Part shown: one piece after another, positions 1 to 64,000 of the stretch
How the letters are laid out: the number at the start of each line of letters is the position of its first letter
How positions within the stretch are numbered: position 1 is the first letter of the stretch
Notes under the pieces: generated by a model
The model's input: only the letters and a program-made list of their open reading frames with translations
Told to the model about the DNA's origin: nothing
The model's database searches: none
From: Rhodospirillales bacterium
GTDB taxonomy: Bacteria > Pseudomonadota > Alphaproteobacteria > Rhodospirillales > Defluviicoccaceae
Assembly (NCBI GenBank): GCA_007695045.1
Contig: REEP01000056.1
Location: 1-64,000 of the forward strand
Direction of reading: 5' to 3'
Length of the DNA stretch: 64,000 bases
Made by a program: the position numbers and the translations under genes

Positions 1-163
1 GCCGGCGCTCCTCGGCATCCTGGAGCAGCCGCAGGCCGGCGCGCACCACCTCGCTCACGTTGTTGAACTTGCCGCCGTCGACGCAGGCCCGGGCGAAGGC
101 CTCGAGCTCCGGGGTCAGGTGCACGTTGGCGGCCATGGCAACCTTCATATCAATGTTTGACAT
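1..163 (-). CDS. ParD/CopG-type antitoxin (partial, runs off the left edge)
   Basis: Reading leftwards from an ATG at 161-163, 54 codons are open to the window edge. They encode MSNIDMKVAMAANVHLTPEL, then a stretch with KFNNVSEVVRAGLRLLQDAE. This is the ribbon-helix-helix pattern of ParD antitoxins: a beta strand (ANVHLTP), then two helices around NNVSEVVRAGLR. An AAGG lies just upstream of the ATG. ParD normally precedes a ParE toxin gene, which would lie outside the window to the left. The protein is expected to neutralise that toxin and autorepress the pair. The family is clear; the missing C-terminus and partner cannot be seen. Confidence 0.8.
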   Translation of the reverse strand, partial: MSNIDMKVAMAANVHLTPELEAFARACVDGGKFNNVSEVVRAGLRLLQDAEERR

Positions 164-267
164 ACCTTGGATTCGGCCGCGTCGCGGTTCAAGAGTTCTG
201 CCGGACGAGGCCATGGCTGAGCCGACGCATCAGGATGCAGTGTTAACGGCGGCAACCGGCTGAGGGC

Positions 268-316
268 GCCGCGGTCACGCCGGCGGGTCCCCCGCCTTGC
301 TTGACCGCGGCTTTTT
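268..316 (+). terminator. Rho-independent terminator read in the plus direction
   Basis: The arms GCCGCGGTCA (268-277) and TGACCGCGGC (302-311) are perfectly complementary, enclose a second GC-rich stem, and are followed directly by TTTTT on the plus strand. Both flanking genes are on the minus strand, so no plus-strand gene seen here ends at it. It may stop an antisense or leftover transcript. Confidence 0.55.
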
Positions 317-349
317 CTGTTTCCCGGGCCTCCGGCCCGCTTGCCGGGC

Positions 350-2071
350 TCACGGCTCCTGAACTCGGGCACAGCGAAAGCCGCTGTCGGCGCAGCGGAG
401 GCCCGGATCGCACGCGAAGCGGTACGCGGAGAGCACGAGCCGCGCGCGAGTGAAGAGCCAGGAGCCGCCACGCAGCACACGGCGCTCACAGTTGCCACCA
501 TCCTCCCCGCCCCAGGCGCGGCCATCATCGGGCGCGCCACGGTAGTTGGGGTGCCAGCAGTCTTCGCACCACTCCCACACGTTGCCGTGCATGTCATGCA
601 GGCCCCAGGGATTGGGCGGGTAAACGCCGACATTGGTTGTCCTGCGAACGTTGGCGCCAAAGTTCGCCTGCTTCTCAGTAATCTCGTCACCGAAGGTGAA
701 GCGCGTCGTCGTCCCCGCCCGGCAGGCGTATTCCCATTCTGCCTCTGATGGCAGGCGGTAGGGCTTGCCGGTCTTCCGCGACAGCCACACCACATAGGCC
801 TGGGCGTCCTCCCAGCTCACGTTGATCACCGGCCGCCGGCCACGGCCCCAGCCTTCGTCCTTCGGCTTGTCGTGGCCGGTCGCATCGCAGAAATGATCGT
901 ACTCCGCGAAGGTGACCGCAAACCGGCCGATGGCGAACGGCTTGGCAATGGTCACCCGGTGCTGCGGGCCCTCGTCGCTAGTGCGATCCTGCTCGTTTTC
1001 CGGCGATCCCATCAGGAACGTGCCAGGCGGGATGACCACCATCTCCGGGCACCAGGGCTCATCCACGTCGCGGAACACGGTGCCCGGTGGCGGGAGACCG
1101 ACCGGCGTGCGGGCCAGTGCCGCCTCGATGCGCTTGTAGACGCGAACGTGCTCCTCCAGCTTCAGGCGCGATTCCAGGGCAGCGCGAGCAGCCGCGGCGA
1201 GATGGCGCTCCCCGCTCGCCAGGATCTCCTCCAACTCGGCCACGGCGCCATATCGGACCCTCATCTGCTCGTCGTCCAAGTCGGCCACCAGGTCCGGCCG
1301 CAACCGTGCCGGATTGCGGGCGAGCATCAGTTCCCCGGCACCGTGATAGACGAAGCGCTGCGGCGACAGGGCGGGCGCATCCCTGGGAAGATTGCGAAAC
1401 ACGTAGTCATACAGGTCGTCGGGGGTGATCACCGCCTTGTCGGGTGCCGCAGCGCCCTTGAGTCCCTCCACCAGCATGCGGGTGAACAGGGAGGTGCGCC
1501 CCTCGGCCACATCCGGTCCCTCCTTCAGCGCCGGGGAATCCCAGGAGAACGCCCGGGCGGCGCAGGCGGTCAGAATGTAGCGGCTGTCGCCCCCGGCGAA
1601 TGTCGCCTTGGTTATCGCCGGCGAGCCGGCGTCCTTCCGCCCCGGGACGAAGGCGCCGCTGTGGCAGCAGTCAAGGATCACCACCTGCTGCCGCGCCCGA
1701 CAGTGTTTGTCGAGGATGCCGCGGAGCCAGGTGGCCTCCAGGCTGGCCGCATGCGGCCAATCAACTGTCGTCTCGCGAAGCGCGAAATAGAGTTCGTCGT
1801 GGATATCCAGAACCCCATGCCCGGAATAATATAAAACGAACAAATCATCGGACGCGGTTCGGTGACAAACCTCGGCGATCGCCTCTCGGACCGGCATCAG
1901 AGATTCGTCGAACAGCACCCGCACCGGGGCCTCGAAGCCGCCGATGGCCGGGTCTTCCAGCACCGCCTTGAGGGCGTCCACGTCGTGCTCCGGCGCGAAC
2001 AGGCGGGCGAGGCGGTCATCGGCGAAGGTCGCGTTGCCGATCAGAAGGGCGATGCGCCGGCCGTCCGCCAT
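350..2071 (-). CDS. Caspase-like peptidase fused to an FGE-sulfatase (SUMF1-type) domain
   Basis: The N-terminal third (about residues 5-240) is a peptidase C14 caspase/metacaspase fold. The predicted dyad is His85 in YYSGHG and Cys136 in LDCCHSG. A helical linker follows, then a SUMF1/FGE-type domain from about 336 to the end, with MVVIPPGTFLMGS, RLPSEAEWEYACRAG, GLHDMHGNVWEW and RVLRGGSW. The copper-binding cysteines of true formylglycine-generating enzymes seem to be absent: RGGSW is followed by LFTRARLVLSAYRF. The C-terminal domain is therefore more likely a binding module than an oxidase. The gene starts 6 nt after the EACC1-like gene and is probably translationally coupled to it. Fusions of a caspase with FGE domains occur in predicted bacterial abortive-infection or programmed-death loci. 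The exact role here is inferred. Confidence 0.85.
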   Translation of the reverse strand: MADGRRIALLIGNATFADDRLARLFAPEHDVDALKAVLEDPAIGGFEAPVRVLFDESLMPVREAIAEVCHRTASDDLFVLYYSGHGVLDIHDELYFALRETTVDWPHAASLEATWLRGILDKHCRARQQVVILDCCHSGAFVPGRKDAGSPAITKATFAGGDSRYILTACAARAFSWDSPALKEGPDVAEGRTSLFTRMLVEGLKGAAAPDKAVITPDDLYDYVFRNLPRDAPALSPQRFVYHGAGELMLARNPARLRPDLVADLDDEQMRVRYGAVAELEEILASGERHLAAAARAALESRLKLEEHVRVYKRIEAALARTPVGLPPPGTVFRDVDEPWCPEMVVIPPGTFLMGSPENEQDRTSDEGPQHRVTIAKPFAIGRFAVTFAEYDHFCDATGHDKPKDEGWGRGRRPVINVSWEDAQAYVVWLSRKTGKPYRLPSEAEWEYACRAGTTTRFTFGDEITEKQANFGANVRRTTNVGVYPPNPWGLHDMHGNVWEWCEDCWHPNYRGAPDDGRAWGGEDGGNCERRVLRGGSWLFTRARLVLSAYRFACDPGLRCADSGFRCARVQEP

Positions 2072-2077
2072 CGGAAA

Positions 2078-2473
2078 TCAACCCGCCTTGAGGGTGTCCA
2101 GCAAGCGGTGGGCCAAGGCCTGCACCTCCGCCGGTGACGCGCCGCTGGGAATCTCGATGGCAACCGTGCCCCGGCCCGCCAACTCGACCGCGACCTTGAC
2201 CGGCGGCGCCCCGGGGCGGGAGAGAATGTCCCGGATCAGGTTGAGCAGGCCCTCGACCGCCACCGGCGCCAGCGCCACGATCAGGGCGCCCAGCAGCATC
2301 GCCTCGCCGGCCTTGGCGCCGGTCGGGGCCGGCGCGGTCGCCGCTTGGACGCGCGCGACGTCCGGGTGATCGGAGGCGCCTTCCCGGATCCGCCGGGCAA
2401 CCAGCGCGACCCCGTCGGCCGTGCAGTCGCCATCCGGCATGACGACGACCTTAAGCTCAACCGGGTGTGACAT
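2078..2473 (-). CDS. EACC1-like effector-associated protein
   Basis: This encodes 131 residues starting at MSHPVELKVVVMPDG. An upstream in-frame ATG exists, but the start at 2473 follows a G-rich run 7-12 nt away and begins right at the conserved core. Visible layout: an N-terminal beta strand, a helical segment, a Gly/Ala hydrophobic segment (MLLGALIVALAPVAVEGLL, about residues 58-76), then two beta strands (VKVAVELAG, TVAIEIP) and a terminal helix. This layout resembles EACC1 (effector-associated constant component 1), a small partner protein repeatedly found beside caspase, trypsin or TIR effectors in predicted prokaryotic conflict systems. It lies immediately upstream of the caspase-FGE gene in one operon. 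The family call rests on pattern and neighbour, not on a profile search. Confidence 0.6.
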   Translation of the reverse strand: MSHPVELKVVVMPDGDCTADGVALVARRIREGASDHPDVARVQAATAPAPTGAKAGEAMLLGALIVALAPVAVEGLLNLIRDILSRPGAPPVKVAVELAGRGTVAIEIPSGASPAEVQALAHRLLDTLKAG

Positions 2474-2715
2474 CCAAAGCCCCCCAAACCTCAAGTCTTT
2501 ATGGTGAATTCCCCGCAACCGCCGGTCAAGCGGCAACCGCCCGCGGATGGCTGTTCTGCCGGCGTCCAGGTGGGCTGATGAGACCAGATATGCGGTTTCT
2601 GTCAGGACCAGGATACAAGCTCTTGACGCAAACGCAATCCCAGGGTTGAGTGGGGCACCTGTGCGGCCGGCTTCGATCGGGCGCCGGTCGCAAACTTGCA
2701 GCGGGGAGAGCCGAC

Positions 2716-3345
2716 TTGAACGCGCCGCATCCGTCCAAGCGCTACCGCGTCATCTATGCCGATCCGCCGTGGACGTTCGCCACCTTCTCCCGCAAGGGCA
2801 AGGGGCGGAGCCCGGAGGCCTATTACGACTGCATGACCCTGGCGGACATCCAGGCGCTGCCGGTGGCGGACTGGGCGGCGGACGATTGCGTTCTGCTGCT
2901 GTGGGCCACCGACCCGCTGCTGGACAAGGCGCTCGAGGTGATCCGCGCCTGGGGCTTCACCTACAAGACCGTGGGGTTCTACTGGGCCAAGCTGCAGAAG
3001 TGCCACACCGCCCCGGACTTCGACGAACGCAGCTTCTTCACCGGGCTCGGCTTCTGGACCCGCGCCAACCCCGAACCGTGCCTGCTCGCCACCCGCGGCC
3101 ATCCCAAGCGGGTGGCGGCCAATGTGCGAAAGCTGGTGATCGCGCCCCGGCGGGAGCACAGCCGCAAGCCGGACGAGGTCTATGGCCGGATCGAGGCGCT
3201 GTGCCAGGGGCCGTACCTGGAGATGTTCGCCCGGTCGTCGCGGCCCGGCTGGGACAGCTGGGGCATCGAGACCGGGCTCCTGGACCGGGGGGGCGCGCCG
3301 CAGCGGCGCTGGCGGGCCGACAGCTACCCGGAAGCCGCGGAGTAG
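2716..3345 (+). CDS. MT-A70 family adenine-N6 methyltransferase
   Basis: This encodes 209 residues from a TTG start. GGGGAGAG sits 5 nt upstream of the TTG, and the longer ATG reading (2650) adds an unconserved arginine-rich tail. The DPPW catalytic motif is at residues 16-19, followed by the MT-A70 pattern (LLLWATDPLLDKALEVI, WGFTYKTVGFYWAK, and NPEPCLLATRG). Members use SAM to methylate adenine N6 in DNA or RNA. Compact versions like this are usually solitary DNA methyltransferases, often of phage or mobile origin. No restriction enzyme gene lies beside it. It converges on the sirtuin gene with only 7 nt between the stop codons. The substrate cannot be read from the sequence. Confidence 0.85.
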   Translation: MNAPHPSKRYRVIYADPPWTFATFSRKGKGRSPEAYYDCMTLADIQALPVADWAADDCVLLLWATDPLLDKALEVIRAWGFTYKTVGFYWAKLQKCHTAPDFDERSFFTGLGFWTRANPEPCLLATRGHPKRVAANVRKLVIAPRREHSRKPDEVYGRIEALCQGPYLEMFARSSRPGWDSWGIETGLLDRGGAPQRRWRADSYPEAAE

Positions 3346-3352
3346 GCGGCCT

Positions 3353-4117
3353 CTACCCTGCCGTGGCCAGGAGCTGCTCGACGTACGCCGGCACCACCCG
3401 GGTGGCGGGGCCGTAAAGGGTTTCCTGGAACAGGGTGGCGCCTTCCGACGGCTCCATGTTGAGTTCCACCGTGCGCGCCCGGGTAAAGCGGCGGACATGG
3501 CTGACGAAACCGGCGGCAGGATACACGGCGCCCGAGGTGCCGATGGACAGGAACAGGGCGCTCTCGTCCAGTGCCGAAAAGATGCGGTCCATTTCCAGCG
3601 GCATCTCCCCGAACCAGACCACATGCGGGCGCATCCAGCCGGTTTCGCCACAGAGCGGGCACTGGCTGTCCAGAGCCAGATCCTCGTGCCAGGCGACCAC
3701 GCCCTGGCAGCCGTCGCAGCGGGCCTTGTTGAGCTCCCCGTGCATGTGGATGAGGTTCCGGCTGCCGGCGCGCTCGTGCAGGTCGTCGATGTTCTGGGTG
3801 ACGATCAGCACCTCCCCCGGCCATTCCGCCTCGAGCCGCGCCAGCGCCGCGTGGGCGGCGTTGGGCTCCACCGCGGGATCGTGCAGGCCGCGCCGGCGCG
3901 CGTTGTAGAAGTCGTGGACCAGGGCGGGGTTGCGCTGGAACCCTTCCGGCGTCGCCACGTCCTCCAGCCGCACCCGGTTCCAGATGCCGTCGGCACAGCG
4001 GAAGGTGTCGAGCCCGGATTCCTTGGAGATGCCGGCCCCGGTCAGCACCACGATGGTGCCGGCGCCGTTGCCGGGGCGGGCGTCGCGTTGATGCGGGCTC
4101 GTGTGGGTGGTGGTCAT
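3353..4117 (-). CDS. cobB: NAD-dependent protein deacylase, CobB-type sirtuin
   Basis: This 254-residue Sir2-family protein uses NAD+ to remove acyl groups from lysines. Visible motifs are GAGISKESG (27-35), QNIDDLH (108-114), catalytic His126 in HMHGEL, and four zinc cysteines (134, 137, 153, 156). Tyr71 and Arg74 in FYNARRR match the Y-x-x-R signature of CobB/SIRT5-like enzymes that also remove succinyl and malonyl groups. GGGAGG lies upstream of the ATG. The gene is divergent from the phosphatase gene that follows. The core is complete and of normal length. It is a metabolic sirtuin and not one of the long defence-associated Sir2 proteins, although it sits near the caspase system. Confidence 0.92.
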   Translation of the reverse strand: MTTTHTSPHQRDARPGNGAGTIVVLTGAGISKESGLDTFRCADGIWNRVRLEDVATPEGFQRNPALVHDFYNARRRGLHDPAVEPNAAHAALARLEAEWPGEVLIVTQNIDDLHERAGSRNLIHMHGELNKARCDGCQGVVAWHEDLALDSQCPLCGETGWMRPHVVWFGEMPLEMDRIFSALDESALFLSIGTSGAVYPAAGFVSHVRRFTRARTVELNMEPSEGATLFQETLYGPATRVVPAYVEQLLATAG

Positions 4118-4191
4118 CGTTGCTCATCCTCCCGTCTTGCTCGATACTACCGGCCGTTGAGCCTCCCCCAAGCCTCCCGGACCGAACGCCG

Positions 4192-4692
4192 ATGGTCAAT
4201 GTCTTGTTCGTCTGTCTCGGCAACATCTGCCGGTCGCCGGCGGCGGAAGGGATGTTGCGGGCGCTGATCGAGCGCGAGGGCCTGATCGGCACCGTCACCG
4301 TGGACAGCGCCGCCACCCATCCGTTCAACATCGGCCGGCCCCCGGACCCGCGGGCGCAGGCGGTCCTGCATGACCGTGGCATCGACATCCGCGATTTCCG
4401 CGCCCGCCAGATCAAGGAAACGGATTTCCGCCGGTTCGATTACATCATCGCCATGGACCGGGACAACCTCGACGACCTGCGCCACGCCTGCCCGGCGGAT
4501 GCGCGGGCGCGGCTGCACCGGCTGCTGGAATTCGTGCCGGACGGCCGCCAGGAGGACGTGGCCGACCCGTACCACGGCCGTGATGGCGACTTCCTGGTGA
4601 TGGCCGATCAGATCGAGATCGGCACCCGCCACCTGCTCCGCCACATCGTGACCCATGACCTTCGCCACGGCGCGGGCCGGAGCGCCGACTGA
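4192..4692 (+). CDS. Low-molecular-weight protein tyrosine phosphatase
   Basis: This encodes 166 residues starting at MVNVLFVCLGNICRS; the reading frame is open further upstream, but the conserved fold begins here. The P-loop C-x5-R-S uses Cys8 as nucleophile and Arg14. The general acid loop DPYHG is at 125-129. Such cytoplasmic phosphatases act on phosphotyrosine of bacterial tyrosine kinases or on small phosphoesters; no kinase gene is nearby. The 3' end overlaps the next gene by 38 nt if the HAD gene starts at its first ATG, so the two are probably cotranscribed. Confidence 0.92.
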   Translation: MVNVLFVCLGNICRSPAAEGMLRALIEREGLIGTVTVDSAATHPFNIGRPPDPRAQAVLHDRGIDIRDFRARQIKETDFRRFDYIIAMDRDNLDDLRHACPADARARLHRLLEFVPDGRQEDVADPYHGRDGDFLVMADQIEIGTRHLLRHIVTHDLRHGAGRSAD

Positions 4693-5371
4693 GGTGGGGA
4701 CGGCGCTCGTCATCTTCGATTGCGACGGGGTGCTGGTGGACAGCGAGCCGATCGCGAGCCGCGTTCTGGCGGACCTGCTCACCGAGATCGGCTTCCCGAT
4801 GACGCCGGAGGGCGCGTTGGACCGCTACACCGGCATCACCCTGCCCGCGGTACTGGCCAAGGTGGAGGCGGAATGGGGACGGCCGCTGCCGCATGATTTC
4901 CTGGATCAGCTGCGGGCCCGGGACCAAGCGGCGTTTCGCGCCGAGCTTCAGCCGGTGCCCGGGGTCATGGCCGTGCTGGATGCCCTGGATGCGGCGGGTG
5001 TGCGGAAGTGCGTCGCGTCCTCGGGCGCGCCCGAGAAGCTTCGCCTCACTCTCACCGTCACCGGGCTGTGGGACCGCTTCGCCCCGCATATCTATAGCGC
5101 GGCCGCGGTCGAGCGCGGCAAGCCGTGGCCGGACCTGTTCCTGCATGCGGCCGCGGCGATGGCGGTGCCGGCGGAAGCGTGCCTGGTGGTGGAGGACAGC
5201 ACCGCCGGCATCCAGGCGGCCCGCGCCGCCGGCATGCGGGTGATCGGGTTCGCCGGCGGCGGCCATGCCGGACCGGATTATGCCCGCTCGCTCAGGCAGG
5301 CCGGCGCGGACACGGTGGTTCCCGACATGCCGGCGCTCGGCCGCCTGCTCGCGGCGGCGGCGCCGGCCTGA
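4655..5371 (+). CDS. HAD-superfamily phosphatase (subfamily IA, beta-phosphoglucomutase/Gph-like)
   Basis: This encodes 238 residues. Motif I is FDCDGVLVDSE (Asp22 nucleophile, Asp24), followed by a helical cap. Motif II is CVASSGAP, motif III has Lys in ERGKPWPDLFL, and motif IV is CLVVEDSTAGIQAARAAG. These mark subfamily IA enzymes that hydrolyse small phosphorylated metabolites. The ATG at 4655 overlaps the phosphatase gene by 38 nt. A GTG at about residue 14 (VGTALVIFDCD) would remove the overlap and cannot be excluded. The substrate is not predictable from the sequence. Confidence 0.85.
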   Translation: MTFATARAGAPTEVGTALVIFDCDGVLVDSEPIASRVLADLLTEIGFPMTPEGALDRYTGITLPAVLAKVEAEWGRPLPHDFLDQLRARDQAAFRAELQPVPGVMAVLDALDAAGVRKCVASSGAPEKLRLTLTVTGLWDRFAPHIYSAAAVERGKPWPDLFLHAAAAMAVPAEACLVVEDSTAGIQAARAAGMRVIGFAGGGHAGPDYARSLRQAGADTVVPDMPALGRLLAAAAPA

Positions 5372-5410
5372 GCCGGCCGGCTGCCGCCGGGCGTAGCCCG
5401 TCGCACGCAC

Positions 5411-5599
5411 TCAGGCATCCGGATCGAACTCGGCGTCGTTGGCGGCCATGCGGGCGAGATCGTCGATCTCCGCATCGGTGAGTTCGGCCAGTTCGTCCAG
5501 CGTCTTCACCCACTCCTCAAGACTGTTCCAGTTGTGATCCCGTACGGTGCGGCGGATCCGGGTCTTGGCGGTCTGGACCGCGGTTGCGCGCTTGGGCAT
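5411..5599 (-). CDS. 62-residue protein of unknown function, probably SOS-regulated
   Basis: The start is an ATG at 5597-5599 with GGAGAA a few bases upstream. The protein has a basic N-terminus (MPKRATAVQTAKTRIRRTVR), then an acidic helical C-terminus (LEEWVKTLDELAELTDAEI ... FDPDA). No membrane segment, signal or known motif is visible and I do not recognise the family. The charge split and amphipathic helix would suit a small binding protein. A promoter with an overlapping alphaproteobacterial LexA box lies about 120 nt upstream, so it is expected to be induced by DNA damage. It converges on the HAD gene. Confidence 0.65.
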   Translation of the reverse strand: MPKRATAVQTAKTRIRRTVRDHNWNSLEEWVKTLDELAELTDAEIDDLARMAANDAEFDPDA

Positions 5600-5619
5600 G
5601 ACGGTTCTCCATTCCTTTA

Positions 5620-5668
5620 GGGGTGTGTCGGGTTTCGGGTGTCGAGTTTCAGGTTTTGGGTTTCGGGG
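5620..5668. repeat. GGGTTTC-type G-rich repeat tract
   Basis: The plus strand carries iterated GGGTTTCGGGTGTC / GGTTTTGGGTTTCGGGG with five runs of three or more G. It lies in the untranslated leader between the SOS promoter and the 62-residue gene. The G-rich strand could form a quadruplex; the transcript would be C-rich. Confidence 0.45.
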
Positions 5669-5720
5669 CCTCGGATGGGGCGGCCAGTCCGACCGAAGGT
5701 CTCTGTGCCCCCTGGGCTGT

Positions 5721-5760
5721 GAACATAACAAGAACATATCAGTTCGGGTTGTGGAGTCAA
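5721..5760 (-). promoter_or_regulatory. LexA-regulated promoter (GTTC-N7-GTTC box)
   Basis: On the minus strand a -35 TTGACT (5755-5760) and a 16-nt spacer lead to a -10 TATGTT (5733-5738). The sequence GTTCTTGTTATGTTC (5721-5735) is an exact GTTC-N7-GTTC, the known LexA operator form of alphaproteobacteria, and it overlaps the -10. Transcription would run into the 62-residue gene. The remaining bases up to dapF (to 5918) show no other feature. Confidence 0.7.
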
Positions 5761-5918
5761 GCGAATCATTGCCCCTTTTGGGGGCTGATCGGGAGAACGC
5801 GTCAAGGACGGTTTCGGCTGGATGAGCGGGACACGCTCGGCCCGCCCCACCTCGCCGCAGGGATACCGGCGCGCGCGGCGGTGGACAGCAGCACCGCGTT
5901 CGCCATATCAGGGGCGGA

Positions 5919-6755
5919 ATGATCGACCTTGCTTTCACCAAGATGCACGGGCTCGGCAACGACTTCGTCGTGCTGGACGGGCGTGCCCAGCCGCTCGGCA
6001 TGACCGCGGCAATGGCACGCGCGCTGGCCGATCGGCGCACCGGGGTCGGTTGCGACCAGGTGATCGTGGTGGAACCGCCTTCGGACCCGGGCGCCGAAGC
6101 GTTCATGCGCATCTTCAATGCCGACGGCAGCGAGGTCGCGGCCTGCGGCAATGCGACCCGTTGCGTCGCCCGCATGCTGATGGCGGAGAGCCGTCAGGAT
6201 ACCGCGCGGATCGAGACGGCGGCGGGCGTGCTGCATGCGGCCGAAACTGCCGACGGCATGATCCGCGTCGACATGGGCGAAGCCCGCACCGAGTGGGACC
6301 GGATACCCCTGGCCGAACCGATGGAGACGCTGCACCTGCCGGTTACGGCGGGCGACCTGTCCGATCCGGTGGCGGTGAGCATGGGCAATCCGCATGCGGT
6401 GTTCTTCGTCGACGACGCTCTGGCGGTACCGATCGAAACGCTGGGACCGCTGATCGAGCACCACCCGCTGTTTCCGGACGGGACCAACGTGGGCGTGGCA
6501 ACGGTGCTGGCCCCCGACCGTATTCGCCTTCGGGTGTGGGAACGCGGCGCCGGGCTCACCCGCGCCTGCGGCACCGGCGCCTGCGCCGCCACGGTGGCGG
6601 CCATGCGCCGCGGCTTCGCCGGGCCGACGGCGGAGGTGATCCTCGATGGCGGCTCGCTCCGGATCGACGTGACGGCTGTCGGCCGGGTGCACATGACCGG
6701 TCCCGCGGCGGTCAGCTTCGCCGGCCGGATCACCCTCGCCCGCCCCGCCGCCTGA
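5919..6755 (+). CDS. dapF: Diaminopimelate epimerase
   Basis: This 278-residue cytoplasmic enzyme interconverts LL- and meso-diaminopimelate, for lysine and peptidoglycan. It opens with the family start FTKMHGLGNDFVVLD. The two catalytic cysteines are Cys76 (ACGNATRC) and Cys217 (TRACGTGACAA). The length is normal. mtaB follows 16 nt later, the dapF-mtaB-ftsY order being common in alphaproteobacteria, so the three are probably one transcript. Confidence 0.97.
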   Translation: MIDLAFTKMHGLGNDFVVLDGRAQPLGMTAAMARALADRRTGVGCDQVIVVEPPSDPGAEAFMRIFNADGSEVAACGNATRCVARMLMAESRQDTARIETAAGVLHAAETADGMIRVDMGEARTEWDRIPLAEPMETLHLPVTAGDLSDPVAVSMGNPHAVFFVDDALAVPIETLGPLIEHHPLFPDGTNVGVATVLAPDRIRLRVWERGAGLTRACGTGACAATVAAMRRGFAGPTAEVILDGGSLRIDVTAVGRVHMTGPAAVSFAGRITLARPAA

Positions 6756-6771
6756 GCCGCACGCGCTTCCG

Positions 6772-8016
6772 ATGACCACGCCCCGCATCATCACCTTCGG
6801 CTGCCGGCTCAATACCCTTGAATCCGAGGTGATGCGGCGTGAAGCGGAAGCCGGCGGCGTCACCGACACGATCATCGTCAACACCTGCGCGGTGACATCG
6901 GAAGCCGTCCGCCAAGCCCGCCAAACCATTCGCCGTCTGCGCCGGGACCATCCCCGCGACCGGATCGTCGTCACCGGCTGCGCCGCCCAGCTGGATCCGG
7001 CCGCGTTCGCCGCCATGCCGGAAGTGGACCGGGTGCTCGGCAATGCCGAGAAGCTGGACCGAAGCCAACTCACCGGGGCAGGCGATCGGGTTGCGGTGGC
7101 CGACATCATGAGCGTGCGGGAAACGGCGCATCACCTGGTCGACGGCTTCGAAGGCCGCAGCCGCGCCTTCGTCCAGGTGCAGCAGGGGTGCGACCACCGC
7201 TGCACCTTCTGCATCATCCCGTTCGCCCGCGGCCCCAACCGCAGCATCGCCGCGACCCAGGTGATCGCCCAGGTCCGGGCCCTCAGCGCCGCCGGCTATC
7301 GCGAGATCGTTCTGACCGGGGTCGATATCTGCTCGTGGGGTGCCGACCTCGCCCCTGCCGCCCGGCTCGGGGACCTGGTGCAGGCGGTTCTGGCGGCGGT
7401 GCCGGACCTGCCCCGGCTCAGGCTCTCCACCCTTGATCCCGCCGCCATCGATGACGGCCTCTATCGCGCTTTGGCCGAGAACTCGCGGCTGATGCCGCAC
7501 CTTCACTTGAGCCTGCAGGCGGTCAGCGACCTGGTGCTGAAGCGGATGAAGCGCCGCCACGATCGGGCCACCGCCTTCGCCGTGGCGGAGCGCGCGCGCC
7601 GGGCGCGCCCGGACGTGGTGCTGGGCGCAGACCTGATCGCCGGTTTCCCCACCGAGAGCGAGCAGCAGTTTTTGGAGACCCTGGCGGCGGTCGACGACCT
7701 CGGCCTCACCTGGCTGCACGTGTTTCCGTACTCGCCAAGGCGGGGAACCCCCGCCGCCCGCATGCCGCAGATACCGGCGGGCGAGCGCAAGGCCCGGGCG
7801 GCCAGGCTGCGCGATGCCGGGGACCGGGCGCGGGCGCGTTTCCTGGTCAGCCGGGTCGGGGCGGAGACCGAGATTCTGGTGGAGGGGGAAGCCGTCGGCC
7901 GCTGTCCCCACTATGCGCCGGTGCGGCTCGGCCCCGGCGCGCCAGCCGGTATGGTCGTGCCGGCCCGTATCACCGGTGCGGCAAGCGACCACCTGATGGG
8001 AGAACTGGTGCCATGA
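6772..8016 (+). CDS. mtaB: tRNA (t6A37-C2) methylthiotransferase
   Basis: This 414-residue radical-SAM enzyme converts t6A37 to ms2t6A37 in ANN-decoding tRNAs. The N-terminal methylthiotransferase domain carries cluster cysteines 11 (TFGCRLN), 39 (NTCAV) and 70 (TGCAAQ). The radical-SAM triad is Cys140, Cys144, Cys147 (CDHRCTFC). A short C-terminal TRAM-like stretch follows. The FGCRLN opening separates MtaB from MiaB and RimO. The stop overlaps the ftsY start. Confidence 0.95.
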   Translation: MTTPRIITFGCRLNTLESEVMRREAEAGGVTDTIIVNTCAVTSEAVRQARQTIRRLRRDHPRDRIVVTGCAAQLDPAAFAAMPEVDRVLGNAEKLDRSQLTGAGDRVAVADIMSVRETAHHLVDGFEGRSRAFVQVQQGCDHRCTFCIIPFARGPNRSIAATQVIAQVRALSAAGYREIVLTGVDICSWGADLAPAARLGDLVQAVLAAVPDLPRLRLSTLDPAAIDDGLYRALAENSRLMPHLHLSLQAVSDLVLKRMKRRHDRATAFAVAERARRARPDVVLGADLIAGFPTESEQQFLETLAAVDDLGLTWLHVFPYSPRRGTPAARMPQIPAGERKARAARLRDAGDRARARFLVSRVGAETEILVEGEAVGRCPHYAPVRLGPGAPAGMVVPARITGAASDHLMGELVP

Positions 8017-9224
8017 TCGGCCGTGACCACGACGAGACCGGGACCCTCCGACGCCAGGCCGGACCGCCGGTCCGGCAGGAAGAGCCGCGACACGCAGCCA
8101 ACCGAAGAGCCCTCGAGGCCCAAGAGCCGCCAGGGACTCAACCAGGGACTCAACCAGGGACTCCGCCGGAGATTCCGCCGGGGAGACCACCGGAGACCCC
8201 GCCGGACCGCCCCGCCGAAACGCCGCCGGACGACGTGCCGGAGGTGGTTCCGCCGACCGAGCCTCCGCCGACCGAAGTGCCGCCGGAGATCCAGCCGCCG
8301 GAGGGGGCCCACTGGCTGGCACGCCTTCGCCAAGGGCTGGGCCGGTCTTCGGCCAAGCTTGGCGGCGGGATTACCGGCCTGTTCACCCGGCGGAAGCTGG
8401 ACGACGAGGCGCTGGAGGAACTGGAGGAGGTGCTGATCAGCGCCGACCTCGGGGTCACGACCGCCGCCAAGCTGGCGGCATCGCTGGCCAAGACCCGGTT
8501 CAACCAGGATGTGAGCCCGGAGGAGGTGCGCGAGGCGCTGGCGGCGGAGGTCGCCCGCATCCTCACGCCGGTGGCGGAAACCATCACCATCAACCAGGCG
8601 CACAAGCCGCACGTGATTTTGGTATGCGGCGTCAACGGCAGCGGCAAGACCACGACCATCGCCAAGCTGGGCGGACTGTTCAAGCGCGTGGGCTTCAACG
8701 TGGCCTTGGCGGCGGGCGATACCTTCCGCGCCGCCGCGGTGGAGCAACTGCAGATCTGGGGGGAACGGATCAAGGCGCCGGTGTTCGCGCGGCCGATCGG
8801 GGCGGATGCCGCCGGGCTCGCCTACGACGCCCTGGCACAGGCCAGGGCGCAGCGGGCGGACATTCTGCTCATCGATACCGCCGGCCGGCTGCAGAACCGC
8901 GCCGACCTGATGGGCGAACTGCAGAAGATCATCCGGGTGCTGAAGAAGGTGGATCCGGATGCGCCGCACGATGTCCTGTTGGTGCTGGACGCGACGGTGG
9001 GGCAGAACGCCCACAGCCAGGTGGAGACGTTCCGCGCCATGGTGGACGTGACCGGCCTTGTCATGACCAAGCTGGACGGCTCGGCCAAGGGCGGCGTTGT
9101 GGTGGCGCTGGCCGACAAGTTCGGCCTGCCAGTGCATGCCGTGGGTGTCGGCGAGGGGCTCGACGACATGCGCCCGTTCGATCCGAACGCCTTCGCCCGC
9201 AGCCTGATGGGTCTCAGCCCCTGA
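8013..9224 (+). CDS. ftsY: Signal recognition particle receptor FtsY
   Basis: This 403-residue GTPase docks SRP-bound ribosomes at the inner membrane. It has a proline-rich acidic N-terminal region (about 38-95) that includes a 12-nt tandem duplication encoding GTQP, then the NG domain. The four-helix N part begins near residue 100. The P-loop GVNGSGKTT is at 206-214, followed by DTAGR, TKLDGSAKGG and the closing GEGLDDMRPFD. It overlaps mtaB by 4 nt. The A domain is unusually rich in Pro/Glu/Thr, as in other alphaproteobacterial FtsY. Confidence 0.96.
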   Translation: MIGRDHDETGTLRRQAGPPVRQEEPRHAANRRALEAQEPPGTQPGTQPGTPPEIPPGRPPETPPDRPAETPPDDVPEVVPPTEPPPTEVPPEIQPPEGAHWLARLRQGLGRSSAKLGGGITGLFTRRKLDDEALEELEEVLISADLGVTTAAKLAASLAKTRFNQDVSPEEVREALAAEVARILTPVAETITINQAHKPHVILVCGVNGSGKTTTIAKLGGLFKRVGFNVALAAGDTFRAAAVEQLQIWGERIKAPVFARPIGADAAGLAYDALAQARAQRADILLIDTAGRLQNRADLMGELQKIIRVLKKVDPDAPHDVLLVLDATVGQNAHSQVETFRAMVDVTGLVMTKLDGSAKGGVVVALADKFGLPVHAVGVGEGLDDMRPFDPNAFARSLMGLSP

Positions 9225-9347
9225 CCGCGGCGGCGGTCGCGGCCGGGCGATAACACGGGCTTCACGTCACGCGGTTGTGTCGACGCGTGATCGCGCTGGT
9301 GAGTTACCTTAGGCTTCAGGGCGGGGATCACCATTGGAAGCGGTGCA

Positions 9348-10700
9348 ATGCTGCGACGCCTGTCCCTCGTTCTGTTCGGTCATCCGGTGGAAGGACAGCT
9401 TCCCGTCCGGGTCCGGCGCGCCATCACCGATCAGCAGGCCCAGGCCGAAGTCCTGATCGGCACCATCCAGCTTGCCCTCGTCATCTTTTTCATCCTGCTG
9501 TACGCGGTCACGCCAAAGACGTCGGAGGGCACACCGTTTACGCCCGTGCCGTATGTCCTGGCCCTGTACTTGACCTTCACGCTCGTACGCGTTGTCCTGG
9601 CGTACTACCGCATTTTGCCGCGCTGGTTTCTGCTTTTGTCCGTGGTCGGGGATATCGGCCTGCTGATGGCCCTGATCTGGAGTTTCCATCTTCAGTACCA
9701 GCAGCCGGCACCGTTTTATCTCAAGGCGCCGACCCTGCTTTACGTCTTCATCTTCATCGCCCTGCGAACCCTTCGGTTCGAGCCGGTCTATGTCATCACG
9801 GCCGGCCTCACCGCCGCCCTGGGTTGGCTCGCCATGCTGATTTATGCCATTCAGGACATGCCGGGCGGCATGGAGGTGGTGACCCGGGACTATGTGCTGT
9901 ACATGACCTCCAACCGGGTGCTGATCGGGGCGGAGGTGGACAAGATCATCTCCATCGTCCTCGTCTCCGCCGTGCTGGCGGCGGCGCTGGTGCGGGCCCG
10001 GCGGCTGCTGGAACGCTCCGTGGCCGCGGCCACCGTCGCCCGTGACCTGTCACGCTTCGTCTCCCCGGAGGTGGCGGCCGAGATCACCACCGCCGACCGT
10101 CCAGTCCAGCCGGGCGATGCCCACGTCAAGGACGGCAGCATGCTGTTCTGCGATATCGAGGGATTTTCCGGAATCGCCGAACGCCTGACGCCCGATGCCT
10201 TGATGCGGATGCTGAACGATTATTTCGCAGCCGTGTCCGAGGTGATCGACCGCCACGGCGGGGTCATCACCCAGTATCACGGCGATGCCATGCTAATTAC
10301 CTTCAACAGCGTGAGTTCCGACCCCGACCATGCCGCCAACGCCGTGCGCACGGCGGTGGGCATCCAGGAGGTGCTGGCGCGGCGGACGTTCGGGTCGGAC
10401 CTGATGACACTGCGCACCCGCTGCGGCATCAATACCGGGACCATGGTGATCGGCGCCGTGGGCACGGCGGAACGGATGCTGTTCACCGTCCACGGTGACG
10501 AGGTCAACATCGCCGCCCGCCTGGAACAGCTCAACAAGCAGTTCGGGACATACATCCTCGTCACCGACCGTACCATGTCCGTCACCGGCCAGGCGTTCGC
10601 ATTCCGCTTTTTGGGTGAGGTGGCCACGCGCGGACGCAACGCACCCGTCGCCGTGTACACAATCGAGCTGCCGCACCTTACCGGGGCTGCAAAAAAATAA
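9348..10700 (+). CDS. Membrane-bound class III adenylate/guanylate cyclase
   Basis: This 450-residue protein has about five to six hydrophobic segments (35-55, 68-86, 92-112, 128-140, 147-168, 198-216) and a C-terminal cyclase homology domain (about 262-440). The metal aspartates are Asp269 (LFCDIEGF) and Asp313 (YHGDAML). The transition-state residues Asn387 and Arg391 are in VNIAARLE. The purine-selecting lysine position holds Gln309 (ITQYHGD), and Thr380 sits where class IIIb enzymes have Thr. It should make a cyclic nucleotide in response to a membrane signal; whether cAMP or another product is open. It stands alone after ftsY, 123 nt downstream. Confidence 0.9.
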   Translation: MLRRLSLVLFGHPVEGQLPVRVRRAITDQQAQAEVLIGTIQLALVIFFILLYAVTPKTSEGTPFTPVPYVLALYLTFTLVRVVLAYYRILPRWFLLLSVVGDIGLLMALIWSFHLQYQQPAPFYLKAPTLLYVFIFIALRTLRFEPVYVITAGLTAALGWLAMLIYAIQDMPGGMEVVTRDYVLYMTSNRVLIGAEVDKIISIVLVSAVLAAALVRARRLLERSVAAATVARDLSRFVSPEVAAEITTADRPVQPGDAHVKDGSMLFCDIEGFSGIAERLTPDALMRMLNDYFAAVSEVIDRHGGVITQYHGDAMLITFNSVSSDPDHAANAVRTAVGIQEVLARRTFGSDLMTLRTRCGINTGTMVIGAVGTAERMLFTVHGDEVNIAARLEQLNKQFGTYILVTDRTMSVTGQAFAFRFLGEVATRGRNAPVAVYTIELPHLTGAAKK

Positions 10701-11219
10701 TTCAAGCGAATGACACGCAATCGTTTTAACGGCGGCCGTCGGCCAATAGTTGAGCGACGGGGTCTTTGAATCGGTCAGGATAAATGTTGAATGCCTGAAC
10801 ATTAAGAAGGCATGTCCCTACCTCCGGATCAGGTAAGCAATACGAAAGATGCACTTGATTCGCGTTACCGTGGACGGCGCGGTTGAAAAAGTCGTGTTGG
10901 CCAATCGTTGCGTGTGTGTTATGGTTTTTTGACTTAGCAGGGTTTAAACAAAAACGCGACTCGTCGAAACGCGACCAGAAGCCGACCAACGGCGCTTGCG
11001 ACGGTACCCGTCCTTAAGAGCACGGGACGATCGCCAAAGGCAAAAGTAAAGACCACAAAAGAAAAGAGTCTGGGAGGAAAGCTTGACGTCCGGGGTCCCG
11101 GCTGTCGCGGCGACACACATCGGTGTCGCGCGCCTGGAGACGTATTGCCTTCGCGGCAAGGCGCTCCACCCATCGCCCGGCCTCCTCCCGCGTACCGCTG
11201 AGGAGAGGAAAGCCAGACC
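10701..11219. other. Intergenic region with hairpins upstream of the flavoprotein gene
   Basis: 519 nt without a convincing gene. It is AT-richer than its surroundings and has A-rich purine runs around 11035-11075. A perfect hairpin GCGACAC/GTGTCGC sits at 11110-11129 and a small TTGCC/GGCAA hairpin at 11145-11159. GAGGAGAGGAAAG just before 11220 is the ribosome binding site of the next gene. No clear promoter was identified. Confidence 0.4.
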
Positions 11220-12548
11220 ATGGGCCTGCCCGCCATCTGTCCTTCCCGCCGTCGGTTCCTGACCGCCGGCGCCGCCAGCGCTGCCGGTCTTGCCGTGCCG
11301 GGCTTGGCGCCCTTGACAACCGCATCGTGCGCAGCGGCGGCGACCGTCGACACGAATGCCCGGCTCGTCATCGTCGGCGGCGGTTCGGCCGGCACCTCGC
11401 TGGCGAACCGCCTGACACGGGCGACGCGTGGGGCCCGAATCACCATCGTCGATCCCAGCGGCACTCACCGCTACCAACCCGGCGACACCCTGGTGGCCAC
11501 CGGGGTCTGGGAACCGCAGCAACTCCTCCGCCCGCAGGCCGCGTTTCTGCCCGACGCGGTCACCTGGGTGCGTGAAGCGGTGGCCGCCTTCGACCCCGAG
11601 ACCAACCGGGTGGTGACGGAGACCGGCCGCGCGATCACTTACGATTTCCTCATCGTGGCCACGGGCCTCATCTTTGAGTTCGAACGCATCGAAGGCATGG
11701 AACCCGACCTCATCGGCCGGGAAGGCATCGGCAGCGTCTACGGCAACGCGGCGGCGACATGGCCGGTGCTGCGGGAGTTCATCCAGACCGGCGGCGTCGG
11801 ACTGTTCGGACGGCCGCCGGGCGAACTCAAGTGCGCCGGCGCACCGCTCAAGGTCACCTTCCTTGCCATCGACCAGGCGCAGCGCGCCGGCACCCGCGAC
11901 CGGTTGGATTTCATCTTCAACGCCGAATCCGACAGGCTGTTTTCCGTGCCGGTCTACCATGACTTTGTCGAGCAGCGGTTGGGCGAGCTCGGCGTGACCG
12001 TCAACCGGTCTTTCGTGCTGACCGGCATCGATCCCGGCGCCAGAACCGCAACCTACCGCACACCCGCCGGGCCGGTCACGCTGGGCTACGACTTCATTCA
12101 CGTGGTCCCGCCGATGGTGGCACCCAGGCCCGTGCGCGACAGCCCTTTGGCCTGGCAAGAGGGGCGGTACGCCGAGGACGGCTGGCTCGAGGCCGATCCC
12201 GACACCTTGCGCCACCCGCGCTATCCCAACGTCTTCGGCGCCGGCGATGTCCTGGGAGTGCCGCGCGGCAAGACAGCAGCCAGCGTCAAGGCACAGGTGC
12301 CGGTGGTGACCGAAAACCTCCTGTCGGTGATCGCCGGCGGCGAGCCAACGGCCCGTTTCAACGGCTACACCTCGTGCCCTCTGATCACCCGGATCGGCGC
12401 CGCACTGCTGGTGGAATTCGACTACGACGGCAACCTGACGCCGACGTTGCCGTTCGTCGATCCGACACGGGAGTCGTGGCTGCCGTGGCTTCTCAAGACC
12501 CGTTTCCTTCAACCCACCTACTACGCAATGTTGCGCGGACATGTATAA
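11220..12548 (+). CDS. Sulfide:quinone oxidoreductase-like flavoprotein, Tat-exported
   Basis: This 442-residue FAD protein has a twin-arginine signal (SRRRFLTAG, residues 9-17) and hydrophobic core. The dinucleotide-binding GGGSAG is near 63-68, and FGAGDV near 349-354 is the second FAD motif. Cys215 (ELKCAGAP) and Cys396 (YTSCPLIT) match the two redox-active cysteines that carry the persulfide in SQR-type enzymes; the third cysteine of type I SQR is not seen. The expected reaction is sulfide oxidation with electrons passed to quinone. The exported location suggests work at the periplasmic face of the membrane. The closest family is SQR; a related flavocytochrome-like dehydrogenase is possible. 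A small membrane protein gene follows 12 nt later. Confidence 0.8.
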   Translation: MGLPAICPSRRRFLTAGAASAAGLAVPGLAPLTTASCAAAATVDTNARLVIVGGGSAGTSLANRLTRATRGARITIVDPSGTHRYQPGDTLVATGVWEPQQLLRPQAAFLPDAVTWVREAVAAFDPETNRVVTETGRAITYDFLIVATGLIFEFERIEGMEPDLIGREGIGSVYGNAAATWPVLREFIQTGGVGLFGRPPGELKCAGAPLKVTFLAIDQAQRAGTRDRLDFIFNAESDRLFSVPVYHDFVEQRLGELGVTVNRSFVLTGIDPGARTATYRTPAGPVTLGYDFIHVVPPMVAPRPVRDSPLAWQEGRYAEDGWLEADPDTLRHPRYPNVFGAGDVLGVPRGKTAASVKAQVPVVTENLLSVIAGGEPTARFNGYTSCPLITRIGAALLVEFDYDGNLTPTLPFVDPTRESWLPWLLKTRFLQPTYYAMLRGHV

Positions 12549-12560
12549 GGAGTGCAGATC

Positions 12561-12932
12561 ATGAAGCAACTCTCGATGATGTTTCACGTCGTGGTGGAAT
12601 TCCTGGTTCCGTTCCTCGCACCTTTTGCCGTTCTGCTCGGTATTGCGTTGGCGGTCTTGTCGGTGCAGTACCTCGTTCGCGGCGGACCCGTCTTCGCCGC
12701 TCGACCCTTCGTGATCGCGTGGGGCGTGGCGGCGGCCGTCGCGGCCTTGGCGTTCTTCCTGGTTCCCATGTGGACCCAGGGTGCCCTGGCCGATTTGGTG
12801 ACCTGGTATGACTGGCTCGCCGCTGCGGGTCTCGCGACGGCGGGTGCCACGGCATTCGTCATCGCCTATCCGCTGGCCCTGCTTCTCCTCACCGGCGGCA
12901 GCGGCGGGAGCGGCGAACCGGCCACGGCCTGA
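12561..12932 (+). CDS. Small membrane protein of unknown function, coupled to the SQR-like gene
   Basis: This encodes 123 residues from an ATG with AAGGAG 8 nt upstream; a GTG nine bases earlier overlaps that site and is less likely. Three to four hydrophobic segments are visible (about 9-34, 46-71, 78-106). A glycine/serine tail GGSGGSGEPATA closes the protein. I do not recognise the family. Its position directly behind an exported SQR-like flavoprotein suggests it may anchor it or connect it to the quinone pool, which is an inference only. Confidence 0.75.
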   Translation: MKQLSMMFHVVVEFLVPFLAPFAVLLGIALAVLSVQYLVRGGPVFAARPFVIAWGVAAAVAALAFFLVPMWTQGALADLVTWYDWLAAAGLATAGATAFVIAYPLALLLLTGGSGGSGEPATA

Positions 12933-12982
12933 GCCGGCCGCGCACGACATCAGGGGGCGGTGCCGCCGACGTGCCGGCTCAG
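12929..12982. terminator. Bidirectional hairpin shared by two convergent genes
   Basis: CTGAGCCGGC (12929-12938) pairs perfectly with GCCGGCTCAG (12973-12982). Each arm contains the stop codon of one of the converging genes. A G/C-rich loop lies between; there is no T-run, so termination strength is uncertain. Confidence 0.5.
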
Positions 12983-13683
12983 GCGTCGGCGGCATTGCGC
13001 TCACGCAGGTGCGGGATCATGCGCTTGAGCCGAGGGGGTGCGTAGCGCTCGAACGCGCGTGGCAATGCCACCATCGAGGCCACCACGACGCCGCCCGCGA
13101 TGGCGGCCCAGACGGGCGATATTACCAGAACGCTGCCAAGGGTGACGTAGACGACCGTCATCGGCAGCATGCCGATCAGGGTGGCGACGGCGAAGGCCCG
13201 CAAGGACATCACCGTCAAGCCGGCCCCGTAACTCACCAGCGCGAATGAGACGACGGGGATCAGTCGGCTGATCAGGACCACCCAGAACAGCATGCGGTCG
13301 CTGCAATCCCGGCACAGCACCGCATGACCGCCGACCAGACGCGCCACCATGTCGCGGGCGGCGAAGCGGGCGATGGCGAAGGCGAGCATCGCCCCGATCA
13401 GGGCACTGCCGGCGGCGAGGGCAGTGCCCAGAACCGGCCCGTACACCAGCCCCGCCGTCACCGTGATCGGCACGGTCGGCAACGGCCCCAGGACCACCGC
13501 CAGCACCATCAAGGCCGCCAGCAGAACCGGGCCCCAGGCGCCGCTGTCGGCGATGCGTTCGGCCAGCGCCGCCGGCGTCAGGGCTGCGGGCCAGCCCGTC
13601 ACCAGCACAACGGCGAAGGCGATGGCAAGCGCGCCGGCGACCGCGGCAGGCCGGGCCCAGCGCTGAAGCCGCGTCCGCTTCAC
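12979..13683 (-). CDS. TVP38/TMEM64 (VTT domain) family membrane protein
   Basis: This encodes 234 residues from a GTG at 13681-13683. A TTG at 13701 is also in frame but lies only 2 nt from the tRNA end, so its ribosome site would fall in the tRNA. Five to six membrane segments surround the VTT core: VLGPLPTVPITVTAGLVYG, a small-residue helix (ALAAGSALIGAMLAFAIAR), and SRLIPVVSFALVSYGAG. The family is linked to lipid scrambling or transport, and members often lie near sulfide or selenium metabolism genes. It converges on the SQR-like unit through a shared hairpin. Confidence 0.85.
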   Translation of the reverse strand: MKRTRLQRWARPAAVAGALAIAFAVVLVTGWPAALTPAALAERIADSGAWGPVLLAALMVLAVVLGPLPTVPITVTAGLVYGPVLGTALAAGSALIGAMLAFAIARFAARDMVARLVGGHAVLCRDCSDRMLFWVVLISRLIPVVSFALVSYGAGLTVMSLRAFAVATLIGMLPMTVVYVTLGSVLVISPVWAAIAGGVVVASMVALPRAFERYAPPRLKRMIPHLRERNAADA

Positions 13684-13703
13684 GTAGGAAGATGCCCCCA
13701 AGA

Positions 13704-13780
13704 TGGTGGGCCCGGCAGGACTCGAACCTGCAACCAGACCGTTATGAGCGGCCGGCTCTAACCAGTTGAGCTACGGGCCC
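13704..13780 (-). tRNA. tRNA with CAU anticodon, probably tRNA-Ile2
   Basis: The minus strand gives a full cloverleaf of 77 nt. The acceptor is GGGCCCG, the D arm GCTC...GAGC, the anticodon loop CTCATAA (anticodon CAT), the T arm GCAGG-TTCGAGT-CCTGC, and CCA is encoded. C4 and C5 in the acceptor stem are the features by which TilS distinguishes tRNA-Ile2 from elongator Met, and the position next to rpoD fits. TilS, encoded at 58.5 kb, would change C34 to lysidine so the tRNA reads AUA. Met identity is less likely. Confidence 0.9.
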
Positions 13781-13873
13781 GAGGTGGTGACAGGCGCACA
13801 ACCGGCCGGACGTGTTCGGTTTCCCGAACCGACGGCGCGCCGGCGGGCGCGGTCCCGGCAATCAGTCGTGCGA

Positions 13874-16012
<2,139 letters not shown>

Positions 16013-16112
16013 GTTAACCGCTGCTCCTCATCCACCCGCCCGGGCGCCAAGCCTTCCATACCATGCGTCTGCCTCCGGTATCGTCGCGGGTCCGGTCATG
16101 ACCCGTTGTCAC

Positions 16113-18008
16113 CTAGTCGGACGGTTCCCGCCCATCCGAATCGGGCCCGTCGCGAACCGCCGGCACGGCTTCCGCGTGGGCCTTCAACGCCTGAAAGATG
16201 TGGTACGCTTCCGCCGACGGATCATCGGCAAGCGCTTGCTTACGGTGTTGCAGTTCGGGTCGCATCCGGTCTCGGCGGTACAAGGCGAAGGTCTCTTCCC
16301 ATCCCGCTAAGGCTGTTTCCAAGGCGACACCCTGACGTGCAAAAAAGGCATGCGCTCCCAGGCGGCCATCAAGCACACACGCCAAGGATGCCGAGAATCC
16401 GCATCGCCTGAGGTGGCTTTGCAGCCTTTCCGAGTCAAGGGCTTCGCCCGTTGCCGCCATGTCCAAAATCCCCTGGCGCAGGGCATCCAGGGCGGGGTCG
16501 GTGAACCCGATGGTTCCCAGCCGCTCTCCCACCGTGTCAAGGAGATCGGGTTGAACGAGTACGACCGCAAGCAGAATCGCCTCCCGCCGCCAGGTCACCG
16601 TCTGCGCTGGGCTTTCGGGCTGTCCGGGCTCGATTCCGACCATTGACGCGGCCGCCGGTCGGCGAGGTCCCCTGCCCAGTTCTTGGCCCGTTACCTTGCC
16701 TGAACCGAAGGACCGGCCCGCCGGCCCGCCGCGATCCCGCTGTCGGCCGAGGTCGCGAATGCGGGCGCGGAACCCCCACAACAGGTGCGACCGTAAAGAC
16801 ACATCCGCGACAGAATCGACATGGCGGCGAAGCCGGGACTCCAGCGCGGCGCGATCCTCGGGGGTGCGCACCGGCCGGTCGCGGGTCTCGCTCCAGAACA
16901 GCATGTCCGAAAGGGACAGGGCATCGGCCATCGCGCTTTTGAGGAACTGCGCCGGATAGCGCCGGGCAACACCGTCCGGATCATCCCCCGTGTCGGTGGC
17001 GATGAACGCGAACTTCAGCCCGAAGCCGGCTTTGAGGATCGGCAGCACCCGTTCCGCCGCGCGTGCCGCGGCCCGCACGCCGGCCGCATCGGGATCGAAC
17101 AGGATCACCGGTTCCGGCACCACCCGCCACAACTCGGCGATCTGCTCCGGCGTCAGGGCGGTGCCGAGGGGGGCGACCGCATGGGCAAGGCCGGCGCGAT
17201 GCAGGCCGATCACGTCCATGTAGCCTTCGGCGACAATCAGGGTGCCGGCCTGGCGCGCCGCCGGCGCCGCCAGATGCATGCCGTACACCATCCGTCCCTT
17301 GTGGAAGAGGGCTGTTTCCGGGGAATTGAGGTATTTCGGCTCCCCCTCACCCAAGATGCGGCCGCCGAAGGCGACCACCTGGCCACGGCGGTCCATAATG
17401 GGGAACATCACGCGGTTGCGGAACCGGTCGTACGGCGCCCGTCCGCCCTCGTCCGGCGCCACCAGCAGCCCGGCCGCCACCATCGCCGCATCGTCGATCC
17501 CGTCGCGGCCAAGCGCGTCGCGCAATCCGTTGCGCCCGGCGGGGGCGAACCCCAGCCTGAAATGCTCGATCAGGTCGTCGCTGACGCCGCGACGCTCAAG
17601 GTAGGCCCGGGCTTCAGCCCCCGCGGGCGCCTTCAAGGTTCGTGCGAACCAGCGGGCGGCCGCTTCTACCACGTCGGCCAGCCCGCGACGGCGTTCGGCG
17701 GATTGGCGCGCTTCCGGGCTTTCCTGCGGAACCTCCATGCCGAGCTCGGCGGCCAGGCGCTCAACCGCCTCGGGAAAGCTCAGCCCTTCGGTCTTCATCA
17801 GGAAGTCGAACGCACTGCCATGGGCACCGCAGCCGAAGCAGTGATAGTGGTCGTCGAACACGGTGAACGACGGCGTCTTCTCATTGTGGAACGGACACAG
17901 GCCGACCCGGTCGCGGCCGCGCCGGATCAGCCGCACCCGCTTGCCGATCAGGGCCGCGAGGTCCACCCGAGCACGCAATGTGTCCAGAAAGTCGCTCGGC
18001 AGTGCCAT
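16113..18008 (-). CDS. dnaG: DNA primase
   Basis: This encodes 631 residues starting at MALPSDFLDTLRARVDL. The frame is open further upstream, but that extension is Arg/Gly-rich and unconserved. The CHC2 zinc site is Cys38, His41, Cys57, Cys60. A TOPRIM domain follows with VAEGYMDVI and the FDPDAAGVRAA acidic motif. The C-terminal part, which binds the DnaB helicase, is less conserved. The enzyme makes RNA primers for replication. rpoD follows on the same strand. The yqeY gene often found near dnaG is not seen here. Confidence 0.97.
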   Translation of the reverse strand: MALPSDFLDTLRARVDLAALIGKRVRLIRRGRDRVGLCPFHNEKTPSFTVFDDHYHCFGCGAHGSAFDFLMKTEGLSFPEAVERLAAELGMEVPQESPEARQSAERRRGLADVVEAAARWFARTLKAPAGAEARAYLERRGVSDDLIEHFRLGFAPAGRNGLRDALGRDGIDDAAMVAAGLLVAPDEGGRAPYDRFRNRVMFPIMDRRGQVVAFGGRILGEGEPKYLNSPETALFHKGRMVYGMHLAAPAARQAGTLIVAEGYMDVIGLHRAGLAHAVAPLGTALTPEQIAELWRVVPEPVILFDPDAAGVRAAARAAERVLPILKAGFGLKFAFIATDTGDDPDGVARRYPAQFLKSAMADALSLSDMLFWSETRDRPVRTPEDRAALESRLRRHVDSVADVSLRSHLLWGFRARIRDLGRQRDRGGPAGRSFGSGKVTGQELGRGPRRPAAASMVGIEPGQPESPAQTVTWRREAILLAVVLVQPDLLDTVGERLGTIGFTDPALDALRQGILDMAATGEALDSERLQSHLRRCGFSASLACVLDGRLGAHAFFARQGVALETALAGWEETFALYRRDRMRPELQHRKQALADDPSAEAYHIFQALKAHAEAVPAVRDGPDSDGREPSD

Positions 18009-18383
18009 CGACCCGTCAAGCCCCCCCCCACAATCGTCCGCGGCCGGGCGTCGGGATCCGGGACGGATCGGTCGAGCGACGGCCGAGGCCGATTTCCCAG
18101 ACGCTGCACCACGCTCCAGCGAAACCCAACGGCCGAAATGCGGCAGCCCGCCACGCCGTACGGTCTCAAGCGGAGACACCCAAGATGACATCTCGAGCGC
18201 CTCACGCCAAGGGACCGCTCCGCGCGCCGCGTCCCTCGCCGCGGGCGGACGGGCGGACCCAATTCGCCTCGCTGTTTACCCAAACAAGGAACCGTGTTAG
18301 CATTTTACTGTTGGTCTGCTTGTGTAGTCTCCGAGTCCGTGCCGGGCGGAACAGTTTAGTGCTGCTCTAATCTGGAGGTGTTA
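18009..18383. other. Divergent intergenic region between dnaG and a membrane protein gene
   Basis: 375 nt with no supported gene. It must hold the dnaG-rpoD promoter (leftward) and the promoter of the gene at 18384 (rightward). The right half (18270-18383) is AT-richer. TCTGGAGG at 18371-18378 is the ribosome binding site of the next gene. I could not assign -35/-10 pairs with confidence. Confidence 0.35.
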
Positions 18384-19259
18384 TTGGATCACGCTGCCGA
18401 CCTTGGGACGCCAACGCCAGAGGCAGTTGAGTTTTATACGCGGCTGGCGTATGAATTTGGCCCCTTTTTGTTTGCCATACTTTTTATGCTGCTCATTACG
18501 TACATGGCACATCGCTTCTATCAAGGTGTCAGAAAGCGCACGTCACCAAAGCCAAGCGTCAAAGAACGAGCGGCATATCGGTTTTTTTTCATTTCCAGCT
18601 TTTCGTTCGGCATGGTCTTGGTTGTGGCTTCCGTCGGCTGGTGGTTTTATTCTCACCTGAGGCCGATACATGCGTACGAGATCGTCATCGTCGAGATACC
18701 CGGAAGTGCATTTGTGACTGCACCTGCATTTGACCGCGTCTACCATCGCAAAATAATTCACGAAAATACCAGAAATATATCCCTGTATATGCTCATCATG
18801 CTCGATCGGCCGTTCACTCCGGGAGAACCGATCGGTCTGGACATTTTCCTCCCGCAGGACATGTCGGGAGATATGCTGACCGCCGGCGGCGTGGGACGTC
18901 CTCATCAGCAATCGGTTTTACATAACGGTACGACGAGGGCTCGGTATCGTCTTGCCGATCATCGTTTAATCGATATCTCCGAGTCAGATGTCCGTGAGCC
19001 GGAGAGGCAGAATTTCTACGCGAAGGTTGTCAATCATGCCGACCGCATTCGGAATTTCGTCCGGTGGACTTTCGCGGCCCAAGCCTCGGCCGTGGCGGAC
19101 GACCGCAACGTTGCACCGCGTCGACTCATTATGTCTCAGCGGACAAGCAATCAATGCGTCACGCCCGTGGGCACGTGCATACTGCCGCAGTCCGGCCCGG
19201 TGGGCACGCCATGCTGGTGCAACACCCCGACCGGCCCGGTGAGGGGAACTCTGGAGTGA
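18384..19259 (+). CDS. Two-TM membrane protein with a C-terminal cysteine motif, unknown function
   Basis: This encodes 291 residues from a TTG placed 5 nt after TCTGGAGG; a GTG at 18378 overlaps that site. Hydrophobic helices lie at about 23-41 (FGPFLFAILFMLLITYMAH) and 65-85 (FSFGMVLVVASVGWWFY), flanked by basic residues. A soluble domain of about 180 residues follows. The tail is C-x6-C-x11-C-x-C (NQCVTPVGTC ... GTPCWCNTPTGPVRG), a compact Cys/Gly/Pro motif I have the impression occurs at the ends of other proteobacterial proteins, without a known role. Base composition and codon use are clearly less GC-rich than neighbours, which suggests transfer. The gene stands alone between dnaG and carA. 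Confidence 0.75.
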   Translation: MDHAADLGTPTPEAVEFYTRLAYEFGPFLFAILFMLLITYMAHRFYQGVRKRTSPKPSVKERAAYRFFFISSFSFGMVLVVASVGWWFYSHLRPIHAYEIVIVEIPGSAFVTAPAFDRVYHRKIIHENTRNISLYMLIMLDRPFTPGEPIGLDIFLPQDMSGDMLTAGGVGRPHQQSVLHNGTTRARYRLADHRLIDISESDVREPERQNFYAKVVNHADRIRNFVRWTFAAQASAVADDRNVAPRRLIMSQRTSNQCVTPVGTCILPQSGPVGTPCWCNTPTGPVRGTLE

Positions 19260-19624
19260 CACGGCTGGCTTGACCCATCAATGACAGGGTCAATGGCGCT
19301 TGGCCTGTGACCCGAATCGGGCTGATGGCGGCGAATCCGCCGTGCGCGGCCGGGCATCCGGGGTTGCGGCCGGGAAGGAAGGAATGCCGGCATCCCGCCC
19401 CTGCCGTCGACCCTCCGGTCGACCCTCCAGATCCAACCCCTGCGGGGGCTGCGATTCGGAACGCCACCGGCACCATTCCGGAGCTCGCTTGACGCGCGGC
19501 CGTTGCCTGCGTAATCAGTTTCCGAACGATCTAAACGATCTAAATGTGGGAGTGCCGCGTGTGATGGCATCCGGTCCCGGCCGGCGCCAGCGGTGCCAGT
19601 AGGATAATCGGAACCGCGATCCAT
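19260..19624. other. Intergenic region upstream of carA
   Basis: 365 nt with no gene. It contains an inverted repeat TTGACCC/GGGTCAA (19270-19293) just after the preceding stop, a 12-nt tandem duplication GTCGACCCTCC(G/A) (19406-19429) and a 9-nt tandem duplication AACGATCTA (19525-19542). A possible carA promoter is described separately. Confidence 0.4.
19489..19517 (+). promoter_or_regulatory. Possible carA promoter
   Basis: TTGACG (19489-19494), a 17-nt spacer, and TAATCA (19512-19517) lie about 105 nt before the carA ATG. The -35 is good and the -10 is poor. Confidence 0.3.
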
Positions 19625-20839
19625 ATGAGTGCCATGAGTGAAACGGAAGCGGTCACCATGGACCGCGCCCATCCTTCGGTGCGCCCCCCGGAGGCGACTG
19701 CTGCCCTGGTCCTGGCCGATGGCCGGGTTTTCTGGGGGCGCGGGGCCGGCGCCGTCGGCGTGGCGATCGGGGAGGTCTGCTTTAATACCGCAACCAGCGG
19801 GTATCAGGAGATCCTGACCGACCCGTCTTACGCCGGGCAGATCATCACCTTCACCTTTCCACACATCGGCAACGTCGGCACCAACCCGGAAGACATCGAG
19901 GCGATGACTCCGGCGGCACGCGGCTGCGTGCTCAGGATGCCGATCACCGACCCGGCCAACTGGCGGGCGACCCAGCACCTGGATGCCTGGCTGCGCGCGC
20001 ACAACCTGGTGGCCCTGACCGGTGTCGATACCCGGGCGCTGACCCGACGCATCCGCGACGGCGGCGCCCCCAACGGCGCCCTGATCCATGATCCCGACGG
20101 GAACATCGACGTGGACGCGCTGCGCTTCATGGCGGAACGGTGGCCCGGGCTGGAGGGCACCGACCTCGCCAAGGAGGTCATGTGCCGTCAGACCTATCAA
20201 TGGGACGAGACACGCTGGACGGTCGAAGCCGGTTACGGACGTCAGGTCGAGCCGCAATTTCACGTGGTCGCGGTCGACTACGGCGCCAAACGCAACATCC
20301 TCCGCTGCCTGGCCGCCGCCGGCTGCCGTGTCACCGTGGTGCCAGGGACGGCGAGCGCCGAGGACATTCTGCGCCATGCGCCGGACGGCGTTTTTCTCTC
20401 CAACGGGCCGGGCGATCCGGCCGCCACCGGGGTTTACGCGGTGCCGGCCATCCAGGCGCTGCTGGACCGCCGGATCCCCACCTTCGGCATCTGCCTTGGC
20501 CACCAACTGCTCGCGCTCGCCATCGGCGCCAAGACTTATAAGATGCATCTCGGCCACCGTGGCGCCAACCAGCCGGTGCTGGACCTGGAGACCGGCCGGG
20601 TTGAGATCACCAGCCAGAACCATGGCTTTGGGGTCGACCCGGCAACCCTGCCGACGGGCGTGGTGGAGACGCACCGATCGCTGTTCGACGGCAGCAACGA
20701 GGGGCTGCGGATCGACGGGCTGCCGGCGTTCTCGGTGCAATACCATCCGGAGGCATCGCCGGGACCGGAGGACAGCCATTACCTGTTCCACCGCTTCGTC
20801 GACATGATGGCGAGAACCGCGGCTGCAACGTCCCTCTAG
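19625..20839 (+). CDS. carA: Carbamoyl-phosphate synthase small (glutaminase) subunit
   Basis: This 404-residue subunit hydrolyses glutamine and channels ammonia to CarB for arginine and pyrimidine synthesis. The N-terminal domain shows GVAIGEVCFNTATSGYQEIL. The class I glutaminase domain has nucleophile Cys290 in FGICLGHQ and the His/Glu pair in QYHPEASPGP. The length is normal with a short extra N-terminal tail. carB is not adjacent here; the next gene, 15 nt on, encodes a channel. Confidence 0.97.
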   Translation: MSAMSETEAVTMDRAHPSVRPPEATAALVLADGRVFWGRGAGAVGVAIGEVCFNTATSGYQEILTDPSYAGQIITFTFPHIGNVGTNPEDIEAMTPAARGCVLRMPITDPANWRATQHLDAWLRAHNLVALTGVDTRALTRRIRDGGAPNGALIHDPDGNIDVDALRFMAERWPGLEGTDLAKEVMCRQTYQWDETRWTVEAGYGRQVEPQFHVVAVDYGAKRNILRCLAAAGCRVTVVPGTASAEDILRHAPDGVFLSNGPGDPAATGVYAVPAIQALLDRRIPTFGICLGHQLLALAIGAKTYKMHLGHRGANQPVLDLETGRVEITSQNHGFGVDPATLPTGVVETHRSLFDGSNEGLRIDGLPAFSVQYHPEASPGPEDSHYLFHRFVDMMARTAAATSL

Positions 20840-20854
20840 AACGGGTCGGGAACC

Positions 20855-23230
20855 GTGCTCGCGGCCATGAGACAGGGTGAAGCCGCGCCAGCCGTGGCCG
20901 CCCTTCTCACCGGCCTGCTTTGGGTGACGCTGGGGGTGACGCTGGGGTTGATGCTGGCGTGGGCCCTGGTCGTGGGCTCAGCCGGGACGGCCGCGGCGGC
21001 TCCGGCCGCAGCCGTGTCGGATGATGCGCCCCTGCCGAGCCTGCCGGAAGGCTTGACCCCGGAGGCGGTGCGCGACTTGGTTTCTCGCCTGTCGGATGCC
21101 GAGGCGCGGGCCTTGCTGGTCCGCACGCTGGATGGTCTGGCCGAGCGACCGGCGGTTGCCCAAGCGCCGCCACCAGGTCTCGTCGGCGGCCTGGCCGATG
21201 CCACGACACGGTTGCGCACGACACTCAGCGAGGTGCGCGCATCTTTGCCGGAGGTGGCCGAAGCCCCAGCCAAGGTCGCAGACAGCCTGAGGGACCCGAC
21301 CGGGGCATCGCGGCTGATTCCCACCCTGGTCCTCCTCGCCGGCATGCTGGCGGTCGGGGGGCTGGGCGAAGCCCTGTTCCGGCGGCTTTTTTCGGGAATG
21401 GGCGCACAACCGCGCTCCGGCCCTGAACCATCGGCGCTGGAAAAACTCGAAATCCTGGGGCTTCGGCTGGTCATCGACCTGTTGGCCCTCGCCGCCTTCG
21501 GCGGGGTGGCGGCGGTGGTCCTGTTCATGTTCCATCCGGACCACTCGACGGCCCACCAGCTCATCGTCCTGGCGTTCTGGGCCGTCATGTTCCCACGCCT
21601 CGGTGCCGCCGGCGCCCGGTTCGCGGTGGCGCCGGAAGACCGGAGCTTGCGCCTGCCGGACATCGATGACGCGGCGGCACGGATGATCGTGCGTCGGGTG
21701 ATGGTGGTGACGGCGCTGGTGACCATCGGCGTCCTGACCGGCGACTTCTTTCGCGGCGTCGGCGTGAGCCCCGCCTTTCTGTTCATCCAGGCAAGCGTGA
21801 CCTCGTTCCTCGTTGTTGCGCTGCTGGTGGCCATGGTGTGGCGCGACCGCGCGGTGGTGGCGAGGCTCATCTCCAGCAGCGACGGTCCGGCGCCCGCGCA
21901 GCCCAGCCGGGTCAACCAGGTGATCGCCGCCAACTGGCACATCCTTGTGACGTGCTTCCTCATCGGCATCTGGCTTGCCGCGTTCGTGTCCACGGCGCTG
22001 ACCGGTGAGCGCATGGCAACCCCCATGATCGTCAGCCTCGGCCTACTGGCCGCCGTTCCGGTGGCGGACTGGATTCTCCGCGCGGTGATCACGCACATGT
22101 TCGGCCTCGACGTCCCGGGTGCGACAGACAACCGCGCGATTGACGGCGCGCTGTCGCCGATCCCGGCCCCGGCCGCGGAGACGGGAGATCGGCTCCGCAC
22201 CCGCACGGCCTACCGCGACGTGGTCGTTCGCAACATCAGGGTCGTGCTGGCTGTCATCGCGGCGATCCTCCTGGCGCGGGTCTGGGAGGTGGATCTGCAC
22301 GCCGCCGCCGCCGGCGGCATCGGCGAGACCCTGGCGAGTGCTCTTTTCACCATTGTGGTTTCGTTGATCCTGGCTTCCGCCGCCTGGGGCATCATCCGGG
22401 TGGCCATTGCCAACGCCGCGGGCGCGCCAGAGGACGCGGCCGAGGCCAGCGGCGACATGGGCGGCACCGGCGGATCGCGCTTGCAGACCATGGTCCCGCT
22501 GCTGGGCAGGTTCATGCTGGGAGCGATCGCGGTGATCGTCGCCATGGTGATCCTGTCGGCGTTGGGCGTGAATATCGGCCCCCTGATCGCCGGTGCCGGC
22601 GTGGTCGGCATCGCCGTGGGCTTCGGTGCCCAGACCCTGGTCAAGGACATCCTGAGCGGCGTGTTCTTCCTGGCCGACGATGCTTTCCGGGTCGGCGAAT
22701 ACATTCAGATCGGCACCGCGCGCGGGACGGTGGAGCATATCTCCGTCCGGTCGCTGCGACTGCGCCACCACAACGGCCCGCTCAACACGGTTCCGTTCGG
22801 CGAAATCCGCCATCTGACCAACTTCAGCCGCGACTGGGCGATCATGAAGCTGGAGCTGCGCCTGCCATTCGATACCGACCTGGAAAAGGTCAGGAAGCTC
22901 ATCAAGAAGGTCGGCCAGGAACTGACGGAGAATCCGGAGCTTGGGCCGCAGTTTCTGCAGCCGCTCAAGTCCCAGGGCGTCAACCGCATGGACGATTCCG
23001 CGTTCATCCTCAGGGTCAAGTTCATGGCGCGGCCGGGCCAGCAGTTCACCCTGCGGCGGGAGGTGTTCCGCCGTATCCAGGAGGCGTTTGCCCACAACGG
23101 CATCCAGTTCGCCCCGCGCCGGGTGATCGTCGACGCGCCCACGGCGCTGTCCGGGGGCGCCGCCGCGGCCGCGGCCGAGGCCATGAGCCGGGACGACGCC
23201 GCCGACCAGAAGGTGCCGGACACACCCTGA
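20855..23230 (+). CDS. Large MscS-family mechanosensitive channel
   Basis: This encodes 791 residues from a GTG; an ATG 12 nt later is an alternative. About ten to eleven hydrophobic segments precede the conserved MscS core. The pore helix is VGIAVGFGAQTLVKDILSG, followed by the beta domain (EYIQIGTARGTVEHISVRS, GPLNTVPFGEIRHLTNFSRD) and the C-terminal cytoplasmic domain. The extra N-terminal helices place it with the large MscM/YbdG/MscK-like forms that open under osmotic downshock. A 12-nt tandem duplication (20922-20945) repeats VTLG in the first helix. It may be cotranscribed with carA (15 nt gap), which is unusual. Confidence 0.92.
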   Translation: MLAAMRQGEAAPAVAALLTGLLWVTLGVTLGLMLAWALVVGSAGTAAAAPAAAVSDDAPLPSLPEGLTPEAVRDLVSRLSDAEARALLVRTLDGLAERPAVAQAPPPGLVGGLADATTRLRTTLSEVRASLPEVAEAPAKVADSLRDPTGASRLIPTLVLLAGMLAVGGLGEALFRRLFSGMGAQPRSGPEPSALEKLEILGLRLVIDLLALAAFGGVAAVVLFMFHPDHSTAHQLIVLAFWAVMFPRLGAAGARFAVAPEDRSLRLPDIDDAAARMIVRRVMVVTALVTIGVLTGDFFRGVGVSPAFLFIQASVTSFLVVALLVAMVWRDRAVVARLISSSDGPAPAQPSRVNQVIAANWHILVTCFLIGIWLAAFVSTALTGERMATPMIVSLGLLAAVPVADWILRAVITHMFGLDVPGATDNRAIDGALSPIPAPAAETGDRLRTRTAYRDVVVRNIRVVLAVIAAILLARVWEVDLHAAAAGGIGETLASALFTIVVSLILASAAWGIIRVAIANAAGAPEDAAEASGDMGGTGGSRLQTMVPLLGRFMLGAIAVIVAMVILSALGVNIGPLIAGAGVVGIAVGFGAQTLVKDILSGVFFLADDAFRVGEYIQIGTARGTVEHISVRSLRLRHHNGPLNTVPFGEIRHLTNFSRDWAIMKLELRLPFDTDLEKVRKLIKKVGQELTENPELGPQFLQPLKSQGVNRMDDSAFILRVKFMARPGQQFTLRREVFRRIQEAFAHNGIQFAPRRVIVDAPTALSGGAAAAAAEAMSRDDAADQKVPDTP

Positions 23231-23375
23231 GACCGGGCGGCGGCCGGCGGCGACGCCGTGGCGGCCGGCCGCGCGGGAGCTTGATCGGGACCGTTCACCG
23301 GGGAAACCCATTTATGCTGGCTCGCGGGTGCCTGTTTTGCTACAAGTAAGGGAAAGTCATCGACGTGATGCTGCC

Positions 23376-25019
23376 ATGATCAACGCCTCAGTCCATCTTG
23401 GTTTCTTTCCAAAGCAGGTCTTTGCAACCGTAGCGTTGGTCTTCACGATCTTTTTACCATGGGCCGAGGCCACGGCGAGTTCTGTCGAACAGAGCCTGGC
23501 GGCCGCGATCACGGCGCGCGAGCCCGACTTGAAGCGGGGCCCCGGCGCCATCGCGGCGGACGACATGCGCGCGGTTTACGCCAGCCGTGGCTTCCGTCCC
23601 CTGTGGGTGGACCGGGACGGGCTCACCGCGGCGGGACAGGCGCTGGAGGCGGTGCTGGACAGCGCCGCCGAGGATGGCCTCGACCCGGCCCGCTATGCGC
23701 TGCTGCCGGCCGGCCTCCCGGGAACGCCGGGCGGCATTGCCGAGGCCGAGCTCGACGCAACCCTGATGCTGCTGCGCTTTGCCAAAGACTTGGCCACCGG
23801 CCGGCCGGCCTTGCGCCGGCAGGCGCCCGAACATCACATCGAGGCTCCCACGCTCGATCTGCCGGGCGTGCTGGCGGCGGCGGCGGCGGCGCCCGACGTC
23901 GGCGCCTACCTCCGGAGCCTGGCACCGCCGCATCCGGCCTATCAGCGGCTGCGCGCCGCCCTGGCCGAACACCGCGCGCGGGCGGCCGACGGTGCGGCAT
24001 GGCCGGCATTTCCCGACGGGCCCACCCTCCGTCGCGGCGACAGCGACGAGCGGGTACGCCTGCTCAGGGATGTTCTGGCGCGCACCGGCGATGGCGGCCC
24101 GGCGACGATGGCATTGCAGCCGGCACTCTTCGATGGCGCCCTGGAGGATGCGGTGACGGCGTTTCAGGAACGCCACGGCCTGACCCCCGACGGCGTCGTC
24201 GGGCCGAAAACCCGTGCCGCCCTGGATGTCTCTCTCGCCGCCCGGATCCGCCAGATCGAGATCAACATGGAGCGCTGGCGCTGGATGCCGCGCGACCTGG
24301 GAGAGCCCCATGTCCTCGTGAATATGGCCGGCTTCGAGCTGAGCATGGTGGAGGGCGGCGACGAGGTTTTGGGCATGCGCGTGGTCGTGGGTCTGCCCTA
24401 CCGCAGCACCCCGGTATTCAGCGGCAAAATCACCTACCTCGAGTTCAATCCATACTGGAATATTCCGCACAGCATCGCTACCAAGGATATGCTGCCCCGG
24501 GTGCAGCAGGACCCCAGCTACTTCGACGCCCAGGGCATCCGGGTGTTCACCGGCTGGGGCTCGGAGGCGCTGGAACTGGACCCGTGGATGATCGACTGGT
24601 GGGCATTCAGCCGGGGTAATTTCCCGTTCCGGCTGCGCCAGGACCCGGGACCGAAGAATGCCCTCGGCCGCGTCAAGTTCATGTTCCCCAACCGCTTCGC
24701 CGTCTACCTGCACGACACACCCTCGCCCGAGTTGTTCCGGCGCGCGGTGCGAACCTTCAGCTCCGGCTGCATCCGGGTGGAGAAGCCGGCAGACTTGGCC
24801 CACCGCCTGCTCGCCCATAACCGCGGCTGGTCCCCGGAGCGCATCGCCGAGACGATGCAGGGCGGGCCGCGCCGAATCGTCACCCTGAATCGCCCCGTCC
24901 CCGTCCATCTCACCTACCTGACCGCCTGGTCGAGCGCTGATGGCACGGTCCATTTCCGCGATGACATCTATGGCCGGGATGCCGTTCTTTCCAACGCGTT
25001 AGTGGCCCGCTCGGGTTAA
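23376..25019 (+). CDS. L,D-transpeptidase of the YcbB (LdtD) type
   Basis: This encodes 547 residues starting at MINASVHLGFFPKQVF, whose first 30 residues look like a signal peptide ending near EATASS. A scaffold domain follows, then a peptidoglycan-binding domain (ERHGLTPDGVVGPKTRAALD) and the catalytic YkuD domain with HDTPSPELF and Cys465 in SSGCIRV. In the periplasm such enzymes make 3-3 cross-links in peptidoglycan or attach proteins to it. SD is weak (AAGGGAAAG about 20 nt upstream). The DUF882 protein gene downstream fits a cell-wall pair. Confidence 0.93.
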   Translation: MINASVHLGFFPKQVFATVALVFTIFLPWAEATASSVEQSLAAAITAREPDLKRGPGAIAADDMRAVYASRGFRPLWVDRDGLTAAGQALEAVLDSAAEDGLDPARYALLPAGLPGTPGGIAEAELDATLMLLRFAKDLATGRPALRRQAPEHHIEAPTLDLPGVLAAAAAAPDVGAYLRSLAPPHPAYQRLRAALAEHRARAADGAAWPAFPDGPTLRRGDSDERVRLLRDVLARTGDGGPATMALQPALFDGALEDAVTAFQERHGLTPDGVVGPKTRAALDVSLAARIRQIEINMERWRWMPRDLGEPHVLVNMAGFELSMVEGGDEVLGMRVVVGLPYRSTPVFSGKITYLEFNPYWNIPHSIATKDMLPRVQQDPSYFDAQGIRVFTGWGSEALELDPWMIDWWAFSRGNFPFRLRQDPGPKNALGRVKFMFPNRFAVYLHDTPSPELFRRAVRTFSSGCIRVEKPADLAHRLLAHNRGWSPERIAETMQGGPRRIVTLNRPVPVHLTYLTAWSSADGTVHFRDDIYGRDAVLSNALVARSG

Positions 25020-25059
25020 CGAAACAGTCAAAATTCAGCCCTATAAATGCTGCAGTGTC

Positions 25060-25137
25060 TCAACGCTTGACCGTTGAGCACGTCCCTGGGCAGAAAACCC
25101 TCAGGGAGGAAATCCCTCAATCTTGGCGAAAAGCCAA
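25060..25137 (+). other. Structured leader with competing hairpins
   Basis: Between the L,D-transpeptidase and DUF882 genes are TCAACG/CGTTGA (25060-25077), two overlapping and mutually exclusive stems (CCCTG 25084 with CAGGG 25102; AGGGA 25103 with TCCCT 25113), and TTGGC/GCCAA (25123-25137) just before the ribosome binding site. This could be an attenuator-like leader or chance. Confidence 0.35.
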
Positions 25138-25155
25138 AGGGAAAGGAGATCCGCT

Positions 25156-25728
25156 GTGGCAGAAGGCCAACAGAGCACGCTAGTTTCACGTCGTCATTTC
25201 CTCGGTTTCGGCATTGCCGGCATTGCCGGTCTCACCACCCTCTCACCCCTCTCCGCTCTGGCCAGTGCTCCCGCCGTCCATGAACGTGCACTGGCTTTCC
25301 AGAATCTGCACACCGGCGAATCGATCAAGACCGTCTATTGGAGCCGCGCCGGTTATATTCCCGAAGGGCTGAAAGAGATCAATTACGTCCTGCGGGATCA
25401 CCGGACCGATGACGTGAAGGTTATCGATCCCGGCCTGCTCGACTATCTGTTCGAGATGCGCCGACATCTGGGCACCGCCCGGCCGTTCGAGGTGCTTTCG
25501 GCCTACCGCTCGCCCAGAACCAATGCCGCGCTGGCCCAGCGCAGCCGCGGCGTGGCCCATAACAGCCTGCATGTGCGCGGCCAGGCGGTGGACATCCGCA
25601 TGAGCGGCATCGGTTCGCGGGCGCTGGCCCGCCTTGCAAAACAACTCCAGGCCGGCGGCGTCGGCTACTACCCGCGCTCCAACTTCGTGCACCTGGACGT
25701 GGGCCGGGTGCGCTCCTGGGGGATTTGA
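25156..25728 (+). CDS. DUF882/YcbK-like murein peptidase (M15-related), Tat-exported
   Basis: This encodes 190 residues from a GTG with AAGGAG 7 nt upstream; an in-frame TTG at 25123 lies inside a hairpin. A twin-arginine signal (SRRHFLGFG) precedes a hydrophobic stretch ending at ALA. The DUF882 domain shows SAYRSPRTN, HNSLHVRGQAVDIRM and the metal-ligand pattern with FVHLDVG, as in D-Ala-D-Ala metallopeptidases. It likely trims peptidoglycan in the periplasm. This gene pairs with the preceding L,D-transpeptidase, the same pairing as ycbB-ycbK. Confidence 0.9.
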   Translation: MAEGQQSTLVSRRHFLGFGIAGIAGLTTLSPLSALASAPAVHERALAFQNLHTGESIKTVYWSRAGYIPEGLKEINYVLRDHRTDDVKVIDPGLLDYLFEMRRHLGTARPFEVLSAYRSPRTNAALAQRSRGVAHNSLHVRGQAVDIRMSGIGSRALARLAKQLQAGGVGYYPRSNFVHLDVGRVRSWGI

Positions 25729-25932
25729 GGTACCGGCCCGGAGACGGGGCGGCGGCGGGCCGGCCCTGAGCGGGTTCATTGGGTACCGGGTTGCCGGCCG
25801 GCTCGACCGCAACGGGTCGATCGGAAGAGATTGACCGGACGGAAGCCGACGGGTTTTCTGGCGCCCGCGATCCGGGGTGCGGCAGTGGTGCCGCCCATTC
25901 CGGAGCGCCGGTAACGGAGTGCCCGGGCCCCG

Positions 25933-26967
25933 ATGCGCATTGACGATTTCGATTTCGAGCTGCCGGCGGCGGCGATCGCCCAGCGGCCGGTGCAACCGCG
26001 GGATGCCGCGCGCCTGCTTGACGTGGGCGAGGGCCTGACGGACCGGGTGGTGCGCGACCTGCCGGCCCTGCTCCGGCCCGGCGACTGCCTGGTGGTCAAC
26101 GACACCAAGGTGATCCCCGCCCGCCTGCCCGGCCGGCGTGGCAGCGTGGCTTTGGAGATCACGCTGCTGGATGAAACGGCGCCCGGGACGTGGCGCTGCC
26201 TGGTGCGGCGCGCGCGCCGGCTCAAGGTTGGCCAGCGGGTCGACATCGCCCGGGGTTTCAGCGCCGAGGTCGCCGGCAAGGACGACGAGGGGGCCGTGCT
26301 GCTGGCCTTCGACCGGACCGGTGATGCGCTGATGGACGCGATCGAGCGCCATGGCACGGCGCCCTTGCCGCCTTATATCCGCCGCCCGGGCCTGCCCGAT
26401 GCCCGGGACCGCCGCGACTACCAGACCCTGTTCGCGGCCCGGCCGGGCGCGGTTGCAGCCCCCACCGCCGGGCTGCACTTCACGCCCGCACTGCTGGCAG
26501 CCCTGGACGCGCGCGGGGTGCACCGGGTGCGCGTGACCCTGCATGTGGGCGCCGGGACCTTCCTTCCCGTCAAGACGACGGCGGTGGCCGATCACGCCAT
26601 GCACCGGGAATGGGGCGAGATCACCGCCGCGGCGGCCGAGGCCATCAACGCGGCCCATGCCGCCGGCGGCCGGGTGGTGGCGGTGGGCACCACGTCGCTC
26701 CGGCTGCTGGAAACGGCGGCGGGCGCCGACGGGCGGCTCCTGCCGTTCCAGGGCGACACCGACCTGTTCATCGTGCCGGGCTTCCGCTTCCGCATCGCCG
26801 ACATGCTGCTGACCAACTTCCACCTGCCGCGCTCGACCCTGTTCATGCTGGTGTGTGCGTTCGCCGGAACGGAACGGATGAAAGCCGCCTACGCCCACGC
26901 CATCAAGGCCGGTTACCGCTTCTATTCCTACGGCGACGGCTGCCTCCTGCGCCGTGAAGCGGGCTGA
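25933..26967 (+). CDS. queA: S-adenosylmethionine:tRNA ribosyltransferase-isomerase
   Basis: This 344-residue enzyme transfers and rearranges the ribosyl part of SAM to preQ1 at tRNA position 34, forming epoxyqueuosine. Family signatures are [55 protein letters not shown] and [15 protein letters not shown]. The length is normal. The usual partner tgt is not immediately downstream; a 727-nt gene-poor stretch follows instead. Confidence 0.97.
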
Positions 26968-27241
26968 GATGACCCCGATCGCCGACGCAGCCTTGCCGGG
27001 TGTGACTTTGGCGCCACACTCGGGGCCCGATCGACATCCGCCCCGTTCCAGCCGCCGCGACCCGCTACCAATCGGCCGTTTCAAAGCGTTCCTGCGGCTG
27101 TTCAAGGGGTCATGCACCGGCACTTTTTGTGTCAAAAAAATGCGATCGGGTGCGGTTTTGCATCGGTTTGAACACGCTTTTTCGGCGTAACCCCTTGATA
27201 GGAAAAGAAAGTCAGAGACTTTGGCGCGCGCGGTGTATGCA

Positions 27242-27253
27242 TTTGTATACAAA
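27242..27253. promoter_or_regulatory. Palindrome TTTGTATACAAA, GntR-like operator
   Basis: This is a perfect 12-bp palindrome and fits the T-N-G-T-Nx-A-C-N-A form of GntR/FadR-subfamily operators. No target gene starts near it, so its role is open. Confidence 0.3.
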
Positions 27254-27577
27254 CGTTATCATTTTGGAGATTTTCGCCTTTAGAATCAGGTGGTTAGGTT
27301 TTTTGATGCAGGGCCGTTCCGGGCCGGCACGGAGGCAACCGGGCATAATAGCCTAGCCTGTGTTAACCGTCAAGGAATTGTCGCCTAACCCCAATATCAT
27401 CGCCCGGAGGTTATCCCCGTTCTACGGCTTCGACGGGGATGTCCGCCGACTCCTTGACGCCGCCGGCGCCATCGAGTCCGTGACCGCCACGATCCGCGCG
27501 CGCCGACGACGCGCGCCGTCTGCGCCCTTGGCCACGTTCCCCAACGACCGTGCGGCGGTCCAACGGATGCTCACTGA

Positions 27578-27616
27578 CAGCGGGGGCCGGCAGCGGGGGC
27601 CGGCAGCGGGGGCCGG
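27578..27616. repeat. Three tandem copies of a 13-nt unit
   Basis: The unit CAGCGGGGGCCGG is repeated three times exactly (27578, 27591, 27604), with a partial fourth copy. The G5 runs could form a quadruplex. Confidence 0.8.
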
Positions 27617-27635
27617 CAGCCGGACAAGACACGAC

Positions 27636-27659
27636 GAAGGGGGGCCGGAGCCCCCCTTC
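27636..27659 (-). terminator. Terminator hairpin downstream of ppdK
   Basis: GAAGGGGGGC (27636-27645) pairs with GCCCCCCTTC (27650-27659) around a 4-nt loop, about 35 nt past the ppdK stop. There is no strict U-tract on the minus strand. Confidence 0.5.
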
Positions 27660-27694
27660 CCTGCGTCCGCGTGTGCGGCAGAAGCCGCGAAGTA

Positions 27695-30373
<2,679 letters not shown>

Positions 30374-30383
30374 CGCTTCATCC

Positions 30384-32480
30384 CTATCCCTCGATCAGTG
30401 AAAAATCCGCAACCCGCCTCGGTGCTGCCCGGATTTGTGACAGCAACCGCAACCGGTTGGAACGCAACGCCGCGTCCTCGCAGTTGACGGTCACATGGTC
30501 AAAGAAGGCATCCACCGACGGGCGCAGCTCGGACAGAACGGACATCGCCTCGGCAAACCGCTCGTCCCCCAGCAACGCGTCCAGCCGGTGCCGCACCCCT
30601 TCCAATGCGGCATGCAGCGCGACCTCTTCCCGTTGCGAGAGAAGTGATGCTTCCGAGCTCCCTTCGTAGGTGACGCCATCCCTGCTTTCTTCGATGCGGA
30701 CGATGTTGCTCGCCCGCTTATAGGCGGCCAGCAAGTTAGCACCGTCATCGGTGTCGAGAAAGCCCTTAAGCGCCCCAACACGGTTGAGGAGACGTACCAG
30801 GTCATCTTCCTGCCCGTCGGCGAAAACAGCGGCGACCAGGTCATGACGCACGCCCTCCCCGCGCAGGTGAACCTTGAGCCGGTCCGCGAAGAAGGCGAGC
30901 AGGTCCGGCACCTCGTTCGGCGCCGGGGGCGGCAGGGCGCGGTACTGCGATCGCGCGAAGGCGGCCACGGGTACGAGCGGCAGGCGCAAGCCGTTGTCCA
31001 GGATGATGCGGATGACGCCGAGCGCCGCCCGACGCAGAGCGAACGGATCCTTGGACCCGGTCGGCTTTTCATCGATGGCGAAGAACCCGACCAGCGTGTC
31101 AAGGCGATCGGCCAGCGCCAGTGCCACGCTGAGCGGTGCGGAGGGACAGCGATCTCCCGGTCCCTGCGGCAGGTAGTGCTCGCCGATGGCCGTGGCCACC
31201 GCCTCGGCCTCGCCGTCATGGAGGGCATAATAGCGCCCCATCACCCCCTGCAATTCCGGGAACTCCCCGACCATGGCGGTGGTCAGGTCCGCCTTGCACA
31301 GCCGCGCCGCCCGGCCGGCGGCATCCGCGTCGGCGCCGATCTCCCGAGCCAAATGGCCCGACAGCGCCTCCAGCCGCTGAACACGATCGAGATCGCTGCC
31401 GAGTTCGGCATGGAACACCCGATGGCTCAGATCCGCGACCCGGCTCTCCAGCGGCCGCTGCCGGTCCTGGTCCCAGAAGTAGCGCGCATCGGCGAGGCGT
31501 GCCCGCAGCACCCGCTCGTTGCCGGCGACAATGGCGCGGCTGTCGTCGCCGCCCGGTGTATTGGCGACCATGATGAATCGGGGCGCCAAGTGCCCGGCCT
31601 CGTCCTCCAGCGCGAAGTACTTCTGGTGCGCCCGCATCGCCGTGGTCAGCACCTCTCGCGGCACCGTCATGAAGGCATCGTCGATTCGCCCCATCAGCAC
31701 CACCGGCCATTCCACCAAGCCGGCCACCTCATCCAGCAGAGCCGGATCCGGGCGCACCCGCAGCCCCTCCGACCGGGCTTCGTGACTGGCGGCATGGTCG
31801 ATGAAGCTGCGGCGTCGGCGCTGATCGACGATCACCCGGGCCAGTTCCAGCTTCCGTGTGTAGTCGGCGAAGCCCTCGACCGCGATCGGCCCGGGCGCCA
31901 GGAAGCGATGGCCGTAGGTCAGCCGGCCGCTTTTGATGGCGGTGGCCGCGGGGCCGTTACCGCCGGCGGCATCCTCCAGGACCAAGTCGACCACGTCTCC
32001 GTCCAGCAGAAGTAGGAGCGCGTGCAGCGGGCGCACCCAGCGCAGCCGACCGTGACCCCAGCGCATCGATTTGGGCCACGGGAAGGCCCGCACGATCCCG
32101 GGCAGGATCCGGGCCGCGACCGCCGCAGTCGGTTGCCCGGGCCGTCGGATGTCGGCGAAGTAGAAGCTGCCCTTGGCAGTCTCCCGAACCGACACCTGAT
32201 CCCGGCTCAATCCGACCGAGCGGAGAAAGCCTTCCACCGCCCGGTCCGGCGCATCGGCCCGCGGGCCGCGGCGTTCCTCTTGCACGTCCGGCTGCCGGAG
32301 CGGCAGGCCGTCGATGACCAGTGCGAGCCGGCGCGGCGTGACGAAGGCTTGCGCGCGAGTAAAGGTCAAGTGTTCGGCCAGCAAGGCCTCGGTGACCAGA
32401 CGCTCCAGGTCGTCGGCCGCCTGGGCCTGCATCCGGGCCGGGATTTCCTCGCTGATCAGTTCCAGGAGAAGCTCGGCCAT
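30384..32480 (-). CDS. glyS: Glycyl-tRNA synthetase beta subunit
   Basis: This 698-residue subunit works with GlyQ as an alpha2beta2 enzyme. It starts with the family's MAELLLELISEEIPARMQ and carries the HD-like middle domain (VRADL-type segment AARLCKADLTTAMVGEFPEL) and the C-terminal anticodon-binding region (LLNRVGALKGFLD...). It binds tRNA-Gly. glyQ lies 7 nt upstream on the same strand and ppdK 10 nt downstream. Confidence 0.97.
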   Translation of the reverse strand: MAELLLELISEEIPARMQAQAADDLERLVTEALLAEHLTFTRAQAFVTPRRLALVIDGLPLRQPDVQEERRGPRADAPDRAVEGFLRSVGLSRDQVSVRETAKGSFYFADIRRPGQPTAAVAARILPGIVRAFPWPKSMRWGHGRLRWVRPLHALLLLLDGDVVDLVLEDAAGGNGPAATAIKSGRLTYGHRFLAPGPIAVEGFADYTRKLELARVIVDQRRRRSFIDHAASHEARSEGLRVRPDPALLDEVAGLVEWPVVLMGRIDDAFMTVPREVLTTAMRAHQKYFALEDEAGHLAPRFIMVANTPGGDDSRAIVAGNERVLRARLADARYFWDQDRQRPLESRVADLSHRVFHAELGSDLDRVQRLEALSGHLAREIGADADAAGRAARLCKADLTTAMVGEFPELQGVMGRYYALHDGEAEAVATAIGEHYLPQGPGDRCPSAPLSVALALADRLDTLVGFFAIDEKPTGSKDPFALRRAALGVIRIILDNGLRLPLVPVAAFARSQYRALPPPAPNEVPDLLAFFADRLKVHLRGEGVRHDLVAAVFADGQEDDLVRLLNRVGALKGFLDTDDGANLLAAYKRASNIVRIEESRDGVTYEGSSEASLLSQREEVALHAALEGVRHRLDALLGDERFAEAMSVLSELRPSVDAFFDHVTVNCEDAALRSNRLRLLSQIRAAPRRVADFSLIEG

Positions 32481-32487
32481 GCGGCCC

Positions 32488-33357
32488 TCAATGCCCGCCG
32501 GCCTGGCTGTTCAGCCAGGCCTCGCAACAGCCGCGCGCGAGGGCGCGGACCCGGGCGATATACGCCGCCCGCTCGGTCACGCCGATGACCCCGCGCGCGT
32601 CCAGGAGGTTGAAGCGGTGGCTCGCCTTGATGCACTGCTCGTAGGCGGGCAGTGCGAACCCCTTGTCCAGCAGTGTTCGGCATTCCGCCTCCGCGTCGGC
32701 GAAATGGCGGAACAGGCGGTCGACGTCGGCGTGCTCGAAATTGTAGGCCGATCCCTCCCGCTCCGACTGCAGAAACACGTCGCCGTAGGTCACTCCCTTG
32801 CCGTTCCAATCCAGGTCGAAGACGTTGTCGACCCCCTGGATGTACATGGCGAGGCGTTCCAGCCCGTAGGTGAGTTCGACCGAGACCGGATCACACTCGA
32901 TCCCGCCGACCTGCTGGAAGTAGGTGAACTGGCTCACCTCCATGCCGTCGCACCACACCTCCCAGCCGAGCCCCCAGGCACCCAGGGTGGGGCTTTCCCA
33001 GTCATCTTCGACAAAGCGGATGTCGTGCACCGCCGAATCGATGCCGAGGCTCGCGAGGCTGTCCAGGTACAGGTCCTGGGACTCGGCCGGCGACGGCTTG
33101 AGCAACACCTGGAACTGGTAATAGTGCTGCAGGCGATTGGGGTTCTCGCCATAACGGCCGTCGGTGGGCCGGCGCGAGGGCTGAACGTAGGCGGTGCGCC
33201 ACGGCGCCGGCCCGAGGGCGCGCAGCGTCGTCGCCGGATGAAACGTTCCGGCCCCCACCTCCATATCCAGCGGCTGCAGAACCACGCAACCGCGTTCCGC
33301 CCAGAAGGCTTGCAGCCTGAGGATCAACGATTGAAAGCTTGCGTCGGTGACGGCCAT
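32488..33357 (-). CDS. glyQ: Glycyl-tRNA synthetase alpha subunit
   Basis: This 289-residue class II catalytic subunit carries [58 protein letters not shown] and [20 protein letters not shown]. It forms glycyl-adenylate and charges tRNA-Gly with GlyS. The length is typical. A 129-nt gap separates it from the zinc-ribbon gene upstream, so it may have its own promoter. Confidence 0.98.
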
Positions 33358-33486
33358 GATCTGGATATTGCCGGCGAGGCCCGGCGGGGAGTTTCTTTGC
33401 CGTCGGGAAATATCCGGGACGATAGCCCCGGTCCCGGTGCAAGGTCAAGGCGAGGTCGTCCGGTTTTTGTTCAACTCATCGACGCT

Positions 33487-33774
33487 TCAACCCGGAAACG
33501 GGCAATCGCTCCGGTCGCACCGGCCGGCACCGCGCACCGGCATGTACGTGCGGCAGACGGGGCAGCGGATGGTGTCCTCCGTCCGGCCTTGAGGTCCGGG
33601 CGCCGGTCCGGGGTCCGGTTCGGCCTCTCGCCCGCCGCCTTCCCCCATGACCGCCCGCCGCATCCGATCAAGGCGCGCCCGCTCGCGCCGGCGCACGCCG
33701 TCCCACCAGCGGTAGCCGCGCCAGACGGCAATGACGACAATCACCGTCAGCAGGATTTGTGACAGGCCAAGCAT
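33487..33774 (-). CDS. Membrane-anchored zinc-ribbon protein of unknown function
   Basis: This encodes 95 residues. One N-terminal helix (about 4-19, LSQILLTVIVVIAVWR) is followed by a basic, coiled stretch (28-43) and a Pro/Gly linker. The C-terminal zinc ribbon has Cys71, Cys74, Cys86 and Cys91. It should sit in the inner membrane with the ribbon in the cytoplasm. Position between the S49 peptidase and glyQ recurs in alphaproteobacteria in my recollection. No function is known to me. Confidence 0.75.
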   Translation of the reverse strand: MLGLSQILLTVIVVIAVWRGYRWWDGVRRRERARLDRMRRAVMGEGGGREAEPDPGPAPGPQGRTEDTIRCPVCRTYMPVRGAGRCDRSDCPFPG

Positions 33775-33893
33775 GCCGCCGTTGTACCACCGAAACCAAG
33801 CCGTCGATAGCAGGCGACGCCGGCCGGATCCTGGTGCCGCGTGGCCGGTTTGTCACAGGCGCCCGTCACCCGCCCTCCATCACGCGCCCTCCA

Positions 33894-34760
33894 TCACAGA
33901 CCGAAGCGGGCCCACGTCAGCCGTTCCTCAATGGCGGCCAGGGCCTGCGTCGTCATCAGGGCCGCCGCAGGCTCGCCCGAAAAGCGCCGGGTGCGCCCGA
34001 ACCAGCGGCGCCACCACAGGCCCTGCCCGCCGACCACGCGGAGCCTGACTTCCTTGCCGTAGCGGTCCCGCATGACGGAACGCAGATCGCCGAGACCGTC
34101 GATGAGGCCGAGCTCCAGCGCCTTGCGACCGCTCCACCATCGCCCGGAGAACAGCGTCTCCTCATCGCCGGAGAGCTTGCCGCCGCGGCGCTTGCGCACC
34201 TGGTCGCGAAAGCTCTCGTGAACGTCCTCCAGGAACGCCTCCAGGTGCGCCACCTCCGCCGGCTTTTCCTCACGAAACGGGTCGAGGGCGGCCTTGAATT
34301 CGCCGGCGGTGCGCACCCGGCGCTCCACCCCGATGCGCTTGAGCAGTTCCGGAAAGCCGAACGACCCGGCGATCACGCCGATGGAGCCGATCACCGAGTT
34401 GACATCGGCATAGATTTCGTCGGCGGCGGTGGCGAGCCAGTATCCCCCGGAAGCGGCCACATCCTCCGCGAAGGCGACCACCGGCACGCCTTCCTCTTCG
34501 GCCAGGGCCCGGATTCGCTTGGCAATCAGGGCCGACTGCACCGGCGAGCCGCCCGGCGAGTTGATCACCAGCGCCACCGCCGTGACGCCGCGCATCTGAA
34601 ACGCACGATTGAGAGTTCCCGCCAGGCTGGACAGCGAGAGGCCTTGCCTGAAAGCCCCCATCCCGCCGATCAGACCGTTCAGCCGAACCACGGACACCAG
34701 CGGCGGTGGATTGCGAAAGCGCTCGAACGGCAGGAAGGAGAACAGTGGCGGTTTGCTCAT
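33894..34760 (-). CDS. S49 family serine peptidase (SppA/SohB type)
   Basis: This encodes 288 residues starting at MSKPPLFSFLPFERF, with AGAGGA about 10 nt upstream; the frame is open further but reads as Arg/Cys-rich noise. Conserved segments are VALVINSPGGSPVQS, catalytic Ser104 in VAASGGYWLA, DVNSVIGSIGVI and catalytic Lys156 in GEFKAALDPF. The N-terminal hydrophobic helix expected of SohB is weak here. It probably degrades signal peptides or membrane-protein fragments. trmN6 lies upstream in the same unit. Confidence 0.9.
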   Translation of the reverse strand: MSKPPLFSFLPFERFRNPPPLVSVVRLNGLIGGMGAFRQGLSLSSLAGTLNRAFQMRGVTAVALVINSPGGSPVQSALIAKRIRALAEEEGVPVVAFAEDVAASGGYWLATAADEIYADVNSVIGSIGVIAGSFGFPELLKRIGVERRVRTAGEFKAALDPFREEKPAEVAHLEAFLEDVHESFRDQVRKRRGGKLSGDEETLFSGRWWSGRKALELGLIDGLGDLRSVMRDRYGKEVRLRVVGGQGLWWRRWFGRTRRFSGEPAAALMTTQALAAIEERLTWARFGL

Positions 34761-34827
34761 GGCAAGGCGTCCTCTGGCGATGGGTGACATGCGCGGCCGC
34801 AAACCTTCGGCTGCCCGGGCGATCAGG

Positions 34828-35583
34828 TCAAGCCGCGACCGGCGCGCAGGACAGGGGAGCCATGTGGCGCAACACCGCCTCCGCCTCCGGCGTGAAGCGT
34901 CCGTCGGACCCGTGCAACACCAGGCCGGGCAGCAGCTGGATCGGCGCCGCCGATCCCTTGCGGCCACTGACGATGACCCGTCGAGCGGGTCGGCCTCGCC
35001 GGGGCCAAAGAGGAAAGACGGTCATCTGCCCCAGACGACCCGTCAGGACCGCCAGCAACGCATCGAGTCGGTCGGCGCGATGGATCACGGTCACCGTGCC
35101 CCGGGGGCGAACCGCCGAAACGGCGGCGCGGGCCCACGCGTCCAGGGAGGCCGCATCCTCCAGCGTTGCCGCCGCCTTGCCGGGGTCGGCCGGGCTGCGG
35201 CCCGAACCTGCCGGCCGATAGGGCGGATTGGCGATGGCATGATCGAACGCCTCGCGCAGGACCGTTGGCAACGGCCGAGCCACATCGCCCTGACGAAAGC
35301 AGACCCTGCCACTGACGCCGGAGTCCCGCGCTCCAGCCTCCGCCAGCGCCAGCGCGAACGGATCGGCATCGACACCGACGACCTGCGCCCCCGGCACGCG
35401 GATGGCGAGGCACAGGGCGGCCGCGCCGGTTCCGGCGCCCAGGTCGATCACCCGCTCGCTACCCCGGGCCGGACTGGCTGCGGCCAGAAGCACGGGGTCG
35501 ATCGCCACGCGATAACCGCGCGCCGGCTGGTGCAGGCGGACGCGACCGCCGAGCAGGGCATCCACCGTCTGCTGTTCAGTCAT
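34828..35583 (-). CDS. TrmN6-like SAM-dependent adenine-N6 methyltransferase
   Basis: This encodes 251 residues from MTEQQTVDALLGGRVRL. Motif I is VIDLGAGTGAAALCLA (45-60), an acidic Asp lies after beta 2 (GVDADPFALALAE), and the N6-adenine signature NPPY is at 119-122. It resembles TrmN6/YfiC, which methylates A37 of tRNA1-Val. The start overlaps the DUF2007 gene by 8 nt, and just upstream a 9-nt repeat supplies three further in-frame ATGs (35586, and in MPVMPVMP), so N-terminal variants are possible. Confidence 0.85.
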   Translation of the reverse strand: MTEQQTVDALLGGRVRLHQPARGYRVAIDPVLLAAASPARGSERVIDLGAGTGAAALCLAIRVPGAQVVGVDADPFALALAEAGARDSGVSGRVCFRQGDVARPLPTVLREAFDHAIANPPYRPAGSGRSPADPGKAAATLEDAASLDAWARAAVSAVRPRGTVTVIHRADRLDALLAVLTGRLGQMTVFPLWPRRGRPARRVIVSGRKGSAAPIQLLPGLVLHGSDGRFTPEAEAVLRHMAPLSCAPVAA

Positions 35584-35845
35584 CATTGGCATCACTGGCA
35601 TCACTGGCATCACTAGCCTCGCAGCCAGTGCCGGAATCCAGCCGGTCGGCCTCGGCAAGGATCAACCGGGCGCGAGCGATATCGGCATCATCGACCATGA
35701 CCCGGGCGGTGATGGCGTCCAGGGCACCGCCGTAGAGACTGCTGGTGTGGGCATCGAACACTTCGGCATGGACGCCGGCTGCCGCGAGGCGGGTCCGAAG
35801 CCAGCCGAGAAAGACCGGATCGTCGGTACGGACCAGTTCGATCAT
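35576..35845 (-). CDS. DUF2007 domain protein
   Basis: This encodes 89 residues from MIELVRTDDPVFLGWLRTRL; an earlier ATG exists at 35914 but the domain starts here. DUF2007 is a small alpha-beta domain (LAAAGVHAEVFDAHTSSLYG, ARVMVDDADIARARLIL) often placed at the head of trmN6 operons in alphaproteobacteria. The function is unknown; a signal-transduction or PII-like binding role has been suggested for the fold. The C-terminus is an (Ala-Ser-Asp) repeat created by a 9-nt tandem duplication. Confidence 0.85.
   Translation of the reverse strand: MIELVRTDDPVFLGWLRTRLAAAGVHAEVFDAHTSSLYGGALDAITARVMVDDADIARARLILAEADRLDSGTGCEASDASDASDANDD
35587..35613. repeat. Three tandem copies of a 9-nt unit across a gene overlap
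   Basis: TGGCATCAC is repeated at 35587, 35596 and 35605. It encodes ASD repeats at the end of the DUF2007 protein and, in another frame, Met-Pro-Val repeats before the TrmN6-like start. Confidence 0.85.
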
Positions 35846-36052
35846 GCTGCTTCTCCTCGGGATGCAAGCCGTCATGACCTCGGGCGGAAACGGGGCCTGC
35901 TGCCGAGTGTACACTGTGAGCGGGCTTGACCTTCATGAGCACCGCTTCCTATGCTCCGACGTGCGAGGCGGGGCGTCAAGCGCAGCGGGACGCCCCCGTC
36001 CCCGAACGCGAACAAGGGCGAGTTTCAAGCCTGGGACGGGTAAGGAGGTGAT

Positions 36053-37069
36053 GTGGGCGTTGCGGCGACCGTGACAGGCGGCCCCGGCGGCGGGTCGTCG
36101 CTGGAGGCGTTGACGGCGCTTGTCGGTGATGACCTGCAAGCGGTCAACGCCGTGATCGTTTCCCGCATGCAGAGCCCGGTGGCGATGATCCCGCAACTGG
36201 CCGGCCACGTGGTCGCCGCCGGCGGCAAGCGCCTTCGTCCCATGCTGACTTTGGCATCCGCCCACCTGTGCGGCTATCGCGGCCGGCGCCATGTGGGGCT
36301 TGCCGCATCGGTCGAGTTCATTCACACCGCGACCCTGTTGCACGACGACGTGGTGGACGACAGCGAACTGCGCCGGGGTCTGGCTTCGGCCAACGCGGTT
36401 TGGGGCAACAAGGCCAGCGTTCTGGTGGGGGACTTCCTGTTCAGCCGGGCCTTCGAGTTGATGGTCGAGGACGGATCGCTCGATGTCCTCAGGATCCTGT
36501 CCCGGGCCTCGTCGGTCATCGCCGAGGGCGAGGTGATGCAGCTGATGACGGCCAACGACACCGGGACGGATCAGACGGCCTATCTGGACGTGATCCGGGC
36601 CAAAACCGCGGAACTGTTCGCTGCCGCCTGCGAGATCGGCGCCGTGGTGGCGGATCGTCCCGCCGCCGATGCCGCCGCCCTGCAACGATACGGCAGTAAT
36701 TTCGGCATGGCCTTTCAACTGGTGGACGATGTGCTCGACTATTCGGCCCGTCAGATGACGCTCGGCAAGACCATTGGGGACGACTTTCGCGAAGGCAAGA
36801 TCACCCTGCCCGTGGTGTTGGCTTTTCAGCGTGGCGACGAGGACGACCGGGTGTTCTGGCGTCGGACCCTTGAAGATCTTGACCAGGCCCCCGGCGACCT
36901 GGACCGGGCGATGGAACTGCTGAAGCGGCACAACGCCTTGACTGACACCATGGCGATGGCGCGCGAGTACGGTGAGCGGGCGGTTGCCGCCCTGTCCACC
37001 CTGCCGCCCGGTGCGCCACGCCAGATCATGGGAGAGGTCGTGGATTTCTGCGTCGAACGCGCGTTCTGA
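36053..37069 (+). CDS. ispB: Polyprenyl (octaprenyl-type) diphosphate synthase
   Basis: This encodes 338 residues from a GTG with AAGGAGG 4 nt upstream. The first Asp-rich motif is LLHDDVVDD (Asp98, 99, 102, 103) and the second is FQLVDDVLDY; GGKRLRPML is also conserved. The enzyme condenses isopentenyl diphosphate units into the ubiquinone side chain precursor. Long-chain product is inferred from small residues before the first motif and from its usual position divergent from DUF2007-trmN6. Chain length cannot be read exactly. Confidence 0.93.
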   Translation: MGVAATVTGGPGGGSSLEALTALVGDDLQAVNAVIVSRMQSPVAMIPQLAGHVVAAGGKRLRPMLTLASAHLCGYRGRRHVGLAASVEFIHTATLLHDDVVDDSELRRGLASANAVWGNKASVLVGDFLFSRAFELMVEDGSLDVLRILSRASSVIAEGEVMQLMTANDTGTDQTAYLDVIRAKTAELFAAACEIGAVVADRPAADAAALQRYGSNFGMAFQLVDDVLDYSARQMTLGKTIGDDFREGKITLPVVLAFQRGDEDDRVFWRRTLEDLDQAPGDLDRAMELLKRHNALTDTMAMAREYGERAVAALSTLPPGAPRQIMGEVVDFCVERAF

Positions 37070-37160
37070 GCGGGCGGCGTACGATTTCTCGCGCGTCCGT
37101 CTTGCCGCAGCGTCATTGACAGCGTTATAAGGTCGCCCCAGGTCGGATCGAGACGCGCGT

Positions 37161-37237
37161 CGGAGTGTAGCTCAGCCTGGTAGAGCACCGTCTTCGGGAG
37201 GCGGGGGCCGGTGGTTCGAATCCACTCACTCCGACCA
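37161..37237 (+). tRNA. tRNA-Pro (anticodon CGG)
   Basis: Cloverleaf of 77 nt with CCA encoded. The acceptor CGGAGTG pairs with CACTCCG, the D arm is GCTC...GAGC, the anticodon stem CCGTC/GGCGG carries the loop TTCGGGA (anticodon CGG), and the T arm is GGTGG-TTCGAAT-CCACT. It reads CCG proline codons. Confidence 0.95.
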
Positions 37238-37296
37238 TTGCGACGCGAGGGGCGCGTTCGCATCACAAGTTCGCATCACAGGCCGTGGTCCGCCGC

Positions 37297-38829
37297 CTAC
37301 TCACGCAGGTGGGCGATCTTCAGTTCCTCCCACATCCAGGTGAAGTCGTACGCCGGCATGGCGCCGATGTCGGCCGATCGGAGCCCGTGGTTTTCCAGTT
37401 CCTTCAGCCACTCCACGACACGCTTGCGACCGGCCTTGCTGCGCACCGCCTGCCGCGGCGACTTGCCGTCGAGCGCCGGGATCGGGTGGCTCAGGGTGTC
37501 CCGGTAGTGGCGGTCCATGTACTCGGTGATGATCCGCTTCTTGACGTCCTCGGGCAGATTGGGCTCGGGCAGATTGGGCTCGGGCAGATTGGGCTCGGGC
37601 AGGTCTAGCTCGGGCAGGTCCGGCTCGGGCAGGTCCGGCTCGGGCAGGTCTGGCTCGGGCGGCGGAGGGGCGGCTTCGTGCCGCTCGGCCATCAGCTCCT
37701 CCAAGGTCTTCTCGCTGACGCCGGGAGTGCCGAGCAGATCACCCAACGCCTGGGTCAGCATGGTCTGACCGCGGGCGGCCCGCTCGCGTGAGTTGACGTC
37801 GAGCACGAGCTCATCGTCCTCGAGGCGGACGGTGCCGAGGGAGGGCCCGAGCTCGTCCCGGCTATCCAGGAGGCGGCCCGGTGCCGGGACCTCCGCCGCG
37901 TCATCCGCTCCGCGGTCCTCGCCGCCGCTTCGGTCGTGACGCCACGTCCAGCGCGTCACTTCATCGTGCCGACGATTCAGTGCGGCGATTCCATCGAGAC
38001 GGGCGATCACCCGCTCAGGTTCGGCCGCATCGGCCAGCGGAAAGCGCACTTCGCAGCACACCAGCAGTTCGCGGTCGGTATTGTAACAGACGGGCACCGC
38101 GGCTTCCGACCGACGTTCCAATTCGGCTTCGAGCCATGCCCCGGACACCAGCGGCGCGGACTGGGAGAGCACGGCCTCGGCCAGGGGAACCTCGTCGACC
38201 AGCTCGGGGTCGATCTTTTCCTGCCTGGCGACCCGGCGCAACCGCCGGCGCAGGTCCTTGCGCAGATCCTCGACGTCCTCGATGATCTCGGCGGCGACCT
38301 GGAAGGAGAGCGGCAGCACGGCACCGGAGATCCTCATCTTGTCATCGAACGGCATCACGCGCATGGCGATGCGGTCCCACCGGCGCACCATGGAGGACGC
38401 CAGCTTGTCCACCACCGTCACGGGCTCGCCGCCGCACACCAGATCGCGCGCCCGGAACTCTCGCCCCGGGATATGATCGACGACCTCCCAGACGCTCATC
38501 ACGGAATCGCGCAACTGCTGCAGATAGCGGCGGTTCGCGGCCGATTCCTTCCAGCCCCGCCGCTTCAGGTACTCATCGATAATGTTGGCGTCGTCCGGCG
38601 GATAGACACGGGTGAACAGGTCTTCGTAAACGCAACCCAGAACATTGCCGAATTGCTGCGGGCCGAGCAGGTTTGGCAGTTCCTCAGGATCGACATCCAT
38701 CTCCTCGCAGGCAGGCGCGAGGTGGTCCGCCAGCAGTTCCTGGAACCGTTCGTCCCACGGCTCCCGATGGCACCACTTGACCAGCGACGCGATCGCCTTG
38801 TCTCCAAGCGTTGTCACTTCATCCCCCAA
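37297..38829 (-). CDS. 510-residue protein of unknown function with DLPEP repeats
   Basis: I do not recognise the main body. Residues 1-300 are acidic and helical with no membrane segment. A region near 395-440 consists of seven Pro-Glu-Pro-Asp/Asn-Leu repeats from a 15-nt tandem repeat. The C-terminal 75 residues (IITEYMDRHYRDTLSHPIPA, LDGKSPRQAVRSKAGRKRVV, FTWMWEELKI) look like a domain seen at the end of some SEC-C-motif proteins, in which a helix pair surrounds the PALDGKTPREAV pattern. The gene converges on tRNA-Pro and is followed upstream by the Usp gene 4 nt away, so those two are probably cotranscribed (Usp first). Confidence 0.7.
   Translation of the reverse strand: MGDEVTTLGDKAIASLVKWCHREPWDERFQELLADHLAPACEEMDVDPEELPNLLGPQQFGNVLGCVYEDLFTRVYPPDDANIIDEYLKRRGWKESAANRRYLQQLRDSVMSVWEVVDHIPGREFRARDLVCGGEPVTVVDKLASSMVRRWDRIAMRVMPFDDKMRISGAVLPLSFQVAAEIIEDVEDLRKDLRRRLRRVARQEKIDPELVDEVPLAEAVLSQSAPLVSGAWLEAELERRSEAAVPVCYNTDRELLVCCEVRFPLADAAEPERVIARLDGIAALNRRHDEVTRWTWRHDRSGGEDRGADDAAEVPAPGRLLDSRDELGPSLGTVRLEDDELVLDVNSRERAARGQTMLTQALGDLLGTPGVSEKTLEELMAERHEAAPPPPEPDLPEPDLPEPDLPELDLPEPNLPEPNLPEPNLPEDVKKRIITEYMDRHYRDTLSHPIPALDGKSPRQAVRSKAGRKRVVEWLKELENHGLRSADIGAMPAYDFTWMWEELKIAHLRE
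37551..37655. repeat. Seven tandem 15-nt units inside a gene
   Basis: The unit CGGGCAGATTGGGCT (first three copies) and its variants CGGGCAGGTCNGGCT/TAGCT (last four) run without interruption. The coding strand reads PEPNL/PEPDL. Confidence 0.9.
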
Positions 38830-38833
38830 CCCG

Positions 38834-39679
38834 TCAGTGCGCCATCACCACCGGCAAGGTCGCGTTCTGCATGACGTGCAAGGTGGCACCACCGAACATC
38901 ACCTGGGTGAAGCGAGTGCGGGTATAGGCGCCCTTGACCAGGAGGTCGCAGCCGGTGCGGGCACACTCCTCCAGAATCGCCTCGCCAGCCGAAACCCCGC
39001 TCGGCTTGACCAGGTCGTAGCTGGCGTTGACCCCGTTTCGCACCAAATGGTGGGCCAATTCGGTGCCGGCCGGCCCGCCCGGTATCCAGCCTTCAACGCC
39101 CAGCACCAGCACTTCCTCCGCCGCCGTCAGAAACGGCATGGTCAGGGCGACCGTCCGCGCCGTTTCCGTGCTGCCGTTCCAGGCCACCAGGATCTTGCGG
39201 CCGATCACTTCCGGCGGTTCCGGCGGTGCCAGCAAGACCGGACGGCCGCTTTCGAACATGGCCGCTTCGCAGGTGGCCTGCCACCGCTCGGTGGCCTCGC
39301 TGGTAACACGCCCGAGCACGATCAGGTCGAACAGGCGGCCGTAGGTGCCCACGGTCCCGCTTTCCCGACCCTCGAGCTCCCGCCAAGCGGCGGTGGCCCC
39401 GTCCGCCTCAACCTCAAGTTCCCCATACGGCACGCCGCGTTCCTCCAGGTACTGCAGAAAGTGACCCCGCGACGCGTCCGCGAAGGACCGCCATTCCTTG
39501 GCCGCTTCGGAAAGATATGCTGCGGACACCGGCATGCCCGGCACAATATCCACGTGCGGATGCTCGCGGACCAGCAGTCCTTCCACGTAGCTGCCGAACC
39601 GCTTCGCCACACGGCAAGCGGTATCCAGGGCCACCCGGCCCGCGGCTTCATCGTGAAACGGCAGTAGGATGGTTTTCAT
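38834..39679 (-). CDS. Tandem-domain universal stress protein
   Basis: This encodes 281 residues with two UspA-like halves. The first starts MKTILLPFHDEAAGRVALD. The second starts KILVAWNGSTETARTVALT and ends in KGAYTRTRFTQVMFGGATLH, where the second glycine of the ATP-loop G-x2-G-x9-G-S/T is Thr, so ATP binding may be altered. Usp proteins accumulate under stress and bind nucleotides or partner proteins. The 197-nt space upstream and the coding order with the 510-residue protein suggest a promoter in 39680-39876. Confidence 0.9.
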   Translation of the reverse strand: MKTILLPFHDEAAGRVALDTACRVAKRFGSYVEGLLVREHPHVDIVPGMPVSAAYLSEAAKEWRSFADASRGHFLQYLEERGVPYGELEVEADGATAAWRELEGRESGTVGTYGRLFDLIVLGRVTSEATERWQATCEAAMFESGRPVLLAPPEPPEVIGRKILVAWNGSTETARTVALTMPFLTAAEEVLVLGVEGWIPGGPAGTELAHHLVRNGVNASYDLVKPSGVSAGEAILEECARTGCDLLVKGAYTRTRFTQVMFGGATLHVMQNATLPVVMAH

Positions 39680-39876
39680 GGCCGTTCCTCCGGTGCTTGG
39701 CGTTTTCGGAGCGGCCGGCGCCGCCCGTCAGCCGAGTATAACCGGAGCCAGACGGGTTCAGAATCGCAAACGGGATTATCGCCGGATTTTCTTGAACAGC
39801 GCGCGGCTTGTGCCGCCTGTGCCAGCGGGGCCGGGGCGGCTCGGGTCGAGACGCCGCGCGGCCGTCGCGGCAACGC

Positions 39877-40086
39877 TCACCGGTCCAGGCGAAAGCCGAC
39901 CTTCATCACCACCTGATAATGCGCCACGCGACCGTCACTGATGTGGCCGCGTATTTCGCTGACCTCGAACCAGTCCAGGTGATCCAACGTCTGATCGGCG
40001 GTGGTCAGGGCGTTCTGGATGGCATCTTCGATGCTGGCTTTCGACGTACCAACCAGTTCCACCTTCTTGTAAACGCGATCACTCAT
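39877..40086 (-). CDS. Dodecin flavin-binding protein
   Basis: This encodes 69 residues from an ATG with GGGAGG 6 nt upstream. The sequence follows the dodecin pattern: VYKKVELVGTSKASIEDAI, then LDWFEVSEIRGHI with the flavin-stacking Trp, and YQVVMKVGFRL. Dodecins form 12-mers that store FMN or riboflavin. The neighbours are a Usp gene and a HAD gene, consistent with a stress setting. Confidence 0.95.
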   Translation of the reverse strand: MSDRVYKKVELVGTSKASIEDAIQNALTTADQTLDHLDWFEVSEIRGHISDGRVAHYQVVMKVGFRLDR

Positions 40087-40150
40087 GCGAGCCTCCCTGG
40101 GCATGGTTGAAAAAGATTGCGCTTCAACGTGGGCGACGGATGCGCCGCGG

Positions 40151-40888
40151 TCAATCGGCTCCGAAGCGGCGGCCGCCATGAGAACGCCGTCGTTGCGTCG
40201 GCAACAGGCCGCAGGCGTCGAGAGCGGCTACGCGGGCGGTCACCGGATCCTCCAGGATCTCCCAGTTGCATGCCATGGCGACACGCCGCAAACCCGGTGC
40301 CGGGCAGACCGCCACCGGATGTCCGACGCGTGTGAGCAAAGGGACGTCGTCCACCGCGTCGGCGTAGGCGACGCAGCGGTGCAGCGGCACGCCCAACTGC
40401 CGACAGATCGAGGCTGCCGCAGCCACCTTCTCCGGCCCGAAGGGATGCTGCAACGGCGGCGCTGCAACGAAGCGGCCGCCGGTTTCGGCACACCGGCTGG
40501 CGTAAATGCGGTCGGCACCGACTAAACGGCCGATGGCCGCGGCGATGAAGTCCGGCGTGCCGGTGAGAAGAATCAGACGATCCCCGCGACAGCGATGCTC
40601 GGCCAGGCGATCCAGCATCCAGTGCCGCAGCCGCGGCCTGATTGTCCGGACGACGAACTCAGCGGCCAGCGCGGCCACGGCGCCGACCTTGAGCCCGGCC
40701 AGATAGGCCTTGTTTTTCTTAAATGTTTGGGCGCCGAACTGGCGTGAGTACCGTCCCATGAAGGCGCCGACAGCGAGGAGTTGCCGCGCCCGCAAGGTGC
40801 CGGAGCGAAACAGATGCAGGATGAAGGCAGGCTCACTGCCGGGTGGCGCGATCAGGGTGCCGTCCACATCGACAAACACGAGCGTCAC
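40151..40888 (-). CDS. HAD subfamily IB phosphatase
   Basis: This encodes 245 residues. Motif I DVDGTLIAPPG has Asp7 and Asp9, motif II is LILLTGTPDFI, and motif IV is CVAYADAVDDVPLL. The helical cap and LTGTPDF pattern match the SerB/HAD-IB group, which includes phosphatases acting on phospholipid head-group phosphates. The start overlaps the CDP-alcohol phosphatidyltransferase gene by 4 nt (ATGA), so the two are translated together. A role dephosphorylating the transferase product is a fair guess. Confidence 0.85.
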   Translation of the reverse strand: MTLVFVDVDGTLIAPPGSEPAFILHLFRSGTLRARQLLAVGAFMGRYSRQFGAQTFKKNKAYLAGLKVGAVAALAAEFVVRTIRPRLRHWMLDRLAEHRCRGDRLILLTGTPDFIAAAIGRLVGADRIYASRCAETGGRFVAAPPLQHPFGPEKVAAAASICRQLGVPLHRCVAYADAVDDVPLLTRVGHPVAVCPAPGLRRVAMACNWEILEDPVTARVAALDACGLLPTQRRRSHGGRRFGAD

Positions 40889-41538
40889 GACCGGCTCTCC
40901 CTGGCGGGATGGCGCCGGTTGTCGAACCGGCGGCGCCGAAAGGCGTCCTCAGCCACGATGAATTCCGCCACCACCGGCACACCGCGGAGAATGCACAGGG
41001 CCACCGACAACAACACCAGGGCCAGGGTGACCATGCCGACCGTATCGGCCCAGCGTTCCCACGCCTGCGGGTACAACGTCGGCCAAGGCTGGAAAAACAG
41101 GACCCAGGCAAAGGTCGCCGCCTTGGCTACGCCGTAGAGGCCGCGCATGGCACGCCCGGCGACCAGGGTTCTGCCCAGCGCCGAGCGCATCATCCCGAAG
41201 GCGCTTTCGCCCCGCGAGATGGCCGCGTATCGGATGGAATCGACGATGGCGCCACGGACGATGAACACGATGGCCACCCAAATGGGCACCAGTCCGATGT
41301 GGCCGAGGACGATCCAAAGCACGTTCTCCACCACCCGGTCCACGGCGATATCGAAGATCGATCCGAAGATCGACGTCTCCCCGCGAACCCGTGCGACATA
41401 GCCGTCGAGGCCGTCCAGACCGATGATCAGCACCAGCAGCGGCGCATTGGCCTGCTGCCAGACCGGGGGCGCCCAGTACGCCATCGCGACCAGAACGAAC
41501 AGGAGGCAGAACCGCAGCAGCGTGATGAGGTTGGCCAT
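40885..41538 (-). CDS. CDP-alcohol phosphatidyltransferase
   Basis: This encodes 217 residues starting MANLITLLRFCLLFVLV; the upstream open frame is unconserved. The full family motif D-G-x2-D-G-x2-A-R-x8-G-x3-D-x3-D is present (Asp42, 45, 63, 67) followed by several membrane helices. The enzyme transfers a phosphatidyl group from CDP-diacylglycerol to an alcohol in the inner membrane. The acceptor (glycerol phosphate, inositol phosphate, serine or other) is not determined by the sequence. It is coupled to the HAD phosphatase. Confidence 0.92.
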   Translation of the reverse strand: MANLITLLRFCLLFVLVAMAYWAPPVWQQANAPLLVLIIGLDGLDGYVARVRGETSIFGSIFDIAVDRVVENVLWIVLGHIGLVPIWVAIVFIVRGAIVDSIRYAAISRGESAFGMMRSALGRTLVAGRAMRGLYGVAKAATFAWVLFFQPWPTLYPQAWERWADTVGMVTLALVLLSVALCILRGVPVVAEFIVAEDAFRRRRFDNRRHPARESRS

Positions 41539-41754
41539 CCCGATCGTCGCGCCCCCCAAAAAAAGATGGCGGCTTGACCGGCCGGACCCAGCCCGGCCCT
41601 GCCACCTTAGCCGTGGCTTCCCGGTGGGCGCAACGGTGTCCTCGAACGGGTCTTGGAGGTCGGCCGGGTGAGGGCGATGGGCAGTCCGGCCGTCAGTGCA
41701 GACATGCCGCGTCCCCGACAACGGGCTCCGACGCGACGGCGGCGGCGGGGCGTC

Positions 41755-42324
41755 TCAGATGCCGCCGCCGGCATCGATCTCCCCGGTGAGGCGCCACACC
41801 CGCTCGAGCAAGGCATGCAGCGCCGGGTCGGGGTGACCGCTACGCTCCAGTTGACGCACGGTCTGGATCAGGTAATCGCGATTGAGGCCGGCCGCTCCGG
41901 CCGCCTTCATGATGATCTCCGCCGACCGCTCCGGGCCCAGATCTCCCGCATACTGCGGATGATCGGGATCGGCCACGAAGGTGTAGGCGGTCACCCGACC
42001 CTCCGGCAGCATCACCGGCACGTGCCGGGACTTGTAGGCGTAGGACACCAGTTCGCGTTCGTGCAGGTAGGCGGTGACCCGTTCCACCATCTCATCGGCG
42101 ATCCGAAAGGCAAGTCCGCGGCACGAGCCGCCGGGGGCAAGCCCGAGAACCAGGCCGGGCTTCTGCGGCGTGCCGCGATAGTGGTGGGAATACACACAGA
42201 AGGCGCGATGAAAACCGTCGAGAACGGCCGGCGTCACCTCCAGATAGGGGAAACCGGGGCGCCACATCAGCGAACCATAGGCGAAAACCCGGAAGCCATC
42301 GGCCGACGACATGGCACGCTGCAT
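41755..42324 (-). CDS. ChaC-like glutathione-specific gamma-glutamylcyclotransferase
   Basis: This encodes 189 residues from an ATG with AGGAG 7 nt upstream (a second ATG lies 12 nt in). It has the substrate loop VFAYGSLMWRPGFP, the ChaC segments RAFCVYSHHYRGT and LVLGLAPGGSCRGLAFRI, and a catalytic-Glu region (YLHERELVSYAY). It cleaves glutathione to 5-oxoproline and Cys-Gly in the cytoplasm. Its direction matches the lipid pair to the left, but 216 nt separate them. Confidence 0.93.
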   Translation of the reverse strand: MQRAMSSADGFRVFAYGSLMWRPGFPYLEVTPAVLDGFHRAFCVYSHHYRGTPQKPGLVLGLAPGGSCRGLAFRIADEMVERVTAYLHERELVSYAYKSRHVPVMLPEGRVTAYTFVADPDHPQYAGDLGPERSAEIIMKAAGAAGLNRDYLIQTVRQLERSGHPDPALHALLERVWRLTGEIDAGGGI

Positions 42325-42598
42325 CCCTGCTCCTGCCGGTCCGCGTCCTCGGTTGCGGGCAGTCCGGTGGCGGGGCCCGGATCGGGGCTGTCCGACCGAC
42401 CATAGACGCCGCCCGAGTCCGGCAATAGTCATCTCCGGGCATTGGTTCAAGAGTTGTGGCCCGGCGGTTCGGCAGAACCGGTATCGCGTCGGGCCATCCG
42501 GCCCACCTGCCAGTGCGGCAATGTCAGGAAAGCCGCCTTACCCGGGGCGCCGTGCTGTGGCAGACTGCAGGCGAAACGCCGTACATGAGGCGGACGAC

Positions 42599-43048
42599 GT
42601 GAGACTTGGTCAACTCTCTTATCGCTACCGCACAACGACGTACCGACCGGGCACCGCGGCGCGCGTCGGAGCCATTCTCGTGGTGTTGGCCGTCGTCTCC
42701 GTGACCGGCTGCGAAGAGGCGCCCGGAACCGTCATGCCGGGCGATGCGGCGCGCGGCGCAATGCTGTTCCGCCAGCAATGCGCAGCCTGCCACTCGGTCG
42801 AGCCGGGGCTGATCCGGGAAGGGCCCTCCCTCCACGGGGTCATCGGCGCCCGCGCCGGTTCGGTGCCGGGATTCCATCGCTATACCGGACTGCGCAGTAG
42901 CGAGGTGGTCTGGACGCCGGAAACGCTCGACCGCTGGCTGGCCGACCCGAAGGGCTTCCTCGACGGTCGCATCACGACGAAGACCGTCCGCGTCAATCTT
43001 CCCGATGACCGCGCCGACATCATCGCCTTCCTGGCAACACGCCGATAA
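42599..43048 (+). CDS. Cytochrome c lipoprotein lacking the usual distal methionine
   Basis: This encodes 149 residues from a GTG with GAGGCGG upstream; the frame is open further but lacks conserved sequence. The signal (AILVVLAVVSVTGC) ends in a lipobox with Cys38, so the protein should be membrane-tethered in the periplasm. Heme binds at Cys61, Cys64, His65 (CAACH). The C-terminal segment where class I cytochromes carry the Met ligand reads GRITTKTVRVNLPDDRADI, without Met, and the mature protein has only two Met, both before or at the heme helix. The sixth ligand may be different or absent. Confidence 0.85.
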   Translation: MRLGQLSYRYRTTTYRPGTAARVGAILVVLAVVSVTGCEEAPGTVMPGDAARGAMLFRQQCAACHSVEPGLIREGPSLHGVIGARAGSVPGFHRYTGLRSSEVVWTPETLDRWLADPKGFLDGRITTKTVRVNLPDDRADIIAFLATRR

Positions 43049-43136
43049 CGAGCACGCGAGGGGCGAGGCCATGCTTGCCAGATAGGGCTCGATCCGCCAT
43101 CGTCCGTCGACGCTCGGCTGGCGTACGGGAGGCAGG

Positions 43137-43532
43137 ATGCTGAGCCATGTGACCATCGGAGTGGCTGACCTCGGCCGCGCCAAGGCATTCTATGACCGGG
43201 TGATCGCGACACTCGGGATCGGCTGCGTGGTGGATGAGCCGGATCACGGGCTGGTCGGCTACGCCGAAAGCCCGACCGCGGCGCCACAGTTCTACCTGAT
43301 CCGGCCCATCGACGGGCAGCCCGCCGGGGTCGGCAACGGCCAGACGTTCGCGTTTCTGGCCCAGGACCACGCCACGGTGGACCGCTTTCATGCCGAAGGG
43401 CTGGCCGCCGGCGGGCGCGACGAAGGCGCCCCGGGGCTTCGGCCCCACTACCATCCCAATTATTACGGCGCCTACCTCAGGGACCTGGACGGCCACAAGA
43501 TCGCCTGCGTCTGCCACCGCTCGGAGGGGTGA
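43137..43532 (+). CDS. VOC (glyoxalase-fold) family protein
   Basis: This encodes 131 residues in two beta-alpha-beta-beta-beta halves. It begins with the metal-ligand His4 (LSHVTIGVADLGRAKAFYD) and ends with YGAYLRDLDGHKIACVCH, the usual VOC layout. Such proteins act as small dioxygenases, isomerases or resistance enzymes; the substrate is unknown. It is 88 nt downstream of the cytochrome gene and may share its promoter. Confidence 0.85.
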   Translation: MLSHVTIGVADLGRAKAFYDRVIATLGIGCVVDEPDHGLVGYAESPTAAPQFYLIRPIDGQPAGVGNGQTFAFLAQDHATVDRFHAEGLAAGGRDEGAPGLRPHYHPNYYGAYLRDLDGHKIACVCHRSEG

Positions 43533-43610
43533 TCGGCGGGGCGCTGTCTCCGCTCGCGGACCGGTCTTTCCGAGTCGGCCGCGAACCGGTGCGAGGGGGA
43601 AGCGCTGCGA

Positions 43611-44243
43611 TCAGCCTGCGAGGATCTCGCGGAAGGCGCGAATGGCGGCGGCTGGGCCTTCCGGGTGGTCCCACACCCCGGCCGAGACGGCGAGGAAATC
43701 AGCGCCGGCTTCCACCAGAACACGGCCATTGGCGACCGTGATGCCGCCGATGGCGACGCACGGCACCGTCATTAGGGCACTCCACCATGACAGAATGTCG
43801 GGGTCCGCGCGGGTGGGCGCATCTTTGGTCCCGGTCGGAAAGAAGGCCCCAAAGGCGACATAGTCGGCACCGGCTTCCGCCGCCGTAATTGCGAGATGGC
43901 GGGAATCGTGGCAGGTGACGCCGACGATGCGGTCATCACCCACCGCTTTGCGTGCGTCCCGATAGGGTGTGTCCTGCTGCCCCACGTGCACGCCGTCGCA
44001 GCCGAGTTCGGCGGCGAGGTCCGGCCGGTCGTTGAGGATGAAGGCGACATCGCGCTCCTGAGCCAGGGGCCGCAGCGCATCGCAGGCGCGCCGGATCGCG
44101 TCGTCGTCGGCATCCTTGAGGCGCAGTTGCACCGCCGCGACGTCGCCCGCATCGAGCGCGGCCGACAGCACCGACGAAAACGCCGCCGCGTCGAAGCGCG
44201 GCGGCGTGATCAGATAGAGCCGGCAGTGGCTGGTCGAAATCAC
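43611..44243 (-). CDS. thiE: Thiamine-phosphate synthase
   Basis: This 210-residue TIM-barrel joins HMP-PP and thiazole phosphate to thiamine phosphate. Visible motifs are [60 protein letters not shown] and [11 protein letters not shown]. The gene overlaps the fba gene by 4 nt. thiE linked to fba is a known alphaproteobacterial arrangement. Confidence 0.94.
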
Positions 44244-45199
44244 TCGGCAGCCTTGGAAACCCCGGCGGATTCTTCTTTGCCCAGATAGATGTTGATGATC
44301 CGGGTCAGCATGTCGATGGCCTCGTCCCGCGGCCGCTGGAAGGTGTTGCGGCCGATGATCGAGCCATTGCCGCCACCATCACGGATATCGCGGGCGTCCT
44401 GGTACACTTGATCGGCCCCCTTCTTGGCACCGCCCGAGAACACTACCAGCCGGCGGCTGTTGAACGCGGCCTGCATGCAATGGCGGACGCGAGCCGCCTG
44501 GGTCGAGATGTCGATCCCCTCGGACTCATACACCTTCTTGGCTTCCGGCTGCTCGATGAAGTCGGTCGGCAGCTTGATTTTGATGATGTGCGCACCCAGC
44601 AGAGCCGCCATGTGAGCCGCGTAGACGGCGATGTCCACCGCGAGCTCACCATCCTTGGAGAGGTTGCCGCCGCGCGGATACGACCAGATCACCGTGGCAA
44701 GCCCCTTGGATTTGGCTTCCCGGCTCATCTCCCGGATTTCTTCCATCATCTCGAACGCGTCATCGGAGCTCGGATAGATGGTGAAGCCGATGGCGGCGCA
44801 GCCGAGACGGACCGCGTCGTCCACCGAGGCGGTGATCGCCTGACTCGGCGCTTCCTTGCTGCGGGCCAACGTGTTGGAGCTGTTGACCTTGAGGATCAGC
44901 GGAATCTGGCCGGCGTAGCTGTCGGCAATGGTTTCGACCATGCCGAGCGGCGTCGCGTAGGCGTTGAGGCCCGCGTCCACGGCGAGCTTGACATGGTACT
45001 CGGGGTCATAGCCCGCCGGATTGGGAGCGAAGCTGCGGTGCGGACCATGCTCGAAACCCTGGTCCACCGGCAGGATGACCATCTTGCCTGTGCCGCCCAG
45101 CTTGCCGGTGCAGAGGATGCGGGCGATGTTCGCCTTGGTGCCCGGCGTATCACCCTCGTAGTTGGCGAGGATGTTCTTGACTGTCTTGGTAACCTTCAT
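44240..45199 (-). CDS. Class I fructose-bisphosphate aldolase (FbaB/DhnA type)
   Basis: This encodes 319 residues. It follows the archaeal/bacterial class I type: [51 protein letters not shown], a Schiff-base lysine in HIIKIKLP, and [10 protein letters not shown]. The enzyme splits fructose 1,6-bisphosphate. It starts at an ATGA overlap with the unknown protein gene upstream, so translation is coupled. The group gap, unknown, fba, thiE is read leftwards. Confidence 0.93.
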
Positions 45200-45813
45200 A
45201 ACCTGATCTCCCCGGTTGTGGAAAAGCCGTGAAATACCGTCCCATGCGACTCAGATACACGAGGCTCCCCCCGTTGGCAACTCGGGTGGGCGGCCTCGAC
45301 ACACGATTTCACGCCGTCGGCGAGCCAGTTTCGGCACGCCGCGGCGACTTCCGCAGGATCCCCGCCCGCCGGCACCGCCGCCAAGTCCAATGCCGGCGAC
45401 GGGTCCTCGTCCATTGACCGGCCCTGGCCTTCAGCAATGGCCGCAACCCGCCGATACCCAGCCACGGCCGGGTCCAGGCGGACACGGTCGATGCCGTGGC
45501 GCAAGGCCGAGAGCGCGTCGCCTGGTTCAGCCTCGCAATCGAGCACGGCAACCATATCGGCCGCCGGAACGGACGTGCGCGCGGCCTCGACCATGGCCTT
45601 GAAGACGCCGGGCCCGAGCACGCGAGCGGCCCCCGGTTCACTGCGAACCGTGACCGGCACACCGAGCGACGCCGCGGCTTCGGCCACAGCCATGATGTGC
45701 GCCAAGTGGTGGACGATAACCGCCTTGCGGATCCGTGTCGGCCGGTTGGCTGTCGGCCGGTTGGCTGTCGGCCGGTTGGCTGTCGGCGGGTTCGCTGTCG
45801 GGGCTTGGGTCAT
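45196..45813 (-). CDS. 205-residue protein of unknown function between gap and fba
   Basis: Its N-terminus is a (Thr-Ala-Asn-Arg-Pro) repeat from four 15-nt units, followed by VIVHHLAHIMAVAEAAASLG and an alternating alpha-beta pattern (VPVTVRSEPGAARVLGPGV, MVAVLDCEAEPGDALSALRH, DRVRLDPAV). The fold looks like a small TIM-like or Rossmann-like domain. I do not recognise a family. The ATGA overlap with fba suggests joint function or regulation. It occupies the place where pgk would be expected. Confidence 0.7.
   Translation of the reverse strand: MTQAPTANPPTANRPTANRPTANRPTRIRKAVIVHHLAHIMAVAEAAASLGVPVTVRSEPGAARVLGPGVFKAMVEAARTSVPAADMVAVLDCEAEPGDALSALRHGIDRVRLDPAVAGYRRVAAIAEGQGRSMDEDPSPALDLAAVPAGGDPAEVAAACRNWLADGVKSCVEAAHPSCQRGEPRVSESHGTVFHGFSTTGEIRL
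45736..45795. repeat. Four tandem 15-nt units at a gene start
   Basis: TGTCGGCCGGTTGGC is repeated three times exactly (45736, 45751, 45766) plus a diverged fourth copy (45781). The coding strand reads TANRP. Confidence 0.85.
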
Positions 45814-45875
45814 TAACCGAAACTTCCGACCGCGATGCGCCCACAGGCGTTCCGGCCGGACCCTACGTCACGAGA

Positions 45876-45899
45876 AAGGGCGGGGTTTCAGCCCCGCCC
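45876..45899 (-). terminator. Terminator downstream of gap
   Basis: A stem GGGCGGGG/CCCCGCCC (45877-45884 with 45891-45898) with an extra A-T pair and a 6-nt loop is followed on the minus strand by TTTCTC, about 33 nt after the gap stop. It would separate gap from the 205-residue gene, which begins at 45813. Confidence 0.7.
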
Positions 45900-45931
45900 T
45901 CAACTCAATCCAGTGCCATCACGGCGTCGGC

Positions 45932-46936
45932 TCAGAGGCCGGCGAACAAGCTGGCGGTGTCGCACATGCGGTTGGAGAAGCCCCATTCGTTGTCATACCA
46001 GGCAACGATGCGCACCAGGGTGCCATCGACCACCTGGGTCTGGCTGCCGTCGAAGATGGAACTCCGCGGATCGTGGTTGAAGTCAATGGAAACCAGCGGC
46101 TCCGTGTTGTAGCCGAGGATGCCCTTGAGCGAACCGTTGGCGGCTTCCTCGATGGCGCCGTTGATCTCCTCCTTGCTGGTGGACTTCTTCGAGATGAACA
46201 CCAAGTCGACCACCGAGACGTTGGGCGTCGGCACCCGGATGGCGGAACCATCGAGCTTGCCGGCCAAGTGCGGCATGACCAAGCCCACGGCGCGGGCGGC
46301 GCCGGTGGTGGTCGGGATCATCGACAGCGCACCGCCGCGGGCCCGACGCAGATCCTTGTGAAGGGTGTCGAGGATCGGCTGGTCACCGGTGTAAGCATGA
46401 ATGGTGGTCATGTAGCCGCGCTCGAGACCGATCAGCTTGTCGAGCACGAACACCGGCGGCGCCAAGCAGTTGGTGGTGCAGGACGCGTTGGAGATGACCT
46501 TGTCGTCCTTGGTCAGGACCTCATGGTTGACGCCATAAACAATCGTCTGGTCCGCGCCCTTCGACGGAGCGGAGACAATGACCTTTTTAGCGCCCGCCTC
46601 GAGATGCACCGCAGCCTTGTCCCGGTCCGAGAAAATGCCGGTGCATTCCATCACCAAGTCGACGCCGAGGTCCTTCCACGGCAGCTTGGTCGGATCGCGC
46701 TCGGCCAGACACTTGACGGACTTGCCGTCTATGGTGATCTCCCCGTCGCCGGCCTTGACGTCGCCGGGAAACGTGCCGTGCACGGAATCGTACTTGAGCA
46801 AGTGTGCGTTGGTGCCGGCGGGACCGAGGTCGTTGACCGCCACAAACTCCACATCGTTGCGCCGGGCTTCCATCGCCGCCCGCACCACGAGCCGACCGAT
46901 ACGGCCGAAGCCGTTCACTCCTACTCGAACCGCCAT
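45932..46936 (-). CDS. gap: Glyceraldehyde-3-phosphate dehydrogenase
   Basis: This encodes 334 residues. It has the NAD site GVNGFGRIGR, catalytic Cys153 in SNASCTTNCLAP, and the His in IHAYTGDQ. Asp36 in VNDLGP follows beta 2, consistent with NAD preference. The enzyme oxidises glyceraldehyde 3-phosphate in glycolysis and runs in reverse in gluconeogenesis. It ends before a strong hairpin terminator, so it may be transcribed separately from fba. The tkt gene usually upstream is missing here. Confidence 0.97.
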   Translation of the reverse strand: MAVRVGVNGFGRIGRLVVRAAMEARRNDVEFVAVNDLGPAGTNAHLLKYDSVHGTFPGDVKAGDGEITIDGKSVKCLAERDPTKLPWKDLGVDLVMECTGIFSDRDKAAVHLEAGAKKVIVSAPSKGADQTIVYGVNHEVLTKDDKVISNASCTTNCLAPPVFVLDKLIGLERGYMTTIHAYTGDQPILDTLHKDLRRARGGALSMIPTTTGAARAVGLVMPHLAGKLDGSAIRVPTPNVSVVDLVFISKKSTSKEEINGAIEEAANGSLKGILGYNTEPLVSIDFNHDPRSSIFDGSQTQVVDGTLVRIVAWYDNEWGFSNRMCDTASLFAGL

Positions 46937-47176
46937 TCGTTACCTCCTCTGGAAAACTCTTAAAGCGTTAAAAACCCCCCCGCTCGGGAGAGGAGAGCGC
47001 CCCGGTGCGTCCGGCACGCCGGCCATCGCGCGGTGGCGCGGACCGAGTTTTTGCGACCAGCGCACCATTGTCGGATCGCCTCCCCGCGTCAACGGCTTTT
47101 TGCGGTTATAGGATTGGGGAGGAATTGGGGACGCTCGGCCGTTGACGGCCGCTTTTCAGCCTGCTTATGGTGGACC

Positions 47177-47470
47177 ATGGGGTTGCAAAAGCCTGCGCAG
47201 AGCCATTTCGAGAACACGTCACAACCCGAGGACGGCTCGATCGGACAGGCGGTTGCGCGTTTGCGTCAGGCCGTCCACACCCTGGAACAGTCTGCCGCCA
47301 CGGCGCTCGCCCGGGACGCAGAACAGGCAAGGGCTCTTCGCGACGTGGGCCGGGACAGCGACGATGTCTCGGCGCGACTTGACGCCGCCATCAGCCGTCT
47401 GCGCCACTTGGTCGGTGACGAACCCGGGGTCGGTGACGAACCCGGGGTCGGTGACGAACCGGGGCCTTGA
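47177..47470 (+). CDS. DUF4164 family small protein
   Basis: This encodes 97 residues starting MGLQKPAQSHFENTS. A coiled-coil central part (AVARLRQAVHTLEQSAATAL, ARLDAAISRLRHLV) precedes a (Gly-Asp-Glu-Pro-Gly-Val) repeat tail. DUF4164 proteins are short coiled-coil proteins found upstream of zapA in alphaproteobacteria and are presumed to act in cell division. The tail is an 18-nt tandem duplication. It is divergent from gap. Confidence 0.75.
   Translation: MGLQKPAQSHFENTSQPEDGSIGQAVARLRQAVHTLEQSAATALARDAEQARALRDVGRDSDDVSARLDAAISRLRHLVGDEPGVGDEPGVGDEPGP
47411..47464. repeat. Three tandem 18-nt units at a gene end
   Basis: GTCGGTGACGAACCCGGG occurs at 47411 and 47429, with a third, slightly diverged copy at 47447. 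The reading is VGDEPG. Confidence 0.85.
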
Positions 47471-47545
47471 GGGCCGATCGCGGTGCGCGCCTTCGGCCGA
47501 CGACGGCCCGGGTAGGCGGACGGGCGAGGCCGAGGGGATATAAGC

Positions 47546-47881
47546 GTGGGTCTGGTATCGGTTACGGTCAACGGAACATCCTACGATCTCGCCTGCGGCG
47601 AGGGCGAAGAGGAACGTGTCATCCATCTCGCCCGCTATGTAGACGGCAAGGTTGCCGCCATCGCCTCGACCATCGGCCAAGCGGGGGAGGCACGGCTTCT
47701 GCTGATGGCGGCCCTGGTGATCACCGACGAAATGTGGGACGCCGCCGCCGAACTGCGGTCATTGCGTGCCGCCGGCCGGGGCGGCGTGACAGATGGCGAG
47801 GACGACCGCGCTCTCGGCGCCGACATCCAGGCGTTGGCCGAAAAAATCGAGAGCATTGCCGCACGCTTGCGCGCGCCATAG
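47546..47881 (+). CDS. zapA: Cell division protein ZapA
   Basis: This encodes 111 residues from a GTG. It starts VSVTVNGTSYDLACGEGEEE, the ZapA globular domain, and continues in the coiled coil (VIHLARYVDGKVAAIAST ... DIQALAEKIESIAARLRAP). ZapA binds and bundles FtsZ at midcell. It lies between the DUF4164 gene and 6S RNA as in other alphaproteobacteria. Confidence 0.92.
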   Translation: MGLVSVTVNGTSYDLACGEGEEERVIHLARYVDGKVAAIASTIGQAGEARLLLMAALVITDEMWDAAAELRSLRAAGRGGVTDGEDDRALGADIQALAEKIESIAARLRAP

Positions 47882-47910
47882 ATTGTGTTGCAGGGACGGT
47901 AGCTGCGGTG

Positions 47911-48040
47911 CACGACCGGTCATATTAATCCCTGGGGCCAACAGTGATCTCGACGGGAGCTGTCCCTGCCGGACCCCTGGGTCCGGTACACGGCGCCCAC
48001 CTGCTGACGCAGGCCACAGAGGATCACCTGACCGTCGGCT
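47911..48040 (+). ncRNA. ssrS: 6S RNA (SsrS), approximate ends
   Basis: In the zapA-fthC gap, where alphaproteobacteria encode 6S RNA, GACCGGTCA (47914-47922) pairs with TGACCGTC (48029-48036). The sequence TTAATCCCTGGGGCC is typical of the region bound by RNA polymerase, and a terminal hairpin CCGGACCC/GGGTCCGG lies at 47969-47986. 6S RNA binds the sigma-70 holoenzyme and mimics an open promoter. Ends are estimates. Confidence 0.6.
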
Positions 48041-48120
48041 CATGTGGCGCCGTCTCGCCCGCCGCTCGGTTTGCCGTATTCACGTCGTGTGCATTACCGC
48101 CTGTCGAATGGGAGCCGTCC

Positions 48121-48738
48121 ATGCCACCGTTGGTCTCGCCGCATGCTGACGTTGCCGGCGCCGATGCAAAGCGCACGCTGCGCCGGCGGATGCGGGCACT
48201 CCGGCTGGTGGCGGACCAGAAGACCGGTCCCGATGGCGCCATGGCCCTCGTCGGCCACGTCATGGGAGCGTTGGACTCCCTCGGCATCCGCAAAGATACG
48301 ATCGTTGCGGGCTACTGGCCGATCGTGACGGAGATCGACGTTCGACCACTGTTGGCCCGGCTGGAACACATCGGTGCACGGGCCGCTCTGCCGGTGTTGA
48401 CGGCGCCGGACGCGCCGCTGATGTTTCGGCACTGGACACTCTCCGACGACCTGGAGGACGGACCGCGCGGGACCCGCCAGCCCGGCGCCGCGGTGCCGAC
48501 CGTGATCCCCGACGTCGTGCTGGTTCCGTTGCTGGCGGTGGACCCCAGAGGCTGTCGCCTGGGACAGGGTGGTGGCCACTACGATCGGACATTGGCGGCC
48601 CTTCGCGATATCCGCCCCATCGTCGCCGTCGGGGTCGGCTACGCCGTTCAACTCGTCGACCGGGTTCCCGAGGAGGCCTGCGATCAGCGGATGGACTGGA
48701 TCCTGACCGACGCGGGTTTGGTGCGAGCCGGCGCATGA
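48121..48738 (+). CDS. fthC: 5-formyltetrahydrofolate cyclo-ligase
   Basis: This encodes 205 residues from MPPLVSPHADVAGADAKR with GGGAG upstream. The family layout is visible: KRTLRRRMRALR at the start, GYWPIVTEIDVRPLL, VLVPLLAVDPRGCRLGQGGG and YDRTLA. The enzyme converts 5-formyl-THF to methenyl-THF using ATP. Its 3' end overlaps the metallophosphoesterase gene (ATGA). Confidence 0.94.
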   Translation: MPPLVSPHADVAGADAKRTLRRRMRALRLVADQKTGPDGAMALVGHVMGALDSLGIRKDTIVAGYWPIVTEIDVRPLLARLEHIGARAALPVLTAPDAPLMFRHWTLSDDLEDGPRGTRQPGAAVPTVIPDVVLVPLLAVDPRGCRLGQGGGHYDRTLAALRDIRPIVAVGVGYAVQLVDRVPEEACDQRMDWILTDAGLVRAGA

Positions 48739-49547
48739 GGGTTTTGTTCTGCGGCGACGTCGTAGGGCGGGCCGGACGCCGGGCCGTGCTCGACCACATC
48801 CCGGAAATACGCCGGCGGCTCGACCTGGACGTGGTGGTCGTCAACGGCGAGAACGCGGCGCACGGCTATGGCATCACCGCCGACATTTGCCGAAAGTTCT
48901 TTGACGCCGGCATCGACGTGATCACGGGCGGCAACCACAGCTGGGACCGGCGGGAGATCGTGCCCTTTATCGATGCGGACATCCGGCTGCTGCGCCCGCT
49001 GAACTATCCCGAGGGCACCCCGGGCTGGGGTGCGGCCATCTACCCGCTCAGGGACGGACGCAGCATCATGGTGTTCCAGGTCATGGGGCGGCTGTTCATG
49101 GACCCGCTGGACGACCCGTTCGCCGCGGCCGACCGGGCCCTGCTCAACCACCGGGTCGGCCAATCTGTCGATTGCATCATCGTCGACGTTCATGCAGAGG
49201 CCACCAGCGAAAAAGCGTCCATGGGCGTGTTCCTGGACGGCCGGGTCTCCCTGGTCGCCGGAACCCATACCCATGTACCCACCGCCGACGGCCGCATCCT
49301 GCCCGGCGGCACCGCCTATATCACCGATATCGGCATGTGCGGCGACTATGATTCCGTGATCGGCATGAACAAGGAACAGGCGGTCGCCCGCTTCATCCGC
49401 AAGATCCCGACCGGTCGGCTGGAACCGGCCGAGGGGGACGGCACCCTGTCGGCGGTGTTTCTCGAAACCGATCCCGACAGCGGCCTTGCCCGCACGTTCG
49501 CGCCCCTTCGCCTGGGCGGCCGCCTGCCCGAGGTGTGGCCCGCCTGA
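48735..49547 (+). CDS. YmdB family metallophosphoesterase
   Basis: This encodes 270 residues. Metal-ligand motifs are CGDVVGRAGR, VVNGENAAHGYGIT, TGGNHSWDRRE, VDVHAEATSEK and AGTHTHVPTADGRI. YmdB-type enzymes are cyclic-nucleotide phosphodiesterases in Bacillus, where they affect motility and biofilm; the alphaproteobacterial role is not known. Translational overlap with fthC places it in the same unit. Confidence 0.93.
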   Translation: MRVLFCGDVVGRAGRRAVLDHIPEIRRRLDLDVVVVNGENAAHGYGITADICRKFFDAGIDVITGGNHSWDRREIVPFIDADIRLLRPLNYPEGTPGWGAAIYPLRDGRSIMVFQVMGRLFMDPLDDPFAAADRALLNHRVGQSVDCIIVDVHAEATSEKASMGVFLDGRVSLVAGTHTHVPTADGRILPGGTAYITDIGMCGDYDSVIGMNKEQAVARFIRKIPTGRLEPAEGDGTLSAVFLETDPDSGLARTFAPLRLGGRLPEVWPA

Positions 49548-49703
49548 CGACGGCGCGCGATGGCACCGAAAGCCGGCCGCGCCGTCGGCGGCCGGCCTCG
49601 CGGTTTGCGGCGGCAACCGAAATCGCATATCTGAAAGCGGACGCAGGCGGGCAAACAACAGGGTGCCTGCCGGCACATCGGGCAACGGAGAGCACGGAAG
49701 GCC

Positions 49704-50453
49704 ATGGCAGGGCATTCGCAATTCAAGAACATCATGTATCGCAAGGGCGCACAGGATGCCAAGCGCGGCAAGGTGTTCACCAAGCTCATCCGCGAACTCA
49801 CGGTGGCGGCCCGGTCGGGATTGCCCGATCCCGAGTTCAATCCACGCCTGCGCACGGCGATCATGGCCGCCAAGGCCGCCAATATGCCCAAGGACACGAT
49901 GGAACGGGCCATTCGCCGCGGATCCGGGGAGGACGGCGGCGACAGTTACGAAGAAGTGCGGTATGAGGGGTACGGTCCGGGCGGCGTCGCGGTCATTGTC
50001 GAGGCTCTCACCGACAACCGCAACCGCACCGCAAGCGAGGTGCGGGCCGCGTTCGGCAAGCACGGCGGCTCCCTCGGCGAGAGCGGCAGTGTCAGCTTCA
50101 TGTTCGAACGGGTGGGTCTGATCCACTACGCGCCCGGTGTCGCCGACGCCGAGGCCATGTTCGAGGCCGCGCTGGACGCGGGGGCGGACGACGTGGTCTC
50201 CAATGACGCGGGGCACGAGATCACTTGCGCACCTGATTCGTTGAGTTCGGTGCGCGATGCTCTGGAGAGGCGGTTCGGCGCGGCGGACGTGGCGCGACTG
50301 GACTGGAAGCCCAGCATCACGGCCCCCGTCGACGAAGCCCAGGCCGAGACCCTGTTCAAGCTGCTGGACGCCCTCGACGACAGTGACGACGTGCAACGGG
50401 TGATGGCCAACTACGAGGTCGCCGACGACGTCCTCGAACGGCTCAGCGCCTGA
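49704..50453 (+). CDS. YebC/PmpR family regulatory or translation factor
   Basis: This encodes 249 residues. It opens with [20 protein letters not shown] and continues with [20 protein letters not shown] and [20 protein letters not shown], all typical. The family binds DNA in some species and assists ribosomes at proline stretches in others. It lies just upstream of ruvC in the usual order. Confidence 0.95.
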
Positions 50454-50471
50454 TCGGGACGGACCGGGACG

Positions 50472-50969
50472 GTGCGGGTCATCGGCCTCGATCCGGGACT
50501 GCGCGCCACCGGCTGGGGCGTGATCGAGGCCGGATCCGGCCAGCTTCGCCATGTGGCCGATGGGGTGCTGCTGACCGATGCCGGCCGGTCGCTGCCGGAA
50601 CGGCTGGTGCAGATCGCGGATGGAATCGGTGCGTTGATTCGCGCGTTTGCGCCGGCCGAAGCCGCGGTGGAGGAAACCTTCGTCAACCGAAATCCCGTTT
50701 CCACCTTGAAGTTGGGACAGGCGCGGGGGATCGCGTTGCTGGTACCGGCGCAGGCTGGTATCCCGGTGACGGAGTACCTTCCGAATCTGGTGAAAAAGAC
50801 CGTGGTCGGGACCGGCCATGCAGCCAAGGAGCAGGTGCAGATGATGGTGCGGACGCTGCTGCCCGGCGCGGTGCTGGCCAGCGCCGATGCGGCAGACGCG
50901 CTGGCCGTGGCCATCTGCCACGCCCATCACCGCGCCACCCGAGCACGCCTCGCGGGGGTGCCGTCGTGA
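50472..50969 (+). CDS. ruvC: Holliday junction resolvase RuvC
   Basis: This encodes 165 residues from a GTG. The RNase H-like fold starts [17 protein letters not shown] with the first catalytic Asp7. Further acidic residues are Glu in [11 protein letters not shown] and Asp in [13 protein letters not shown]. It cuts four-way junctions after RuvAB migration. The gene overlaps ruvA by 4 nt. Confidence 0.97.
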
Positions 50970-51598
50970 TCGCCAGTCTTTCGGGCCGGGTGGACAGCAT
51001 CGCTGACGGCTTCGCCGTGATCGACGTGGGCGGTGTCGGTTATCTGGTGTTCTGCTCGGCGCGAACCCTGGCCGGGCTCGATGTCGGCACCGCGGTTCGC
51101 CTCCGCGTCGACACGGTAGTGCGGGACGACGGCATCCACCTCTACGGCTTCGCGGAGGAGGCGGAGCAACAGTGGTTTCGCCTGCTCAACACCGTCCAGG
51201 CGGTGGGCGGACGCGCCGCGCTGGCCCTTTTGTCGGTGCTGCCGCCGGACGCGCTGGCGTTATCCGTCGCCGCCGGCGACCGTCAGGCCTTGACCCGGGC
51301 GCCCGGCGTCGGTCCGCGTCTGGCCGCCCGCATCATCGCCGAACTCAAGGACAAGGTCGGCTCGATCCCCGTGCCGGCGACGGCTTCGACACCGGCGACC
51401 GCGCCCTTGTCGGGTGATGCCGGCGATGCCGTGGCGGCGCTGGTCAATCTGGGCTTCCGGCCGGGAGATGCGTTATCGGCTGTCGCTGCGGCGGCCCGGC
51501 AGCGGGGGCCCGGCGCCGGCGTCGAAACCCTGGTCCGTGACGGCCTTGCGGCGCTGGCACCCCAGGGGACGCCGCCCGAAGCGCGGGTTTCGTCATGA
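50966..51598 (+). CDS. ruvA: Holliday junction binding protein RuvA
   Basis: This encodes 210 residues. The OB domain begins [20 protein letters not shown], helix-hairpin-helix motifs follow ([20 protein letters not shown]), and the C-terminal domain ([18 protein letters not shown]) contacts RuvB. The gene sits between ruvC and ruvB with 4-nt overlaps on both sides. Confidence 0.97.
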
Positions 51599-52713
51599 CC
51601 GACGCCCAGGATCAGGCCGGAATCGACGCGGCGCGACTCGTGCAATCTCCCGAGCCGCGTCATGTGGATGGCGGGTTCGCCCCCGGCGACGGGGCCGAGA
51701 CCGGCATCCGCCCGGTGACGCTTGCGGCGTTCGTCGGCCAACGGCCGGTGTGCGAGAACCTGGCGGTGTTCATCGCCGCTGCCCGTCAGCGGGAGGAGGC
51801 CATGGACCATGTCCTCCTGCACGGCCCACCCGGTCTCGGCAAGACCACGCTGGCGCAAATCGTGGCGCACGAACTGGGCGTGGGATTTCGCGCGACATCG
51901 GGCCCCGTCCTGGCCCGACCCGGTGATCTGGCCGCCATTCTCACCAATCTGCAGCCGCGCGATGTCCTGTTCGTGGACGAGATTCATCGTCTGCCGGCCA
52001 CGGTGGAGGAAATCCTCTACCCCGCCATGGAGGACTTCAAGCTCGACTTGGTCATCGGCGAAGGACCGGCGGCGCGCACGATCCGGATCGACCTGCCGCC
52101 CTTTACCCTGATCGGCGCCACGACGAGGTCGGGCCTGATCACCCGGCCGCTGCGCGAGCGCTTCGGCATTCCGCTCCGTCTGCAATTCTACACCACGGCC
52201 GAACTGGAGTGCATCGTCACCCGCGGTGCCGGCATCCTCGGGCTCGATGTGGCCCCGGCCGGCGCGGCGGAGATCGCCCGACGCGCACGCGGCACGCCGC
52301 GGGTTGCGGTGCGGTTGCTGCGCCGGGTGCGGGACTTCGCCGCGGTGGCCGGACGCACCCGGGTGGACCGGGCGGCGGCGGATGCCGCACTCGGGCGGCT
52401 GGAGATCGACGATGCCGGTCTCGACGCCATGGACCGCCGCTACCTCGGTTGCATCGCCGAACACTATGGTGGTGGCCCGGTGGGCGTGGAGACACTGGCC
52501 GCGGCCCTGGCCGAACAACGCGACAGCATCGAGGACGTGATCGAACCCTTTCTGATGCAGCAGGGACTGTTGATGCGCACGCCGCGCGGCCGCATGCTGG
52601 CACCCGGCGGATACCGCCATCTGGGACTGCCGGTGCCGCAGATGCCGTCGCAGCTGGCGATGCTGTTCGACGAGGGGGCCGAGATCCCCGAGGGCGACCA
52701 TGATGGTGCCTGA
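51595..52713 (+). CDS. ruvB: Holliday junction branch-migration ATPase RuvB
   Basis: This 372-residue AAA+ motor has Walker [14 protein letters not shown], Walker [12 protein letters not shown], the sensor [18 protein letters not shown], the arginine finger region, and a C-terminal winged helix ([20 protein letters not shown]). An N-terminal extension of about 25 residues precedes the core. The 3' end overlaps ybgC by 14 nt. The ruvCAB order leads into the Tol genes. Confidence 0.97.
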
Positions 52714-53179
52714 TCAGGCCAGTGCCGACGCGCCGGGCGATCTTCGGGGGCTGGCACACGTCCTGCCGGTGCGCATTTATTTCGAGGACACTGATGCCTC
52801 GGGCATCGTCTATAATGCCAATTATCTCATGTTCGCGGAACGGGCCCGCACCGAGATGCTGAGGCGGATCGGCGTCACCCATCCGACCATGATCCGACAG
52901 CATGGCCGGGCTTTCGCGGTACGTCGTTGCGAGGCGGATTTTGTCAAGCCGGCGCGACTGGACGACCTGCTCGAAGTGCACTCGCGGTTGCGGGACCTGC
53001 GCGGGGCATCCGTCGTCCTGGACCAGGACATCGTGCGGGCCGGTGACGTGCTGGTGCGGATGCGATTCACCCTCGCCTGTATGGCCAACGACGGCCGGGC
53101 CGCGCGCATCCCCCGCGGCATCCGGGACGCCCTTGCCGGTTTCGTGATCGCCGGATCGGGGAATGGAACCACAGGATGA
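52700..53179 (+). CDS. ybgC: Tol-Pal associated acyl-CoA thioesterase
   Basis: This 159-residue hot-dog fold enzyme has the family motif [17 protein letters not shown] and a continuing core ([20 protein letters not shown]). It hydrolyses short-chain or phospholipid-related acyl thioesters and heads tol-pal operons in most proteobacteria. tolQ overlaps its 3' end by 17 nt if the first ATG is used. Confidence 0.95.
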
Positions 53180-53927
53180 ACGGCTGGCAGCGATGGAAAG
53201 CGGAGCAATCGAAGCGGTAACCCTGAGCGGCAGCATCGCCGCGCAGGATCTCTCCATCTGGTCACTGGTGTGGCAGGCCGACCCGGTGGTCAAGGCGGTG
53301 ATCGTGGTGCTGGTCGTCGCCTCGATCTGGTGCTGGGCCATCATCTTCGACAAGGCGCTGACATTGCGCCGGCTCAACAGCCGGGCCAGCCAGTTCGAGG
53401 ACACGTTCTGGTCGGGCAGCGCCCTGGACGATCTCTACGACCGGCTCGCCGACCGGCCGCCGGATCCGATGTCGGCGGTGTTCGTGGCCGCCATGCGGGA
53501 ATGGCGACGATCGGACGCACGCCCGAGCGAGAACGGCCTGTCGGCCGCCATCAACCTGGAAAGCCGGCTTGAGCGGGTGATGCAGCTCACCCTGACGCGG
53601 GAGACCGGGCGGCTGGAACGGCAGATGACCATGCTCGCCTCCACCGGCGCCACGGCACCGTTCATCGGCCTGTTCGGCACGGTCTGGGGAATCATGCACA
53701 GCTTCCAGGCGATCGGCGTCACCGGCAGCACCAGCCTTGCGGTGGTGGCGCCGGGCATCGCCGAGGCGCTGTTCGCCACCGCGCTGGGACTGCTCGCGGC
53801 GATTCCGGCGGTGATCGCCTACAACAAGCTGTCCCGGTCGATCGATCAGTATGCCGGCCGGGTGGACGGCTTCGCCGGGGAGTTCCTGGCAATCCTCGCC
53901 CGCCACAGCGGCAAGGACAAGGACTGA
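53163..53927 (+). CDS. tolQ: TolQ proton-channel subunit
   Basis: This encodes 254 residues; an ATG at 53193 would avoid overlap with ybgC and is an alternative start. Three membrane helices are visible (about 38-60, 158-180, 192-215). The ExbB/TolQ signature is [20 protein letters not shown]. TolQ and TolR use the proton motive force to energise TolA for outer-membrane constriction during division. Confidence 0.97.
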
Positions 53928-53932
53928 GCCCG

Positions 53933-54400
53933 ATGGCAGCTTTCATGGTCGACCGGGTGTCCCGGGGTACGGGACGCGGCCGCCGCCGCAGCCGGCCGAT
54001 GAGCGAGATCAACGTCACCCCGATGGTGGACGTCATGCTGGTGCTGCTGGTGATTTTCATGGTGACGGCACCGTTGCTGACCACCGGGATCGAGGTGGAC
54101 CTGCCCGATGGCACCACGGCACCGGTACAGGGTCAGGACGAACCGCTGTCGGTTTCGGTGGATGCCGAGGGGCGAATCTTCGTGCAGGACTCGGAAGTGG
54201 GGCTGGCGGAACTGGCGCCCCGCCTGGCCGCCATCTCCGGTCGCAACCCCGATGTCCGGGTGTTCGTCCGCGGCGACCGGGCCATCGACTACGGCCAAGT
54301 GATGCAGGTGGTGGGCGCCATCAACGCGGCGGGATACCGCAAGGTCGCGCTGATCACCGATCCACGCATGGCGGCCGTCAATAATGAACCCGATCGCTGA
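53933..54400 (+). CDS. tolR: TolR proton-channel subunit
   Basis: This encodes 155 residues with one N-terminal helix (about 36-56) carrying the conserved acidic residue in [20 protein letters not shown], then a periplasmic domain with [19 protein letters not shown] and [20 protein letters not shown]. It pairs with TolQ. It begins 5 nt after tolQ. The N-terminus is Arg-rich and slightly longer than in E. coli. Confidence 0.96.
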
Positions 54401-54438
54401 TCGCCGGTCCGGCCTGGCGGGGTTGTCCGGGAGGAGCC

Positions 54439-55452
54439 ATGCGTAAACCTTTGGTCCTGTCGGCAGCGCTGCATGCGCTGGTGATCGCACTGCTGATCCT
54501 TGGCGTGCCGAGTTTCGGCAAACGTGATAACGCCCTGGCACTGCCCGATGCGCTGGTGGTGGACGTCCTGACGGTCGATGACGTGACCAATGTACCGCCA
54601 CGGGCGCCGCAGAGCGCCCCAAAGCCTGCCCCGAAGCCCGCCCCGGAAGCCAAGCCAGAAGCGGCACCCGATCCGGCGCCGCGGCCGGCACGGCTGCAGC
54701 CGCCCCCGGCGCCGGAGCCGCTACCAGCGCCAGCACCCGTGACGGCTGAAGCGCCGCCGACTGCGGTGCCCGCTCCCGAGATGCTGGCCGTCCGCCCCGC
54801 AGCGAAGCCGGCGTCGCCCCGGCAGCCGGAGCCAGAGCCGGAGCCGAACGCGGAGGCCGAGACTTCCCCCACCCCGCCGGCGCCCGATCCGCCGCCATCG
54901 CGGACCGTGGCTGAGCCGGCTGAGCCCGAACCGGCCCAGGAAGCAGACCCGGCACCGGATTTCCAGTCGGTCTTGCGCGCGGTGGCAGGCCTGCAGCGGC
55001 CCGAGCCGTCGCCGGCCATGCCCGAGCCGGACCGTGCCGGCGACGAGCCGCGTTCGTTCGATGCGCTGATCAGCGAGGCGCTGAACGGCGAAGCCGTGAG
55101 TCACACCCCGGGCCGTTCATTCGATCCCGACCGGCCGATGACCATCAGCGAGATCGACGAGGTCCGTCGCCAGATCGAGCGCTGCTGGAACGTGCCGGCG
55201 GGGGCCCGGGAGGCCCGCGACCTGGTGGTGACCGTGCGGGTCGAGATGGCCCCCGATGGCCGGCCGCGCATGGCCGAGATCGTCGAGGACCGGCGGCTCG
55301 GCAATGACGGATACTATCGGGCGGCGGCGGAAAGCGCGTTGCGGGCCGTCCTCAATGACCGCTGTCATCCGTTCCGCCTGCCGCCGGACAAGTACGAACG
55401 CTGGAAGACGATGACTCTCATTTTCAATCCGAAGGACATGGTCGGATCATGA
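54439..55452 (+). CDS. tolA: TolA-like periplasm-spanning protein
   Basis: This encodes 337 residues. An N-terminal helix with [14 protein letters not shown] anchors it in the inner membrane. The middle (about 55-185) is Pro/Ala/Glu-rich with many PAP/PEP steps instead of the Ala/Lys helix of E. coli TolA. The C-terminal TonB/TolA domain shows [20 protein letters not shown] and [20 protein letters not shown]. It links TolQR to TolB/Pal. The low-complexity middle is typical for GC-rich alphaproteobacteria. Confidence 0.9.
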
Positions 55453-56819
55453 CACGGACGGAACGATCCGCTTTTCTGCAGCCATGGGGGCGGCCCGGGG
55501 CTCTCGTGGCCATGCTGCTGGCACTGCTGGCCGTGGCCTCGATGGCCGGCCGGCCGGCCATGGCCGAACTCAGCATCGACATCACCCGCGGCGTGGTGGA
55601 ACCGCTGCCCATCGCCATCGTCGACTTTGCCGGGGCTCAGAACAACGAACGGGAATACGGCCGGGACGTGGCCCGGGTGATTGCCGCCAACCTGCGGCGG
55701 TCCGGCCTGTTTGCGCCGGTGGAGCCTCAGGCCTTCATTCAGCGCGAAATCGCCCTGGATACGCCGCCGCGGTTCGCCGACTGGCGCGTGATCAACGCCG
55801 AGGCGCTGGTGCACGGCCGGGTGCAATTGCTGAGTGACGGTCGCCTGCAGGCGGAATTCCGACTCTGGGACGTCTTCGCCGAACGACAGATGGCGGGATT
55901 TTCCTACGTCACGGATCCGCGCAACTGGCGCCGCGTCGCTCACATCATCGCCGATTCCATTTACCAGCGGATTACCGGCGAAGACGGCTACTTCGACACC
56001 CGAATCGTTTACGTGGCCGAGAGCGGCCCGCGCGACAATCGGGTGAAGCGCCTTGCCATCATGGACCAGGATGGGGAGAACCATCGCTTCCTGACCGACG
56101 GCAGCGAACTGGTCCTGACCCCGCGTTTCTCGCCGAGCTTGCAGGAGATCACTTATCTCGCCTTTCGCGGCGGGCGCCCGCAGGTGTTCATCTACAACAT
56201 CGACACCGGCCGCCAGGAAAGCATCGGTGACTTTGACGGGCTCTCGTTTGCGCCGCGGTTCTCACCCGACGGAACGCAACTGATCATGAGCCTGTCGCGG
56301 GCCGGGAACTCGGACATCTACGCAATGGATGTACGCACCCGACAGTTGCGTCGGCTGACCACGGGGGCGAGCATCGAGACCTCGCCGAGCTTTGCCCCGG
56401 ATGGCCGTCAGATCGTGTTCAATTCCGACCGCGGCGGCAGCCAGCAGCTGTACGTGATGGATGCGGACGGCGGCAACGTGCGCCGAATCAGTTTCGGCGA
56501 GGGCCGCTACGCCACGCCGGTGTGGTCACCGCGCGGCGACCTGATTGCCTTCACCCGCCTGCATCAGGGACGGTTTTTCATCGGCGTGATGCGGCCGGAC
56601 GGAAGCGGAGAAAGGCTTCTGGTCGACGGCTTCCGGGTGGAGGGTCCGACCTGGGCGCCCAACGGCAGGGTCTTGATCTACTTTGAGGAAGAGCCGAGCC
56701 GTGCCGGCGGCGCCGGGCGATCCCGCCTCATGAGCATCGATCTCACCGGCAGCAACAAGCGCGAGGTCCCAACGCCGACGGATGCCTCCGACCCGGCTTG
56801 GTCGCCGTTGATTCCATGA
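55449..56819 (+). CDS. tolB: Tol-Pal translocation protein TolB
   Basis: This 456-residue periplasmic protein has a signal peptide ending about AMAEL, an N-terminal alpha-beta domain ([20 protein letters not shown]), and a six-bladed beta propeller with repeated [24 protein letters not shown] and SPRGDLIAF. It relays between TolA and Pal. It starts with a 4-nt overlap on tolA. Confidence 0.97.
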
Positions 56820-56987
56820 GGCGCGTCAACTTACGATACGCTATTCTTGATGTGACGCTTGAGGGATATGGAGCGTGTTGCGGGGCGGCCCCGCGTGGTG
56901 CGACCGGCGCCGGACGCGAAGGCGACGAGGGCCGGATCGCATGATGATCGTGCGATCTTTTGGTGTTTTCATGAAAGGGAGAATTCC

Positions 56988-57521
56988 ATGCGCGTGTCGT
57001 CCATCGCGGCGGTGGCCGCAGCGGTATTCCTGATTGCGGGTTGCCAGACCCCGCCGGAACGATCGGGCACGGCGGCCGGGACCGGAGCCACCGCCCAGGG
57101 GGCCGGCGTCACGAGCCGCGGCGGTGCGGACGGGGTCGACAGACTGTCCGGGCCGCTGTCGGAGCAGCTGGCCCAAGTGGGCGATCGGGTTTTCTTCGCG
57201 TTCGATCAGTATGCCTTGACGCCGGAAGCCCGGCGCACCGTCGAGGGGCAGGCGGGGCTGCTGTCGCGCCATGGCGGCGTCACCGTGCGGATCGAGGGGC
57301 ATGCCGACGAACGGGGCACCCGCGAATACAATCTTGCTCTGGGCGACCGCCGGGCTCACGCCGTGAAGGATTATCTGGTCGCCCTGGGGATCAGCCCGAC
57401 CCGCATCAGTACCACCAGCTATGGGGCCGAACGCCCGGCGGTGCTGGGCTCCAACGAGCAGGCCTGGGCGCAGAACCGGCGCGCGGTGACCATTGTTCTG
57501 TCCGAGCGGGTGGGCAGTTGA
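56988..57521 (+). CDS. pal: Peptidoglycan-associated lipoprotein Pal
   Basis: This encodes 177 residues from an ATG after GAAAGGGAGA; the frame is open upstream but unconserved. The lipobox LIAGC has Cys19. The OmpA-like domain carries VFFAFDQYALTPEARRTVEG and GHADERGTREYNLALGDRRA, which bind meso-diaminopimelate of peptidoglycan. 168 nt separate it from tolB, so a separate promoter is possible. Confidence 0.97.
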   Translation: MRVSSIAAVAAAVFLIAGCQTPPERSGTAAGTGATAQGAGVTSRGGADGVDRLSGPLSEQLAQVGDRVFFAFDQYALTPEARRTVEGQAGLLSRHGGVTVRIEGHADERGTREYNLALGDRRAHAVKDYLVALGISPTRISTTSYGAERPAVLGSNEQAWAQNRRAVTIVLSERVGS

Positions 57522-57561
57522 CCCGGGGCGGGCGGGTGCCGCGGCAAGCGGAGGATCGCGA

Positions 57562-58530
57562 ATGACCGGGCGATGCGGCATCCCTGTTCTCTGCCGTGCC
57601 GGTTCGGCTTGGGCCGCCGCGGCGTTTGTGGCCGGCCTGGTGCTGTGGGCGACGCCGGGAGTGACGCCGGGGGTGACGCCGGCCCGGGCCGCGGTCGAGA
57701 CGGGGCCGGCCGACGACGTGAGCAGGCTTGAGCTCGCCCGGGCAGGGCTTGACGCGGATCTCACGGCACTGCGCCGAAACATCGACGAGACCGCCACCGT
57801 GCTGGCGCAAGCGGCACCGCAGGCGGCGATCGCGCGCATGGAGGCGCGCCTGTCCGCACTGGAGCAGGACGTCCGCGTGCTCACCGGCCAGGCAGAACAG
57901 ATCGGATTCGACGTGCGCCAGATGCGGCAACGCCTGGAAACAGCGATCCGTGACATGGAAATGCGGCTTGAGCGTCTGGAACGCCAAGCCGGCGTGACGG
58001 CCGGGACGCCGGAGACGCCGCCGAGAACGCCGACGGTGCCGGGAATCGATGCACCGCCGGATCCGCCCGTCGCCGGTGCTCCGACGCCCCGGGCGCCCTC
58101 CCCTTCCGACCGCGACACGACAGCCGGTGCCCCGCTGCCCGAGGGCGACCCGCAGCGACAATACGCCCATGCTTTCGGCCTGCTGCGGGCAGGCGACTAT
58201 GATCGTGCGGAAGCGGCGCTGGCAGCGTTCATCGCCCGCCACCCGGACGATGCGCTCAGCGGCAATGCCCGCTACTGGCTCGGCGAGACGCATTACGTTC
58301 GCGGGGACTATCCGGCCGCGGCGCAGGCTTTCCTGGAAGCCTATCAGGCCGATACGGCCGGCACCAAGGCGCCGGATTCCCTGTTGAAGCTCGGCATGGC
58401 CCTGGCCCGCCTGGACAAGCGCGACGAAGCCTGCGCGGCCTTTCAGCAACTGGAGCGCAGCCAGCCGGAAGCCTCGGCAACCATTCGCCAGAAGGTCCAG
58501 GAGGAACGATCCCGCATCGGGTGTCCCTGA
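57562..58530 (+). CDS. cpoB: Cell division coordinator CpoB (YbgF)
   Basis: This encodes 322 residues from an ATG with GGAGG upstream. A signal peptide contains a 12-nt duplication (TPGVTPGVTP). The coiled-coil trimerisation region (LTALRRNIDETATVLAQ...), Pro-rich linker and TPR domain (AHAFGLLRAGDYDRAEAALA, NARYWLGETHYVRGDYPAAA) follow. CpoB links Tol with peptidoglycan synthesis. The 3' end overlaps tilS. Confidence 0.94.
   Translation: MTGRCGIPVLCRAGSAWAAAAFVAGLVLWATPGVTPGVTPARAAVETGPADDVSRLELARAGLDADLTALRRNIDETATVLAQAAPQAAIARMEARLSALEQDVRVLTGQAEQIGFDVRQMRQRLETAIRDMEMRLERLERQAGVTAGTPETPPRTPTVPGIDAPPDPPVAGAPTPRAPSPSDRDTTAGAPLPEGDPQRQYAHAFGLLRAGDYDRAEAALAAFIARHPDDALSGNARYWLGETHYVRGDYPAAAQAFLEAYQADTAGTKAPDSLLKLGMALARLDKRDEACAAFQQLERSQPEASATIRQKVQEERSRIGCP
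57651..57682. repeat. 12-nt tandem duplication in a signal peptide
   Basis: GACGCCGGG(A/G)GT is repeated at 57651 and 57663 with a partial third copy. The same core recurs as GGGTGACGCTGG in the channel gene (20922-20945). Confidence 0.8.
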
Positions 58531-59966
58531 AACCGGCGGGACGACCCGCCCGCCCGCCAATCGGCCGGTGCCGCACCCTCGCGCCTGACCGCGATCCGGC
58601 TGCGCTCGATCCGCTCGACCGCGACCGCTTCGCCCGGGCGATGGCTGGTCTTGGTCCGTTCGAGCCTCGGCCGGCCGTCGCCGTCGCCGTGTCCGGTGGG
58701 GCGGACAGTCTGGCGCTGACCCTGCTTGCCGCAGACTGGATCGAAGCCGAGGGTGGCACCCTGATCGCCCTCACCGTCGATCACCGGCTTCGCGCCGACT
58801 CTGGGGCAGAAGCGGTTCAGGTCGGCCGATGGCTCGCAAGCCGCGGCATCACCCATCGCATCCTGCCATGGACCGGCGCCAAACCGGCCAGCGGCGTGCA
58901 GGCAGCCGCCCGAAACGCCCGCTACGATCTGCTGGGCCGATACTGCCGGGAGCATGGCATCCTGCATGTGCTGCTGGGGCATCATCGCCGCGACCAAGCG
59001 GAAACGGTGTTGCTGCGCCGGGCGGCAGGCAGCGGCCCGATCGGGCTGGCCGGCATGGCCGGCGTCGTCGAGGCACCATCCTGCCGCTTCCTTCGGCCCC
59101 TGCTGGACGTGCCCCCGGAACAATTGCGCGCTTTTCTGCGCATGCACGGTCAGCCATGGCTCGACGATCCCGCCAACCGGGATCCGCGATTCGCCCGCAC
59201 CGCCCTGCGTGATCCGACGCGCCCGGGGCGACCGGTGGCCGAGGCGGCCGTGCTCCGGTACGCCGCCCGGCAAAAGCGCAGGCGCGAAGCGCTGGAACGG
59301 GCGGCGAGCCAGCTGGTGGCGACGGCCGTGGCGGTGCATCCGGCCGGATTCGCCTGGGTGGACCCGGCCGCCCTGGCCGGATCCGATCCATGCGTCGCCG
59401 CGACGGCCCTTGGCTCGATTGTCGCCTGTATCGGCGGCGGCCGGCATGCGCCGGCCGCGAGCAAGCTGCAGCGGCTCCTGGCGGCGGTGACCGCAGAGCC
59501 CTTAAGGCTGAGCCGGACGCTGGGATGCTGCCGCCTGGCCACGATGCATGGGTCGATCCTGGTCTATCGGGAAAGCCGCAACGTGCCGGCACCCGTTCCC
59601 GTGCCGGCTGAGGGCGCGATTCGATGGGACAATCGCTTCCACATCGTCCTGTCCGGGGCTTTCCGGCCGGAGAACCCCGACCCGCCCCGGCTTGGCGCCT
59701 TGGGCATCGACGCCGCCCGGGCCTTGGCCGCACACATCGGACCCGCTGCCCCGCACCGACCCGATGGCATCCCGCCGGCGGTGTGGCCGACACTGCCGGC
59801 GCTGTTCGATGCCGATGGCCTCATCGCCGTTCCGCACCTGGGGTTCCGGCGCGATGGTGTCGGACCCGGAAGCGCTCGGATCAACCGTATCGCATTCCGC
59901 CCGTACACCCCTGCAGGCGGCGTCGGCGGCTTCCTTGCTTATGGGCATTCGCCTATTATGTCTTGA
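58521..59966 (+). CDS. tilS: tRNA(Ile)-lysidine synthetase
   Basis: This encodes 481 residues from a GTG overlapping cpoB. The N-type ATP pyrophosphatase P-loop is [19 protein letters not shown], followed by [44 protein letters not shown] and [10 protein letters not shown]. The C-terminal third is less conserved. It attaches lysine to C34 of tRNA-Ile2, such as the CAU tRNA at 13.7 kb, so that AUA is read as Ile. tilS next to ftsH is the usual order. Confidence 0.95.
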
Positions 59967-60043
59967 AGGGTGATTCCGGCGCCATCGTGACTGCAGGGCC
60001 CATGTCCTGCCGCTGGCGTCACGGCGAACAAAGGGTCGATGGG

Positions 60044-61987
60044 TTGAACCTCAGCAAGAATCTCATTCTTTGGGTCTTCATCGCTCTCGCGGTGCTGTTT
60101 CTGTTCAACATGTTCCAGAATACAGCACCGCGCGGCACGCAGGAGCCGCTGGCCTATTCCGAGTTCCTGACCCAGGTGCAGAGCGGTGACGTGCGGGAGG
60201 TGACGATCAAGGGGAACGAGATCACCGGCCGGTTCCGCGATGGCCGTCCCCTTCAGACCTATGCGCCCGAGGACCCCAACCTCATCCCCAAGCTGCAGGA
60301 ACACGGCGTGCGCATCACCGCTGAGGTATCCGGTAGCGGGACTCCGGGGCTGTGGGGTGTCCTGATCTCCTGGTTCCCGATGCTGCTGCTGATCGCCGTC
60401 TGGATCTTCTTCATGCGCCAGATGCAGGCGGGTGGCGGCAAGGCCATGGGCTTCGGCAAGTCCAAGGCGCGCCTGCTGACGGAACGCAGTGGCCGGGTGA
60501 CGTTCGACGAGGTAGCCGGCATCGACGAGGCCAAGCAGGAACTGGAGGAGATCGTCGATTTCCTGAAGGACCCGCAGCGCTTCCAGCGGCTGGGCGGGCA
60601 GATTCCCAAGGGCTGTCTTCTGGTGGGGCCGCCCGGCACCGGCAAGACCCTGCTCGCCCGCGCCATCGCGGGCGAAGCCAACGTGCCGTTTTTCACCATC
60701 TCCGGATCCGACTTCGTGGAGATGTTCGTCGGCGTGGGCGCGAGCCGGGTGCGCGACATGTTCGAGCAGGCCAAAAAGAATGCCCCCTGCATCGTGTTCA
60801 TCGATGAGATTGATGCCGTCGGCCGCCATCGTGGGGCCGGGCTGGGCGGCGGCAACGATGAGCGCGAACAGACCCTCAACCAGCTGCTGGTGGAGATGGA
60901 CGGGTTCGAGGCCAACGAGGGCGTGATCCTGATCGCCGCCACCAACCGTCCGGACGTCCTCGACCCGGCGCTGCTGCGCCCGGGCCGGTTCGACCGCCAG
61001 GTGGTGGTGCCGAACCCGGACGTGCTGGGCCGCGAGCAGATCCTGAAGGTCCACATGAAGAAAGTGCCGCTGGCGCCGGACGTGAAGCCGCGGGTGATTG
61101 CTCGCGGCACGCCCGGCTTCTCCGGCGCCGATCTGGCCAACTTGGTCAACGAGGCCGCCCTGGTGGCGGCGCGAGTGGGCCGGCGCATGGTGGCCATGGC
61201 CGATTTCGAGGCGGCCAAGGACAAGGTGATGATGGGCTCCGAGCGTCGGTCCATGGTGATGACCGAGGACGAGAAGCGACTCACCGCCTACCACGAGGCC
61301 GGGCATGCCCTGGTGGGCTTGCACGTGCCGAAGCACGATCCGCTGCACAAGGTGACGATCATCCCCCGCGGCCGGGCCCTTGGCCTGACCATGAGCCTGC
61401 CGGAACGGGATCGCTACAGCTACTCCCGGCAGGAACTGGAATCGAAGCTTGCGGTGATGTTCGGGGGGCGCATCGCCGAACAATTGGTGTTCGGTGACGA
61501 CAACGTGACCACCGGTGCCGGCAACGACATCAAGCAGGCCACGGACATGGCGCGGCGCATGGTGACCGAGTTCGGCTTCAGCGACCGCCTCGGCCCGCTC
61601 CGCTATACCGACAACCAGGAGGAGATTTTCCTCGGCCACTCGGTAACCCAGCAGAAGCACGTTTCGGATGCGACCGCACGCCTGATCGATCAGGAAGTGC
61701 GGCGTCTCGTGGACGACGCGGAAAAGCGCGCCCATCAGATCCTGTCGGAGCATCGCGACGATCTGGACAAGCTTGCCAACGGCCTGCTGGAGTTCGAAAC
61801 GCTGTCGGGCGACGAGGTTGCAGCCCTGTTGCGCGGGGAAGGCATCGTCCGCCCGGAACCGACCGAAGAGCCGCCGCCGTCGCGACGCAAGGAGCCCAGG
61901 CGGCGCGCATCCGTGCCCAGCAGCGGTGGCCGGTCCGGGCAGTCCTCCGATCACGGGCTCGGTGCCGAGCCGCAGCCCGGCACCTGA
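60044..61987 (+). CDS. ftsH: ATP-dependent zinc metalloprotease FtsH
   Basis: This encodes 647 residues from a TTG, with AAAGGG 8 nt upstream, giving the family opening [11 protein letters not shown]; the open frame continues upstream but overlaps tilS out of frame. Two membrane helices (about 6-25 and 102-122) flank a periplasmic domain. The AAA domain has [14 protein letters not shown] and [14 protein letters not shown], and the protease has HEAGH as zinc motif. It degrades membrane and regulatory proteins. The last 45 residues are a variable Arg/Ser-rich tail. Confidence 0.97.
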
Positions 61988-62027
61988 TCCGCCCGACCCG
62001 GAGCTGCGGCGGCTGGTGGAGGCACGC

Positions 62028-62900
62028 GTGTCCAGCGGGGACGACGGGCGCTCAGACGAGGCAGCCCCCCATCATCGGTGCTTTGCTGGCCTTTCGCTCG
62101 CGGTGCCGCGCATCATGGGGGTGGTCAACGTTACGCCCGACAGTTTTTCCGACGGCGGCGAGGCTCTGAACCCGGCCGCGGCGATCGCGCGCGGCTTCGC
62201 GCTGGCGGAACAGGGGGCGGACATCGTCGATGTGGGCGGCGAATCCACCCGTCCCGGCGCCGCCCCGGTGCCCGAAGACGTGGAACTGTCCCGCGTGGTG
62301 CCGGTGATCCACAAACTCTCCAGGGCCGGTATCCGGGTCTCGGTGGACACGCGCCATGCGAGCGTGATGGCCGCCGCCCTGGACGCGGGCGCGGTTGTCG
62401 TCAACGATGTCACCGCACTCACGGGGGATGCCCGAGCTTTGCCGTTGGTGGCCGGAAGCGCCGCCTCGGTGGTCCTGATGCACATGCAGGGGGATCCCGG
62501 TACCATGCAGCGGGCCCCACGCTACGACGATGTGGTCGCAGACGTTCGCCGCTGGCTGCAACGACGGGTGGACGCGTGCACGGCGGCGGGCATCCCGCCG
62601 AGCCGAATCGCGGTGGATCCCGGCATCGGGTTCGGCAAAACCGTCGATCACAATGTGTGGCTGCTGGCCGGGCTGCCGGCCCTCCGGGAACTCGGCTGCG
62701 CCGTGGTCATCGGGGTGTCCCGCAAGAGTTTCATCGCCCGGCTGAGCCGGGGCGAGCCGGTGAAGCAACGGTTGGGGGGATCGCTGGCGGCGGCGTTGTG
62801 GGCCATCGGCCACGGTGCCGACATCATCCGTGTTCATGACGTTAATGTCACACGCCAAGCCCTTGCGGTCTGGCACGCAATCGCGGATAAAGCGCGTTGA
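62028..62900 (+). CDS. folP: Dihydropteroate synthase
   Basis: This encodes 290 residues from a GTG 5 nt after GGAGG. The TIM-barrel shows PRIMGVVNVTPDSFSDGG, DIVDVGGESTRPGAAPV, VLMHMQGDPGTMQ, VDPGIGFGKTVDHN and GVSRKSFIARL. It condenses DHPP with p-aminobenzoate in folate synthesis and is the sulfonamide target. It lies between ftsH and glmM as in many proteobacteria. Confidence 0.96.
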   Translation: MSSGDDGRSDEAAPHHRCFAGLSLAVPRIMGVVNVTPDSFSDGGEALNPAAAIARGFALAEQGADIVDVGGESTRPGAAPVPEDVELSRVVPVIHKLSRAGIRVSVDTRHASVMAAALDAGAVVVNDVTALTGDARALPLVAGSAASVVLMHMQGDPGTMQRAPRYDDVVADVRRWLQRRVDACTAAGIPPSRIAVDPGIGFGKTVDHNVWLLAGLPALRELGCAVVIGVSRKSFIARLSRGEPVKQRLGGSLAAALWAIGHGADIIRVHDVNVTRQALAVWHAIADKAR

Positions 62901-63058
62901 GAGTGCGGGGCGTTGATCAGGGGCTTGATCAGGCTGCCATTGTCCCGCCTCGATGGTGGGCGAGGCATCGCCGGTCGCGCCGGGCGGTCCTGAAAACGCT
63001 TTCGTAAGCGACCACTCGTCATAATGTTGCCGGATCCATTTCAGACAATAGTAGGGCT

Positions 63059-64000
63059 ATGAGCAGACGTCTTTTCGGAACCGACGGCATTCGCGGCACG
63101 GCCAACCGCGAACCGATGACCGCCGAGACGGCCCTCAAGGTGGGCATGGCGGCCGGCTTGCATTTTCGCCGGGGGAATCATCGCCACCGCGTGCTGATCG
63201 GCAAGGACACACGCCTGTCCGGCTATATGCTGGAGCCGGCGCTGACCGCCGGCTTCGTCTCCATGGGGATGGACGTGATCCTGGTCGGCCCACTGCCGAC
63301 CCCGGCGGTAGCGATGCTGACCCGGTCGATGCGCTGTGACCTCGGGGTGATGCTGTCCGCATCCCACAACCCTTTCGAGGACAACGGGATCAAGCTGTTC
63401 GGACCGGACGGCTTCAAGCTGTCCGACGCGGTCGAGGAAGCGATCGAGGACCATATCGAGAATGGCATCCGCGGCCATCTGGTACCGCCCGGCGAACTCG
63501 GCCGGGCCCGCCGTCTGGAAGACGTGCGCGGACGCTACATCGAATTCGTCAAGGCCACGTTTCCCAAGGGATTGACCCTTTCCGGCCTGCGCGTGGTGGT
63601 CGACTGTTCCAATGGTGCCGCCTACCGCGTGGCGCCGGAAATTCTGTGGGAACTGGGCGCCGAAGTGATCGCGCTGGGCGATGAGCCTGACGGCTACAAC
63701 ATCAATCGGGAATGCGGCTCCACCTCGCCCAAGGAAATGTGCCGCAAGGTTGTGGAGTACCGTGCCGATTTCGGGATCGCTTTGGACGGGGACGCCGACC
63801 GCGTGCTGATCGCGGACGAGCATGGCACCCTGGTGGACGGCGATCAGTTGATGGGGGTGATCGCGGAGCATTGGGCCGGCACCGGCCGGCTCACGGGCGG
63901 CGGCATCGTCGCCACGGTCATGTCCAACATCGGTCTTGAGCGGTTCCTGCGCCGGCGGGGTCTGACGCTGGTCCGCTCGCAGGTGGGTGACCGTTACGTC
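63059..64000 (+). CDS. glmM: Phosphoglucosamine mutase (partial, cut by window end)
   Basis: 314 codons are visible from the ATG after AGTAGGG. The opening is [20 protein letters not shown]. The phosphoserine loop is [18 protein letters not shown], and the metal loop is [13 protein letters not shown]. The enzyme converts glucosamine 6-phosphate to the 1-phosphate for UDP-GlcNAc. The C-terminal domain lies past the window. 158 nt upstream have no other feature. Confidence 0.97.

What the first reader, a model, noticed from the sequence alone, without database searches (positions are those of the whole stretch)
5411..5760. Unknown 62-residue protein under a LexA-type promoter
The sequence GTTC-N7-GTTC overlaps the -10 of a well-formed minus-strand promoter (TTGACT, 16 nt, TATGTT) that reads into a small basic/acidic protein with its own ribosome site. 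Small SOS proteins in alphaproteobacteria can block division (SidA, DidA), but this one has no membrane helix and matches neither.
Basis: partly seen in the sequence, partly recalled or inferred. Interest (0 to 1): 0.65.

Follow-up and report, generated by a model that had tools for sequence, protein, structure and literature searches.

The report
New small protein family under LexA
A 62-residue bacterial protein of unknown function, belonging to a previously unnamed family found in only one family of bacteria, has a well-conserved DNA-damage (LexA) switch on its promoter, so it is very probably made as part of the cell's emergency response to DNA damage.

Summary
GTTCTTGTTATGTTC lies at 5721-5735 (-), overlaps the -10 of a TTGACT-16-TATGTT promoter, and reads into a 62-codon ORF (5411-5599, -) with its own ribosome site. 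The box alone would be weak evidence, because GTTC-N7-GTTC is common by chance. Comparison makes it strong. The same genome's lexA and imuA carry such boxes; the imuA box of a sister genus, and two LexA boxes published for Caulobacter, are letter-for-letter the same. The promoter/operator is a conserved island upstream of the orthologue in the sister species, where dapF is not the neighbour. The protein belongs to a new family, with invariant H, W, W, L and A in a core of about 40 residues. It occurs in all 11 held genomes of the host's taxonomic family (1-6 copies each), in none of 306 other genomes of its order, and in no Pfam, NCBIfam, PHROG, PADLOC, plasmid or phage collection. Seven members in five genera carry an exact box upstream. 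The protein is soluble and predicted to be three helices. Its function is not shown. My reading is an SOS-induced cytosolic binding protein that restrains a cell-cycle or replication partner. A SidA-like division block is possible but untested; DidA is not an SOS protein.

The parts
5411..5599 (-). 62-residue small protein gene (three predicted helices; core H22-x-W24 ... W30 ... L37-A38)
   Evidence: ORF and translation; 82% identical orthologue in Rhodospirillales MAG PLM2.Bin51; family in 11/11 genomes of the host's family
5607..5618 (-). ribosome-binding region AAAGGAATGGAG, GGAG ending 7 nt before the ATG
   Evidence: read from sequence; GGATTGGAGAG at the same place in the sister species
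5721..5735 (-). LexA-type operator GTTCTTGTTATGTTC
   Evidence: conserved in sister species as GTTCTCGTTATGTTC; identical to the imuA box of G005 and to two published Caulobacter LexA boxes (PMC12700426)
5755..5760 (-). -35 hexamer TTGACT
   Evidence: identical in the sister species
5733..5738 (-). -10 hexamer TATGTT, overlapped by the operator
   Evidence: identical in the sister species
5718..5770 (-). conserved promoter/operator island (3 differences in about 53 bases), flanked by poorly alignable sequence
   Evidence: pairwise alignment with PLM2.Bin51

Best explanation
This is an SOS gene. LexA sits on GTTC-N7-GTTC over the -10 and start region and shuts a strong sigma-70 promoter; after DNA damage RecA-driven LexA cleavage opens it (inferred from the conserved operator, not measured). 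The product is a soluble 7.1-kDa three-helix protein of a new family confined to one family of Rhodospirillales-type Alphaproteobacteria. Its conserved face (H-x-W, W, LADLSDxEI) most likely binds one partner protein. I think it most likely acts as a stoichiometric restrainer of a cell-cycle or replication component during damage. Control by LexA: about 0.85. Partner-binding mode of action: about 0.6. Division or cell-cycle target: about 0.35.
For: The host has a true lexA whose own box is GTTCTATTTTAGTTC, and imuA with GTTCTTTTTTTGTTC; lexA and imuA each carry an exact box in 9 loci across the 11 genomes. The imuA box of G005 is identical to this one. [quoted passage not shown] The operator/promoter is a conserved island between the two species of the genus, although in the sister species the gene beyond it is not dapF, so the box goes with the small gene. 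Seven of 31 family members have an exact box within 300 bp upstream against 1.15% expected per member: 5e-8, or 4e-7 with near-copies merged. Third-position bias and 82% identity show purifying selection on the frame. Three-helix model, pLDDT 75.
Against: No expression or binding data exist. Most paralogues, including the host's second copy (L014), have no box, so SOS control is not the family's common feature. Function and target are not shown; no fold match was found in the PDB and no sequence match in Pfam or NCBIfam. The structure model rests on two sequences (pTM 0.49). The tree cannot say whether boxed members share one origin.
Confidence: 0.7

Rival explanations
1. It is a LexA-controlled division inhibitor, working like SidA or SulA: on damage it binds a divisome protein and delays septation.
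For: Small, SOS-boxed, strong promoter; such inhibitors are rapidly evolving and lineage-specific (established knowledge; SidA).
Against: No membrane helix, while SidA and DidA act in the membrane on FtsW/FtsI/FtsN; no sequence relation found; paralogues without boxes suggest a broader role; gene neighbours give no divisome link.
Confidence: 0.25
2. It is an SOS-induced modulator of repair or translesion synthesis (a RecA, ImuA/B or replisome accessory factor).
For: Shares its exact operator with an imuA promoter, so would be induced together; lineage-specific small accessory factors of RecA exist elsewhere (DinI, RecX; general knowledge).
Against: No genetic linkage to repair genes; no similarity to known accessory factors.
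Confidence: 0.25
3. The GTTC repeats are the site of another regulator; the 11-bp spaced arrays seen at mraZ, the sigma gene and some paralogues would be multi-repeat sites not bound by LexA.
For: Three to four GTTC-like repeats at 11-bp spacing occur upstream of mraZ (L113) and of paralogues L012 and L027.
Against: The site here has only two repeats, as at lexA and imuA, and is identical to validated LexA boxes.
Confidence: 0.08
4. Chance: a random GTTC-N7-GTTC near a spurious frame in GC-rich DNA.
For: The bare pattern is at chance level in the window; the frame continues far upstream antisense to dapF.
Against: Conserved family, conserved footprint, zero controls for the full pattern.
Confidence: 0.03

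Closest known systems
SidA (Caulobacter, LexA-regulated division inhibitor)
   Same: Very small protein under a GTTC-N7-GTTC LexA box in an alphaproteobacterium.
   Different: SidA acts on membrane divisome proteins FtsW/FtsN; this protein is soluble, longer, and no relation was found. Function here untested.
DidA (Caulobacter)
   Same: Small protein (71 residues) linked to DNA damage in an alphaproteobacterium.
   Different: DidA is SOS-independent and has a transmembrane helix (PMC4211646).
DUF1127 small proteins
   Same: Small, multi-copy alphaproteobacterial proteins with an L-x-x-L-(S/D)-D-x-x-(L/I) stretch; can act by protein-protein contacts (PMC12501420).
   Different: Profile comparison gives no relation (hhalign probability 2%); the host has a separate true DUF1127; the DIG motif is lacking here.
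[quoted passage not shown]
   Same: Letter-for-letter the same LexA box (PMC12700426).
   Different: The paper passages read do not describe their products; only the operator is shared so far as tested.

Membership tests
Alphaproteobacterial LexA regulon | GTTC-N7-GTTC operator overlapping the promoter | tested here: met
   5721-5735 over the -10
Alphaproteobacterial LexA regulon | Host encodes LexA, and its own and imuA boxes match the operator | tested here: met
Alphaproteobacterial LexA regulon | Operator conserved with the gene in a related species | tested here: met
   promoter-proximal neighbour differs in the relative
Alphaproteobacterial LexA regulon | Induced by damage in a RecA- and LexA-dependent way; bound by LexA | not testable with these tools
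   needs RNA and binding assays
SidA/DidA-type division inhibitors | Single membrane helix | tested here: not met
   GRAVY -0.8, charged helices throughout
SidA/DidA-type division inhibitors | Blocks septation on overproduction | not testable with these tools
   needs overexpression and microscopy
DUF1127 (PF06568) | Profile match / L-x-DIG motif | tested here: not met
   no Pfam hit to it in any of 26 members; hhalign probability 2%
New family (core RVLxxHxWxxLxEWVxALDxLADLSDxEI) | Invariant H, W, W, L, A at fixed spacing | tested here: met
   alignment of 26 members

The most novel reading that the evidence does not exclude
A lineage-specific, expanded family of soluble three-helix proteins supplies a DNA-damage checkpoint of its own: in most genera one paralogue has been placed under LexA, while others answer to other stresses and act on the same partner.
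Probability: 0.25. Interest if true: 0.65.

Novelty: new variant of a known kind. Interest (0 to 1): 0.47.

Why it matters
SOS checkpoint proteins evolve quickly and are usually missed because they are small and unannotated. This one comes with a conserved operator, a defined family, clear invariant residues and paralogues with and without the LexA box, so the question of what such lineage-specific damage proteins target can be tested directly.

Tried and rejected
Pfam, NCBIfam, PADLOC and PHROG scans of the protein or the family: no credible match. PDB by sequence and by fold: nothing. Mobile-element origin: no match in phages, plasmids or viral contigs. Wider distribution: five weak, partial hits in the class (14-23 residues, E about 0.001-0.009) judged chance. 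DUF1127 kinship: rejected. The first PWM background was drawn partly from loci chosen for boxes, so its p-values are too pessimistic and are not used; the genome-wide rate is used instead. Regulation of dapF from this box: disfavoured, since the box stays with the small gene in the sister species while dapF is not adjacent. recA has no exact box in its upstream region in these genomes, only GTAC-N7-GTTC in four, so recA was not used as a yardstick.

Full report
Observation. The minus-strand features are exactly as described: -35 TTGACT at 5755-5760, -10 TATGTT at 5733-5738 and the operator GTTCTTGTTATGTTC at 5721-5735. A leader of about 120 bases follows, then AAAGGAATGGAG and the ATG of a 62-codon frame ending at 5411. 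The bare GTTC-N7-GTTC pattern means little on its own: 2 in the window against 1.57 expected, and 136 in the genome against 67 for the reversed control. The fuller form GTTCNTNWTATGTTC is a different matter: 15 sites in eleven related genomes and none in the control.

LexA context. The genome has a lexA gene with GTTCTATTTTAGTTC just upstream, and an imuA-like gene with GTTCTTTTTTTGTTC. The imuA name rests on my reading of the sequence and its conservation; Pfam has no hit for it. Nine of the eleven lexA loci and nine imuA loci in the family carry an exact box. The imuA box of genome G005 is identical to the box studied here. Two early SOS genes of Caulobacter also carry exactly GTTCttgttatGTTC; that paper defines its SOS set by transcriptomics and LexA binding (PMC12700426). 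Among the other GTTCNTNWTATGTTC sites, one precedes a gene that I read, from memory of the family, as an MmcB-type repair gene in G010.

Footprint. The sister species (G001; Rhodospirillales bacterium isolate PLM2.Bin51, REES01000112.1) has an 82% identical orthologue. Upstream, a block running from CAATGATTCGCTTGACT to GTTATGTTCACA has three differences, while the sequence on both sides aligns poorly until the ribosome site. In that species the gene beyond the promoter is not dapF, while the phosphatase on the other side is the same. The operator therefore belongs to the small gene. The coding differences are 7, 5 and 14 at the three codon positions, as expected for a selected protein.

Family. 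A search with the protein, and then with a profile of 26 members, finds it in all 11 held genomes of the host's taxonomic family, with one to six copies each, and in none of the other 306 genomes of the order. A class-wide sample gave only short chance-level matches. Core consensus: RVLxxHxWxxLxEWVxALDxLADLSDxEI, with invariant H, W, W, L and A. No known family, solved structure, plasmid, phage or viral contig matches. DUF1127, the nearest look-alike, is not related by profile comparison, and the host has a true DUF1127 as well.

Regulation across the family. Seven of 31 members have an exact GTTC-N7-GTTC within 300 bases upstream, where 1.15% is expected per member (binomial 5e-8; 4e-7 after merging near-copies). 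They fall in five genera: this gene and its orthologue, L009, L012, L027, and two less typical ones, L017 and L025. L012 and L027 carry overlapping boxes (one complete plus a degenerate third repeat in L012, two complete in L027), and share a second small gene downstream that is found in no other of 100 genomes. The host's second member (L014) has no box. SOS control is thus recurrent but not universal, and a short tree cannot tell one origin from several.

Mechanism. Shown: operator, promoter, translated-type conservation, family. Inferred: LexA repression and damage induction. The product is soluble (GRAVY -0.8, pI 4.6) and modelled as three helices, 3-20, 27-38 and 42-54 (mean pLDDT 75, pTM 0.49, two sequences). 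The basic N-terminus is peculiar to this genus; the conserved part is the H-x-W turn plus the two acidic amphipathic helices, which looks like a partner-binding surface. I judge a restraining role on a cell-cycle or replication component most likely, with a SidA-like division block and a repair-accessory role as rivals. None of these has been tested.

DidA is not an SOS protein; its discovery paper describes an SOS-independent pathway and a transmembrane protein (PMC4211646).

Noticed in passing
L110 (G000:C85, box 25062-25076 -) and L169 (G004:C424): A sigma-70-family (RpoH-like) gene, next to a divergent MarR-like gene in both genera, has a LexA-type box. In G000 the box is followed by CCCATATGGG, a composite found only four times in 11 genomes; the other three precede members of the small-protein family. 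It suggests an SOS-controlled alternative sigma factor.
   Followed up: partly
L113 (G000:C94:92179-92215): Four GTTC-like repeats at 11-bp spacing lie upstream of mraZ, the head of the division and cell-wall cluster.
   Followed up: no
L027 (G006:C39:21025-21357) and L012 (G003:C460:2228-2506): A second uncharacterised small gene (111 aa, motif WRIEGNPFPWRVR) lies just downstream of the SOS-boxed paralogue in two genera and nowhere else among 100 genomes.
   Followed up: partly
L108 (G000:C15:22487) and L115 (G000:C104:12800): LexA-type boxes precede a radical SAM protein and an AAA_23/SMC-like ATPase; the latter lies near a site-specific recombinase-like frame.
   Followed up: no
recA loci L129, L131, L133, L136: recA lacks an exact GTTC-N7-GTTC box upstream in this family; four genomes have GTAC-N7-GTTC about 110 bases upstream.
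   Followed up: partly

Follow-up and report, generated by a model that had tools for sequence, protein, structure and literature searches.

Gene frame and predicted membrane topology

Between dnaG and carA, the window (the whole stretch of 64,000 nucleotides that was analysed) carries an intact open reading frame for a two-helix membrane protein, the features of which are collected in Table 1. The frame and its TTG start had been proposed in the first-pass annotation, made from the letters of the DNA, and the frame is indeed present. An in-frame GTG at 18378 is a possible alternative start; because the GGAGG sequence lies 5 nt ahead of the TTG and is overlapped by the GTG, the TTG at 18384 is the better start. 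The tail pattern C-x6-C-x11-C-x-C of the same annotation was likewise found, and all four Cys residues of the 291-residue protein are located within its last 37 residues.

Table 1. Features of the dnaG–carA interval, in window positions.
Feature	Position	Strand	Remarks
Stretch with no alignable equivalent in the sister species	18008..19674	.	Sister: the corresponding alignment ends lie 382 bp apart
Shine-Dalgarno-like GGAGG	18374..18378	+	5 nt upstream of the TTG at 18384
Gene for a two-helix membrane protein with C-terminal four-Cys module	18384..19259	+	Intact ORF, 291 aa, TTG start
Predicted TM helix 1, ~residues 20-45, periplasm to cytoplasm	18441..18518	+	Kyte-Doolittle peak 1.96
Basic loop, predicted cytoplasmic	18519..18578	+	Residues 45-66: 7 K/R, 1 D/E
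Predicted TM helix 2, ~residues 66-88, cytoplasm to periplasm	18579..18647	+	Kyte-Doolittle peak 2.04
Orphan part, predicted periplasmic, Cys-free	18648..19145	+	Modelled as strands plus one helix, at low confidence
37-residue four-Cys module, reaching the stop codon	19146..19256	+	C-x6-C-x8-G-x2-C-x-C-x4-G-x3-G-x3-stop

Hydropathy analysis agreed with the earlier call of a membrane protein, predicting two helices with peaks at residues 21-39 and 67-85, and no 19-residue stretch after residue 88 had a mean hydropathy above 1.4. Both predicted helices are contained in helices of the AlphaFold2 model (14-54 and 61-94 in GTG numbering, which adds 2 residues). The first 25 residues include 1 basic and 5 acidic residues, and the positive-inside rule was the basis for placing the basic loop in the cytoplasm. 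Together, the hydropathy segments and the charge distribution predict that the protein adopts an N-out/C-out topology with a periplasmic tail; the extracytoplasmic location of the window module is thus a prediction from hydropathy and charge alone. Neither the gene nor its tail matched Pfam or NCBIfam at E ≤ 10, for the gene, PHROGs and PADLOC likewise gave nothing at E ≤ 1, and comparison of the protein with PDB sequences gave nothing below E = 0.31.

The dnaG–carA interval in relatives

The interval was compared with that of G010, a sister species of the same genus whose carA protein is 97% identical. The distance between the alignment ends is 1.67 kb in the window (18007 to 19675) versus 382 bp in G010, and the G010 gap showed no good alignment to the window gene (the best between the flanks had E = 0.034 over 16 bases). 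Among 10 other genomes of the family, nine gave no match to the window protein at E ≤ 1, and in G008 a match at E = 0.32 fell in a frame without the Cys pattern. The tail profile matched one of these 10 genomes, G009, at E = 0.001, over columns 15-37 only and without C4 and C11, and this match was excluded from the module count. Moreover, a search of 198 further genomes from the order with residues 1-256 (GTG numbering) turned up nothing at E ≤ 0.01. The window species therefore carries a new gene in the dnaG–carA gap that the relatives tested lack, as the first-pass annotation had anticipated. That annotation had also named absence from sister strains, together with lack of expression, as grounds against its reading, and of these the absence was found in the sister species.

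In all five other-genus genomes of the family that were read, yqeY (PF09424, E 1.8e-41 or better) lies inside the dnaG–carA interval. These five (read at loci L054-L059) represent three genera; they were drawn from the family genomes of other genera that gave a carA match, eight in all. In the window species (window 18008-19624) and its sister, yqeY is absent between the two genes and, given its presence in the five relatives, the window's genus appears to have lost it at this site. Elsewhere along the alignment, identity to the sister genome was 88% over 12834-15186, 78% over 15427-18007 (dnaG included) and 87% over 19675-26949, reaching 98% over 19675-21000, at carA; the alignment of the window with contig C100 stops at 26949.

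The gene had been described as AT-richer than its neighbours. This holds for the body of the gene (GC 0.526, GC3 0.579; compared with a GC of 0.672 for the window and 0.679 for dnaG, and a GC3 of 0.839 for carA) but not for the tail, which is host-like (GC 0.685, GC3 0.838). The GC3 difference between tail and body, 37 codons versus 254, was significant in Fisher's test (p = 0.002). The AT-richness stops ahead of the tail, and because GC3 climbs already over the codons preceding it, any fusion point between body and tail is putative. We infer a horizontal origin for the gene. Clear insertion ends were sought, and the sole candidate was a 21-nt direct repeat of 86% identity (18035-18055 and 19341-19361), possibly due to chance. 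An origin as a plasmid or phage gene was also considered and rejected: tblastn of the protein against the plasmid and phage collections gave no match at E ≤ 10. A blastn search of 18040-19600 against the phages gave none at E ≤ 0.1. A candidate second copy in the same genome, the C29 match, was discarded, as it runs antisense in a long frame that we take to be phosphoenolpyruvate carboxylase.

An orphan gene inserted in the dnaG–carA gap, then joined to a module copy through a chance fusion and now decaying and functionless in this host, could account for several of these observations, namely the absence from the 10 other family genomes save for two weak matches without the full Cys pattern, the lack of relatives for its body in the order sample, the deviating composition, and the GC3 difference between body and tail. 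Nevertheless, this seems very improbable, since the frame of 291 codons is intact and has GGAGG and a start, its two TM segments are clean and accompanied by a basic loop, and all seven invariant residues of the module described below are kept.

A portable four-Cys module and its partner proteins

Related tails were found by a peptide scan at four loci of the genome collection, in Azotobacter chroococcum, A. vinelandii, Achromobacter kerstersii and, in divergent form, a Neomegalonema MAG (L006); the last matches columns 4-27 only and was left out of the count. Further copies were obtained by profile search in genomes sampled from the window's own order, class and phylum and by scanning IMG/VR contigs. 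In total, 23 gapless copies were identified in 17 proteins, the window's included. The copies are homologous and share a gapless 37-residue frame with the invariant columns C4, C11, G20, C23, C25, G30 and G34, all seven of which are kept in the window module. One alignment holds 21 of the 23 copies (an earlier one had 18 rows), and the two remaining copies were fitted by eye. With the window row left out, the profile scored the window ORF at 52.5 bits (E = 1.8e-15), compared with 10.7 bits for the best of 2000 tail shuffles and 7.2 bits for the next window ORF. Judged by sequence, the tail is a real portable C-terminal domain. The first-pass annotation had proposed a profile search with the tail, in which failure to find it elsewhere was to count against its reading; such a search did find the tail elsewhere.

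Three genome samples were searched with the profile. In the 297-genome sample, 20 genomes matched at E ≤ 0.01 and at least four were accepted (the window's own, G107, G096 and G117), 16 of the 20 being dropped, G009 among them; in the 385-genome sample, five matched at E ≤ 0.001 and at least three were accepted (own, G476 and G366); in the 398-genome sample, six matched and at least two were accepted (own and G912). All these counts are minimum values, since scoring was confined in many genomes to 25 candidates (297-genome sample) or 19 (the other two). Each accepted genome had one match, and the dropped rows showed an incomplete Cys pattern or short or stop-broken frames. The module was found in none of 48 genomes of another class, in a search run without a positive control. 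Within the family of G107, only G107 itself carried the module among 48 genomes, and within the family of G476 it was present in 3 of 4. In IMG/VR, the bare Cys/Gly pattern occurred in at least 120 stretches, and among the matches listed three score as modules at E ≤ 1e-6 (L072, L169 and L096, the contig of L064). Requiring a stop-like codon after the pattern gave 13 stretches, including three modules by eye (L072, L169 and L202, the contig of L033), and the remainder were Cys-rich low-complexity sequences or broken frames.

The module sits at the C-terminus. Of the 17 proteins, 14 end at position 37, with the stop codon three residues past G34; the window protein is one of them and has no residue beyond it. 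L005, L032 and L064 continue for 67-74 Cys-containing residues after the module; in these proteins a second, different Cys stretch (CGCWG...C...C) replaces modules 2 and 3. Proteins carry between one and three copies, and three tandem copies are present in L003, L004 and L033. A. vinelandii is among the bacteria with three tandem copies.

The partner sequences are diverse. HExxH was recognized by eye in 11 of the 17 proteins, mostly of the eCIS_core type, a share that is biased upwards because the peptide scan from the eCIS_core alignment used an HELTH pattern. Membership of eCIS_core/DUF4157 (PF13699) was assigned by Pfam for L003, L004, L005, L169 and L040 and by alignment for L032, L033 and L064. 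L014, without a convincing Pfam match, and its near copy L015 have GHEMVH, and L072 has HECGHH, matches a PHROG metalloprotease (5.9e-8) and reaches only E = 0.04 with Pfam M48. The small secreted proteins L013, L034, L192 and L193 consist of little else than the module, L035 is a Gly/Tyr-rich secreted protein, and the window membrane protein is the sixth non-HExxH case. Although it shares the 37-residue module with the eCIS_core proteins of Azotobacter, Achromobacter and the viral contigs, which have 1-3 copies, it lacks HExxH and any eCIS_core match (no Pfam family at E ≤ 10) and instead has the predicted two-helix anchor.

Some of these genes have noteworthy surroundings. The L032 eCIS_core gene (4296-5387), with one module, lies downstream of what we take to be a P2-like phage gene D homologue, presumably with smpB nearby, and its position is a typical place for cargo genes at a prophage end. 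On the IMG/VR contig L033 (2446-3870 and 4224-5438), the three-module eCIS_core gene adjoins a frame that presumably resembles a tyrosine integrase; the three-module segment had no tblastn match in the plasmid and phage collections at E ≤ 1. In the viral contig L072 (867-2346), a gene for a predicted membrane protein is located directly upstream of the HECGHH module gene, and the two perhaps form a pair.

An N-terminal hydrophobic segment was present in 15 of 15 proteins tested (KD15 1.72-3.01), and 12 of 44 long window ORFs used as a control reached KD15 1.6 or more, a crude contrast because starts were picked by eye and the control ORFs are mechanical. This set of 15 contains L006, which is not among the 17 counted carriers, but not L192, L193 or the window protein. 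Because all the tested proteins begin with such a segment, the module is probably extracytoplasmic in all carriers. DUF4157 is known as an HExxH marker domain of injected toxins, with an unclear role (PMC11297309). An injected role would be less obvious for the module-bearing DUF4157 proteins, because they have N-terminal hydrophobic segments of the export type. The C-terminal metallopeptidase of VgrG2b acts as a periplasmic toxin, with an immunity protein that is DsbA-dependent and has partly conserved Cys, and the part of that paper covered here does not mention a tail like that of the module carriers (PMC6899460).

The placement of the tail would also be expected of a C-terminal recognition or sorting signal without a membrane helix, to which a dedicated factor for export, anchoring or processing would respond. 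In 14 of 17 proteins of different bodies the stop codon directly follows the module, all 15 tested carriers look exported, and the tail alone is common to these bodies. We nevertheless regard such a signal as unlikely, given that three proteins hold tandem copies internally and three others continue for 67-74 residues. Sorting systems usually have many clients, whereas one match per genome was found in at least four of 297, three of 385 and two of 398 genomes, the window's own included. MYXO-CTERM tags are tripartite, like GlyGly-CTERM tags. The latter combine a motif, a hydrophobic region and positive residues (PMC6219818), and MYXO-CTERM has an invariant Cys (PMC11980579). The module resembles both in being a short C-terminal unit on exported proteins but differs in being a four-Cys predicted beta unit that has no helix and is sometimes tandem. 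Unlike GlyGly-CTERM (PMC6219818), no TM helix or basic end follows the motif, and the window protein simply ends in RGTLE.

Alternatively, the module might be a new kind of C-terminal tag of bacteria and phages, disulfide-locked and helix-free, that engages a common envelope partner, with the module-only secreted proteins acting as competitors. This idea, which we consider quite improbable, covers the flush placement on unrelated exported proteins, many of them with HExxH.

Fold, cysteine chemistry and proposed role

In the AlphaFold2 model, the window module has strands at residues 256-261, 266-274, 278-283 and 286-292 (GTG numbering), with a mean pLDDT of 81 over residues 251-260, rising to 96-97 over 261-293, and is thus predicted to be a four-stranded beta unit. 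The whole model is less certain (mean pLDDT 63.3, pTM 0.38; mostly <50 between the helices and the module), its input alignment comprising 15 rows for the tail only. The first module of a modelled eCIS_core protein (mean pLDDT 51.1) showed the same strand pattern, the module blocks scoring ~48-65. Searching the full model against PDB and BFVD yielded nothing at E ≤ 0.001. The VIA fold rows lie mainly over residues 8-100, the helices, and because these filled the match list, the fold searches barely tested the module. The sole fold row over the tail, 2gfa (double tudor), had Z 2.4 and rmsd 11.0 and was unusable. With regard to SH3b, four strands were seen in the window-module model, the fold searches barely reaching the tail.

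Comparison of the module with solved structures gave no confident match, and a PDB sequence search with the eCIS_core alignment gave none at E ≤ 1. The best hit (E = 4.3) was a weak likeness to Defensin-1 (PDB 5nce), along C-x-T...G-x-C...G-x-x-C-x-C. CSalpha-beta defensins have a helix-sheet fold with three or four disulfides, and the module has only four Cys and is modelled as strands without a helix; the hit was taken as chance.

The role of the four Cys was evaluated from their spacing and conservation. A zinc ribbon or c-type heme site was rejected, in agreement with the first-pass annotation: the spacing C-x6-C-x11-C-x-C is wrong, and CxxC, CxxCH and His are all absent from the module. 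Concerning the Cys pairing, the eCIS_core protein L066 from an IMG/VR contig is informative. Five module positions are retained in its tail (C4, G20, C23, G30 and G34), whereas C11 and C25 are both missing, which suggests the disulfide pairs C4–C23 and C11–C25; L066 is a single case, its tail being absent from the module-profile matches at E ≤ 1 and placed via its eCIS_core partner. One exact pattern for two-Cys tails found no more in IMG/VR; of 289 genomes of the class, two contained the pattern, in sequences that do not resemble modules.

A metal, disulfide or lipid-binding unit had been proposed for the tail. Binding of Zn, Cu or Fe-S by the four Cys in the periplasm could draw on their invariance, including the C-x-C pair, since C-x-C occurs in copper sites. 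This appears distinctly unlikely, however, as the window module has no His and no CxxC pair, two of the four Cys are gone from the L066 tail, and the predicted compartment is oxidising. Of the earlier proposals, a disulfide unit fits best, because the tail is predicted to be periplasmic, its relatives have export-type N-termini and L066 lacks C11 and C25. The module Cys would accordingly be expected to become oxidised in the periplasm.

Taken together, the reading that we favour, and hold to be reasonably probable, is that the module is an extracytoplasmic, disulfide-locked C-terminal beta mini-domain, probably serving as a binding or stabilising cap, which is here held at the membrane. The window gene would encode a protein that crosses the inner membrane with two helices, its N-terminus lying outside and its C-terminal part in the periplasm, and the last 37 residues would be one copy of the portable mini-domain. 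After export, the four Cys would be oxidised, most likely as C4–C23 and C11–C25, and the disulfides would lock the four-stranded beta unit, which may stabilise or cap the C-terminus and offer a small binding surface. With its module held at the membrane face, the window protein is probably a membrane-anchored periplasmic binding or docking protein, the binding role of the module being one that we infer.

The disulfide-stabilised extracytoplasmic mini-domain is already familiar as a kind. In the open-licence literature searched, no account was found of the module family, of the way it sits flush at the C-terminus or of the variety of its partners: the peptide strings VGTPCWC, GTPCWCN and PVGTPCWC did not occur, and no description of the module was recognised there among reports on DUF4157/eCIS, C-terminal cysteine-rich proteins or CTERM. 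The module therefore represents a small domain without a name in the family databases searched. It links uncharacterised, probably exported proteins whose bodies otherwise differ, including HExxH eCIS_core proteins, products of viral-contig genes, small secreted proteins and a membrane orphan, and the 37-column profile would let annotators find such proteins. Furthermore, the strict C-terminal placement raises the question of what reads or binds the tail.
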